Shown: one piece after another, positions 1 to 64,000 of the stretch
Layout: the number at the start of each line of letters is the position of its first letter
How positions within the stretch are numbered: position 1 is the stretch's first letter
Assembly: GCA_030272585.1 (NCBI GenBank)
Contig: BSYQ01000007.1
Location: 3,910,001-3,974,000 of the forward strand
Origin: Bryopsis sp. KO-2023
Taxonomy: Eukaryota; Chlorophyta; Ulvophyceae; Bryopsidales; Bryopsidaceae
Length of the DNA: 64,000 nt
Direction of reading: 5' to 3'
Notes under the pieces: model-generated
The model's input: the letters and a program-made list of their open reading frames with translations, nothing else
Databases searched by the model: none
What the model was told of the DNA's origin: nothing
Program-made: the position numbers and the translations under genes

Positions 1-63
1 TGATTAGGGGGATTTTTGCAGTTGGAATGTTATACTTCTCAGATTATTTTTTCTGGATTGCAG

Positions 64-187
64 TGGAGGGATAGCACTGATTGACTATGATGTTCGATTC
101 CAGGCCTCCAAATTTGCTGATGTGGGGGATCCACCTCACTCTCATACCTGGAGCCATTCCATATCATGCCAGCTGAATTTGCTGTAA
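64..187 (+). CDS. Possible C-terminal exon of an unrecognised gene (partial)
   Basis: A pyrimidine-rich stretch ending in CAG at 61-63 looks like a splice acceptor. The frame that follows reads about 40 codons (GGIALIDYDVRFQASKF, then an H/W-rich stretch) before TAA at 185-187. The residue mix looks like protein rather than chance, but it is short and I recognise no domain. The rest of the gene would lie left of the window. A 70-codon ORF starting at 166 in another frame overlaps it and is probably chance. Confidence 0.3.
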
Positions 188-1295
188 CTTTGGAAAGAAA
201 ATCTAGCAAAAAAAAAAGGCCTGTTGCAAACAGAATTTCATCATATCCAACAAAAGGCTATGAATCTCTTTCCAACAAAGCACTTCATGAATCAATTGCT
301 GATATATTTATCAATCCAGATGAAACACCATGGATCACATATTTCACATGGGGATGGGGTAATCCACATAATATATAATATATTTAATATTACTGTGTGA
401 TTTTTTGAAGAAAAAAAAAACATGCATAATCTTCTTCCAAACATAAAAGGATATTCTTCGCTGTTTACACTTTTCAAAATTACACTATATGCGGTGCCCG
501 CCGATCCGAAAATATCATTGCATCTTCCCTGAAACTACTGGACCTAAATATAATACTGACAAAAAATAAACACTTTTTCCCTGCCCACCGAGAAAAAAAA
601 AAAACAAGGTCAAAACAATCACCTCGCGTATTTTTTTTTGTTCACCCCGCCGAAATTGAAAATACCACAAAAATAATTCTCCATCGGTCCCCCACATTTT
701 CCATAATAAAGAAAACGAGAGACTTCTCAACAAAAAAGTTGAGAAAAGAAAGCACTTTGCTTGCAAAATTCTCTTTTTTTTGTGAACCCATCTTAGCTGA
801 CCTATATTTTCCCAACCCTCTATTTTCCCCGATAATGTCTGCTGCATACCCGCCATTTCGTTTTCTTTTTTCTATCCCAAAAAAAAGAACTTCAAAAATC
901 AAATATGGATGACTACAATTGTATGGATGACTTCCCTCCAAGAAAACAAAATTCTCAATTTGCATGTACCCTTACTAATAGCAGAATGTAAAAATACTCC
1001 CTCCTTTTGACATGCAATCGATCAATTGTCGCAATTCTTCACTTCAAAATGTTTCGATGGGACGACCTTAGTCATCCGAACGCTGGCTGGGCATACCACC
1101 ACTAATCCACCTGCAACAGAAATTCCACCTTTCAACAAACACCTTTCTGTTTTAATTATAAAAACAGACGTTTTTTACTTCCAAAAATAGTCGTTTCTTT
1201 TAACTTTTTCTTTTCTGACATGCGGATAACACTAACCTCACAAATTTCATTTTCAATAATTTCCCCCGAAAAAGAAACCACACACACACAATCAC
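188..1295. other. AT-rich intergenic DNA, no gene seen
   Basis: This stretch holds many A and T runs (for example around 411-420, 595-604 and 772-781) and no exon-like reading frame on either strand. A short CA run lies at about 1281-1291, just beyond the stop codon of the leftward gene that ends at 1296. It probably contains 3' untranslated sequence for the genes on both sides. Confidence 0.5.
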
Positions 1296-4200
1296 TCACT
1301 TCAATACACGGCTCGGATTCTGGTATGACTTCACAAGACCCTCCCACTCCGTCAACTTTGCACGAACGAGGGGCACCAGTTCGTTCTCAGTCACTTCGCA
1401 TGCATCCAAATCCACTGAAGTCGCCGTGGATTCAGCCTCGCTCACAGCATAAGATGGGCCGGAGGGAGTGACCCCACTCTCTTCCGAAGTCTCCTCGAAA
1501 TTGCCCTCATTCTCAAGAGGGACCTCTGCTTCCTCCACATCAGAGGACTGCGAATTCCCAGAACTGCAACTACCCAAGCTGCTGACCTGGTCCGAATCGG
1601 GGTCCTCCCCGATCACCAGAGCCTCCGTCGCCATAAACTCATTGGAATCCCTGCGTCCAGTGAGGTCCAGAACAGACCTCAGTTGACCGATGGCGGCGTT
1701 GCCATCCAGGTCAGACTGCAGGACCTCTCTGATCTGCTCCATGACCCCATGCACTCCCTCGTAAGAAATCAGCAAGTGCTTAATGCAAGCGATGGCCCCA
1801 TCGAACTCTCCTTGCAAGCTTTTTTTCGCACTCTCCCCGAGGCCCTTCGTTGCCGAACCCCCCATCAGACGGCGAATCGCCGAAGCCGTGAGGGGGTTTT
1901 TGCCATCGAACATGGTCCGAAGGCTGCGGACCTTCGAAAAATCGGTGAATCGGTACGCAGGCAACCCATGGCTCTTGGCTGCGACCAGCTGAACGTTGTC
2001 ATTGGACAGCAGCACCACGGGGAATCGCATGGGGTCTTGGCCATCTGGTATGATGGTGTCCATGGTGATGGCTTCCGGAGAGCCCACGATTTCGCAGGAC
2101 TGGCTGCGGCATCGTCCCAAGGGTTTCTTGCAGAGCTCCTGCTGGAAAAAGAGCGCCACTTCGACGATTTTTAGATCCGTTGCTTGGCCCTTGTCGTGAA
2201 CGTTGTGACTGCGGGCATCCAGTACTTCGGCGTTTCTGTCGACCACCATTCCCTCACCCTCATGGGCCCCCAACACAGTCACGAAATCATCACCTGCACA
2301 CACACAGCATCTATTGAGCCAAAGTCCACCGAAACTATTGTAAAGTTGGAAGACAGTCCATTGATTAGCATTCGATAGAAATTGATGCTCGTCCATGGAA
2401 CGCATACATCCTGAAACTGTCAAGACCCTGGCATCAGTAAGATGGAGCTGAATGCACCCCTGATTATGCCAGTAAGATCCCCCCATGGTTTCAAAACGCT
2501 TCACAGAAATGGGCGTTTCATTTTTTACTGTATTTTCCGTTTCATTTTTTACTTTATTTTCCCCCCTTGGGTTCGGTGGACAGGATTTTCAACCGAAATT
2601 CGGAGCAAATCTTTTCAGCAGCACAAATATATCCAACACTCACCTCCAGGGCCATACTGATCGAGACCTGAGCTCATCAGCTTCCTGATGGAATGGCCGA
2701 CATAAGGATTCTGCTTTTTCAAGCCATCCAGCTGCTTCGCAACACTGTCACAGAGGACGAAAAACACTCGCTCGTTCGCTGGCAGGTTCTTTCCGAATCC
2801 AGATTTCATGCACAAGTTTTGCAGCCAGTCGAAGGTGAACACCACCGATCTCTGGCCCTTGCGGGAAATTCCGATGAGTCCCAGCAGAGCGCTGGTGTCA
2901 GGGAAAATCAGCAGCGGGCCGCTAGGGGGCGATGATCTCGATGGCATGGGTTGCACCAGTCTGGGCTCTGGAGCCCTCGATTTCGTCCATGACGTCTTTG
3001 CTGCCTGGGAGAAAAAAATGTATACTTTGTATTTTATATTTATTTTACTAAAAAAAACCCCACCAGATTCAGCGAAAGTGGCCACTATTTCTTATTATAT
3101 TACTAGAGATATAAGACTGACTGGCAAGCAAGCATGATCCCAGAAAAACTTAAAATCGTTGAATCAATCAGCTCACCATTAGTAAATGACCTATTTACTT
3201 TAAACATGTACAAATTCAAAATAATTTCAGATTTAGCATCGGACTTATTTTTTCTCTCTGTTTTATTTGCTACGAATTTCTTAAAAACAATTATTGTTTA
3301 GTAGGAATTCTTTAATAGCTTAGCTGCTCGACCAACCTACCATCAGCACCGGAGCCTCTGAAGGCTTCAACCTCTGCGACCGAATCCAAGGAATCTGAAC
3401 GTGAGCATCAATTTTCTCATTCATCAGCTGGCTGGACATCTTCCCCCTGACTTTTTTCAGCAAAAATTTGGGTATGTCGATAACGAGGCCCCTCGTTTCC
3501 TCTTGTTTTTTCAAGAATTTCATCAGATTGTCGACGGACAGCATGTTCCACTCCATCCTCAACCACAGAGGCTTCCCGATCGTATTCTTGGTGGATATGG
3601 CGGACACGACCAGCTCCGCACCGGAGTTAGTCATTGTGTTGTGGGAGAGATGGAGCTCCATCAGGCCTGCAATCGTGTCGATGCAACAATTGTGTTTTTT
3701 ACAAAAATCAAACCAAGCCAGTGATTTCAGGGGAAAAAAACACCAAAAAAAAAACACCTTGCATTGGCCATGTGAGAATAGGACCGAAACTTCTTCCTCA
3801 TCCAAAAAACTGAACCACAATTTTTTGAAAAGAACAGAAACTGAACCAAGCCCACAATTCTGAATAAACAGGAAGGGGTTCCCTCCGCACACAATTTTAA
3901 ATCAACAGTCAAGGGAAAAGGGGGCGCACCATCATGCATCATCTGGGTTACGTATTTAGCCCCCAGATCCGTCAGCTTGTTGTCGAACAGCCACAGTTTC
4001 ACCACATTCACAGAATCCTTGTGCTCTTCGATCCATGTCCCCAACATCTCGGCTTCCATATCCGTGATGCCCATTTTCTCGCACCGAATCGACACATTGA
4101 CCTTGTCCGTATCCAACAGGTTCTGCTTCTCCCCAAACACACACTTCCTGGCTTTCTGGTTGTGGTTGTGGATACTGCTATTTGCGGAGGGACGAGCCTG

Positions 4201-5532
4201 GGTAATGCTTTCCCCTCCCGTTACCGAGCCCCCGTCAGACTGAAAATTGGGCTCTTCTGCCGTAACAACCCTCGTTTCCAGAATCTGGCCTGTGGTGCTG
4301 GCGGTTTCTGCAAAGGAATCATCCTGACACACTGACAATCCACTCGACACATCAGAGTTCGTTCGGCAAATCGCCCAGGACCCCCTCCTCCTACATTCCT
4401 CCAGCTGAGCCAAAATGCTGTTGTGACTTGGCATCGAGAATGCCCCACTGGAGGCCTGGTCAACAGAGTTTGCCCTCTCGAGTTCGATATTCGGCCAGAA
4501 CTGGCTGGGCTGGGAGGAATAGGACTGGAGGGAGTGTTGAGTGCTTCCAGAAGCTGGACCAGGCAATGGACCAGGCAATGAATTTCTTTTTCGATGTTGT
4601 TTACGCATGCGGTGTTCCAGCAAAGCTTGTCTAAAGAAGACCACCCATTCAGAAATTGCCTCCAGCCAGCTTGGAGAGAACCGGCATCCGAAAGCGGGAG
4701 AGACCTACAAATCAAACAAACATCAAACCTTGCCGAAACCACACCCACCCATCGGGTAAATCGAAGAAGCAAAAAATCAAAGAATTAGACCTGTGATCGG
4801 TTCAAAAGCACCACCTACCCTCCAAACACCAGGTTCGGCATCTCTTTCGAGAACAATGCTTTTGTGTCCAAAGCCGAAAGTGTATTTCCCTGGGCTCCAG
4901 GCCCACTCCTCCAGGCCTTCTTTCAGAGTCCATTCACGGAGCTGCCTACCATGCCACTCATCCCCCCTCTTCCCACGGTGGTCCATACTGCCAGTCCTGC
5001 TGCTGTTACCACTATTGGTGCGGGAATCCCAGTCTCGACGGCCCAGCTTGGCATCAGGCTTTGGTTTCCAGAAACCCCCACCGGCCTGGCCAGTCCTCAT
5101 ACCTCCATCTTGAAACCCACCCCCTCTACCACCCCTCGAGCCTCCTCCCCCACGTTTCGGCCCAATCGCTCTTCGAACACTCCTACCCCCCCGATTCCCC
5201 CCTCCAACCCACGATTGCTGCTGCTGCTGTTGTCTCGGGATGTCTATGGGGGCATTCCCATGGTTGGGTCGATCTTGACGGTTTTTCTTGCCTCCTCGAC
5301 GGATCATCTTGGTCCATCGGTCTCGGACGGCAGGCATCCCAAAGGTGTTTTCCAAGGGAAACCTGGGTCCAGAGCTGCTGATCTCGGAGCCTTGCAGCGA
5401 GGGCTGGCTTGCAGGTGAGGGGTGTTGAGGTCTCCTCAATGCCCCATCGTTCACGGAGCTCGTGACGTCCCTCCACCATTGCTCGGAGGGTCCCTGGGTG
5501 TTGTAGGGTGCAGAATTGCTTCGCCGATGCAT
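1296..5532 (-). CDS. LRR and PIN-domain protein, predicted RNA-binding nuclease
   Basis: Five exons join in phase: 5532-4819, 4704-3930, 3666-3341, 3004-2644 and 2293-1296, giving 1057 residues. The first 240 residues are disordered, with poly-Q and an Arg/Gly-rich (RGG-like) stretch typical of RNA binding. Leucine-rich repeats of the ribonuclease-inhibitor type follow at about 455-540 (VVKLWLFDNKLTDLGAKYV, then LMELHLSHNTMTNSGAELV), and an intron splits this region exactly between repeat units. A PIN domain spans about 636-840: the first acidic motif is FPDTSALLG (D near 641), and the last is VVLLSNDNVQLV. PIN domains are metal-dependent RNases. The last 200 residues are acidic and Ser-rich. 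The start is the first ATG after an apparent 5' UTR; an upstream coding exon cannot be excluded. The domain calls are firm; the biological role is not known to me. Confidence 0.75.
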
Positions 5533-6183
5533 GTAGAATTTCCTGTGTGGTTGGATTCAAACAGAACCAAAAAAAAACAAAATTCTCAGAGAAAAAAAGT
5601 TTACGCGACGCCAACGGAAACCGCTTAATGGGGCGATTGGAGGATGGAGGTATGCGAAACAGCGCTGGTGACGACAGCAATGCGGATACTCGGAGATCGG
5701 CGGCGGAGAGGGGATTCAATGCGGGGTCGCAGCCCGAATTCAACCCAATCGTTGGATAACGCCAACCAAAAGAAAGTCGTCGTACGTCTCAACCGCTCTA
5801 GCTTGTGCCGATGCGGATTCGCGCGTCTTTCAATGGAAAAGAAAACACAACGCCACGGGCTGAAACGAATCGACCTCTACAGCACCTCTTCCACAACCAC
5901 CGAAACCGACAGTCTCTCTTCTTATATTCTATTCTAAGCCACGGGCCTTTCCTGGCTCGCCACCAGCAAACCGAAAGAGACTTTCGACCGACGCCCTTGT
6001 GCCAACCCGAACGAACAGTCTCGCCTACCTTTCTCGCTTTATTAGCGTTTCCCCTGTTTGAACAGATCGCTCCTACACAGCCCAGGCCTCAGGAGCGTCT
6101 CTCCCCTCGACTCGTGTCGTCGTTGAACCTGTCCCTTGTCGCCCGCCCCCCTCTTGAAACGGCGTGGTGCGAGCAGTCCCACA
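5533..6183. promoter_or_regulatory. Divergent upstream region, CpG-rich
   Basis: This lies between the leftward LRR-PIN gene and the rightward small ORF at 6184. It is markedly richer in CG dinucleotides than the surrounding AT-rich DNA, as are the other head-to-head intervals in this window. It probably carries both transcription starts. The part next to 5532 (about 5533-5760) may be 5' UTR and a 5' intron of the LRR-PIN gene. I see no clear TATA box. Confidence 0.4.
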
Positions 6184-6363
6184 ATGAACCTCTCCAGAAG
6201 TGTTTTGAAGATTTTGGGGCAGAGGACGTGGGGGCGACGTGACAAGATTCCAGCAATCAAGCCGAAATGCTGTAAAATGGATCTGGCGCCCCTGCCCTGT
6301 GAAGAACCCCAACGTATGGAAAGAGACAAAGAATGCCCCCTATTGGCTGGGACTGGGGTGTGA
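6184..6363 (+). CDS. Small ORF with mitochondrial-presequence-like N terminus
   Basis: A 59-residue ORF starts MNLSRSVLKILGQRTWGRR, an Arg/Lys-rich, Ser-containing amphipathic stretch without acidic residues, which is what a mitochondrial targeting sequence looks like. A Cys/Pro-containing part follows (PKCCKMDLAPLPCEEP) and ends in TGA. It sits head to head with the LRR-PIN gene in CpG-rich DNA. Small mitochondrial assembly or accessory proteins often have this plan, but I cannot assign a family, and it could also be the first exon of a longer gene or chance. Confidence 0.35.
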   Translation: MNLSRSVLKILGQRTWGRRDKIPAIKPKCCKMDLAPLPCEEPQRMERDKECPLLAGTGV

Positions 6364-7436
6364 ATTTTGAAGTCCCGCCTTGCCTGATTTCGAGTTTGCA
6401 TGTGTTGCTCGGAAGCTATTCCATTTCTTAATCTGTTTAGAATCGCTAAACAAGCAAGATCCTTTGGGCTGGTGGTGGTGGTGGCAAAGGAGGATCATAA
6501 AAATATGGAATCTGGAATCTTAGGCTTAATATATATCAATTAAATTCACCTTGCTGTCCATGCACAATAAAATGCCAGTGAAATTGTAAAGAAAAAAAGC
6601 CTAGCTGATGATTTTCCACACAGATATTTGCCTCAAAATCATTTGGAATCATCTCTGTTTTTTCCCCCACGGCTTGCCCTTTTTTTTATCGCTTGCAGGA
6701 GGGGAGGGGGGGGGGGGGGAGGAGGAAACCACATCGTTTTTTTTTTCTTTCTTTCTTTCGTTTTATTCAAATCAAACAAAACCAAACAAACGCTGCAAAA
6801 TAAACGGACGACCCAACTCTTGGATCATAAAATCTTTCATAAAAACCGGCTGCTTTTCAATCCACAACCCTAAAAAGAGAATCGAAACCTTGCTAGGCAC
6901 CCAACCCCTCTACGAAAAAAAACAACACACAAAAAAAAGTGCCATTCTTACTAAGCGAACCCCAAATTCTCTCTACTTGTATTTTTTTTTTTCCCTTTCT
7001 TCTTCCTTAATTTCTTTCCCTTAAAATTACCGCTTCCACCCCCCTAGAAAAACTAACCAATCTTTTTTCCTTTCTTTTTCAAGTTTTTTGTTTAGTTTTG
7101 AATTTTCTTAATTTTCTTTTAATGTCTGATCTAGACCATCATCCTTTTCATTCCCTTAATCAACAAACTAAGATCTTGGAAAGGCAAACCCCCCTTCCTC
7201 TCTCTTCTCCCCCCCCCCCTCACTCTTTTTTTCAACCTCCCCATCAATGACTGCCCCAGAAATCCTATCGGCCATTTAAAGAACAGAACAAAACACACAC
7301 ACACATGCACACACAAAACCATCGATAAGAAAAAAACAAACGAACAAGAGAATCCAATCAGGAAAAAACTGCCAAAAAGAAAAAAAACATCGATAAAATG
7401 AAATAAAGATTTCCCGTCATCTTGTTCCCTTTTTTT
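6364..7436. other. Intergenic, T- and C-rich, likely 3' UTR of the leftward gene
   Basis: No coding frame was found. The region has a G run with interruptions near 6702-6724, T runs and (CTTT)n-like tracts near 6737-6760, and an (AC)n run near 7292-7316. It lies just downstream of the stop codon of the leftward Met/Gly-rich gene (stop at 7437), so its right part is probably that gene's 3' UTR. Confidence 0.45.
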
Positions 7437-9962
7437 TCAAAACATCCCTTTCTTCCCTGACCCTTGATTTTTCAGGTGTGCCTCCCTCATTTTTTTCCGA
7501 AGGCGAGTTTTCTGCCTTTTCGTCAAACTCCCTTTTTCCCCGTTCTCTTGGGAAAGCACCTCCTCCCCATTTCCTAAACTACGATTCCCGTTGGCCGATT
7601 GGATCTCCACCTTATCCCCAAAATCAGATGCTAATCGGTTGACCTCCGCTGATCTGGGGGCCATCCCCAAAGGCAGCCGCATCTCCTGACCTCCACCGAC
7701 CGATCTGACCTTAGCATTCACGCCACCACTGCCGAAGGTGCTGTTGGGGGTGGGGGAATTCCCAGGCCGCGGTTGTAATTGAAATTTTGACACCGGTCGG
7801 ATCTGGGGAGCCGCCTTGGCAGCTTTCTGCACGTACGACCCAGGGAGGGGGGTGCCGATGGGTGCAGGGGCTTTGTGAGGTGGCGGCGGCTGATAGTTTA
7901 TTGTTGGAGATCGACAGCCATCGTTCACAGGAGGATCATCTCTTACAAAGATTGGGACCTGGGCGCATCGAAAACTGCCTTTTGAAACTAGAGCATGGGC
8001 ACATCAAAAACTGCCTTTTGAAACTGGGGAATGGGCAATCATCGAAAAATGCTTTTTAAAATCAGAGAATGAGCATCTCGAAAAAATAAATTTTATTCAG
8101 TGCTACAGTTTTGTTGTTTCATCCTAAATTCAAGTAGGTTTGCTTTCTTGATCGAATGGATTTTTGAGAAGCTGGGATATACAGGGGTATATACTGACGA
8201 TCCTCCCTGGCTTGTTTCCATGGTACATAACTGTAGATGCCTCGAAATACATACAGAAAAATTTGGAAACATTCTGGTGGTTTTAAGTGATATGCACCTG
8301 AGGGGCTTGGATTGGACGAGGTGGTGGGGGTGGCGGGGGGACAGGGGGGGCAGGCGGGGCGGGCGGAGGCACCGCTGGGGCCATGCCCACAGGCTGGTGA
8401 ACTTGTCCATTTCCCATAGCATGGTACTGAGACCCCATGCTGTTCGCAGCCGCCACCGGCGTGAATGGCGCCTGCCACCCAATCACAATTGCTCACTAAA
8501 TTGCCGGTTACATGGTGGACCCCTCATCCCTTCATAAAATTGAAACCATATTGGACTCGCAGTGAGGGTGGTGCCGACGTGGGCAAAAAAAAAAAGGAGA
8601 GATCAATGCAGCATTCTGTCCGGGCAGTCTTTCTGAAGCTTGGAAAACAGCACAGGCAACATTTGATTTCATTCCCAAGAGTCTACAATCGAATGGGTTA
8701 CATGGGGCGGATCGCCTTGATGTAACAATTTGCAACCCAAGCGTCTGGTCCTATTGCAACTCCCAACTAGCGACGACCTCTGTTCGACGGTGCACCTCTC
8801 GATCTACTCACCTGTTGCATGTGAGGCGCTTGCCGGTGTCTCATTTCCCCACCAGGCATTCCATGCGGAAACCCCTGCTGCATCATTTGCATGGGTGGCG
8901 GCATTCCAGGATTCGGCGGAGGATACCCGCCCATTCCATTTTGATACATCGGAGGCCGAGACAACGGTCCCCCATACCAAGAAGGTCCCCCCCCTCTACC
9001 ACCCCCCATCTCAGCCCCCATGCCACCCATTCCATGATTGCTTCTTCCCCCCTCCATCCTTCCGACATTTCCTCCGTTCATCCCAACACCCATTCCATGA
9101 TTTGGCCTTCCCATGTCCATCCGCATGTTGCTGTTCAGCATAGGAGGTCCCCGCATGCCATTCATCATTCCGGAAGAAGCCATGTGGGGAGGGGGATACA
9201 TGTGGCGTGGATAGCCAGAAGAATGGGGATGATGGTGTGGGGGTGGGGGTATTCTGCCAGGAGGCGGGGGTGGGACGTTCGATGGAGCGGGGGGTGGGGG
9301 TCCCCCTCTGGGCATGTATCTTTGATGTTGATGTTGTTGATGGTGCTGTTGGTGGTTCTGTTGATGGTGCTGCATGCCTCCGCCTCCTCCTCCCCTGGGG
9401 TGCTGGTATCCTTGGTTGCTGAATCTAGGATTTGAGGGGGCCTCGTAACTGTGCGCAAACTGAACAACAAAATAACAACCCAGACAAAATGAAACAAACC
9501 GCCCATGCCACTCCATATGTCACTTCTCGTTTGCACAGCAGATGGGCTCTTATCTTTGCTGTGGTAATGCGTTTGAAAGAAACGAGAAAGTTCGGGGTTA
9601 ACAAAAAAAGAGCCCCCCCCCCCAATAAAAATAAATAAATAATAATAATAAATAATAATAAATAAATAAATACACTAAACTAGAAAGAAGAATGGAACGT
9701 GGTTTTATTTCTGATGACCAGTTTGAGTTGTCAAACCAAACCTTGCAAAAAAATAGACCTTCGAAAATAAATCCGGTCTCGGTGTAATCACCAAATCTAA
9801 CCTCATCAAAAAACAAAATCATATTTTTTTCCAGTTATTCGCTTCTCTTCTTTCCAACAAAAGAAAAAAAGGGAGAAAAAACACACAAAGGGAAAAGAGA
9901 GGATGTCTGACTGGTTGTTCGAAGAGCCATGCTTACGGCGTTGGGGTGTGGTTGTGGGACAT
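7437..9962 (-). CDS. Low-complexity Met/Gly/Pro/His/Gln-rich protein
   Basis: Four exons join in phase: 9962-9937 (26 bp), 9448-8812, 8471-8298 and 7958-7437, giving 452 residues. The start MSHNHTPTPYEAPSNPR spans the first intron. The body is disordered: a Gly run, a His/Gln block (about 30-50), Pro-rich segments, then Met/Gly repeats of the kind seen in RNA-granule or splicing-associated proteins. A second Pro-rich patch (PPAPPAPPVPPPPPPPRP) follows. The conserved-looking part is the C-terminal basic helix LTKRQKTRLRKKMREAHLK, which could bind RNA or a partner. I do not recognise a named family. The composition suggests an RNA-associated, phase-separating protein; that is inference. The tiny first exon rests on phase and a good GTAAGC donor. 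Confidence 0.65.
9630..9673. repeat. AAT/AAAT microsatellite
   Basis: A run of AATAAATAAAT and AATAATAAT units of about 40 bp lies inside the first intron of the leftward Met/Gly-rich gene. It follows a short C run. It is a simple-sequence repeat with no evident function. Confidence 0.8.
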
Positions 9963-10925
9963 GTGAATGCTGTTTCTTGTGCGGTCTCTGCGGAGGGTGG
10001 CGAATAAAGCCAGAACCTTGTATATTGGGGTTCTGCAACCAAAAAAGAAACACACACATACACACAGAGAGGTTTTAGCTCTTCCAGCTGGCAGCAGTGG
10101 TGAGAAACTAAGAAAGAAAGAAAAAAAAGCCAAAGGAGGAAATGTCTATATATAAATATCAAACAGCTGCACTGTCCTCTTACAGCTTCCCAAGCCACCA
10201 CACTTTTCTTTTCTCACTCATATGTCACCACACCACTTCTTCCTTTCTTTCCTGGAAAGGATGCGAATCCATTTACACAACCGACCGCACCACAAGAGAA
10301 TATCCACCCGGACCTCAACGTCCAACGATTACATGAGAGCAACTAAAGCAGGAGCAACAACGACGCACTTGCCACCCGGGCTGAGCTGGACGCGGGTGGT
10401 CGAATTGGCTGGAAATCCACCAAGTCTGGCCCTGGTGCGCAGCCGTTGGGGTGGGCCCAGGGGATGGCTGGAAATCCGCTTGGCGCGTCACAGGATAATC
10501 ACCCCAAGGCTGCTGGCTCCACGATGCAATCATTCCGTGAACAGTGTCCTGCGGACATACCTCTATACGGCAAGTCAAGCCGTCCACACGCTCTTGCTCC
10601 GTGCGATACTGCTCCATTCTCGTTTACGCTTTTTTCCCCCCTCTCGTTCTGGGGCTCTCTTTCTCGTCCTCCCTCCCTTTTTCACACTTCTGCTCCTCCT
10701 CCTCCTCCACCTCCTGAATCCTCGTTTTCCTTTGGCCCGGTTTCCCCGTCTACAATAGCTTTCTTTTCATGTGGTGTTCCCTTTTTTTTTTTTGCGGGGC
10801 TTTTTTTTTCCACAGAAAAAAGCTGCGTGCGCGTTTCGGAATTTGTTGAAGAGTTGTGCAGCGTTCTTGAGTGGTGTGAGGCGTCAGATGGAATGTGACA
10901 GAGGTTCGGGTACAACCCGCCGAAT

Positions 10926-11151
10926 CCCAACCCGCCGAATCCGACGTGGACACAAGCGCACGTGGCATATTTTTCATGCACTTTTCACGACGGTTCTGTT
11001 CGCCAACGGCAAGTTGCCTGCGCTTTGTGTGTTGCAGTGCCACTGGTTCGCCTTTTCGCCACGGACGAGAGCAGCGGCGGAACGTTCGCTGTACTCCAGG
11101 GGTTGGGTAACGGGGAGACCTGTTTCAAGGAGGTTCGAGTCCTTCTCCTGT
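10926..11151 (+). repeat. Non-coding element copy A, with B-box-like end
   Basis: This segment is repeated in inverted orientation at 12388-12669. The 5' block (10926-11007) matches copy B with only a few substitutions and includes two ACGT cores, GACGTGG and CACGTGGC, the second being a plant ABRE/G-box sequence. The middle is diverged and shorter than in copy B. The 3' block (11109-11151) matches again and contains GGTTCGAGTCC, which fits the RNA polymerase III B box (GGTTCGANTCC) and can fold as a tRNA T-arm. No complete tRNA cloverleaf can be drawn and no T-run terminator follows closely. Conservation of both ends with a variable centre suggests a structured RNA or tRNA-derived element rather than protein coding. 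Confidence 0.5.
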
Positions 11152-12387
11152 CGCGATCAAACTTGCGCAGCAGGGTTGTCGTCTTCGCAGCAAAGCGCCA
11201 ACGATTCCGATGAATGGTAAAAAGCAGTAAAAATAAAGAAAAGCAAGCGACTTCCATATTGTTTGCTCCCCTTCAGAGGACAGCGAGTTAGGTGGATTCA
11301 GGGTGTTGGAACTCCTAGTGGGTGAACAAGTATTGATCTCTCTACTATTTTCATTCGTTTCCTTCTTTTTTTTTGGAAGGGAGAAGGCGGGAAGAGAGAC
11401 AACAGACAGGGGGAAAAAGATACTGGAGTAGTGGTGGGTGCTGAACCATCCAATTTCTTTTTACTCTTGAATCATTGAAACTCCTGTGTGACAGTGACTC
11501 AATGAACACAGCCAGTCCCATTTCTGTTTTGTCCTCCCAATTGGATTTTAAGTAATCCTGGTTGAATGTAGCAAGTTGACTGTTGGTAAAGGGGCTTTGT
11601 AGGAGAGCACCATATATAAAGCTCAGATTAATTATTGGTCTCGGAGCAACAGAACTCATTGACTATTCTTTTCCAGTTTATCACTCCAGTTATTTTTGTT
11701 TCAATGCTGATATGTTATTTTCCAGCAAATCCTTTTTTTCCCCATTTTCCCAGAAAGACTTTCAGGATAACTAATAAAGAAGCAGATGCCTATTTTTCTT
11801 GAACAGTGCTAATCATTTATCTTCGAGAATGAAATCGAACCAACAAATCTCATACTGTAAAATTTACCAGCCATCAACGATTCTTACATATACAGAGATT
11901 GTATTTGGGGGACACATTGATTCTTCATTCTGGTTTTATTTTTACATTCTTCTTTTTTTTTGGTCTGGATTTTTTAAGGGTATCTCTGGCAAGTAGAGTT
12001 TGTTGAGCCAGAATTTTTTTTTTTGGATGAAAAATATCACATCTTTCCCCCCAAAAAAGGAAAACCCATCCACCTATCAAAATAACGCCCCCCATCCAGT
12101 TCAGAACCTGCCATGCCCCTAACAATAGCTCTTATTTGGTTTGAGCTACTGAACAGAGCCCTATCCTTCAAAAGCTGATCTCCATCAGATGCAAAAGTCT
12201 CAGAGCTTGCACCCCCTAAACCCCCCAGAAAAGGGAAACCTAGACTGTGTGGGACAAGCACAGCACTGGTCTCTCGCTCCTAGTCCTTCAGATCATGGAA
12301 ACTCAGCCATCCGCCAAACTTGTCCCGAAACATCCTTCCGCCTTTGATAACTCTGCTCTAGAAATCGAAGAGTGCAGAATGGTTCCA
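11152..12387. other. Spacer between the inverted elements, no gene seen
   Basis: About 1.2 kb of AT-rich DNA separates the two inverted non-coding copies. I find no exon-like frame with usable splice sites. Local C/G runs occur near 12048-12060 and 12084-12092. Confidence 0.4.
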
Positions 12388-12669
12388 GATAGGAGGAGGA
12401 ATCGAACCTCCTTGGAACAGATCTCCCCGTTCCACCAGACCTGGCGTGTTGCGACCACTACGAAAAGGTTCGGCCGTTGGAGGCTGTCATTCGCGGCGTC
12501 TCGGGTACGCCAGTTGCAAGGGCGTCCACGCAACACGCAAACGGGCTGCTTTCACTTTGGTCAGGGAAGCGCGCTGTCGATATTGAGCACGAGTAGAACC
12601 GTCGTGAAAAGTGCACGAAAAGAATGCCACGTGCGCTCGTGTCCACGTCGGATTCGGCGGGTTGGGACT
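12388..12669 (-). repeat. Non-coding element copy B, inverted relative to copy A
   Basis: Read on the minus strand this repeats copy A: the ACGT-containing 5' block at 12669-12590, a longer diverged middle, and the 3' block at 12430-12388 with GGTTCGATTCC, again a perfect B-box match with a 5-bp GGAGG/CCTCC stem around it. Just before it the sequence GGAAC...GTTCC can form a second hairpin; the bases of that hairpin are partly kept in copy A. The two copies differ by about 55 bp in length, all in the middle. The element could be a pol III-transcribed RNA or a tRNA-like retroelement. Confidence 0.5.
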
Positions 12670-12930
12670 ACGGTTCGGTAGTTCGGGGACTACACCGTGA
12701 CAGAGTGCGTTACATCCACAGTACATCGATGGTACCTACGAGGAACGCTCCCTGCCCTAATCCCTGACTCAAAATCTCCCGACCCACCACAAAGTCACGT
12801 CAAGAATTGGGCAGCGGCCATCTGGCCATCTGCCCTTGTGGATTATGATTTTGATTTCCTTTTTATGGATTTGGGGGGTGGGGAGTCAGAGATTTCATTC
12901 TGTGGGCAATAGTGAGCTATGTGTGTTCAT

Positions 12931-12965
12931 TGGTTGGTTGGTTGGTTGGTTGGTTGGTTGGTTGG
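12931..12965. repeat. (TTGG)n microsatellite
   Basis: Nearly nine perfect TGGT units in a row. It lies in non-coding DNA between the inverted element and the 3' end of the UCH37 gene. The ORFs that run through it on each strand are simple-repeat artefacts. Confidence 0.9.
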
Positions 12966-13362
12966 ACAGCCAAGGCAGTCTTACTTTCCACAACGGCATG
13001 GAATTGCACCCCTCTTCGTTGTATATTTCGTTCATGGGAAGCTGGGCTGGGGGTAAGGGGGAAAAGCGCGTATTCCGATAAAACTGCTCTGATTTTACTT
13101 TCCAACATCCACCTGAGAGGTGATTTTCTTCACAGAAAGGGATGGATAGTGCACAACAGATGCTGGAGTCGGACAGCCAGAGCCAAAAATAGACCCCTCC
13201 AGAAGAAATATCCAGAGGACCTGTCAACCACCCTCTTGCCATGACACACCTGAGATCAACCTTCTTTTCGAACATTAATCGCATGTTGCAAACCTTTCAT
13301 CAACACCCCTCCCCTGCTCCGACCCCCCACCATACATCGACCTTCCATACCAGACACCCCCC

Positions 13363-16457
<3,095 letters not shown>

Positions 16458-19400
16458 ATGTCATGGAAGATGGTTGCTGATATCATGGGACATATCGGTT
16501 GCAATCGCAGCATAGGGCAATTGGGTCGACGACCGTTTTTCGCAGCCGGCCGCATAAAATGCAATCCACACCTTTCCAGATCCACATCGTCGCCAATCGG
16601 ACGGCGAGGCTACGTCAAAGTGCAATGTGGATTGGTGGGTACCCAAAAAAAGGGGTGTTTTGTAAAAACATTTTGGGGGAGAAAAGGGGCTGGTTGCTGG
16701 TTACCCCACAGTTTTCAGTTTGGACTGACTGTGTTGTGGTGGGGGAATTCTTGTGGGCAGATGGAGGAGCAAGGGATCGTTTTGCGGAATAGTTACGATG
16801 CATCGGTTAATGCAAGATACTGGGAGACTCGGCCGGTTTCGGTGACGAGCAGGTTCATACAGATAGGTGGGTTCAAGCTGCACACAATTGTATTGATTTG
16901 ACCATCACCGATTACACGATTCATTACCATAAAATAAGCAGAGCTCCCCCCCCCCCCTCTCGCCTTCAATCCCCATATTTCCTCCCTTTCTTTCTTTTTC
17001 CCCTGCTTTCAGTGCATCCCCCAACCAATCAGCTTCTATGCTTTCAATCATCAAGAAGGATATTTCCTGTGGAGGTGGTCCGTGACGAGGTGATATCAGT
17101 GCTGGTGGGGACCCCCCCCCCCCGTCCTCTCCAGAAACCGACCAAAATGTGCTGTATCGTCTGTAGGATTCGCTTTCAGCACTTGGTACTTGCGATCGAG
17201 GGTCAGAGGAAATGCTGCAGCCGATTTCAGGGATGTGTTAACACAGCTGGGGCCAGCTTTCGTCAAAATTGGCCAGGCAGTCTCCTCCAGGCCGGACGTC
17301 GTGTCCCCCGAGTACCTCAGAGAATTGGAAAAACTCCAGGATCAGATTCCTCCGTTCCCTGATGAGGCTGCTTTTGCTAGTAAGGAGCCCTGCGGGGTGT
17401 TTTCAAATCGATCGATTGCATATCTTTTTGGACGGCATTTTCGGGGTTAAATTCCCTCAAGAAAGCACCGACAGAGTGGGATGTTTTTGTTTTTTTTTTT
17501 TTTTTCTGTAAGCCATCCAGGAGGAACTCGGGCGTCCCGCCAGTGAATTGTTTTCTGAGATCTCGGAGGCTCCAATTGCGGCGGCCTCTCTGGGTCAGGT
17601 CTACAAGGCAGTTTTGAAGAGGTGTGGAAGCTCAGTGGCTGTGAAGGTGCAGAGGCCTGGAGTGGTGGAGCAGATCGCTCTGGACGTGTACATATTGAGG
17701 AGAATCGCAGCTTTTGTGAAGGAATGGCGAAAACTGAACAGCGATCTCCCCGCTTTGATCGACGAATGGGCCACGAGTCTGTTCCGTGAACTGGATTACC
17801 AAAGGTGAGGAGTGGAAGTCCGGGTGGTTCAAACGAAAAGGTTCAATAAAAAATAAATGGAAATGGATGTTTGCCCCCCCCCGAAAAAAAAAAAAAAATC
17901 AATAGAAGGGTGGTCATTGACTCCATCAAGTTAGGCAGAAAAGGAGGTAGCGATCCAAGAAAAGCTGTCAGAGGGAAAGATGGTGTTAAAGATTCCCAAT
18001 GTGATAAAAACACGAGCAAAAAAAAGAAAAAATACTCCAGCTACCGACATCTTGCATGCGTCTCGCTGAGTCTGACATGGGCCCTGTCTGCAGAGAGGCA
18101 GACAACGGCATCAAGTTTCAAGAGCTTTTTGGGAAAATGAAGGGGGTATATGTGCCGAAAATGATGAAGGAGGTGACGACCGCCAAGGTTTTGGTGATGG
18201 AATGGGTGGATGGGGAGAAGCTCCGGTCGGGTACCAGGGCTACTGAGGACATCAGTCGAACAGGGAGCTTGGACGATTTGAGGTTGGTGTCAGTGGGGGT
18301 GACCTGTAGCTTGGAACAGATGTTGGAGGAGGGATTCTACCATGCCGATCCCCACCCAGGCAAGGAAAAAAAAATTCCTCTATTGAGAAAGGGGGGAATT
18401 GATTTCAACAAAATGGTGACTGATAAATGCCTGTTTTTCGGTGAAAGGATTTTTGTACAATTTTTTTTTTTTGGGGGGGGGGGGAAGAATGAATGCACAC
18501 ATGATTGAGAAAATCTGATCAAAATTCGAATTCGGAAACTTTTGAATGTGGCAGTTTTTTCACTGTTATGTTGTGGTGAAGTCGATCAAGGAGGGGAGCA
18601 CCCCCTTTCGAATTTAAAAAAAAATCGCTATGTTCGTGTTAAAAATCGCTGTGGGGTGTTTTTCCACTCACAGGTAACCTCTTGAGGATGCGAGATGGGC
18701 GGCTGTGCTACCTGGATTTCGGCATGATGGGGCAAATCAACAGGACCACCAGGCAAGCCCTGGTGAGGGCCACCCTGCATCTGGTGAACAGAGAGTTCGA
18801 AGCTCTGTCGGAGGATTTCGTGACCTTGGGGTTTTTGCCACCCGGTTCCGAAAAGGAGCAAATCGTGCCTGCCCTCACTGGTACAACCATAAAGCTGCCG
18901 TTTTGCTTCTGCACCCTCAATCGTATTTAGTGTTGATGTTTACTAGTGTTACTCCAGTAATAGTGTGCCAGGTCACACTAATTCATGGAAAAAACCAAAA
19001 CGTTAAGCGGCAATGTACATTTCGGAAATAGTGTGGCCCACATTATTTTCTGTTGTTTGAAATTTCTGCCGTTTATGGAAATGGTGTAAGCTACACTAAA
19101 CACAGTTGAGCGTGTAGCTGTTTTCGGATATTGGGGGGGTCAATTTTTTGGGGGGGGTTCCCTAAATCAAAAATGACTCGTACGGTGCCTTCAGTAGCAA
19201 TCCAAGAGGCCAATTTCTGACATGATATTATACTGGTTCAAATTTAGTGGGATGATTTTCCTCTTTCAGGTGTATTTGAGGCGGCCCTTGCGTCCGGCGT
19301 GAGTAACCTGAGTTTCAGTGATTTGTCGGTGAACCTCGGCCAGACCATGTACCAATACAAGTTTCAGATTCCCGCCTACTACACCCTATTGGTCCGTAGT

Positions 19401-20937
19401 CTGACAGTTTTGGAGGGCATCGCGATCGCCAGCGACCCTAACTACAAGGTAACTGTCAAGTTTTCGACCCTCACTCCATATTTATATTATTTTACACACG
19501 CCCAAAAGGAAAAAAAAAAAAGTGTTGATAGGCTGACTGGGAAAAGACACCGTATCATCACCATGTCCATATCTAGCTCTCTACTCCAACCTCGCTCCAT
19601 ATATCCCCAGGGGTTTTTTGATAGGAAACATCAAATTTGAGAATCAGCCTCCAGGAGAGAAGTATGCAGAATTTCAAGGAAGAAACGTGGTTTTGTTGAT
19701 TTTTTTGTTCGGGGCGTTTGGGGGAAAAAAGGTTCTTTCTGCTGCTTATCCCTGGGTAGCCCGGCGGCTGCTGACCGACAAATCCGAGGAGCTGAGGGAA
19801 ACCCTGCGGGCATTGCTGTACAAAGACAAAAAATTCCAATTCAAGAGATTACAGGCACTTTTGACCCAAGCCATCCAATCCCCCGAAAGAGGAAACACTC
19901 TGGTGTCAGACAGTGACATGGTGGGTGAGGATGGAGTGGTTATATCCGGAAAACCCCTTCAATTTCTGCTCAAGGATGAGGGGGAGTTCGTCCGAGAAAT
20001 TCTAACAGATGAGGTTGCTAAAGGAATGGATGCTGCGTGGCGGCTGGGGCTGGACAACCTGATCAGTCATACCAGAAGCGTCATTGTGAATTCGATCAAG
20101 GGGGGACCGTGGGGTAAGGATGATATGGGGAGTCCAGTTTCAGGGCAGGCCAATCTCGTTCAGGTGGTGGAGTCTATTTTGGAGCTCCCAGCTTTGGCTG
20201 AGGATGAGGACAAGGAACAGGTGTGAGAAGGAAAAAAAAAGAGTGAGAACAATGCATGACATGGCATTTGAATGATATTTTATGACATTTAAATCCAGGA
20301 AATGAGAATCCCGCCCATCCGCTTTGTGAAGAAAATCATAGTACCACCCGTATGATATTCTGTTTTGTTGCAATGTTTTGTTTTTGTAGGTGGAGGGGAT
20401 TTGGCACCTGGCACAAGCTATGCAACGAATAGGAGATGGCCAGGAAGCGGGCACCTCCCAAGCAGGTCACATCCAAGAAGCAGCCATGGCTCTGAGCTGG
20501 CTGGTTCAGGTAAATCGATCCAGAAAATCAAATATCGAGTGTTTGGAACCGTGAATTGCGATTCGGTGTTTTCTTTGGTTCAGGGATTGGACATTTGATA
20601 TTCCTGTGTTGTTTTGTTTTTGTGGGGGGGCGGATAAGACGAAGGTTGGGAGCCTCCTGTAGCTCATCCACTGTGCAATGAAGCAAGGGACTCCCGGTAC
20701 CTCTCAAAAAAATCGATGCACAGATTCGACATGGTGTATTTTGATGCTTTGTGTTGATTGACGCAGGAAATCGAGGGGTTGCCTGATGAGGCCCGAGAAG
20801 AGGCCAAAAGAATACCAGCAACCCTGGCTGGCAAGGTTTCATCCAGATTATTTGCCCGGGCCATCCGAGCAAGCGTTGGAGCCCTCAGCAACGGTTCAGA
20901 AGAGGTTTCGGAGGAGGTGGCCACTGCTCCAGCATAG
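16458..20937 (+). CDS. Plastid ABC1-family atypical kinase (ABC1K)
   Basis: Ten exons join in phase: 16458-16634, 16761-16866, 17167-17379, 17513-17804, 18094-18359, 18674-18880, 19270-19448, 19732-20220, 20390-20509 and 20767-20937, giving 739 residues. ABC1K proteins are UbiB-like kinases; in chloroplasts they sit in plastoglobules and act on prenyl-quinone metabolism. Residues 1-59 are basic and Ser-rich like a transit peptide. Family motifs are complete: YWETRPVSV, the KxGQ motif (AFVKIGQAVSSRPD), the Ala-rich loop PIAAASLGQVYKA, the VAVKVQRPGV lysine, HADPHPGNLL and YLDFGMMGQ. A long helical C-terminal extension follows, as in several plant ABC1Ks. The fifth intron (18360-18673) starts with GC instead of GT; GC is required to keep the DPHPGN motif in frame. 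The exact subgroup (ABC1K1, 3 and so on) is not resolved. Confidence 0.93.
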
Positions 20938-21349
20938 ATCCACAGTTTTTTTTTGCTAGAAATTGGCCGGGATTGGGGGATTAGCGACGAAGCTTTTGCT
21001 TTTGGAGTTGGCTCAGTTGCTTCTTGTAAGAATTCGTTTTAATTCAAGTTCATATTTTGTTGTTGCTTTTCCTTCTTGCACTGGTGGTATTGGCATTTGA
21101 TTGATACACAACTGTGGCTGGAACTGTCGCATGAACCTTTCGGCCTTGACTCAATATATTTGATAAGATTACAAATTTGAGTGCGCAACCCCCAGTCGGG
21201 GGCCACCCCTATGGGATGCAGAGGTGGTATGGGCAAGCTGCACGCTACATAAATACTCCATGATCAAACTTTGCCCTGACAGAGTTATGTTCAGATACAG
21301 AACCAGTGCAGTGTCAAAAAATGGATTAAAACCACCAGTTCTCACAACC
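20938..21349. other. Convergent 3' intergenic region
   Basis: About 410 bp lie between the stop of the rightward ABC1K gene and the stop of the leftward SET-domain gene. It should hold both 3' UTRs and polyadenylation sites. No further coding frame is seen. Confidence 0.5.
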
Positions 21350-23522
21350 TTATCTGTCCCTGATCTGACTCCAAGCCCTCCTGGGATGTTGCCACAACTC
21401 AGCTTGGGATTCCCCTGCCACCAACCATTTCTTCAGCGACTTCCAGGCATTCTGCTCAGACTGACACACCACCATTGCCATTCCCACTCGCTGGTTTCCC
21501 TCCAACTGCCCCTCACTCAGGCTCCTGCGAATGGCTTTGACCTTGAATTTCACGATGCCCAGCAAGAATTTCGACACATCGATTCCAAAATCATGCTCAG
21601 TTACCCGATTCATGGGTCGGACCTTGGGGAACCTCCAGTTTTCGACCTTTTCCTTCAGTTCTTCGAACTTCGTTTGGGGTAATGTAACGACTCGAAGGCA
21701 CTCGGTCAATTCGATGGGAGGCCCTTTTCCAGGGATGATTTTAAACCACCCATTGTTGGGCATCAATCCATGAACATGCAGGAATTCCAGCCTGTCTGTG
21801 GGCGTCTTGATGACCTCTTCCTTGGTTTGTACTAGCTTTTCAATGACTTCCCAGATGCATAACTCGACACAATCAATAGGTGGGTTCACGTGAGGTTCAA
21901 CGAAGCCGTAGAATCGAAGCAACTCACTGTTTGATAAAGCTCCGAACGAATTTATCACTTCAGACCCTTCCGCTATGTTCTGCACGACAATACCATAACT
22001 ATGGATGAAGGATTTGCTGGATTGAATTTCAGCTTTGATCAACTGGAAACACATGAAACACACACCCACGTCCAGGACTGGCTAAATATGGGGGCCGCTG
22101 AATCCTACCAACAAACTCGACACATCATCCATGACATGCAAACCAGCATCCACTGCATGCATGCATGCACATACCTGACTGGCGATCATTTGAAGCACCC
22201 CCCTCTCCTCACAATGATTGAGCCTTACATTGCACTTCCCTGAGACGTGATTGAGCATATCCCACATCGGCACGATTCCCAGCAGCTTCTCATCCCCGAG
22301 AGTGAATGCATAGCTAGAAACCACTCCTGTCGCCCACAAATACAGTTTTTTTCTTCGTGCCCCTCGAGGAAAGCCAATATTCCTTTCCCTCCTCGCAAAT
22401 GGCTTGACGATTTCGTCATACCAGAAATCTACCTAGCAAATGCGTAACAAGTCAAATAGCAACGCATCTCCTGTTCAGGACCACCCTTGCTGTTCGTTTT
22501 CTTCCACACACACGGATACAGCTGGAGAAAATACTATGTTCAACCCCCCAACACGAGCCATGCAGAATGTAGTTTGCTGGATTGAGGATTCGATCATGTC
22601 TGGTCAAATTTTACTTCACAAATAAGGTGAGAGTTCGTTTTACCTGACATGGAGGCTCCAAATCACAACGCTCCCATGGTGGATCCATTTTGTCCAGGAC
22701 TGAAGTTCCAACGAGGGACTCCAATTCTCGTTCGCTCCAAGCAAATGGCAGATCATCGACAGAGTCTGGAAGGAAGTCCATGTACGGACCCCATCTGGGC
22801 AATCGAAACAACACGATGAATTTCACTTGCTTAGACATAAAAAGACAAGCAGGTGATCCCCAGCGGAATTCCTAATGAAACGCTGAATCTTCCTGGCTTT
22901 GGACAAGGAAGGAAGTCGAACCCAATTCAGCATACTCACAGTATGGGTGCTGGATTGTTTTCTGAAAGGCTTTTTGTCAGAGTTCGTTGCAGCCTGGATA
23001 TGCCAGCCTTCTTTTTTTTATTGAAAAGTTAGAAAAGCTAGAAAAGAAAAGAAAGGAGAAAGAAGAGTTAAGGTAACTTGGAATTTGAGGGAATTTGATA
23101 TCTGTTTCATACACACCTTGATTGATCCCCAAGGTATTTCTCATGCATGACAGCCACCACAAGGCCAAGGAACTCTGGTAATCGCCCTGCGAGCACAACC
23201 AAAGCAGCAGATGTTTCAATCAAGCATGGAGCATCACCTCGCCTTTCAAATTGCAATGTAAAGATCCTCCCCCACCTTCTTCTCGAACCAACCCCTTTTC
23301 CCTCAAGTAGGACGAAATCATCGAGGTCTCCTCCCAGAGCACGAAGTCGTCAGGTACCTCCACAACGATTTCCCCTTCTCGAATAGGCTCCAGCGCCACG
23401 ACCCCTCGGCCTGTTTCCTCAAAAATCTTTATGCCACATTTCGGGCATCGGATTTTGCTTTCCCGCATCCATGCAAAAAAGGAGGCCTGGCTGGGATCGG
23501 GCTGGGTGCCATGGCTTGGCAT
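21350..23522 (-). CDS. SET-domain protein lysine methyltransferase, SETD6/Rubisco-LSMT type
   Basis: Five exons join in phase: 23522-23276, 23186-23117, 22794-22644, 22432-22175 and 21979-21350, giving 451 residues. The split SET domain begins with GRGVVALEPIREGEIVVEVP and ends with the catalytic half: VPMWDMLNHVSGKCNVRL and EGSEVINSFGALSNSELLRFYGFVE, which carry the NHxx cofactor-binding and GxxxNxxxLxxYGF substrate-site patterns of this class. The C-terminal 200 residues correspond to the Rubis-subs-bind substrate domain. Members methylate lysines in non-histone proteins such as Rubisco, aldolase or RelA. No clear transit peptide is visible, since the N terminus goes quickly into the domain, so a cytosolic or nuclear SETD6-like role is as likely as a plastid one. 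Confidence 0.88.
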
Positions 23523-23775
23523 GTTCTATACACACAAGGCCCAGCTAAGTCAATCAACCATCAACTTCTCACCACCTGGAGGGATTTACATTGTCTGCTG
23601 GGGATGCTGAAACAGGGAAATAGAGGGATGTGGAGATGATTAATTGGGAAACCTACAACACGTTTAAAATTCTGACGTCACTCCTTCAAATTGTGTCAAT
23701 TCGACGGGGTGCAATTCTGTGATCGCTGGTTGTCTTATTTTTCCGACGTTTTGCGTACATCCACGCTTGGTCGCA

Positions 23776-25132
23776 ATGTCCAGGCGGGCCGCCGAGAGGC
23801 TCCTGTGCCGCCGATCAACGATCTGGGCTTGCGGACATCAAGACGGATGGTCTGTCATAACTTATTCCGCCAAAGGCACGCGTTGCACCTGGGACGCCGC
23901 GCTCCCTTTCGTTGCAACCGCTTCGAGCCAGGCAAACACACTCGGCTCCTCTCGGACCCCTGCCAGTACTTCACCAGCCACGCTGAAAACGAAGCGTCTT
24001 TTTCACTCCAATCCGGATTCTAGAAGGATGTTTGGACTCGATCTCCTCAGAGGCGGCGTGGGGGCCTGGGATAGTCTCAACTATGCTGCATGCAAAAATG
24101 TGTTTCCGCTTCAACATCGCGCGGCGAAGTCAATCAGGGGTACGACAGCGTTTCCCAAATCGTCCACCTCAACGCAGCCGGACGACGGAGGCCTGTCCAA
24201 AACCAGGACTGTGTCGCCAGGCATTGGATTCGTTGCAGGTGCTGTGGGGAGCGTTGTTGGTGTGGGAGGCGGCACCCTCATCGTCCCCATGGTGTCGAAT
24301 TTTTGTACATCTATTCCCCAACGTGTGATCTCAGGAACCTCGCTGGCGGCCGTCATTTCCACTGGTAGGAGTGGCTTCGTCTCGTTGACCAGGAAAAATT
24401 AATATATTTGTCGAACGAAAGTTCTGGAGGCGATTGACGATGAAAGCATGTTTTGGTTGTTCAGGATTGGTCGCATCATACACATATGGTGCAAGCGCCT
24501 CCATCGATTACAGTGCTGCAGTCCTGGTGAGCACCGCCGCCATGTTGGGCGCGCCTTTCGGTGCCAGGATGACGATGGTTCTGGACAACGCCAAACTGAA
24601 ACGGATTCTGGGGTATTTTCTGATGGCGGCGGCGGTTCTGGTCCCTTTGAAATCCTTGTTTATGCAAGATGATATGCTTGCTTCGAACACTGCCGAGAAT
24701 GCATCTTCCACGGACAGCTCGCCGCCACAGCCATCCACAGAAAATCCTTGGGATCTCACGTGGCCTGGTTTGAGTCAAATGACTCTGCTTTCAGGGACGG
24801 GGTTGATTGCAGGTGTCGCTTCTGGACTGTTGGGAATCGGGGGTGGGACGATAGTGACGCCTTTATTGGCGATTGCGACGTCTATGCCGCAAACGCACGT
24901 CGTGGGTACTTCCTTGTGCGCCATGATTCCTCCCTCGATAGTGGGGCTGATTCAGCACCACCGCCTGGGAAATGTTGATTGGCGTCTAGGACTGGGGTTG
25001 GCGCTGGGGACGATGATTGGTGGGTTTGCCGGTAGCAATTTGGCTTTGACGATTCCTGATAGCGGGTTGAAGGGGGTGTTTGCAGTTGCGATGTTTTCGT
25101 TGGGCCGATTGACCCTAGCCAAGGGAAAATGA
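23776..25132 (+). CDS. TauE/SafE-family membrane permease, organelle-targeted
   Basis: Two exons (23776-24364 and 24465-25132) give 418 residues. The family moves sulfur-containing or organic anions across membranes. Two homologous halves each open with the family signature: VGVGGGTLIVPMV and LGIGGGTIVTPLL. About seven hydrophobic segments can be seen, separated by an acidic Ser/Pro-rich central loop. The first 145 residues are not part of the family core: they are Arg/Ser-rich, poor in acidic residues at the start (MSRRAAERLLCRRST), and probably carry the protein to mitochondria or plastids. The start at 23776 is the first ATG in the frame, which is open upstream to 23719. The gene lies head to head with the SET-domain gene, 253 bp apart. 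Confidence 0.85.
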
Positions 25133-26167
25133 GCCAGTGTATAAATTCTTGATTGGGGAAAAAACAAGATTGCCTCCCTCATTTTGGGCAGTTTGTATAA
25201 TTGTTCTGTGAACATAATTTAAATACTGGTGCAGCCTAGGATATGTCCTTGTAGAAAGATGAAAGAGTCTGGATATATTGTTGATACGATTTATAGAGGG
25301 CATTGTCGATCTGGCAGAAGAGGCCCAATCAAAGCTGCAAAAGTGTGGGGATGGCGCGTTGATTTTTTCGGAATTCTTTCTATTATGGTTGCACAAATGT
25401 TGATGTTGTGAACGAAGATCGAAAAACCAGCCTGATGAATTGTCCCAACAAGAATCATCATCGAGATCGACAATGCCAACCCAAGGGGTCCTGTCTGTAA
25501 TTTGTTTTTTTTTGCAATCAATCCAAGGATACCCCACAGTTTTTAGCCATGACTGACTTTGCCTGCTTAAAAGCAAAACCAGGAAAGAGATCCCAGATTG
25601 CAGCTATCAATGCAAACCAACTCCTCACATTCTCCTACTTTGAATGGATTTTCACATCAACACCACCAACTCCTTTTACCTTGCTGCAATTATGTTCACT
25701 GCAAAGATGTGCAATGGAAATGTGATCAATACCAGCCCCGGTTCTGTGGGGGAAAACGATACAAGCTGCCCCCCTGAATTGCTGCTTGGGTTAGGAGGCT
25801 GGTGTGAAGCAGCAGTTTTCTGAGAACAAAACATGGACTCATCATGGAAAATGTGTGAGAATTGCCAAAAAAATACTTCGATTTGTTAATATTCGTCCAA
25901 AAACCATGGCGAGGCAATCATCCACTCTACGCGCACTTCCCTTTCCCACCACCACCACCACCGAACGCAAAAACGTCACCTCCCTTTCCAACCGAAAAAA
26001 GACAAAAAAAAATGACAGAACACACCTATGGCATCGCACACTAGATTTTACTTTGATTCTCCCCCCACCGTCACAAAAACACTCGACATTAGTCGACACC
26101 ATCACAGAAACACCCGACATTAGTCAATGCCTCCCCCACTGTTTTGCAATTGAACCTTCGACCCCCC
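25133..26167. other. Convergent 3' intergenic region
   Basis: AT-rich DNA between the stops of the TauE/SafE gene and the zinc-knuckle gene. I see no exons. The right part (25900-26160) has CAC-rich tracts, probably the 3' UTR of the leftward gene. Confidence 0.45.
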
Positions 26168-29100
26168 TCATCTCCTCCCACCCCCCATACTCCATCGATC
26201 GACTTCCCCAGAATCTCTGTCGCCTCCGTTGTCGCTTCCACTCTCATCCGATTCTTCGAAAGAATCGCTCATCGGATTCACAGCATTCCCCACAGCGACC
26301 GGCAACTCCACTTCAGCCTCATTTGCCACTCGCTCCCCAACGAACAGCATATCATGGGAAGGCTCTGATTCTTCATGCGGGGCGTCATCCCCCAACACAT
26401 CCTCATCACTGTTCAAGTCGATCAAGTTCACTTCCGGCGGGGGGGCAGGGTTCGGGAACTCGCCCTGCTCCCCTCCACCCCCCCCACCATCCTCCTGCAC
26501 CCCCTCGCTCAGCGAACCAGACTCTCCGCTGTCCCTTCCAGCATCCACATCGTGGGAAGAATCGCCCGAGGCCATTTCCATGTCACTGTGCCCATCCTCC
26601 CGGTCCTCCTCCTCATCAAACACCAGACGGTTCAACCGCAACGGGTCGACTGGCCTTGCATCCGAGCTGGGACTCCTCTGAGCTGCCTCATCAGGGGGGC
26701 TGACATCATCCCGAGGTCCATCCACCATCTCCACATCCTCGGGTTCTATCGGTGTTGGCCTTTCCTCTTCCGTATCCACATTCATGTGGTCTGGCACGCT
26801 CCTTCTTGGTTGTGGCAGTGGGTTGGAGCTCGGCCTTGCCTCTTCAGTGATTCTGTCATCATGAGGCTCAGCGTTGCCCTCAAGATTAGACCCATTGCCT
26901 GCACTTTCATCGATGTGGTTCTGCATCAAATCTACTGAATTCCGATCCCCAGTCAAATTCGCCTCCGCCCCACTGTCTTTCACAGCATCACCCAGTGACG
27001 CATCCTGTCGGGGAGGAGTCGCAGAGGGAGGGTCTTCCGGCTGATTTCCAGGAGGTGCTTCCGATGGTGCCCCAGGCAGTTGTGGATCATCTCCATCCAT
27101 CGGGGTGGAGACGATTGTCTTGATGGCACCCCCATTGCCCACCGAGGTCAGATCAGCAGGGGGTGGTTCATCGCTGGCATACCCGCTGTTCTCCACCCGG
27201 TGGTGGCCCTGTGACGTTTCTCCAGCGACAGCTTCATTCTTGTGATTCAACTCATCCTCAGTCCCCAGGGAAGGCTTGGCAGCTTTGGTAGATTTTCCTG
27301 AGGAGCCCCCCCTTCGTTTGCACTGGATGCACCAGGAGGCGAGGCCGCTCTTGGAGGACCTGTTGCGATGGAAGCTTGCGGCTTCTTTCATGACACCGCA
27401 ACTCATGCACTGCTTTTCGGCTACCTTGACCGTGAAAGATGGGGTGGTGGCTTGGGTGGCTGGGGTAGCTGGGAGACTTGGGCCTATGGTCAAAGCGGAG
27501 GAGGACGTTTTGGTGACTGATACATTTAATATATTTATGTAAATATTTTTTCATATATTTACATACTCACCCATAGTTTCACACACACATACACCTTTGG
27601 CTGCCCACAAAGGCCTCTCAATGACATGGGCGTTTTTTTTTCTTTCTATTATCATATTTCTTTATAAAGATATAAAGAATACGGGAAGGAACCAGCCCCC
27701 TGCAGTCCTCCTCGCATAAAGTGTGATACAGGAAAATTCATGTGACAAAAGAGTAACACTATTCCTAGCAGGCCATCCTCAGACAGCCTTGGAGCGATAG
27801 TGGCTGTGTGAAACGAAGTGCCACCACTGCATGAGCAAAAACCCTGATTTCTGCCACACACAAGCTTCTGACAATATCCAACACCGACACCTGCAATTTC
27901 TTTCCTCTGCATCGGCTCAACTACAAGAACCCCACCTCTCTCCCCTTCGGATTGTCTCATCACAGGCACAATGGCAGTCAATCCAACTCCACTACTGGGC
28001 TCGTCGACTCCTCCTTGATCTCCTCCTTGCACTACCCCTTGCTCCCCCCCCTCTGGCGAGGGCTGTGCAGTCCCTTGCTTCTGAGCATTGCTCAAAATCA
28101 TGGCTCGATTCTTGGGGTCCACAGTTATTTTCCGCCTCTTCCTGCGTGTGTATGGTGGCAGGGTCACCTCGCTGAAAGGCTTTTTCCTGGCGTCCGGGGA
28201 GCTTTCTGCAGAGCTCAATTCTCGCAGCTCGCTCCACAGCACCTCCCCACCCCCAGGGTCGGTCATCCGTCTCCCTAGTCCCTTCCATTCATGCACAAGG
28301 AGGCGAAACTCCAGCTCAGTTTCTCCCTGCTTGACCCTGCCAAATCGAAATATTGGCTTAACCACAGTCTATGATGTTGAGCCCCCCCTGCCCCCCCCCT
28401 CTCTTTTTCCAAAACTTTTCGAGGATTCCTGTTGGTGTATACATACCTCCTCTTTTTGGCTGAAGCTCTGGTCTCCCTGGTCATTTTGTTGCAGTGCCGG
28501 CACACCACGTTGACCCTGTTCGGATATTTTATCGATTTGATGAACGAAAGGGAGGTCCTCAGCTCCCCACACCGCACACACCGCCGCCTGGGAAGCCTCC
28601 TCGTGGTTTTCTTTCTTTTCCTGCTGGGCATCAGGTCCAAAACTTTGCAGCACTCTTTGCACCAGGCGAACATCCCGCTGGGGACCCCTGGGTTCGGGTA
28701 AAAGTCCATCGTCGCTTTGTCTTTCCCACACTTGGAGCATTTTTGAATGGAGAGAGGGGACAGCCCAAGGCAGCAGTCGGAATCGGGGGAAGTCACATCA
28801 GCACCAGCCTCCGACGTGAGATTGTCTGTGGGCTCCGTTTCCCACTGAAACAAATCGGTGGTTTCTTCGGTTTTCATTTTCGGGCCCTGTTTTTGTGGTG
28901 GCTGGGTTCCCGGAGGGGTGAGGCTGGGGCGATTCGGCCGTTGGGAAGGCCGGTGTCTGACGCGGCCGCTCCTGACTCTGCTGTTGGTGCACAGCTTGCA
29001 CCAAGAGGAAAGTCGGGAGGATTTGGAATTGTCTTTGTTAAACTCAACCCAGGGCTTGAGCACTCGACAACATGTGCAGATTTTCTCCTGGGGCATTCCA

Positions 29101-31697
29101 GGGTCGGGGACCGGGACAGGAGCCAGGTTCAAGCTCGTGGGGGTGGTCGCCAGGGCAAGCTCACCTGGAAAAGTAAAAAAATAAAGAAATAACGATCTCC
29201 GCACAATTTTTGTGGGTCAATTTTCTACAGGCACTCCTGAAGAAAAAAAAAAGGCTGGGAGGGGCAGCTGAGTTTGAAATTTCTAGCCCTTTGCAGAAAA
29301 AAACATATCGACCAACAGTGTGTGTCCACCAATACCCTTTGTGGCTTCCGATGATTGCCTCCCCTTTTTGGCCTTCTTAGATTGCGCACGGTCTGCACCT
29401 CCGGGATCCTTTTTCACTGGCCCCATACCTTCGCAAATTCGGCACCTGGAGCGAAGCCCAGTGCCTTTGGATTTGTCTTTCCTGTACATTTCGGCCCCCC
29501 TCAAAAGCTTGCACCCTGAGCAAAACTTGACCAACATCCCGGATTCGTTCCTGACCAGACCTCTCTTGCGATCTTCAGGGGCAAGGCTCCTGAAATCAGC
29601 TGAGCTATTTCCCATACCATCTTCAGGAAATGACTTGGACCCCCGTGGCATGGATGTTTCAGGCAGGCTAGCTCCTCTCTTCTGGCCACCCTTTGGCCGT
29701 TGAGCAGAATCGAACAGCCCACTGAGAAAAGCCACGGGATCTTTTCCACCCCCAGCATTGTTGTCGGCTTTCTTCCCTGTTTCGGTGGGTTTACCCGCCT
29801 CCCTCTCAGACGCTTTCCTCCAGCACTCCCTGCACTGCGACTTCGCTCCATCTCGACCCTCCTTCGGAAACAGGGACTCCGCCTTGGTCAACCCACAGTT
29901 AACGCATTTCTTGGAGTCCGAGGAGCCTCCCGACGGGCCTTCCTCTGCTCTTCGACTTGAACCCCCTTTCTTGGCCAGCATTCCATCAAACTCGTAGCAC
30001 ACGTTACACCAACCCAGCTGACCAGGCAGATCCCCTCCTTTAGGCTGGAAGCTGTCGCCAGATTTCACAAGCCCACAGTTGGTGCATGACCTCTCCTGCA
30101 AGTGCAGAGACGCCGATCTCGTGACTCTGCCCCCAGCCCTCCCTCCAGAATTCGACCCTAACCCCGCCGCCTCCTCCCTGGCTCCACCCCCCAGACCAAA
30201 CTCGGAAGCTTGTTTCCTATCCCTTGAAGCTCTCTTAACCGAGGTGCATGCCTTGCATTGAGCGGCAAACCCCGTTCTGTTGTATCTGTCCGGATGGAAC
30301 TCCAACATGGGCAGGTCCTTGTTGCACCGCGTGCAAGCCTTGGTGTTCACTGTGCGTTTCTTCTTGACGCAATCCCTGCATCGGATGTTCATGAAAGGCT
30401 TGGAACTGGCCTCCGTAACGAAATCGTCCATCGACCTCATTTTCAAACAAGCAGCGCACATCGCCTGGCCTGCGGAGCTCAAAGGCCCTTGAAATTGCCT
30501 CGTTTCGCTTTGTTTCCTGGCGCTGCATGTCTTGCAGATCCTGGACAGCCCCGAGGATTCCATGGCAAAACTGGCGGCTTCTTTCTGCTCCCCACAGTTC
30601 AGGCACATTCGCCTCGAGTTTGCCCCTCCTCGTTTTTTCCATGCCAATTTCTCACACTCGTGGCATCTGGACCTGATTCCCAACGGCTTCGATTTGTCTT
30701 TTGAAAAGGCACTATAATCTTTGGACACTTTGCATGAGGAGCACACTTTGAAACCTGCCCCCCCTACTTTTTCCGCTTTTGCCCCACCAGCACCGCCGCT
30801 TGCGCTGGTGGGGGGTTTCTGAGAGGGGGGAGGCCCGAGGAGTGCTGCTGCTTCAGGGAGGCTGCTGCAAGCCATGCAGTGGTTGGAATTTTTTCTGTGA
30901 AATTCTGTTTTTGGTTTTCTGACCGAACACTTGGAGCACAGCTTCAAGCCATCGGAGGAGGAGTTGTTTTTCTGGTGTTGGAGGGGGAAGAGGGCCAGGT
31001 ATTTGGACACCACCACCTGTGGGATGCCATAATAGGTGGCATTCACCTGCAAGCAAATGCAGAAAAGAAGGTTGAGAAGAGAGAGGCACCAAACGACGTG
31101 TCACGGGTTGGAGCACCGCAAGCCGAAACGCCCAAACTACGCGGCTTCCGACAATTACGACGCGGCACATTGACGAGGAAAGTAACCGACGAGGCCGCCT
31201 TTCGGGAGGGGGAGGGGAGGTAGGGTGAGGGGGAAAAAAAAACACGATGGAAAAAGGAAAACAAGAATTTCACGCCCGCTCCGCGGAGGCAACGACGATC
31301 TCATGCAACCCACCTCCTGCGCCACCTCCTCGGGACTGCTCAGTCTCTCGCAGACCTCCGCCAAAATCTTGGCGAATCCAGAAACTGGGATGACTTTTAA
31401 CCTGGTGCCCCCCGGGTGGGTCACCAGCGACACGTCGTAACCCCCGTACGCCCCGGGGTCCTCCTCCACCAGCACTTGGTGGGTTTGCACCCACCTTCCG
31501 AGTTTGCCCAGTAGATCCATGGTCTTCGCGAGCTCCGGCTCCTTCTGCCCTCGAACCATGCCATCGTAACACCCCAGCGTGCGCAGGATGTCGCGGAACT
31601 GGGCGTCCGCGACGACGTCGTCCGGTGTGTTCAATTCGACACCCTCCAAGAACTCGGCGAACAGTGCCTCCGGATCAGCGTCGGCGTCGTGCGCCAT
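26168..31697 (-). CDS. Giant protein with twelve C2C2 zinc-knuckle repeats
   Basis: Five exons join in phase: 31697-31314, 31046-29336, 29164-28447, 28336-27936 and 27516-26168, giving 1392 residues. Residues 1-155 form an acidic N-terminal domain I do not recognise. Twelve copies of a zinc-binding repeat follow, at about 163-190, 228-260, 275-302, 324-355, 365-396, 447-479, 507-537, 636-667, 727-758, 839-871, 893-924 and 979-1011. Their pattern is K/R-x-C-x2-C-x3-K-x4-F-x(7-12)-G-L/F-x3-C-x2-C. Repeats 2-5 are nearly contiguous; the rest are separated by Gly/Ser/Lys linkers. The last 380 residues are disordered and very acidic, with NLIDLNSDEDV. The single C2C2 unit resembles the N-terminal knuckle of some phage and plasmid HNH proteins, but no nuclease motif is present here. 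A nucleic-acid- or chromatin-binding scaffold is the natural guess; the function is unknown. Confidence 0.8.
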
Positions 31698-33512
31698 CTT
31701 CGTCGGTGCCTCGCTCGTAAAGCTTCAGGTCGACTCCTTTTTTTTGTCCCGAGGTCTGGTTTTTCGTTCGTTTTTGATGAGCGCGTGACGAACGACGGAC
31801 GGGAGGGCCTCTGAAGTCGGCCGGAAAAAAAGCTTTGTGCCGTGGTCACTCTGACGCGATATTCTGCAGGTGAAAATTTGTAATGCGGGGTTGCGTCCGC
31901 TTGCCTGCGTTGTGGCGCTCGCGCTGAACGGCAGGACGATATCTCCCTGTCGAGAATCTTCCCTGTGCGTTTTCTCCACACCCTTTGTGTCGAGCCTCAC
32001 ACGATCCACGCATTTTGTAAGCGAATGGCTGTGCTGAGTTCCACACCTTGGCACTGATTCGAGCACGTGCATTGAACCTCCTTCCAGTGTTTTTCGAAGA
32101 AAAATACAGCACTGCGTCACGTGCACGAAAACAAGCAGCCCTCCCCCCCCCAAAAAAAAGACAGAATCACAAGAAACAGTGCCCTTCTTTCTCTGAAGCC
32201 CAGATTTGCTGGCTTATTTTTCACAGGATGATGCATTTCCTGGCTGGTGGAAAGTTGGTGATGGGGAAGCAGGGTGGCTCAGCATATGCCATGATTGGGG
32301 AAGAGGTCAGACAGGGCTGACTTTTGCATCAAGAGATGATTTCTTGACAGGTTGCATGCCAAGAAACCACACTACGACCCTGCTGACCCAACCCCAACCC
32401 CACTCTGTTTCATTTCATCTTTAAAATTCTATGGCAACAGAGAGGCGACAGGACTCATGGATTTCTTTCCTTTTTCTTGACTGACAAGTCTACATGGACA
32501 ATTGTTCTGCGAACTCCTTCTCCCCCCCCCCAAACCAACCCCCCCCTCCCCTTCCCTTCTCAAAACCCTTTCATGTTGCTCTGAAGTGGCAAAAAGTCCC
32601 CCCAAATACTAGCACCACATTTCTGTTTTTTTCTCTCTCTCTGTTTCTGTTTATGAACCCTTTTTTTTTTGTTTACTACATAAGGCACAGGTGCTAGCCA
32701 CCTCCCCTCATGATGTTCACAGTCACGCAAACCTTGGCATACAGCATTTTGCAGCAATTTTCCTTTCTTCTCTTTCCAACTGTCTGTCTGTTCTTTCTTT
32801 CTTTTTTGTTTTTTTTGGCCTCACCCCGAAACCCCTCCCTCAAGATCCCTATTATAAAGGCTGCAACTTTCCTCTCCAAATTAAAAAACAAAACCCAAAA
32901 AAAACATCGTTCTTTTTATCCGGTGGTTTCTGTGCTTTTTTCCAAACGCCAGTTCCTAGGAGGAAGGGGGAAAAAAAAGATTTACAAAAAAAAAAAAAAA
33001 ACGCAAGAGAAAGACTATCTGACCTTGCAAAGACCCAGTGGAAAAAAAGAGTTTTTTTGTTCTTCTTTTTCAAGGGTTTGCCTATTCCCTATTGCTTGCT
33101 TTCCAAGCATATAAAATTCTTCCCCAATTATGACAGCATCTTATCAAAATCTTTTTGCTCCTTTACCTTCACATTTGTTTTTTTTCCTTCATCTTTTCTT
33201 TTTGTCCCTTTCCCCTGGCTTCACCTTTTTTCTCAAAAAAAAACACCACCGGCATCCACCCCGGAAAACTTCCAAGAAAATACAAACCAAAAAGTTCCCC
33301 CCAAAAAACCACTACCCTAGCAAGATAAGTCCAGCTCTTTCCGCCTGGCCCCTCAGCTCACTTTCCCCCTTCCCTCATTACATCCCCCCCCCCTCCCCTC
33401 CTCCAAACAAAAAAACCCGTCACCACCATCGAAAAGAAAAAGACAGCTCTCTTTTTCCATGGGTGTCTGCGTTTTTTTTTTCTTTTTTGTTTTGTTTCGC
33501 AATTTGATCTAT
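31698..33512. other. 5' region of the zinc-knuckle gene and T/C-rich 3' region of CK2 beta
   Basis: 31698-32130 is CpG-rich and probably the promoter of the leftward zinc-knuckle gene; it has CACGTG cores at about 32065 and 32117. From 32500 to 33500 the sequence is strongly pyrimidine-rich with long T, C and A runs and no credible exon, and is probably 3' UTR and intergenic DNA of CK2 beta. Confidence 0.45.
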
Positions 33513-34307
33513 CTACGCCTTCCGTCGCCCCTCTTGCGGATTCTTCAGTTCGCGATCCCTAGACCGGCTCGGTCCCCCGGCACCTTGTGGGAGCGGCCGT
33601 TGGGTCGCCGACGGGTGAAGTTTAAATCCAAATACTCTGGGGACGTAGGTGCATGTCGGTTTGGCAGGGCGTATCGACGGATAAGTCAAGAGCATCAAGT
33701 GGGGAAAAGTCGTGCCGAAATAAGCCCCGTCCACGTTTCCCTGAAACTTCGATCGAGGATAATAGATGTCCTCGCATTTGGGGCAATAGATCTTCACCGT
33801 GCTCTGGCGTGGGTTATCCGACGTCCCTACAGCCAAGCACGCCTGCCCGTTGCAATGCACCCGCGGGCACCTCCCGAACTCGCAGTTTTTGAATTTGTCC
33901 AACATCTGACTCAAACCCCTCGTCGTCAAGATGAACCGCGCGTGGATCAATCCGTACAAGAGCTCGGCTGCGGTCTCGATCAGCTCGTGCTGCTCGTCGT
34001 TGAAAGCTTCAGATGTGTGCGATTCGGAGTCGAGAATTAAGTCCAGCGCGTAGTCGTAGTAGGGCACTTGAGCTGCCAGCCCGCTCAGGTTGAACTCGTC
34101 CTGCACGTAGTCCTCATCCACTTCGCAAAAGAACTCGTTGCCTTTGAGCGTGCAAAACCACGAGATCCACGACGCCTCTTCTTCCTCATCCTCCACCGAA
34201 CCAGATGGCCCTTCGGACTCCTCCGTTTCAGAATCCGATATCAAATCGTCCTGGAAATGTGGCGTGCGGCGCGCGCCGTCCAAGCGGTAGTTGTAGCCGT
34301 GCGACAT
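33513..34307 (-). CDS. CKB: Casein kinase 2 regulatory beta subunit
   Basis: An intronless gene of 264 residues. CK2 beta dimerises through a zinc finger and holds the two catalytic alpha subunits. The start [14 protein letters not shown] is the first ATG and precedes an acidic Ser/Glu stretch (24-46) of the kind that is autophosphorylated. The core begins [22 protein letters not shown]. The zinc ligands are Cys147 and Cys152 in CPRVHC and Cys175 and Cys178 in [11 protein letters not shown]. The C-terminal alpha-docking segment is present ([10 protein letters not shown]). Higher-plant CK2 beta proteins have an N-terminal extension of about 90 residues; this one has only about 45. The C-terminal 30 residues are basic. 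Confidence 0.95.
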
Positions 34308-34803
34308 CGAACACGCGCGCACCCCTCCACAACCGCCAAGCAATACCGTCCTGCGCTGAAACCGATGGACCCTGTGTCGCGGTCGCGTTTGCTCCTCTCC
34401 CCACCCCCTTCTTGTGCTTCGCTGTTCGGAGAAAAAAAAAAGAAAGAAAAGAAAGAAAGAAAACTGCAGCCGCGTCGGCCTTCTGTGGCGAAAAAAAAAA
34501 TTTGCGAAATCCCACGAAAAGCTGGCGCTGAATTGCACCGAACCGCACGCGCAATGAATCCTTGAACGGTTGCAAACACCAAATTCCCACCAAAATGAGG
34601 TGGAAGGTGCCCAGCAAAACCCCACCCCTCAAGTGCAGCGCGTCCCAGTCTCACCCCAACACCTCGACGTCATAAAACGCATTAATAAAGCTTTCTGTCG
34701 GACCGCTCGTTTCAGCCATTTCAGGGTGGTGTTTTGTTTCAACCCTGGAAGAAAACGCAGCATCCCTCTTTGGCGAGTTTTTTTGAGGTTTGATTGATTC
34801 TCG
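34308..34803. promoter_or_regulatory. Divergent promoter region of CK2 beta and the small membrane protein
   Basis: 496 bp between two divergent start codons. The left third is CpG-rich; A-rich and AAAG-repeat tracts lie near 34431-34460 and 34491-34501. Both 5' UTRs must lie here. No TATA box is obvious. Confidence 0.45.
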
Positions 34804-35034
34804 ATGGGTGGCTACACGTATCCTAAGGAAGTCTGGTCGCCTGCGGGGGGCTGGTTCTGCGATCCGAAGCATTGGAAACGAAACACGTTGGGGATTTTCG
34901 CTGTGTGCGTGGGGATTGCTGGAACCGTGTTCATGAAATCGGCCGAACTCGAAGAGCGACCGCAGTATCCAGCGAGGTCCATCCCTTCCCAGTTGTGGTG
35001 CAAGAATTTCCCTTCAGCCCCTGGTGAGCAATGA
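34804..35034 (+). CDS. Small single-pass membrane protein, likely complex I-associated
   Basis: A 76-residue intronless ORF begins MGGYTYPKEVWSPAGGWFCD, has a basic stretch (PKHWKRNT), one hydrophobic segment at about 30-46 (LGIFAVCVGIAGTVFM) and a C terminus rich in Pro and Arg. This plan and the YPxEVWxPAGGW opening remind me of a small plant protein reported with mitochondrial NADH dehydrogenase. That assignment is from memory of the family and not certain. The ORF is short, but its composition and its head-to-head position with CK2 beta support a real gene. Confidence 0.6.
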   Translation: MGGYTYPKEVWSPAGGWFCDPKHWKRNTLGIFAVCVGIAGTVFMKSAELEERPQYPARSIPSQLWCKNFPSAPGEQ

Positions 35035-36364
35035 TTGGAATCTTTTGTGATTTATCAACCATGGGGTGGAGTTGCTCAATGCAGGCTCATTTTGAATGTG
35101 GTTATGTATATCTAAAAATAGCTGGGGATAAAAAGATGTCCAGCACCACAGAGAATTCCCAAAGAATGGAATAACTGCAGGAGATTCCCCTTTCGTTTTT
35201 GTGTGAGAGGCTTGTCAGTGGGGAGGTTTTTGTATTTTTTGGGGGTGGGGAGGTTGGGGAGCTACTTGATGGAAAATTTGGTGCTGCTGCTGCAGCATCC
35301 ATTTTAAGTGGAATAAGCTGTGCAATGGAACGGAATAAGAATCTGGTTTGTGCGGCATTGGGTGGTAGAAAAATGTGATCAAGTGCAGAATAGATTGTGT
35401 AGTAGATGTGCCAAGAAAAGAATTGCCCTTCCCCCTTCGCTGTACCAGAATAAAGCTGGTACCTCATATATGGTTGAGGTCAAGGTCACCGCACCAATTT
35501 TTGTTTCTGCTTGCTTTTCATTAATGAAGTAATCCATGGATCCAACCTAGAATTAATACTCAAATGTGGTTGGTTCACAGCGAAATCCACATGCAGCTGC
35601 TGCTGCTCCAGCATGCGAGTTTGCATTCAAATGTTTTTGCTCTGACTGCTTCTATTGTGTGGTTTCCACTTTCAGAGAAGCAGGGGTAATGGCACAAGAC
35701 AGCAAGCGGAGCTTTGAATGCACCTTTCAAGGCCATCTATCCACCCCCGGTCCTTTTTTTTAAAACCTTGCGAAAGGGATTTGTAATTGAACGAAATAGG
35801 ATTCGACAATACTGCGAGTGTGCGCATGTGAACAAAAACACAATGCAAAAAAGAGAAGAGGGCTCACTTGGGGTTTCGCTGAATGAACGAACAGTGAGTC
35901 ATGCAGAAGGGGCGCTCTTGAGTGGAAAGCTGAGAATTGAAAAGGCATTGGAGTGATTTCAGTGCCTGCAGACCTGATGTATATTTGACTAACCATGACC
36001 CAAGCGGCAAAGTAAATTACAAAAACAATCCGTACTAAAGAACCAAATATCCTGGACACGGATCGAACCCATCACTGGAAGCAATGAAAAATCGCCCAAC
36101 TCAAAACTATATATATTGATATCTATATTTACATGCAAGTTGAATATACAACATTATGATGGGATGCTATGGTACAAGAAATATTATCATTTTTCCACAA
36201 TGAAGTAAAATAAGAGCTGCGGTGCTTGCAATTGAACGTGGAAACCCAACCAACTGCTTAAATCCCCCCCCCAAAAAAAAAGAATCCGTCTTTTTAATTA
36301 GGAATAAGAATACCCTGCACTCGTTTTAATTAAAAATACAAACACCCCTGCCCGGCTTTTCCAA
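35035..36364. other. Convergent intergenic region, no gene seen
   Basis: AT-rich DNA between the stop of the small membrane protein and the stop of the flavin amine oxidase. It contains short ORFs without splice support. A GGTTCGATCC sequence at about 36059-36068 (minus strand) resembles a pol III B box, but no tRNA can be folded around it. Confidence 0.45.
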
Positions 36365-37762
36365 TTAACATTTCCCAACAGAGCTGGCAAGAATTTCTTG
36401 CGCTGTTTCGACCCCACTCAAATATGCACCATGCACTGTCGCCGCATACTTCACTGAAGCCGCCTCCCCCGCCCAGAACAACCTGTTCGAGACGTTGTCC
36501 CCCAGTTTCACTCTATCTTGGGCACTCGAACCGACCGGAATAGAAGAATACGCACCCATCGAGTAAGGATCCTCGCACCATTTCGTTCGGAAGTAAGAAA
36601 CAGGGTCAGGGATGTCCCCCCCGAATGCTTCCCTCAATCGAGCCATGGTCAATGCAACCATGCTCTCGTCAGACATGCGTTCGGACTCTTTTGCGAATTT
36701 GCCTCCCAAAAGCCCCACCAATATGGGCACCTTTAAGTATTTCTCAAAATTGATGATCAGGGACATGTTGGGCTCATCGAGGCCGACCGTGAAGGCAAAG
36801 CATTCCCGGTTCGGCCAAAAGACGTGCGAAAACTTGAGAATCACTTTGTTGAAGTACCCCATGTGCAAATTCTGGATGGATCGCACTTTTTCCGCCGGCA
36901 AATCGGGTTTGAACCTGACGTCGCCCGATTTCAACACGCCCAGCGGCACCGTCAGCACGACGGCCTCAGCAGCCAGGAAATTCTCCCCCGAATGGATCTT
37001 CACGCCACAATCGCCCCATTCCACCAGGTCCACGGGGTGCTCCAATCGGATGTCCAAACCCTTTGACGCTTTCTCTAGCAATTCGGCATATCCGTTGGGG
37101 AAAACCACATCCACCCCCTCAAAATCGACGTCCTGGTGCCATTCTTTCAGCGACAAAGTGCTGGCGTCCGACCCGTAATTCTCACTCGTATCCACGTGCA
37201 AAAACATCGTTTCGAAGCTGCTCCGCTGGGACCTCCTGCTGTTGCCGCCCACCAGCATCAAGAAAGCTTCATGAATGGATAGGTCTTCCTTCGAGGTCGC
37301 CCCCAGTTTTTCCAGCTTCCTCTGCAACCCCAAGTATCGCCAATATTTCAGCACTTTGGAAAAATAGCCGAGGCTGTGGCCTTTGTCATAAACCGAGCAA
37401 TTCCACAAATTGGAATTCGTGGTCTCCACTCCGAGGTCCTGAGCAAGCTGATAAACTGGATTCCCTTTCAAACCATGTATCCAGCTTGCCCCTACATCCA
37501 AGGCAACCCCACCCCAGTTAACAGTGTGAATGCGACCTCCGATTCTGTCCCTGGCTTCGAGAATCACCACGTCCACCCCTTTCTCGCGCAGTTCTCGTGC
37601 ACAGGCTATCCCGGAGATCCCAGCTCCAACCACCACCACCCTCGCGTCGTTCTTTTTCGTAATCATCGTGCAGCAACTCGACTTCCCCTGCGCTGTGCCA
37701 ACCCCCTGGCCCCCTGGGTGGAAATAAGCTTGTCTGGCATAAGGGCGACACAGTCTCGTCAT
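36365..37762 (-). CDS. Flavin-containing amine oxidase, polyamine oxidase type
   Basis: An intronless gene of up to 465 residues. Family members oxidise spermine, spermidine or related amines with FAD, releasing hydrogen peroxide. The FAD-binding Rossmann motif is VVVVGAGISGIACARELREK, followed by VVILEARDRIGGRI. The substrate-domain signatures ALDVGASWIHG and FWAGEAASVKYAATVHGAY are present, as in plant PAO and LSD1-like proteins. No SWIRM or other added domain is seen, so it is a simple PAO. The first ATG (37762) is only 24 bp from the start of the divergent gene; Met33 (ATG at 37664-37666), just before the Rossmann motif, is an alternative start. The first 32 residues are basic and could be a targeting peptide. 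Confidence 0.9.
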   Translation of the reverse strand: MTRLCRPYARQAYFHPGGQGVGTAQGKSSCCTMITKKNDARVVVVGAGISGIACARELREKGVDVVILEARDRIGGRIHTVNWGGVALDVGASWIHGLKGNPVYQLAQDLGVETTNSNLWNCSVYDKGHSLGYFSKVLKYWRYLGLQRKLEKLGATSKEDLSIHEAFLMLVGGNSRRSQRSSFETMFLHVDTSENYGSDASTLSLKEWHQDVDFEGVDVVFPNGYAELLEKASKGLDIRLEHPVDLVEWGDCGVKIHSGENFLAAEAVVLTVPLGVLKSGDVRFKPDLPAEKVRSIQNLHMGYFNKVILKFSHVFWPNRECFAFTVGLDEPNMSLIINFEKYLKVPILVGLLGGKFAKESERMSDESMVALTMARLREAFGGDIPDPVSYFRTKWCEDPYSMGAYSSIPVGSSAQDRVKLGDNVSNRLFWAGEAASVKYAATVHGAYLSGVETAQEILASSVGKC

Positions 37763-37786
37763 CGTACGACTTCTTTTTGACGGAAC

Positions 37787-38857
37787 ATGTATTTTTACGG
37801 CGGCAGGGCCAGCAAGGCCCCGACGGCGCGTCTGCTGGTTTCAAGGCAACCGCTGTTTTTCGGGATGGAAGCGTCGAGCGGGGTGAATGGTGGGGTGCGG
37901 GGTCGAACCTCGAGCGATATCCTGGCGGAGGAGCTGACGCTCGGCGAGCTGGAGCGAGTGGTGGACGAGGCCCAGCAGGCCGTGTTCAAAAAGATTGGGA
38001 TGGTTCTGGAGCAAATAAGGGACAGGGAGCTGTTTCGGCTCAAAGGTTGCTCGTGCATGAAGGAATACGTAGAAAAATTCCAAAGTTTTGGATGGAGGCA
38101 GGCCCGTCGTTATATGAATGCACATCGAGTCGTATCGAAGCTCTCGAAAGTGCACGACATGATGCCGACGTTCGAAACGCAGGTGCGCTGTCTGGCGACG
38201 TGCAGCGAGGAGGAAATCAATTCGATTTGGGAGCGGGCGGTGGCACGTTCGCGATCGACGGGCATGGTTATTGACCGGACTCTGGTGGAGCAAATCAAAA
38301 AGGAAGTGCAGGCGGAGCTTTACGGTAGATTGGCTGCGCCGAAAGTCAGTTTCAAAAGGAAGAAGGCACCCGTGTCGAACAGCGCCGGCTCAGAAGCTTC
38401 GTCCGTGGACGTCGTGTGTGGACCTCAAGAGCCCAGGCCAGAAACTGAAGCAGCAAAGCTTCCATCAGCCAGCGAAAACGCGAATTTGCATGCGACAGCC
38501 ATGTTTAACAGAGCTCCACGAGCCCAACCAATTAACTTGCCCTTGATCCAGAGCGGGAGATGTTTGGCCTGGTCGTCGAGGCAAGACAATCGACCCGTTG
38601 CTCCGCTTTCGCTGTTAGTAAGCGTTCCAGAAACTGGCCCACCTCCTCCCGTTGAGTCAGTCGTTGACTTTTTGCCTGGGTGCAACGGCAGGGCGGTGAA
38701 GCGTCCCAGGCTTGCGGGAGGGGAGGTAAACTTGGGGCTGGATCCATGCTCGGGAGGGATGGGTCTGAAACCCCCGCGCGATCGCGGCTTCAACCAGTGG
38801 GTGTTGGCCCAGGAGCTGAGCGCTGCAGAGGTGCTGGCGGACATGGTGAGGGATTGA
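37787..38857 (+). CDS. Unknown protein with a bacterial-like IRD domain
   Basis: An intronless ORF of 356 residues. The true start may be Met27 (ATG at 37865, MEASSGVNGG), because the first ATG leaves almost no room for a promoter shared with the divergent amine oxidase. Residues about 50-115 hold a compact helical domain: VFKKIGMVLEQIRDRELFR, then MKEYVEKFQSFGWRQARRY. The pattern IG-x2-L-x2-IRD-x2-LFR ... F-x2-Y ... W-x2-RQARRY-x-NA resembles a helix-turn-helix-like domain common in bacterial plasmid and phage proteins. The rest is disordered, with a basic patch (KVSFKRKKAP) and Pro-rich parts. A DNA-binding role is inference. I do not know a eukaryotic family with this architecture. Confidence 0.7.
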   Translation: MYFYGGRASKAPTARLLVSRQPLFFGMEASSGVNGGVRGRTSSDILAEELTLGELERVVDEAQQAVFKKIGMVLEQIRDRELFRLKGCSCMKEYVEKFQSFGWRQARRYMNAHRVVSKLSKVHDMMPTFETQVRCLATCSEEEINSIWERAVARSRSTGMVIDRTLVEQIKKEVQAELYGRLAAPKVSFKRKKAPVSNSAGSEASSVDVVCGPQEPRPETEAAKLPSASENANLHATAMFNRAPRAQPINLPLIQSGRCLAWSSRQDNRPVAPLSLLVSVPETGPPPPVESVVDFLPGCNGRAVKRPRLAGGEVNLGLDPCSGGMGLKPPRDRGFNQWVLAQELSAAEVLADMVRD

Positions 38858-40138
38858 AGCGGAGGGGTGGAGTGGGTTGTTGTCAAGACAGCTCAGGAGC
38901 GGATTCAGAAAGAATAAAGTTGGCCCCACCATCGACTGTGGAGAGTGACCGCACGCGGTGTGCTCGCGGGGGCTGTCCCTGACAGCTTTCCCACAAGTTT
39001 TTTGTTTAAGACGGCGGAGGGGTGGTGGAGTATTTTCTTTGTGCCTTTTGACCGCAATATTCTTATCTTAATTTTTTCCTGCAAATGATTTGGATTGGAA
39101 ACAACGGCGCCAGGGTGGTCTGACTTGAGGCGTCGAACAAACAAGAGTCGGAGGGTCGATTGAGTTCCGATGTCTTGAAGCTTTTCGGGGGGGTGGGGGT
39201 TGGAATTCTGTTCAGGGAGGCCGGTGTTGTAACAGCCTAAGCGAAGAGGGCACCGAGCCGATTGGTGTGCATGCGGAAAAGAAATCGGAAAGGAAATCGG
39301 GAAAGCTGCCAATCCCCCATCCACCCACCCACACTGAAACTTGCTGCCGCGGTGATTCATCCTCAGAAACGGAAAGACCACCTCCAGATTGAAACGGGGG
39401 ATGGTCGGCACGAAGAACAGCAGCCCAACCCTCCCCCCCAAAATGCAGTTTCCTTGCAGGGCCACTGCGCAATCCCAGAGAGCGATTTTTTTCATTACAA
39501 AAACGTACGATTTTCTGTCATTCCCACAGTATCGACAGACTCCAGCTTCTGTCCAAGGTTATCTTTCGCACATTTCTAGACCGAGGTTTTTCACAGAGCT
39601 TCTCAACCCCGTTCTTCCACTTTTCCAGGTTTTTGCTTCGCCTTTGCTCTGGGCTTGGGTGAAGTTACTCCCTCCTGGACTTCCCGTTCCCCCTACCGCC
39701 CGTTAGTTTCCTTGGATTTGGGTTTTGCTCCTAGTTGTTGAAGCTGGTATCATCCCCCTCTAGACGCGCGCTTCTAGTTATTGGTGCGTGATTCCAAAAC
39801 CTTGGGTTCGTCATTTTGATTTTTTTTTCTGCTTTATTTCCCCCTTCTTCTTCCCCCCACCTTCCTCCCGAGCCATCTGGCTTCTAGAAGTGCAAACGCA
39901 ATGAACCCTGCTTAATTGTCAAAGCAAAACCCCTGGTTTGTTGGGGAGGGGTTTCTTTTTCTGTTCTGTTGTTCTGTTCTGTTAATAAATTGTATATAAG
40001 AATTTGGTTGAAAATGTGGGAATTTGAACGAAGTTGGAATGGGATGGGTAATATGATTTTGGAAGAAGGGTTTTCTGATCGGGGCGCTTTTTATTTATAT
40101 TTGCCAGTTGCTTGCAAGTTGCGAGCTCAATTCTTTTA
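38858..40138. other. Intergenic, no gene seen
   Basis: This follows the stop of the IRD-domain gene and precedes the first ZIP exon. ORFs here have no splice support and no recognisable domain. The left part is GC-rich, the right part T-rich, with a (TTCTG)n-like run near 39956-39980. It likely holds a 3' UTR and the ZIP promoter. Confidence 0.4.
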
Positions 40139-42896
40139 ATGGCAGAGCGCTTTTTAGTGGATGCGATATCAGCTATCGCTTTGTTTCTGGTTGCTGTTGG
40201 AGGTGCGCATTCAACTAAAAAAAGGGAAAAAGAAAACAAAAGAAAGAAAGAAAGAAACCAGCTGATGGTATTTTTCTTTTGTTTTGCTTGTTGTAATTGT
40301 CTGGCAAAAAACGTAATGAACCAGCTCCGTTTGGAGCAAATTCGAAAAGAAAAAAATCGTTGTTAAGTCGATGTTTGTGCGATCATCTGAGGAGAATCAT
40401 CATTTTTTGTTACTCTTAGAAAGTGTGATCTGCTGATTTCATTGTGTTATGTGTTTCCTTCACAGCATTGAGCTGGTTTCAGCAGTGTCCAGTCAGGTTG
40501 ATTTTGTTTTGCTGACAGTTTTTGCTGTTGTTGTTTTTTTCCCTGACTGTAGGCATCTATCTTCCAAGGCTTCTGGTGAAAAAACAGGGTGGCAATGCAA
40601 AAGGAGGCACTTTTGGAATCATATTTCAACTGGGAAACATGCTTAGTGCAGGGGGTAAGCCTCTCTGTTCTCTGTTGGATTAGGAAATGTTATATTCTTC
40701 TGGCAGTAAATTGGTCAGTATCGATTTGCTGTTCCCAGCCAAAATTTCGCCTAAAACTCATTCCAGCAATTTGTTTTGCTTTTTCTTTTCCGCTCCGCAC
40801 CAAAATCTCCTGCTTTCATTTCTTCCCGTAGATTGCTTTTCGTTTCAATTAAATAAAGAATATAAATATAAAAAATTAAATAAATAGTTCCTTTGTTAGT
40901 CATATTATTGAGATATATGTTTTTTATTTAATTTTTTTTTTAATTATTCTCATGGTTCTCATCCTGTGCATCAGCCTTCTCGTTGCCGGAGACCTGACCG
41001 CCCTTCCTTTCTGTCTTTTTCTTTCGTAGTCATGTTATCGGCAGGATTTTGCCACCTCCTGGCCGATGCCCTGCCAAAAATACAAGAAGAAGTCACGAAT
41101 TTTCCTTTGGGCCCGTTCCTGACGGCAACAGGATATCTGTTGACTTTGGTTGCGGACGAAATTGCTGTATCCATATCAGGGGAAAGCCACCACGGCCACG
41201 GCCACAGTCATGGCCACAGCCAAAATCACGTGGAAAACACCTTCAAGTCGGAGGGCGATGGAGGTTCGACAGATAAAACTGCTAAACTACAAAACTGCTG
41301 AAAATGTCGGAGTAGGAAATGAGGGATTTGAAGGGTTTATTTTGAAGGGGGTGGGGGGTGGGGGGAAGAAACAGGAAAAAGAGGAGAGGTGCAGAGAAGG
41401 GATATTTTTTTTTGCGATGGGGAAATGAGTGATATGGGCCCACAGCTCTGACAGAAAAAAACTATATGTGTATCCTTGTACCCAGGTCTGAATGTCACCC
41501 CGCTTCCTCTGTTATTTGTTCGTTTATTTAATTTGCATTTATTCATGTCAGTTTTTGAGAATGACGTGTATTTGCTTATTTCTATTCCTATTTTATTCCT
41601 TAAAAAAAAAAAAAAGATTTTTAGGGGGTTGCATGCAGTTCAAAGTGCAACTGTCTAGTCACACAATGCAGCTTCTCGAAGGATTTTTTTTTTTTTATGG
41701 TTTCTCTTTTCTACCCATGCCAATATACATATTATATTCCAAAAGCAGGTGCCGCCGACACCAACGGCAACACCGGAATGCAATCATTGGAGATCGACAC
41801 CGTCAAGCTGGTCCAAAACGAATCCAGCTCCGGTGAAAACGGCATAAAAAGTCCGACAGCCCATGAGGATGCCCCCTCGGTGTCTTTCGTCACGGCCGTT
41901 CTGCTGGGCGCCGCTCTATCTTTGCATTCGGTGCTGGAGGGTGCAGCGTTGGGTGCCCAGAAAGAGCAAAAGAAAGCGGAGGATATTTTGATCGCTATCC
42001 TGGCACACAAGGGGCTGGCTGCTTATGCCCTCGGTGCCAGTCTCATGGACAGCGAGACTTCATCGAAGCGGTTTTGGTCGGTGGGCCTGGGGTTTTCGAT
42101 TGCATCTCCGATCGGCATCTGTCTGGGTAAGGTGGAGGAAAGTCTGTCGATGTCATGCGACGAGCGAGGATATTTAGCAAATATTTTTTGGGTGGGATTT
42201 ATAATTTGATTTTTTTTCGATTTTTATTTGATTTTTTGTTGAAACTTTTTATATTTTCCTATTTGTTTTTATTTTTTTATTTTTATTTTTTTTCATATTT
42301 TCTTCAAATTTTGCTTTGGAAGGATGGATAAACAATGTATTTCCACTTGATACGAAAAGAAAAAAAGAAAACCTGTCACGCTGGTTGTGCCCACATGTTA
42401 TCTGAACTGCCTCAGGGCACAGTTTCTTCTCCCTGAGAAAGCCAGTTTCGCTCGAAAAGAAATGATCCTCACAAATCGTGAGCAAAAAGGCATCGAGTTT
42501 TTCAAGTGCAGCAAATAATTAACTCGCCTGTCGCATCGTTTGCCACAAATCCACAAAGAAAAAGAGCCGCCATTTTTACTTGAAAAACAGAAGCAAAAGT
42601 CGTATCAGAAATATTTATCCATTTATAGATGCTTGACATCTTTTGAATTTAATATTAATTATTGAATCCCTGATCCAATTTCCCTTGGTGTCTTTTTGAC
42701 AGGGTATATTTTGTCTTCGTTTGCTTCTGGGCTGGTTTCTTCATCGCTCAGTGCATTGGCCTCCGGGACATTCCTTTACGTTGCAATGATGGAGGTCATT
42801 CCAAAAGAGCTGGCAGATCCATCCAACAAAGCTTTGAAAATCATCGTCATGCTGCTGGGTTTTTTCGCGATGTCCATTCTCGCACTCTGGGCATGA
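40139..42896 (+). CDS. ZIP-family zinc/iron transporter
   Basis: Five exons join in phase: 40139-40202, 40553-40654, 41030-41263, 41749-42126 and 42703-42896, giving 323 residues. ZIP proteins bring zinc, iron or manganese into the cytosol. The N terminus is a membrane helix (FLVDAISAIALFLVAVGGIY), followed by FGIIFQLGNMLSAGVMLSAG (second helix), whose last part carries GFCHLLADAL. The variable cytosolic loop between helices 3 and 4 has the expected His-rich metal-binding run, SHHGHGHSHGHSQNH. Helix 4 has the signature LSLHSVLEGAALG, helix 5 has ILAHKGLAAYALG; these His and Glu residues form the metal site. The C-terminal two helices end at LWA. The large fourth intron (42127-42702) is AT-rich. 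Confidence 0.92.
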
Positions 42897-44279
42897 AAAA
42901 GAGGGGGGGGGGGGGGGGAGGAAGAAAAAAATATATATGAGGCGATTTTTGACCATGTGTGTTTTTGTAGTGTTTATATAACATGTACTTGGGGAAAAAG
43001 GGAGGGCAGGCGATTCTCCACCTATTTGTTTGTGTTCATTGCATAGATTTTCGATTTTTCTTCTAGTCAATGGGTTTTCTTTTTTTTTTTGGAGGGGCTG
43101 TGGAGTTTAGGGTCGATGTTATCGGTCCAATAAGGAAGTTCTGGTTAGCTTCTCTTTTGACAAAAAAAAAGAAACATATGAAATTCCAGTTCCTTTTTAA
43201 CGTTTTTCCACCCAATCGGCATGAAGTTTCAGTGTTGGACTCCCAAGAAGAAGAAAAAAACATTCAACGAAAAAAATTGGGAAGGAAACTCAACCTGAAG
43301 CTTCTCGTTTTATCAGATATGTTTTCGTTCTACTTTCTGGGGGAAACCCATGGGTGCGTGCTTTTCAAGGAGTCCCTAAAAACTCCGATTAGGCTATGTA
43401 TGGGCGTTTTCTTTTCCTCTCTCTCCCTCCCCCCCGCCCTTTTGTTGTTTTGTCCATTTGGTTGTTTTTCAAAGCAATCATGTACAGAGATTTGGTGTCG
43501 TCGGTGTTTCTCGTTGTTTTTTTTTTCCTTCTGCATATTGTTTGGATGATAATATGCGTTTGGAGGGTTGGATGGATGGAGGTGGCCATATTTTGACTTT
43601 GCATCACACTCAGCATTGGTTGTAAAGCTCTTCAGGGATTTGTTATGTTTTTTTGGGAGGGGGGAAAAGAGGGGGGGAAAGAGGGGGGGCGGGGGGAGGG
43701 GAAAAAAGTTAATAATAATAATTTTATATCTTTCTATGTATATAGCAGTAGTAACCGGGGAAAACGGGGAAAAGAAAAAAATGGGTGGGCGGATCGCAGG
43801 GGCAGAAACAAGTTATTGAATGGTGTAGGGTGCGTTTTCTTCTTGTCTCTTTGTGTGGGTTTGGGTCCTTGGATATGCCAATAGGTAAAAAAAAAAAGAA
43901 TTAATTTTCTTTTTTTTTAAATCCTAAGCCGAACATCTCCCAAAAATCTGATGTTCTTCTTTTGCTTGTGTCGATGCAAAATGCTGGGTCGATGACAACC
44001 AATGGGATCCATAGTTTGAGGTCCAACCTTATACGTGCGTCGATGGAACGAAACACCCAACCCAAAGAAAAACAAAATGTCGAACTCATCCCCACCACAC
44101 ACACAGTCCTTTCCCTTTCTCCAAAGGCTTCACAAAATTCGGTGCCGCGTTGAGAGGACCCTCCCACGATCAATGAACACCCGAGTCAAAGCTCTGGTGT
44201 TCTTTGAACAACCTAAACTTCTTAGGGCACCTCTTATCGCTGCAGCAAAGAAAGCAAAAACTCATAAACGATTCACAGA
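42897..44279. other. Intergenic, homopolymer-rich, no gene seen
   Basis: A G run of about 17 lies right after the ZIP stop (42904-42920), and a second G-rich tract lies near 43657-43698. Long T and A runs follow. No exon was found. It probably contains the 3' UTR of ZIP and the promoter of the secreted-protein gene. Confidence 0.4.
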
Positions 44280-45686
44280 ATGAATTCACACGGCAGCGCC
44301 GCCCTTTCTGCATCGCTTTGCTTCCTTTTGATCGTCCCAAACTGCCTGTGCTTTCCGTGGTTCTTCAAAGGTTGCGATGGAGAGCATCCATCGGGCCCTG
44401 TCCTCGAACATAAAGCTCCAGAGGAGGACCCGTGAGTGGGGATATCTCCCAAGCCCTGATCGCTGCTTTCAATCGCTGCGATTTTTAACGATTTGAGTCC
44501 CCACCGAAAAAGCCAGCGCTGATATGGATACCAAATGTCATATTTGCTGCACGTCTTGTGGAAAGCAAGCCGATGTTTTGGGGGGTTGGTATGTGTTGCG
44601 GTGAAACCTGTTGATGGCGGCGTGCAGGGAAACGACGATCAGGCTATTTAAGGGAGAGTGGGTTGTTATCGATTTCTGTCCAGGCGAGTCGTATTCCCTG
44701 ACGGTGAGATCGACGACCCCCTCTTATCCTTTTATCGACCAAAACTCATATTGCTGAAACCAGCAACAAAAGTTTGCATTCCCTAAAGGTTTGCATGGAG
44801 CCTGAATGATTTGAGGTTTACTGGGGTTCTTGAATCTGCAGCCCTTCCCCTTCAGAAATTAGTCATCTGGGCCTTTCCTTCTTTCCAGAAATTGATGTTT
44901 TGTGGGCAGATTGGATTCCCAAACTTGCGGCACGCAATGATCACATGCTCCGATGGGGCCTTCGAGCAAAACGAGAGGGACGTCGGCATCGAATGGTAGA
45001 AAAGAAAAAGAAGTGAAAAGAAAAAGAAGTGAAAAGAAAAAGAAGTGAAAAGAATATTACATCGGTGGTTGTGCTGGACCTATTCTTTTTCCCTGTCACG
45101 CAATCATTTGGGAAAACTGGTCTGTGAAAAAAATTTGGTCATTTATTCTTTCATTTCATGGGTGATGTGTGAAAAAAAAGAAAAGACACTTGATGAATTC
45201 ATATTTATTTTTTTTACAGTAAAAAGTACGACCCCCGTTTCAACCAAAGTCCGTTGAAATACGTCACAACCTGGAGTCCTAACTGTACAAACTATCAGCA
45301 ACTGCCCAACTGAATTAAATCTTTCCACACACTTTTGATCGTGGTGCAGTGATATGAAGAGGAAGACATTTGCCAATGTGACGGAATTGTTTGATGTTCG
45401 CTGGACTGCCGGATGCAACACTTCAGGCAAGATCCCTCTTCTTGTTGTGCACAAATGCCCCTTTCTACTTTTTCTTCATTCCCCCCCCCCAAGCTTTTGA
45501 GTGATATTTGATATTTGTCAATTTTTTTCTTGATTTTTCCCCCTATTGATATTTGCTGTGTTGCTGGTCTGTCATACAGATCCTGTCATCTTCAAGGTGA
45601 GCAGTGCAGTTTCTCCCATAGATCCTTTCTTGTTCAACGATGTGGAGGTGCCGGTGTCGACGAGTTGCAAACCCACATCATGCTGA
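44280..45686 (+). CDS. Putative secreted Cys-containing protein with a 20-bp microexon
   Basis: Five exons join in phase: 44280-44431, 44684-44703 (20 bp), 44842-44995, 45350-45426 and 45580-45686, giving 169 residues. The first exon encodes a convincing signal peptide (ALSASLCFLLIVPNCLCFP) and ends at a consensus GTGAGT donor. The mature part contains about nine cysteines, with FCGQIGFPN, MITCSDGAFE, GIECDMKRK, TAGCNTSG and a C-terminal TSCKPTSC. The intron at 45427-45579 starts GC rather than GT (CAG/GCAAGA), the second such intron in the window. The last two exons look strongly protein-like; the microexon is supported only by phase and borders. I do not recognise a family. It is probably an extracellular or lumenal protein. 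Confidence 0.5.
45002..45052. repeat. Three tandem copies of a 17-bp A/G-rich unit
   Basis: The unit AAAAGAAAAAGAAGTGA is repeated three times without change. It lies in the third intron of the putative secreted-protein gene. It is a purine-only tract on the plus strand. Confidence 0.85.
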
Positions 45687-48600
45687 GGTGGCCTGCCTGG
45701 ATTCTGCTGAACCGACCTCCATTTGCTTCAGTTCATTTCTTCGAAACCCAAGCCTGGATCCCCGAAAGTTGAGAAACCCCGATTGCTGATTGCATAGATC
45801 GGCATGATAGTTTGTGTATAAAAATATATTTTAAGCTGTGGAGGGGATCTTTTTTTTTTTCCTCCACTATTCCTATCACCTGTTGTTTCTAGTTCTTGCC
45901 ATTAGCTTCAGTCATTTCTGTGTAATAAAATATACGATCCCCTCCAAATCTTAAAAAAAAACCAAAGGGGTGGTGGTCAGGTTGTGTAGGCCTTGTTTCA
46001 TTTTTAGCCCATCCTTTGATGAAAGGGAGGGAGTGAATGTCCTTTTAATTGTGCCGAGCACGTGCATTAGGATTGATGCTGCAGTTTAGTGTCAATATTT
46101 GCTTTCATCGAGAGAACCAACAGATCAATCAAGCGGTCATTTGTTTGAATGGGGTGTTGCCTTCTGAGTAGGAAATAATGGGGGCTGTTGACCAGCGATT
46201 AATCGCAATATTGTTGTTTTCATTCGACAGCGTCTGACCAAAAACGAGGGTCGATTCAAAGCTCAGTAAAACAGTTTTGTCGAATCTTGCCATGAGGAGA
46301 TCTCGTTGCTGTCATGCACTTGTGCGGTGGAGGGGGAAAAAATGATCAACTGGGTCGAAACAAGGGAAAGAAATGTTTTCCACAAAAAGCTTTTTGAAGA
46401 ACTCGTTTAAGAAGGTTTACACTATGAATCCAACCAAGACTGCTAAAAGAAATGCTGTCTTTCTTTTCCACTTCATGTCAGCCCCCCTCACCCCCAATTG
46501 CACCAAGAAAAAAGAAGACGAAAAAAAAAAAAGAAACCGTAAACTGATGTCTGACATACACATGCTATCTGTGTACATACATGTTTGGTTATTTGATGTT
46601 TGAACCACTCCCCTTACAAAAATCCACCAGGAAAGATCCCCAGTTATCAATGCAACACTCATACATACACAGATTGATTGATTTCTTTCATATCCTACCC
46701 AAACAGCCTCCACATTGCCACATATTACTAATTTGTATAGCCGCCTTAATATGCCTGTTCCAAAATGAAAAACCTCAATAAAAAACAGGCAGTCTTCCTT
46801 TCAAAAAGGCCTCTACGATGAAAACGAATCGATCTTTAGGTAGATACATCTGACAATTTCCAACCCAGCCTTAGCCAAGGAGGAAAACAAATCCAACTGC
46901 AGGATATGCACCACATCAGCACTACCAATCCCAGTAGTTTTATCTTTTATCCCAGTGCTATTATTTTCTTTTAAATTTTATATTCGAAGGAATATTGTCT
47001 ATAAATATTTAGCCATCAGATTCCCAGGAAGCCCAAATTTTTGCTGTGGATAGATCACCGAGGTGTTAGCTATTATTTGCCCTTTCCCTTTTCCCTCGGA
47101 TGCACGACGATCAACCCTCCCTGAATTCCCCTGCCCAATCTTTTCAGTGAATTTCTTTACATTATTCCACGAATGGAAAGACACCCCCACCCACCCACCC
47201 ACCAAATCGCTGGTGGATTGGATGTCCGAAATAGGCGGCAGACAAAGAACCCCACAAACGATCCAGTTCAAAAAAGTAACACGCAAGCGAAGGCCAACCC
47301 TCTGGAAAAGAAATTTCTGGGGGAAAGAAAGGGGTAGGTGCATCAGGCTGGAGGAGCAGGGACATCGGCAGGATGAGGTGGTGGGTCAACACGTCTGACT
47401 AGGAGTCCCCCCCACCTATGACTTCCTACATCCCAAAACTGACCAAAATTATAATGCAAAAAAAAAAGGCTCCGGATAACGAAAGGGCAGTCGCAAACCA
47501 AGATTGAAAAACAAAAAAGTAGAAAAAAAAGTTAGATAGAGAAAGCGAACACACCGAATCTCCCAAATTAAAAAGAAAAAAAAAAAACACATATCCTCCA
47601 CGAAAGGTACGACATCCTTCCCCTCCTCCCCCCACAAGAAAAAAAAAGAAAAAAAGAAAAAAAGAAAAAAAACCCACCCCAGCAAAGATCGAAAAGCATT
47701 ATTTCATATTTGATAACTTTTGTGTGTTTTGTTACCCTCCCTTGTCTTTTTTTGTGTTTTTTTTGTTTTTTCGGTATTTTTTGTTTCTCTCTATCACCAT
47801 TGCCATATCTCTTTTTTTTGTACACATAAGAAAAAGAAAGAAAGAAAGAAAATGCAAAACGTTTGTATGACTGACTGTCGTTTTCTCTGTTTCTTGGACA
47901 GGATCTTTTTCCTTCTCTGTTGTTTTTTTCTCGACGGGATGTTGTTCCAAAGAGACGTAGCAGTACATAGAAATTACAACGGAAAAAAAAAGAAAAAGAA
48001 AAAAACACCATCCCTCGGGATTTTTTTTTTCTCTCCTGTAAAATAAAAAAGACCACCACCCATCCATCCAGACGACCGACTGCCTCTCTCTACCTCTCCT
48101 GATACAGCTTGTTTTTCTTTTCTTTTCCTTTTTTTTCCTTTTTTACCCTCACCCCCCCCCCCCAAACCCTCCCTCCCCTTTTCCTTTTCACTTCTTTCTT
48201 TCTCCAACCAGAGAAGCACTCAACAAAGAATACAATCGCAGCGAATACTGATATAGTTTTAAGGAAAAACCAAAAAAAAAAACCCGAAATAAAAGACAAA
48301 AAATACATTTTTGTTTCCTTTGCTTTTTTTTTTCCCTCCCCTTCCATTTACTTTTTTGTTTCTAACCTCTTGGCCTTTTTCTTTTTTTTCCCTTTTGAAC
48401 CGAACCAAATTTCCTTGACCCCCTTTCGTTTCCCCCCTTCCTTTCCAAAAAAACCCATCAAACCTCAAACAACCCTATTATGCTCCCGTGAAAAATATGA
48501 CTGCCACCCAAAAAAACCAACACCGCTATATCAAGATATTTTTTTTAAAAGAAAGAAAAAAAAAGAAAAGAAAATCCTTCACCAGAAATTATATAATCAT

Positions 48601-48945
48601 TTTTTTTTCCGATCCCTTACATCCAAACCGACCACATTTCACCATTACACTTTCCTCCCTCATTTTAATTCTTTTTTTTTTTTTTTTTTTTGAACCTTTT
48701 CTTCGTCTCTAACCCCCTTTCAACTGGCTTGCCCCTCCACCTTCCCACCCCAAAAAAGAAAAAACTCGAAAAGAAATTAAAAAAAAGCCCCTCCCGGACA
48801 AAACGCTCACGGACGAAGAAAAAAAAAAAAAAAAGGGACAGAAAACCCGGTTTCGTGAAATCTTCCATTTCTTTTCTTTTTTTTCTTTGCATTTTTGTGT
48901 AAAATATTTGGATGGATTTGATTTTTGATTTTTTGATTTTCGATT
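45687..48945. other. 3.3-kb intergenic region, strongly asymmetric homopolymer tracts
   Basis: No supported gene. The part from 47430 to 48940 is made largely of alternating A-rich and T/C-rich blocks, including a T run of about 22 near 48671-48692 and C runs near 48152-48163. ORFs in it translate to Phe, Lys or Pro strings and are not credible. Its right end adjoins the PP2C stop and should include that 3' UTR. Confidence 0.45.
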
Positions 48946-50058
48946 TCAGGTTGCAGCCGGTGGCTTGGGTGGTTGTAGACCCCCTATTAAGATGGTCATA
49001 TTATCGCACCCCACTCCTCTGGTGAGTTTTGGATCCGGAGCCAAACACTCGTTCAGCAGCTCCGCTCCTATTTCCGAATATTTCTTCCCCTGCTCATGCC
49101 TGGTCGCCACAAACTCCACCACCTGCTGATTGTCCATCACATCCCAAACCCCATCGCAAGCCAACACGAAAAACTTGTCCTCCTCTGACAAGTCCACCAC
49201 CTTGACGTCCGGCTCCGCTGTGATTATCTGATCTTTAGGCTTGAACGAAGAATTCCCCTTGTATTTGAGGTCGCCGATGGCTCGGGACAGGTTCAAGTTA
49301 CCGTTCACCCTGCACATTCCCGCGATTTCGCTCAAGAACCCCCCCGCCGCGACGATTCTAGCACGCTCGCGCTCCAGACTGGGCTTGTGGTCCTCCGACA
49401 GCGCCACTGCAGCGTTACCCCTGCACAAAACTCCACGCGAATCCCCCGCGTTCGCAATGTAGAGGGTTTTCCCTTTTTTCACCGCCACAATCGCCGTCGA
49501 TCCCGCATGAACCCCGGTTTCGCTGAACGCACCGCCCCCTTCGCCTTCCCGATTCCCGGGGTTGCCACCGTTGGCCGTGCCACCTTGCCTCCCTCCCGAA
49601 TTCGCAAACATCATCTTTCGCACCATGTTCAACTGTTTCAAGACGGCGTCCGTCGAACTCTGCGTTCCCCCCTCTTCCGTCGTTTCTGGTTCGTCGCACT
49701 CGGGCTTGTTTTTGAACTCCTCCAGCTCGGCGTGGTACGTAGAATCCCGCAGCATGTCGTCAATTCTGTGAAACACTTTCACCAGGGACTCCTCCACGTT
49801 CCCGGAGAACCCATCCATGGTCAACAGCTCCTTCGCCAAATGCTCCTGGCAAAATCGCGCGACTTCCGAGCCTCCGTGCCCGTCAAACACGCCAAATACC
49901 GACACCATGTCGTCACCCCCCTCCTCCCCGAAAACGACGTGGGCGTCTTCCATGTTCCGACGCCAGCCCTGCATCGACGCCCCTCCATATTTCACATCGC
50001 CTATTTCCCCGTCAAACGCCTCCTTTTCTGTTACTGGGGTCGACAAGTAAGCCCCCAT
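48946..50058 (-). CDS. PP2C-family protein phosphatase, predicted N-myristoylated
   Basis: An intronless gene of 370 residues. PPM/PP2C enzymes remove phosphate from Ser/Thr using two metal ions. Motifs in order: MQGWRRNMEDAH, VFGVFDGHGGSEVARF (metal aspartate), HAGSTAIVAV, IANAGDSRGV, ALSEDHKP, NLSRAIGDLKYK, FFVLACDGVWDVM and GVGCDNMTILI. The N terminus MGAYLSTPVTEK has Gly2 and Ser6, an N-myristoylation signal, and resembles the start of PPM1A/B and related plant enzymes. An unusual insert of about 70 residues at 110-185 is acidic and then Gly/Asn-rich (between the DGHGG and AGSTA motifs). The start codon is the only ATG ahead of the domain. Confidence 0.94.
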   Translation of the reverse strand: MGAYLSTPVTEKEAFDGEIGDVKYGGASMQGWRRNMEDAHVVFGEEGGDDMVSVFGVFDGHGGSEVARFCQEHLAKELLTMDGFSGNVEESLVKVFHRIDDMLRDSTYHAELEEFKNKPECDEPETTEEGGTQSSTDAVLKQLNMVRKMMFANSGGRQGGTANGGNPGNREGEGGGAFSETGVHAGSTAIVAVKKGKTLYIANAGDSRGVLCRGNAAVALSEDHKPSLERERARIVAAGGFLSEIAGMCRVNGNLNLSRAIGDLKYKGNSSFKPKDQIITAEPDVKVVDLSEEDKFFVLACDGVWDVMDNQQVVEFVATRHEQGKKYSEIGAELLNECLAPDPKLTRGVGCDNMTILIGGLQPPKPPAAT

Positions 50059-50921
50059 TGAATGGCAAGAACTCGGGAAAGCGAGTCTACTGGGGCATCA
50101 GCGGCGTACGGATAAAAACTGGGTTACGCTGCACTACGACAGGAAAACGAGTTTCGCTGGTTTGGCGTGCAGAAGGTATCGTTTCGTTGGGTCTGTGGGC
50201 AGAGTGAGGCCGATTGCAGTAAAACAGCACTCCGCCACGCTTTCTCCACACTAGGTGTTTTTGCTGGATTAATTTTTGGGCGAAACTGACTCACCCACTT
50301 CATCAAGTTCCGACCAACAGCCCCCAACGTTGTTTAAAAAAAATTAAAAATTTGAACTCTGACGACTCTCCCTGTGAGTTTCTGAATTGCAACTGGTGAT
50401 GGTCAAGTCAGTCTTTCGCATTTCTTTTTTTTTGAGTCTTTCCTTTGATATAAGTTGGTGTGGTGAGGGTATGGTGGGGTGATTGTGTGTCCAACATACA
50501 ATCTGAAAAAAAATTGAAAAAAAATGAAAAGCTTGGATGAAACAGTGCACCTTTTGAAACCCCTGCACCTTGCCGCTGTGATTTCCTTCAGTAAGAAAAG
50601 AAAAAATAAAATAAACAAGGGGGCGATGGAAAGAAATTGACAGGGTTAAATTATCAGCTTTCCGACCATGATAGATCGCCAGGAAATTTCTACTGTTGAT
50701 TCCAAAAAATTTACAAAAAAAACAATCCGACAGAAGCTCTAGCTCTCCCTCTCTCTCCTGCACACCGCTAAAAAAAGCTCAAAACCGGTCAAAAGTGATT
50801 TCTTTCACCAAATTCCCACATTTTTTTTTTTTTGCAATTACTTTTTTTTTCGTCGTTTTCATCCAACCACTAAGCATATATGAGATATATGAATGTGCGC
50901 AGCGAAAAAACAACGAAGAAA
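50059..50921. other. Intergenic, no gene seen
   Basis: The region between the PP2C start (leftward) and the stop of the GYF_2 gene, also leftward. 50059-50330 is CpG-richer and probably the PP2C promoter. The rest is A/T-rich. Confidence 0.4.
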
Positions 50922-52155
50922 TCAGATCATATTATCAACTTGGGAGGTTTTGTGGTCTTTTCGGGCCTCCGTTCTCTGCTTCCTGACGGCCTCCAGCGAC
51001 GGCTTCAAACAAAACTGCTTTTTCAAGAAGGACGCAACTTGCACTGGACGATGACACATCAAGAAAATTGTTTTTAGTTTTAAAAATACATAACACATTT
51101 CTGTGAGCTGGCTGCACTCAGCCTTTTGGCCTTGTGCAAAATAATTTCAATTCAAATATGCCAAAGTAAAAAGAAAAATTTGATTTTTATTATTTATTTA
51201 TTTTCCGAAAAAGTTACAGCCTGACAGGTCTGAATTCAATCGTCACTCCTGAAGTTAATAAAATAATTTTCTAAAATAAATATATAAATAAATAAGTAAA
51301 TTTTTTGTTTACTTTAATCATGTTTATGTTTAAGATCTTTTTCTTTTAAAAAATAAGGGAAAAAAAAACATGTTGCTGTGCAAATAAACAAGGGTTTCAA
51401 TCAAATAACAAAACCAAAAAAAAAAACACTTGATTGGTGGCCTCCTAAACTTCTGATTGAATCATAAACTTGGACCTGCCCTCCAAAACTAGCAAAGAAA
51501 ACCACACCAATGCAAAAAAAATAACCAAGGGCATTCCAGATCTGCCAAAAAGCCTCACAATCAAACCACTGAAGTTCTCTGTGACATTTCCTGATCCTCG
51601 GCGTTGAATCCTTCTCTCTTATTTGTTTTTTGTTTTTTTTTTGGGGGGGGGGGAGGGGAGGAGGGTCATTGGAATTGTCTTTGCAATTATTCGGGGTCAG
51701 CTTCTCAACATTTGCCTAGGTTTGATTTTTTTCAAATTCGATCATCCATCCAAGCTAAACCAACACTCGTGCCACTCACCCTCCATCGTTCTTATCTGTG
51801 GCACCAGAGTCCTGACATTCCTCACTGGCAGCCAGTCGATCAATCCCTGACCCCAGACCAAAGTGTGCTGATCGATGACGCCATGAACCCAGGCCTGTCT
51901 GAGAGTGGGCAGAGTGCAAGGCCCCCTAGGCACGCTCATGCGATCCCTGTAGTACCAGACGTTTTTCTTCGTGGCCTCCCTGCAGTAATCGAACTGCTGG
52001 AGCCTGTGGAATTCCTGCTTGTTGCGCTTGTTCTCCCTTTCTTTGGGAATGTAGGTCTCTTTCTTTGGTTTCTTTTTCTTTTTTGTGCTTCCAGCCGCAT
52101 CGGCGTCCGGTGGGGGGAGGTCCTGCACGATATCTTTGATGTCGTCCTTCGCCAT
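50922..52155 (-). CDS. Small GYF_2-domain protein
   Basis: Two exons (52155-51780 and 51043-50922) give 165 residues. The N terminus is acidic, then Lys-rich (TKKKKKPKKETYIPKERENK). A GYF_2 domain at about 68-126 is seen from VWYYRDRMSVPRGPCTLPTL, then HTLVWGQGLIDWLPVRNV; these are the WYY, RGPxTLxxLRQxW and GxxxWxPV elements of that fold, which binds proline-rich peptides. The second exon adds a basic C-terminal helix (VASFLKKQFCLKPSLEAVRK). The 736-bp intron holds no other exon that I can find. It could be a small adaptor; the domain call is reasonably sure but the cellular role is unknown. It is head to head with PYRR, 176 bp apart. Confidence 0.75.
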
Positions 52156-52331
52156 GGCGCCGCCGATAGGTGCAGAGTGGAGGCCTGACGTCAAAAAGGA
52201 AAGACGCAAGTGTGGAGTGGGGTTTTCGAGAAGCGGGACAGAGGCCAGGAATTTTGGGAGCAGGTTTCTGTAATCGTGTGAGGGGATGACGTGGTGTGAT
52301 GCGCAGTTGCAAATTTTGAGACGGGCCCGAC

Positions 52332-55300
52332 ATGAAATTCTCAACCACGCGAGGTTTGCTCCGCCAACGCCTCGTTTCTGTTTCTCGCTGCACGTCTCAA
52401 AGCGAACGGTACAAACCGACGAAATGCTTGTTTCGGGAACGCACCCGCCTCCTCAGTCGGGGGCGGGTCGAGGGGAGTGCGCGTCTGACGGACTCAGACA
52501 AACATTCCCTGCGCGCTCTGGACGACGACCCGCCGCGAGGAGAGTCGCCGGCGACGTCTGTCGTAATAGATGTCGACACGAGGCGCGACCTGCGCGTGAG
52601 GTATTTGGTATTTTGCGTGGCCGTTCTGAACGTGCCGTTGTCTCGCTTGCCAGAAACAGATGGAAATGAACCGGGTATGATGCGTATGTCACCCGTCTGC
52701 GTTTCGTCGATAGGTCGCTTGTTCCGCTGGCTCCAACGGGGTGACACCGGAGTTCGTCACAGGTGATTCAGAACGGCTTGACATTTTTTGGCGCATGCAA
52801 CTAGGTCTACTCGAAACTAGGTGTCGCCTCCTCTTTGCGTGCAGCGTTACCCTCTATTGTGCGACGTCATTCGGGCACGTTTGCTTGTGCCTATGGTTTT
52901 TTTAATATATAATTTTTCAATCCAGGGCAAGCACTTGTTTGGAGTTGTTTGGATTGTGTAGAAGAAAATGGTTTGTGGGTTGACTGCTGTGTGCCTGGGG
53001 CATCTTGAGTTTATTTGAATATCATGAACCTAAAAACAAACAAATTAATGAATGAATAAATAAATAAATAAATAAATAAATAAAGACATTTTACCTGTAT
53101 CTTATGTAGAGGTCACCTCCTACACTTGATTTCTGTAGCCATTCCCACACATCTCACATTTATTGGAACCATCAGTCAGACATCAATTTCCTGGAGGCCA
53201 TGCCACTGGTTGCATTTTAGAAAAATAAAACAAAATAAAATAAAAATTAAGCGAGATGTTGGAATTCTGTGCAGGGGACGACATCACTTTTCTCAGCAGA
53301 GCTGCTGAAATTTCAGGGGGATCAATTGGTAAGAAAAATATCGAGCTTGGAGTCCCTTGTCAAATGCCTCAAGTAGCTGTGGCCCAAGATTTCTTTCCAG
53401 CGAAAAAACTGAATGTGGAAGATTTTTGAGGGGTGGTGCTGCTGTTGCAGGTATCACTCAGCCACACCCAAACGCTGGATGCGTGCTAGTGAGCCCCAAT
53501 GGCCAAGTCTTGAGCTCAGGATGCCAGCAAGCTCAGGTGAGTGGTTCCAGACACCTCTCCTGTAATGCTCCCAGATTTTGTTAAAGGACATGCACAGGGG
53601 TCTCCGTTCAGGCTCGATTTTTGTTTTGTTGTATTTTCTCACGTGGTTTCCATTTACTTATTGCTTTGTTGAAAAATTCCTTCCTTAATGGAAAGGGGAC
53701 CACATCAGCAGAAGTGCAAGCCGTGACGCTTGCTGGTGGGGATGCACGTGGCTCCACCGCATACATAAATTTAGAATCGGGCGACTGTCATGGAGACGTG
53801 GCCGCCATCAAAGCACTTATAATGGGGGGAGTTGAGCGGGTGGTCATCGGTCTGAAGCACCCCCTGCCTCACCTCAGAGGGAAAGCACTCCAGGTAGGAA
53901 AGCATAAAAAAGACTTCGAGATATTGGGGGGTTGGGGGGGGGGGAGGGGGGGTTTGCCCCCCCTCCCCCCCTAAAAAAATTTTCCATTTACTTTCTGTGG
54001 AAGTGGTGGCTATGGATGAAAACGATGATGAGCAACCTTGCGTAGTTTGGAAACATACGTAGGCCTTGATGGCGCATGGAATTTCGGTGGTTTCGTTGGA
54101 AGGGTCGCCTTCGGTGGCTGAGCCCGAGGCTGTGGAGGGTGCCCTGATGGATTGCCTCAAAGCCAACGAGCCTCTCTTCCATCGAGCCATGACCAAGCGA
54201 CCATTCTCAGTTTTGAAATATGCCATGACTCTCGATGGGAAAATTGCGGCCACCACAGGTGGGCAAAGGATGATGAGTAAACTTTTCGCTTCTTTTGACC
54301 CAGAATTTCTGTAAAGAGTAGAATAAATGTGTTGGGCAGGTCACTCCGCTTGGGTCAGCACCAGTGTGGCAAGACAGGAGGTATTTCGAATGAGGGCAGC
54401 CTCGGATGCGGTCATTGTCGGAGGTCAGACGGTGCGCAGGGACAACCCCAGATTGACCACCAGAATGGATTCTGGCCACACCCCCGCCAGAATTCTTATG
54501 TCACGAACCTTGGATCTCCCAGAGGTAAAAATATATAATATTTAAGTTGAGAATGCCACATCTGTGGTTCAGTCGAAGATGGACCTGGTCGTTCTTATCA
54601 AAACAGACATCAAGGCTGAAAACGCAAACTAATGCAGACGAACAATAGACGCCCTTTTTTGGTTTTCTTCCTTCCAAAGGATTAGTTTCATTTTTTCTAT
54701 TTGTTCCCCTGGGGAAGCATTGCATGGGAGTCCAGTATCTTCCCAACTTGTTTTCCCCTTCAGGATGCCAATCTCTGGAATGTGGATATTGCCCCCACCA
54801 TCGTCATGACCCAGAGGGGTGCCCGACGAGACTTCCAAAACAAATTACGTCACAAAGCTGTGGAGGTCATCGAGTTCGATTTCCTCACTCCAGGCAATGT
54901 TGCTGACTACTGTTACGAGAGGGGATTCATCCAGTGCTTGTGGGAGTGTGGCGGCGAACTGGCGGCCCCCGCTCTGGCTCAAAACGTGATTCACAAGATC
55001 ATGGCCTTCATCGCTCCGAAAATCATCGGGGGTGTGGGGGCCCCCACACCATGCGGCGATTTGGGGTTTGTCGAGATGACTCAAGCGGTGCCAATCGTCG
55101 AGACAAGCATGAAACCAGTGCGGAGTTATTATTGCATGCTACCTACAGCATTTTCACGCATATTCCCCCGTTTTTATCGAAACGAATTGGCTGTGCGGAA
55201 TTAGTATCACATGCTGCCTATGTGTTCATTTGGATTCGATTGCCCCCATTGATTGAAACAAACCGGTGGTGCAGGGAAAGCCTCATGTTTTTTCGTGGTG

Positions 55301-56558
55301 TTTTCCAGAGGGCTGATGTGGATGCGTGTGGCATGTAGGTGGGTAATGACTGGATGGTGGAGGGATACCTGCCGGCTTCCGGTGGATTAAAGAAATTGCA
55401 TGAAAACCTGAGTGCGACTGATGCCAGAACCCCGGTTTCCCCCACGACCGCCCCGACATCAGCCCAGAACATCCCTCTGATAACGCACAGCACTCTGCAG
55501 CAGGCCGAGCGGCAAAGCGAGTCTCAGATCGGGTTCTATAAGGCTTGGGACAAGTGGGGCTCCCTGTCAAACTTTTCCCCCCATCCGATTGTGATGTTGG
55601 AAGGAAAAGCTCCGTTCGGAAGGGCAGCATCGCCGGGGGAGAGTGGAACGAGGGAGTGGTTGAGTGTGGAGCATTTCTACCAGGCTCAGAAGTTTGCCGG
55701 TGAGGAAAACAGGACCGAGAAGAAAGCAGAACTGAATGGCATCTGTGTCGGGAGTGAAATGGAAGTCGGTGCATTTTCTTGTCGACCCGATCATCTGGGT
55801 TGTCACATCTTGATCAAAGTTTGCAGCTGGGAATTTTGCTTTTCTTAATCAATCTTCGATATTTTGGAACTTCTCATAAATCGTACATGGATCTATCAAG
55901 TTATTTTCGAGTTGTTTGAAATTATTATACACACGGTCAAAAGGCCGAGTGCAGCCCGTTCACGGAAATGTGTGAAAGTCTGACTCAGAATGAAACCACC
56001 GTATCATCAGAATATCCATATCTAGCTCTCTACCCCAAAGGTAAACTGGGAAGAAACTGATTCGAGAACCTCCTCTAGAAATCCGATTTTTTTTCTCCTA
56101 TATGTTTCATGTTTTTCGACAGAAAGTTCGAAGAAACATGGTGTGTCTGACCCAAATTTTTCAATTTGTTTGGTTCAGAGACGGGAAACGAAGAGTCGCA
56201 GGCTGTGTTCGACGAAATCGCAGCAGCCAGTAGCCCCGAGGAGGCTGCCAGGATTGGTAGATCGACTGCAAGGTCCAAACCTCATTTGCTGTGTCCAGAC
56301 TGGTCAAATCGTCAAGTGGAGGTGATGAAGGAAGGCATCCGAGCGAAATTCACAGCCCATGAGGCCCCTCGCAAAATGCTGCTGTCGACCTCGGATGAGG
56401 AAGGTGTCCTGATGGAGCTCTCACCCCACGATTTCTTTTGGGGGTGCGGTGCCGATAGGACGGGCCAGAATCAGCTGGGGAAATTGCTCATGGAGCTGAG
56501 GGAAGAACTCCGGTCGTCGGAGGCCAGTTCGGAGGAGTCCTTGCTGATGTCTTTGTGA
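52332..56558 (+). CDS. PYRR: Plant-type riboflavin reductase PYRR with inactive deaminase and NADAR domain
   Basis: Nine exons join in phase: 52332-52674, 53275-53328, 53451-53536, 53696-53893, 54063-54258, 54340-54524, 54764-55117, 55339-55699 and 56179-56558, giving 718 residues. It performs the NADPH reduction step of plastid riboflavin synthesis. Exon 1 is an Arg/Ser-rich transit-like region (MKFSTTRGLLRQRLVSVSR). A RibD-type deaminase fold follows (TQPHPNAGCVLV), but the zinc ligands are gone: the HAE motif reads SAE, and the PCxxxGxxPxC segment reads LESGDCHGDVAAI. This loss defines plant PYRR. The reductase domain has KYAMTLDGKIA, DAVIVGGQTVRRDNPRL and CGGELAAPAL. The C terminus is a NADAR (COG3236/DUF1768) domain: WGSLSNFSPHPI, EWLSVEHFYQAQKFAG and DFFWGCGADRTGQNQLGK. 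In plants this domain hydrolyses damaged early intermediates. Exon 1 is the least certain part. Confidence 0.92.
53049..53085. repeat. (AAAT)n microsatellite
   Basis: About nine AATA/AATG units in a row, in the first intron of PYRR. It is simple sequence with no visible function. Confidence 0.85.
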
Positions 56559-58087
56559 AATATTGCATTTGTTTGTTTTTGAGAAAAAGCGGGGAAGTGA
56601 AAAAAAAAAACATTCATTCACGTTAACAGGTCCTTGTGGGGGGAAAAATATATGTGGGAGCACGAGAGAGTTTTGATCGACCTAGGAAATCAAAAGGTGG
56701 CAAAAGAAAACACACCTTTTGGGGGGTGTTGATATTTTCTATTTTGGGGATTTTTATGGGGATTTTTCGCTGAGGTTTGTCCAGAAATTTCGATTTGTAG
56801 GGATGGGTGGGGGAAAGATTCGTCTTTTTCTGTTTTGAAACCGATACAACAATTGCATTTGTTTTTAATTGATAGCCCTTGAGGGGTGGTGGCCTCTTGG
56901 AACCTTTTAGAACGATTCTTACCAACCCTTATGCATATTATGGGAAATGGGAAATGCTGATTCAGCATTGGACGCAACACCATCCTCCAAAATGATGGGT
57001 TCCTCTTGTGAATGTTTACTTAGTCAAGAGAAATTTGCATTGTTAAGAGGAAGTTTCCGGAAGTCGCCCCCCTCTGGTATTGCTCAGGAGGAAAATTATC
57101 TCTCGTACGGTTTTCACGTGGGTGTCGTTTCTTTTATTTTTCAACCCCCCCAAAGAAGTTTCTTTAACGGGCTGAGCCCAGCTGTGCTTTCTTATTTGTA
57201 CATCAACAGTTTACATAAAATTTGGGTATGAACTATGGCATTGGCAGTGGGGGGGGTGGATGGGAATGAGGATGATTGTGCGCATGGACAGCTCATTAAT
57301 TGAGACTTGAAACCATGGGTGTGCACCTACTCCAGTGTAAAAAGAGTTCAGATTTCAGATTCCAAATTCCACTGGCACCCCATAAGGGACTGTACCTTTC
57401 CCCCCTAGTTCGACCAATGTTTCCGGCCAGATCCAGCAAGGCATGCGTCTTTCGACATGCACCCAGTCCTCCCAGTCCTCCAAGCCATAAAAAAGTGTCA
57501 AACTGATGCATTTCCAGTTGAGATAAAGCACAATTGGCTGATTTGGGAGAATGTCTGTTTTGCTGAAGTCCGAAGTTCAATACATTCGTCAACCCGCGTT
57601 GATGGACTTCAATGGAGTTTGTTTCTTTGAGTATTATGTTCTCTTCGCTTTCCTCAATTTCGATTCATTTTTTTAAATCGAACAATACATTCAGGACACT
57701 ACGAACCAATTAATGAATTGACCACATCCCTGGGTATCGCCCTGTGGCAATAAAATCCAAATAAAACTCCATCAAAACAAAAAGAACTGCAGATGGTCAG
57801 CATACCCCGGTCAGAGATCGAAAAACACTCCTTGCTATAGCCTCGACAAAAAGAAACACCAAAAGTAATGCTGGCACTTTTTTTATTTCAGCAATTCTTC
57901 ATGACACCAACAGGGCCGCCCTACATGAATTCCTAATACTCACTTTCTCACGGACCTGGCCCCAGACACGAAACAACGCATTCGTTGGGATTTTTTTTCC
58001 TCTCTTTCTAGAAAAACCACTTCTTTCCACCCAACTCCCTCCCCTCCCTCCCCTCCCTTCCCATCCCTTCCTTCCTGACACAGTCAG
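56559..58087. other. Convergent intergenic region, no gene seen
   Basis: AT-rich DNA between the stops of PYRR and the methyltransferase-like gene. Short ORFs at 56947-57231 and 57296-57592 lack splice support and domains. It likely holds both 3' UTRs. Confidence 0.45.
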
Positions 58088-61000
58088 TCATCCACCTAAT
58101 CGTTGCGATTTAGCCGCCACCACTGCCTCCATCAACAAGTTCCTCTCCTCAGCTTGGCCAGGCGGCTGCTGCGAAACCCAATTCATATTGGAAGTCTGAC
58201 CCCACGGTTCGCCGATCCATTGGGGTGTGAACCTCCCTGGTCCATCCTCTTTCCTCGGCTCCTTGCCGGGTTCGCTCACCGAGGAGGACAACCTCCCGTC
58301 AGACCTCCATGCAATTTCAAACCGCCTCACCACAACACCCGCTTTTTTTGATTCAGTCACTACGTACGATTTGGGAGTACGAAGTGCACCTCTGCCCACA
58401 TCCTCCTCCTCCTGCACAGATTTTTCGATTCCTTTTCGCATGGTGGCCACAGAATTTCCACTTCGGTTCTGAGGGAAGGATTGACACATGTTTTGTTCGG
58501 ATCTGATTTCCCCCTCCTCCGTAACAGTACCTGGCGATAACTCAAACTCTGCTTGACATGTTCGAGGACTTTGCATGGGGGGGTTGATTCCATCGCCAAC
58601 TCCGCAAGGTCCCGGTCCCCCGTTTGAGAAGGTTTTCTCACCACTGGAATTACGATTGGACGGACCTTCGCTGCTGGACCTGGAGTTTTCGCCATTATCC
58701 ACCCCGATACCGCTTCCACTTGCTTCTCTGCCCAGTTTTGGCTTTTTCCTTGGTTCATCGGTGGCAGTCTGCAAAAAAAAAACGCAGCTTGATCATCCCA
58801 TTGAATAAGCCAGTGAATGGTGAGACGGCATGAAACACCTCTATGGGCACCACACCATCAATATTTTTATTGCTTTTTTCTATATTTCTTGTAGTTTTTG
58901 TTGTTTTTTTTTCGGGGGGGGGGGGGGCATTCGACTTTTGCTTCTGACATATTGAGGAAATACATGTACCAAATACAGCTAAACTCTGCACTCTTTCAAC
59001 ACGCACATCCAATATTGAAAGAAGCTTCCAGTGGGGTATACTGACACCACAATATCCCCCCAAAAAGAAAAAAAAATCTGAAAAAGACACAATGCCCCCC
59101 CCCAAAAAAATAAAAATAAATAAAAAACTGGGCACCCACCGTTACTCTGGCCAAGGGATGCCGATACACTTCAGACACCTTCCTTTTCTTGAGGACTACG
59201 AACGGGAGGGCATTCATATCTTTGCACAGGAGCCCGGGGTCCTTGATTACTTTCCTGAATATCATCACCCTCACGGGCGTGACGGTTTGAACGGGTTGAT
59301 TCCATTCCTTCATGAGAGGCCCCAGGTGCCTTTCCAATAGAGGTCTCTCCTCGGCAGGAATAGTCGGATACTCGCCTGCCATAGATTTAATGAAAAAAAG
59401 AATCAAGGATAATGAAATGAGGTAAATAAAACAAAACTCTTTTGCGGGACAGAGCAGAGCCTACTCATGACGATTCAATTATCACTGTATGAAAATTACT
59501 CTTTTTTTCGGAATCTAAGAGTGAAACCCCTTGCGCATCCTAGCCACTGTGCTAGCGATCGATTCTTTGCTGTCTGATTTTCGCCACGCAGCGGCTTTTC
59601 AAAAATGACAAAAAAAAACAAAAAAAAAAAGTTTTTTTCTCATGACACCAAAAAGAAAGGTGAAAGAACCAACACATTTCTTTCACAAAAAAAAAAGAAA
59701 AGAAAAAAATCCTCCTACCGCTGTGCATGTGTACGAGAGCGTATCCGCATTTGCAGGCAGCATCGTGCATGACTTTCGACAGGGTGGCTGCGCAATTGTC
59801 CACGTACAGCAGGATGCATCCGATCGGCGTCGATTTCAACAGATTCACCAAAGCCTTTTCACAGTTTTCCGAGGCAATCAGGGAAGACACCACCTGGAAA
59901 AAATTTCAAGAAAACACACCCCGAAAAAAAAATTCAGCTTGACGAGTGAATTCGACATTTTTTTTGGTGGAGTTTGTGGTTGGGCATATATCCTATATCC
60001 TATCTATCATTCAAGGGGTAAGAATTTTTTTATTTTTATTTTTTCAAGTATACGTTTCTGGACTGCAATTCTATTGGGTTGTATTTCTACCTGCAGGAGA
60101 TGCAGACTTGTCAAAAAGCTCCCAAACTATCAAAAACGAGTTTTGTTTTTCCTGAAGAGTGCATGGCAATTCATGCACTTAGATTACTACCTGAAATCCA
60201 GACCATTACAGGGACACTCAGCTCTCTCTCTCTCTGTCAGTCATGCACACTGTTCTCCGAGGTTTCTTTTTGTGTGTGGGGGGTATTTGCAGAAGATGGC
60301 CAACCTTGATGAAGGTGATGACGTCACACTCTCTCACTCTTTTGACCAGGTCCGTCCCAGGCGACTCCAAGACGTTCTGGTGCAAAGACGTCACGTAGAC
60401 CCTCCGCCACCCCGATTTCCTCGCAGAGCTCTCCGCCTCCTTCTGGATCTCAAACCACTCGGTGCACACGTCCACTATGCACGCGTCCACAGCGCATCTC
60501 ATCAAGTTGCTGTCCCGCAAGAATCCCAGCAACCCCAGGAACTCGCTCCCGGGGCCTCCTCCAATCAACACCGCCCTCATAATCTTCGACTGCGTGAGGG
60601 CGTGGCTCAACTCCGGCGCCGGGAAGGCGTTTCCGCAAAAACTCATGGACCTTCGAACGATGTTGCAATGCGACAGCATGTACTTGAAGATGTATGCGAT
60701 TTGCATATCCGTCGTCGAGAAGTCGTTGCCTCCGTCCAACGCTTGCGTGAGACTTTGCCGAGTGTAGTTCAGCAGCATTCGACTCAGCGCAGCGACGACT
60801 TGGGCCGACGCGTCCTCGGCGCCACCAAGCCTCCGCGTCAGACGTCTGACGAGATCCTCCACGAACACATACACCGTTGGGACGCAAGGATGGATGCAAG
60901 GATGGACGCAGGGAGGGGCGGAGTGCACGAGGGGAGCGGCAGGGGGCAAGTCGCCCGCCGGAAGAAGCAGCGTTCCCTCCCCCACTAGCCTTTTCCTCGT

Positions 61001-61120
61001 CAAGTCTACAATTTGCTCTGCGAACAGGACGGCGAGCTGAGGTCATGAACCTCTTCCATTCAACTCTCCACATTCGAAAAGAAAGAGAACTGAAACTAAC
61101 GAAAGGATGAGGTCGTTCTT
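58088..61120 (-). CDS. SAM-dependent methyltransferase-like protein with disordered tail
   Basis: Four clear exons join in phase: 61036-60305, 59893-59719, 59375-59140 and 58768-58088 (about 607 residues). A short 5' exon near 61130-61105 (AVFSEKNDLILS) seems needed but its borders and the true ATG are unresolved. A class I methyltransferase fold is indicated by RAVLIGGGPGSEFLGLLGFL (the glycine loop that binds S-adenosylmethionine), VDACIVDVCTEWFEIQKEAE, DVITFIKVVSSLI and a late strand region GCILLYVDNCAATL. It resembles uncharacterised eukaryotic methyltransferases rather than a named enzyme. The last 225 residues are disordered, Ser/Glu-rich, and begin with a basic cluster (PRKKPKLGREA) that may be a nuclear signal. 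The substrate is unknown. Confidence 0.7.
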
Positions 61121-61656
61121 TTCGGAGAATACAGCGACCAGCCACGGAACAGTGATTTTCCCTCACGTTTGGTTAGACAGCGACCGCAAGTCGGCGGAGC
61201 CTCCTCCTCCTCCTCCTCATTCATCTTCCCTCGACAAAAGAAGCAGCTCTGGTGCGAGCGCGCGACAATACGACTCAGCTCACGAAGGTTTCCAAAACAT
61301 TAACACCTCCCAACTGGCCCAAAAAAAACCCGAAAGATTTCAACCTTTCCTCTGTTGACATTTCTGTTGGTGTTTTTTTTAGCAATTTTCCTTGCTGATC
61401 TGGACGTGGAACGACAGCGAAAAAAACGAAAAACACAGGCGATAGTGACTCAGCTTTGTCGTGTTTTGTCGAAAACGCCCAGCGTCGTCACACTGGCGCT
61501 GTTTCTGTCTCGAGAGAGTTTTTGCGCAGAGAAGGAAAGGGGGTCGATATCATCAGGGAGGGCGACGGTTTGAAGTGCATGCTGAAAGAGGCGAAGCGAG
61601 AAAAGTAACGCGTGAAAAAAAGTTGGGGTGGGAGCGGAAAGCGAGGAGGAGGAGCG
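61121..61656. promoter_or_regulatory. Divergent promoter region of the methyltransferase-like gene and U1C
   Basis: A CpG-rich interval between two divergent genes. It contains a (TCC)n run near 61199-61217. The frame upstream of U1C is open from 61612, but the conserved U1C start at 61657 decides the start codon. No TATA box is evident. Confidence 0.4.
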
Positions 61657-62208
61657 ATGCCGAGGTATTATTGCGATTATTGCGATACCTATCTGACCCA
61701 CGATTCCCCTGCGGTGCGGAAACAGCACAACTTGGGGTACAAACACAAAGCCAACGTCAGAAACTACTACATGCAATTCGAGGAGCAGCACGTCCCGACC
61801 ATCCTCGATTCCAGAGGCAAAGAGTACGACGCCAGGTCCAGGGAGGCTTTTCAAGCTGTCGTCGCCGCGAATTTTCTCGCGGGATTCGGAGGCGCCAGGC
61901 CGATGGGTCCGCCCCCCGTCAGGCCTGGAGCGCCAATCCCTCCAGGACCTAGGGGTCAAATGCGACCCCCAATGGGACCCAGACCTCCGTTTCAATTTCG
62001 AGGGGCAATGCCACCACCTGGAAACCCTCCTCCCATGCCGTTTCCTCCGGGTGTGAGAATGATGGGACCACCTCCAGGGCAGATGGGCAATCCTCCCAAA
62101 CAAGATGGTATACCTAGGCCGGTGCCTCCACCAGGGTTGCCCCATCAACCCCACATGCCCCCCGGACAACCTAGACCGGGGTTTGCTCCACCAATGCCTC
62201 AACAGTAA
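61657..62208 (+). CDS. SNRPC: U1 small nuclear ribonucleoprotein C
   Basis: An intronless gene of 183 residues. U1C sits in the U1 snRNP and stabilises pairing of U1 RNA with the 5' splice site. The start [18 protein letters not shown] is the family's invariant N terminus and fixes the ATG at 61657. The U1-type zinc finger ligands fall at Cys6, Cys9, His24 and His30, exactly as in other U1C proteins, followed by [14 protein letters not shown]. The remainder is the usual Pro/Gly/Met-rich tail. The call is secure. Confidence 0.97.
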
Positions 62209-63956
62209 AGTTTTAGGGCCGGAAAAACTAAGGGAAAAAACCGAGGTTTGGCTTTTTTTTCGTCTGAATAGTGGGGAGTTTCTTAGTTGCTGGCAGGGAG
62301 AGGGGGTTGCACATGCTTCTCCATAAACAATCAAAAAAAGAGTGAGAAAAGAGTGGAAACCCAAAAGAAATGGTTGTGTTGGTCCTCAGCTTTATAAGTA
62401 GAATTCATCAGAATAGAGTAACCGTTCTCTTTTTAATTAGCGGGCATCTGGCCCCCAACAGGTTTTGTTTTGAGAAAAGAAAAATGATGGAATTTGGTGA
62501 TGTGGGGTTTAGTTAATGGGTGGACGGGGGGGGCGGGATTTGGGAGGGGGTAGAGATAGAAATTTGGGTGGCCATGGGGAGGAGGTGCCGTTGAATGGTA
62601 AGTCTCAGTGGAGGTAGGTGTGGCTTTTTGTTTGTTTGAACGGATTCATCAAGCTGTCCATAAACGAGAATTTGCAATTGAGTTTTATCTTATGTGGAGG
62701 GATATCATGTAATTTTTACTTCCATTGGTCAGTTGGGAGCGTTGGGTGTTTTGATGACAATGGGGTGGGATTCCAGAAGAAAAAAAAAGCATTGAAAATT
62801 CGTTCTGTTAAATCTGGGGTACTGAGTTTTACCCGAATCAGAGGAAAAGGATGGGATGTCCTATGGCTGTCATGCAAATGAGTTGTGCATCAAATGTTGG
62901 AAGTGTCCGCTTCTGTTGTTTGATTGGGTGTGCTGGGGCTTAGCAGACAGGGTGAAAAAAGATCGCCCCATTCGATTTTAAACAATCGGAAAAAATGAAT
63001 ATATGGATAATATGCAGTTTTATAAATCTTGCATTGTTCGCAATATCTGGAGGACATTCTTGAATCAATATTCCACAATCAGGGTCTTGCAGTCTACACG
63101 AGGGAACAGGGACATCCCTTTTCATCCAGAATTCTTAAGTTTATTTTTTTTTTCAATCGTGTTTGGGGGGTTTCTTATTTTGAATTCCTTTCAGCTTTTT
63201 GGTTTTTTTGGGGGGTGGAGGGGTGTTCTTTTCTTTTGGTTGGGTTTTCCCGGGTCCTTCAGTGGTGTCTGGCTGCTGTTGAGCGAAAGATATTGAGCCA
63301 AAGAAATTAGAATTTCATCACAGGCTACACGACCATTTAGTTTTTCGTTTTTTTTTAGATGGCCTGTCGAAAACCCTGTCTCTGTATCCTCTCGTTTTGA
63401 GACGTAGAAAGTGTCACAGTCTCGATTCACACTTGTTTTCCAAACTGGCTGCAGTAGATCGGAAAAAGTTTGGGTGGGTTTCTAATTTTTGTGTTGCCTT
63501 TTGGGTTGTGATTGGTTGAAACGCAGTGAACATCTTCTTGGAACATCTTTTGAGAACCACCAGATTTTCACAGACAGTGGAACCCACACTGAGTGAGAAA
63601 AGAAATGGGGGGGGAGGACTCGTGGAGCGAACCATCTGCCGCTTTGCACCTCTGGATGCAGCTATGATATCCCCACGAGATGAACACGCCCGATGAAAAT
63701 GTTTCAAAAGTCAGCTATCTGTGTGCCCGCCGCTCGGATCGTCTGGTGCGTGGTCGAGCCACTCTCACTTGATTTCCAGACTACCGCCGCTGCGACTTCA
63801 CCGAGGCCCCGCCGTCTCCGCGTTCTTCTGCCAGGAGAATCTCTGGAACAACCTGTCATCGGGTGCGAATTGCAAGTACTACAAGGGTTTAGGGTTGATC
63901 CAATTGACATTGGGACCATCGGTGACAGATGCTCAATTGATATACACGATTTGACT
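62209..63956. other. Intergenic region with a telo-box near its right end
   Basis: No gene found from 62209 to about 63700. The last 250 bp (63700-63950) become CpG-rich. At 63885-63896 the sequence GGGTTTAGGGTT contains the telo-box (AAACCCTAA class), a promoter element that in plants is common upstream of ribosomal and other translation genes. It lies about 60 bp before the ATG of the partial gene at the right edge. Confidence 0.45.
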
Positions 63957-64000
63957 ATGCCCGTGTCAAAAAAAGTTGCGAAACCCAAGTTGAGACGACA
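63957..64000 (+). CDS. 5' end of a gene cut by the window edge
   Basis: An ATG at 63957 opens a frame reading MPVSKKVAKPKLRR to the window end. The strongly basic start, together with the telo-box just upstream, would suit a nucleolar, ribosomal or chromatin protein. Fourteen codons are too few for identification, and the start itself is a guess. Confidence 0.35.
   Translation, partial: MPVSKKVAKPKLRR

Follow-up and report, generated by a model that had tools for sequence, protein, structure and literature searches.

A five-exon gene of the green alga Bryopsis sp. KO-2023 encodes twelve Cys4 knuckles and no detected nuclease domain

Gene BSKO_08429 and its knuckle array

The window analyzed here is a stretch of 64,000 nucleotides from the siphonous green alga Bryopsis sp. 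KO-2023. Its minus strand carries a gene of five exons with introns that are all GT-AG (Table 1). Splicing these exons reproduces the deposited 1509-residue protein BSKO_08429 (P0001) with every residue identical. Thus, the five exons belong to one annotated gene. An earlier sequence-only reading had placed a five-exon gene here, and its position agrees with the deposited protein, whereas the length of 1392 residues that it gave does not. That figure implies a different gene model, and the difference is most easily placed where exon 4 meets exon 5, the sole junction found to be ambiguous (one trial acceptor had 13 in-frame donors).

Twelve C-x2-C...C-x2-C units are spread over three exons, as that reading had held. 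Eight lie in exon 2, three in exon 3, and one in exon 5, and together they hold 48 spaced cysteine ligands. The four near-contiguous copies that it located at residues 228-396 are likewise present; the motif in its literal wording fits just 1 of the 12 copies. The four cysteines are invariant and the phenylalanine is nearly so, with lysine and glycine kept more loosely. With a relaxed knuckle pattern, P0001 gives 12 matches, compared with none in 4971 of 5000 composition shuffles and a single match in the other 29. Furthermore, a knuckle HMM made without the window's rows found twelve domains in P0001 (E 3.4e-52 for a search space of 1000); the best of 200 shuffled versions of the protein reached E 0.098. 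A profile built from prokaryotic and phage knuckles only recovered all twelve, ten of them singly at E<0.01; a profile from eight nuclease-associated knuckles matched the algal protein at E 4.9e-43. Taken singly, knuckles 4 and 11 were weak with one profile and knuckles 3 and 11 with the other (values in Table 1). A tree of 57 knuckle rows was mostly unresolved and neither supports nor refutes a single origin of the window copies, 11 of which it took in after a gap filter had removed knuckle 1 and some short partial matches.

The array and its linkers are strongly basic (array pI 9.8). The acidic C-terminal tail proposed earlier is also present, and its LIDLNSDED stretch resembles a SUMO-interacting motif, a pattern that appears in 67 of 10,000 shuffles of the tail. 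For the N-terminal domain, no Pfam match was listed and a second copy was not found in the Bryopsis genome; AlphaFold modeled exon 1 alone, from its single sequence, with low confidence (pLDDT 47).

Table 1. Positions within the window of the gene, its exons and its protein features
Feature	Positions	Strand	Basis
Whole gene BSKO_08429, five exons, 1509 aa	26168..31697	-	spliced CDS identical to P0001
Exon 1, most of N-terminal domain (residues 1-128)	31314..31697	-	no Pfam match listed; low-confidence AlphaFold model
Exon 2, rest of N-terminal domain, then knuckles 1-8	29336..31046	-	motif positions, splicing
Knuckle 1 (short, 24 aa)	30867..30938	-	motif and profile
Knuckle 2	30654..30743	-	motif and profile; modeled, pLDDT about 90
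Knuckle 3 (E 0.0081 with one profile, 1.6 with the other)	30525..30605	-	motif and profile
Knuckle 4 (E 0.18 with one profile, 0.0065 with the other)	30369..30458	-	motif and profile; model incomplete
Knuckle 5	30246..30335	-	motif and profile; modeled, pLDDT about 88
Knuckle 6	29997..30086	-	motif and profile
Knuckle 7	29823..29906	-	motif and profile
Knuckle 8	29433..29522	-	motif and profile
Exon 3, knuckles 9-11	28447..29164	-	motif positions, splicing
Knuckle 9	28989..29078	-	motif and profile
Knuckle 10	28650..28739	-	motif and profile
Basic, NLS-like linker RKRKKTTRRLPRRR joining knuckles 10 and 11	28581..28622	-	spliced protein
Knuckle 11 (weakest; E 3.3 and 3.6)	28491..28580	-	motif and profile
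Exon 4, knuckle-free linker with basic stretch TRRKRRKI (NLS-like)	27936..28336	-	spliced protein
Exon 5, knuckle 12 and acidic tail	26168..27483	-	spliced protein
Knuckle 12 (top score among the twelve)	27320..27409	-	motif and profile
Acidic tail, residues 1130-1509, 23% D+E, pI 4.1	26171..27310	-	spliced protein
LIDLNSDED in the tail	26399..26425	-	SUMO-interacting-motif likeness

Relatives in phages and in the Bryopsis genome

No nuclease domain was detected in BSKO_08429 by Pfam, NCBIfam, or PHROGs, in line with the sequence-only reading. The Pfam scan of the 1535-residue window model (E limit 10, with filters that drop most matches above 0.1) listed no nuclease family, no LIM, C2H2, or GATA zinc finger, and no match to DUF6510 (PF20120) or Stc1 (PF12898); the NCBIfam scan of P0001 listed no nuclease family. 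The best match to PF02945 in the Bryopsis genome (E 0.6) lies elsewhere than in this gene.

The algal protein carries the Cys4 knuckle C-x2-C-x3-K-x4-F...C-x2-C of endonuclease VII/HNH proteins. PHROGs and profile matches tie the window knuckles to the finger parts of such phage proteins, which bears out the earlier claim that the knuckle is known beside phage HNH domains. The accompanying claim that it occurs there in single copies understates the numbers: single-knuckle relatives exist, but two to six tandem copies are frequent. The distinct phage and viral relatives number 16, with one to six knuckles each and at least two in half of them (8/16); P0004-P0006 have three or more. Nuclease sequence was also found in 10 of the 13 relatives scanned, and the three without it have two knuckles each. 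P0004-P0007, the viral contig L029 (six knuckles), phrog_1035, and phrog_2633 share the same Cys4 knuckle with its K, F, and G positions. The tandem period is 45-50 residues in the tight arrays of P0004, P0005, and the Bryopsis paralogue L013, against 41-49 in window knuckles 2-5. In P0004-P0007, L029, and the two PHROG families, N-terminal knuckles are followed by a terminal nuclease domain (PF02945 or HNH). BSKO_08429 differs from the phage endonuclease VII/HNH proteins in its twelve knuckles, long linkers, introns, and lack of a detectable nuclease.

Like the algal protein, gp2 and gp3 of Gordonia phage Gibbles and gp2 of Jumbo have knuckles only and no nuclease by Pfam, but they are 104-134 residues long, with two copies and neither tail nor N-terminal domain. 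All three match phrog_5558 across most of its length. BSKO_08429 matches this family in seven stretches (E 6.5e-47), where 'Lar-like restriction alleviation' is a library label only. DUF6510, a domain without assigned function, scores above its cut-off against the second Gibbles gp3 knuckle (33 versus 26.4 bits) and below it against the P0007 knuckle.

At least three smaller knuckle genes lie elsewhere in the Bryopsis genome. L013 (four knuckles in a 386-residue frame), L012 (two), and L014 (one) share the module and have no Pfam nuclease, but their arrays are shorter than that of BSKO_08429. Two loci were kept out of this family count: C9:4345247 (E 1.86, one stop) and C3:4132454, which matches the nuclease part of phrog_1035 only (1.8e-13) and in whose 3.2 kb no knuckle was found (best E 7.1). 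Among 50,697 phage records, tblastn with exon 2 gave no match at E 1e-3, and L013 matched 26 records; L013 also matched 1 of 72,556 plasmids. Viral scans with query set A3 gave 127 pattern matches and 16 confirmed loci, those with a closely related algal set 48 and none, and those with P0004, L029, and Jumbo gp2 yielded 1, 2, and 1 loci, respectively. None of 70 matches from a pattern scan of genome contigs was confirmed.

The full model retrieved only the deposited protein itself among the best 7999 word-sharing candidates scored, and exon 2 alone retrieved nothing at E 0.01 among the best 8000. The earlier view that the architecture had not been described fits these data, as the best candidates of three protein searches included none besides the deposited protein, and such a knuckle array is not described in the titles and abstracts searched, which are part of the whole literature. 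The finger itself is known, but no second nuclear protein with twelve fingers, several exons, and no nuclease turned up in the searched data.

Predicted fold and possible role

AlphaFold, proposed earlier as a check of the repeats, modeled three of the four knuckles tested as beta4-alpha fingers, and knuckle 4 was modeled incompletely. Each finger would bind one zinc and fold as a treble clef. The best solved-structure match, of modest score, was the non-catalytic first finger of the restriction enzyme Hpy99I (3fc3/3gox). The likeness consists of weak sequence similarity, the predicted fold of one knuckle, and the Cys4 set; Hpy99I differs in having one such finger and one catalytic finger. Passages of a review (PMC4081073) describe zinc in HNH restriction enzymes as bound at structural sites that take no part in sequence recognition.

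Since no cutting domain was found, the protein is probably a DNA or chromatin binder and not an enzyme. We propose, with a probability of roughly one half, that it is a nuclear twelve-finger protein derived from a nuclease, acting as a chromatin-associated nucleic-acid binder or scaffold. The building block would be the non-catalytic Cys4 finger that precedes the cutting domain in phage and bacterial endonuclease VII/HNH enzymes; the DNA-gripping accessory part would have been kept and the blade lost. A flexible, basic beads-on-a-string array with NLS-like linkers could bind nucleic acid multivalently. The sequence-only reading suggested that it might recognize nucleic acid modularly or serve as a scaffold. 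The target would most likely be chromosomal DNA, with low specificity per finger, and the acidic tail with its SUMO-interacting-like motif may recruit partners.

A doubtful alternative is that knuckle pairs act as LIM-like tandem fingers docking on an Argonaute or chromatin-modifying complex, an adaptor resembling Stc1 that would connect small RNAs to heterochromatin. By sequence, the module weakly resembles this fungal heterochromatin adaptor (PF12898; S. pombe Stc1, 2luy) in its two tandem knuckle-like Cys fingers and K..F/Y pattern. The knuckle profile found 2luy as its best PDB sequence match (E 0.0098; the two finger matches singly 1.3 and 1.5), and PF12898 matches recur across knuckle proteins, all below the Pfam cut-off: P0002 (3.7e-4), P0005 (1.1e-4), L027 (6.9e-5), Gibbles gp3 (1.4e-4), Jumbo gp2 (1.9e-4), and L013 (0.0026). 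Parts of one paper (PMC2875855) report remote Stc1 homologues in algae and finger mutations that break the Ago1 interaction, and parts of another (PMC4999995) describe LIM domains as tandem treble clefs. Stc1 itself, which engages Argonaute together with a histone methyltransferase complex, is small and has just a single pair of fingers. However, no match in the Bryopsis genome passed the cut-off (best 17.5 versus 24.8 bits; L013, 18.7 bits), and the strongly basic array and linkers speak against such docking.

Zinc-knuckle proteins of other folds bind RNA, and the basic fingers and flexible linkers would also suit an RNA-binding scaffold for splicing, transcript, or RNP assembly. This role seems unlikely, as most characterized domains found alongside the knuckle carry the family label of a DNA nuclease. 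It is very unlikely that the annotation fused separate neighboring genes. Exons 4 and 5 can be joined in many ways, but the deposited protein joins all five exons, and exons 2, 3, and 5 share one rare module that genome searches located at few other loci (at least three). Moreover, because exon 2 alone holds eight knuckles, a long array survives any splitting of the gene. A metallothionein-like zinc store or redox/metal buffer exploiting the 48 cysteines is the most improbable, since the phenylalanine and, more loosely, the lysine and glycine between them are also kept, the copies are predicted to fold as domains, and storage gives no evident role to the basic linkers or the acidic tail.

Beyond the proposed nucleic-acid binder, it is possible, though we suggest it only tentatively, that a eukaryotic lineage turned a phage-type nuclease accessory finger into a repeat module, multiplied it until one nuclear protein held twelve, and also formed a small gene family with it. 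Such proteins would be poly-finger regulators of chromatin or nucleic acid in a class of their own, a counterpart to C2H2 arrays, and their origin might resemble the fungal acquisition of Stc1. If so, a prokaryotic or phage nuclease finger would have been reused as a repeat-array module in the nucleus of a green alga, linking phage endonuclease VII fingers, the Hpy99I accessory finger, and the Stc1 adaptor, which are usually kept apart. Since nuclease-free arrays of the module occur in both phages and algae, 'HNH endonuclease' labels on these proteins can mislead.

The window gene and its twelve knuckles

A protein search returned one deposited protein, the 1509-aa hypothetical protein BSKO_08429 of Bryopsis sp. 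KO-2023 (91-Mb genome, 28 contigs; the window lies on contig 7), with 98% identity to our first model of 1535 aa. The spliced translation of the five exons is exactly BSKO_08429, and the deposited annotation supports a five-exon, single-gene model. The 1392 residues of the sequence-only reading thus give way to 1509; the shorter length may reflect the exon 4/5 junction, which was ambiguous in our own modelling (13 in-frame donors for one trial acceptor). Among seven window frames scanned with Pfam, five were recognizable genes and two had no match. The window's strongest strand skew (GC skew -0.37, 48001-50000) surrounds the PP2C gene.

Locations of the knuckle genes, their window neighbors and selected relatives (L numbers, fetched loci; C3 and C6, Bryopsis contigs)
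Feature	Location	Strand	Remarks
Window gene, five exons	window 31697-31314, 31046-29336, 29164-28447, 28336-27936, 27483-26168	minus	GT-AG throughout; at least 12 knuckles
First Cys of K1-K12	BSKO_08429 residues 165, 230, 276, 325, 366, 449, 509, 637, 728, 841, 894, 1097
TauE/SafE exporter	window 24389-25129		Pfam
Casein kinase II beta	window 33516-34265		Pfam
Amine oxidase; PP2C; U1-type zinc finger protein			other recognizable window genes, Pfam
Paralogue L013	L013:3757-4914; C3 ~439.8-440.9 kb (knuckles C3:439783-440346)	+	at least 4 knuckles, single frame
Paralogue L012	L012:1993-5409; C3:4659494-4659715	-	at least 2 knuckles
Paralogue L014	L014:3390-4673; C6:4292930-4293079	-	at least 1 knuckle
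L055 frame	L055:1048-1794; C3:4132454, ~4132.4 kb	+	249 aa; nuclease part of phrog_1035, 1.8e-13
Gordonia phage Gibbles gp3	L066:1480-1842		two knuckles
Gordonia phage Gibbles gp2	L066:1842-2156		two knuckles
Viral-contig frame	L029:2254-4374		six knuckles, then HNH domain

The literal motif proposed from sequence matches one copy only. The claimed twelve Cys4 knuckles hold, as a relaxed pattern counts 12 in BSKO_08429; shuffling it 5000 times gave no match in 4971 cases and a single match in 29. All four Cys are conserved in every copy, in part because copies were recognized by them, and a Phe is almost invariant. Pairwise identity excluding the shared Cys averages 17% (range 4-39%), which indicates that the copies are old. 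Two knuckle HMMs whose alignments excluded window rows, run with a search space of 1000, matched the protein at E 3.4e-52 (15 rows; best of 200 shuffles 0.098) and 4.9e-43 (eight prokaryotic/phage rows; best of 200 shuffles 0.12). With either HMM, 10 of the 12 copies passed E 0.01 singly, the weak ones being K4 (0.18) and K11 (3.3) with 15 rows, and K3 (1.6) and K11 (3.6) with eight.

As had been claimed, no nuclease domain was detected. Pfam gave two chance-level families only for the window model (limit E 10; filters drop most matches above 0.1), and NCBIfam none for BSKO_08429. Its PHROGs matches, with E values summed over repeats, were phrog_5558 ('Lar-like', 6.5e-47), phrog_1035 (endonuclease VII, 6.7e-39), phrog_2340, and phrog_2633.

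Relatives in Bryopsis, phages, and prokaryotes

Protein and family searches of the Bryopsis genome placed knuckles at four loci, with counts that are lower bounds. The L013 gene, which adjoins a diphthamide synthase gene, has tandem knuckles with a period of 49-50. Its relatives P0002 and P0003 (overall identity 55-60%, invariant columns mostly inside the array) have this array too, along with the C-terminal motif GLxxLVxAAExxS, and in a tree the fingers at three of the four positions group by position into supported clades. This pattern points to position-specific constraint, the expectation if every finger has its own job; L013 offers an easier test case than does the window gene. Neither L012 nor L014 has a Pfam domain at E 0.01; L012 also carries an AIDLT stretch and additional, degenerate CxxC pairs. 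A search of the genome for an endonuclease VII domain detected none (best E 0.6), and L055, with no knuckle within its 3.2-kb locus, looks like an ordinary HNH-type protein.

The finger itself is already known from phage nucleases. Searching with L013 retrieved P0004 and P0005, in which four and three knuckles, respectively, precede endonuclease VII (PF02945), and P0006 and P0007, in which the knuckles precede HNH. Fetched viral/phage loci held 24 knuckle frames, 16 of them distinct at 90% identity, with one knuckle in eight, two in six, three in one, and six in one, the last being the longest array outside Bryopsis among the sequences searched. Thirteen distinct frames were scanned for families (L033, L034, and L069 fall outside that set). 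A Pfam nuclease is present in four (L029, L035, L036, L040), six show only a PHROG endonuclease match extending past the finger part (L027, L031, L032, L042, L065, L067), and three show neither a Pfam nuclease nor a PHROG endonuclease stretch: Gibbles gp2, Gibbles gp3, and Jumbo gp2. These three are 104-134 aa long and align with phrog_5558 along most of the family length. The Gibbles pair is annotated as HNH endonucleases, yet neither Pfam nor PHROG stretches reveal a nuclease domain in it; annotated DNA primase genes flank it on both sides. DUF6510, a Pfam family of unknown function, exceeded its cut-off on one gp3 knuckle.

Arrays of up to six and nuclease-free pairs therefore occur among phage/viral sequences. 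For a multi-exon, presumably nuclear protein that combines twelve fingers and an acidic tail with no detected nuclease, the sole match among those listed from the collections searched was its own deposited copy, and no title or abstract among those listed in literature searches described such a twelve-finger array.

Charge, Stc1 likeness, and possible role

The knuckle array with linkers has a computed pI of 9.8 and the tail (residues 1130-1509) 4.1; net charge is +3 to +9 in 11 of the 12 knuckle segments and -1 in knuckle 6. The NLS-like pattern K-[KR]-x-[KR] occurs six times, with two of the sites adjoining, a count not set against chance, and the tail contains LIDLNSDED, a pattern that arises in 67 of 10000 shuffled tails. 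We favor, at a probability of about one-half, a nuclear multivalent DNA/chromatin binder, in which the presumably zinc-binding array would grip DNA or chromatin and the tail would recruit partners.

An Stc1-like adaptor ranks second and is rather unlikely. Matches to Stc1 (PF12898) just under cut-off recur in knuckle proteins (P0002, P0005, L027, L065, L066, L068), which suggests that two such knuckles in tandem may constitute the Stc1 domain. The Stc1 study reports that algae have remote homologues and that Stc1 requires a LIM-like pair of fingers to bind Argonaute (PMC2875855); LIM domains are tandem treble clefs (PMC4999995). The relation is probably a distant link rather than membership, because the Pfam scan lists no Stc1 match for the window model. 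An RNA scaffold, ranked third, is less probable still.
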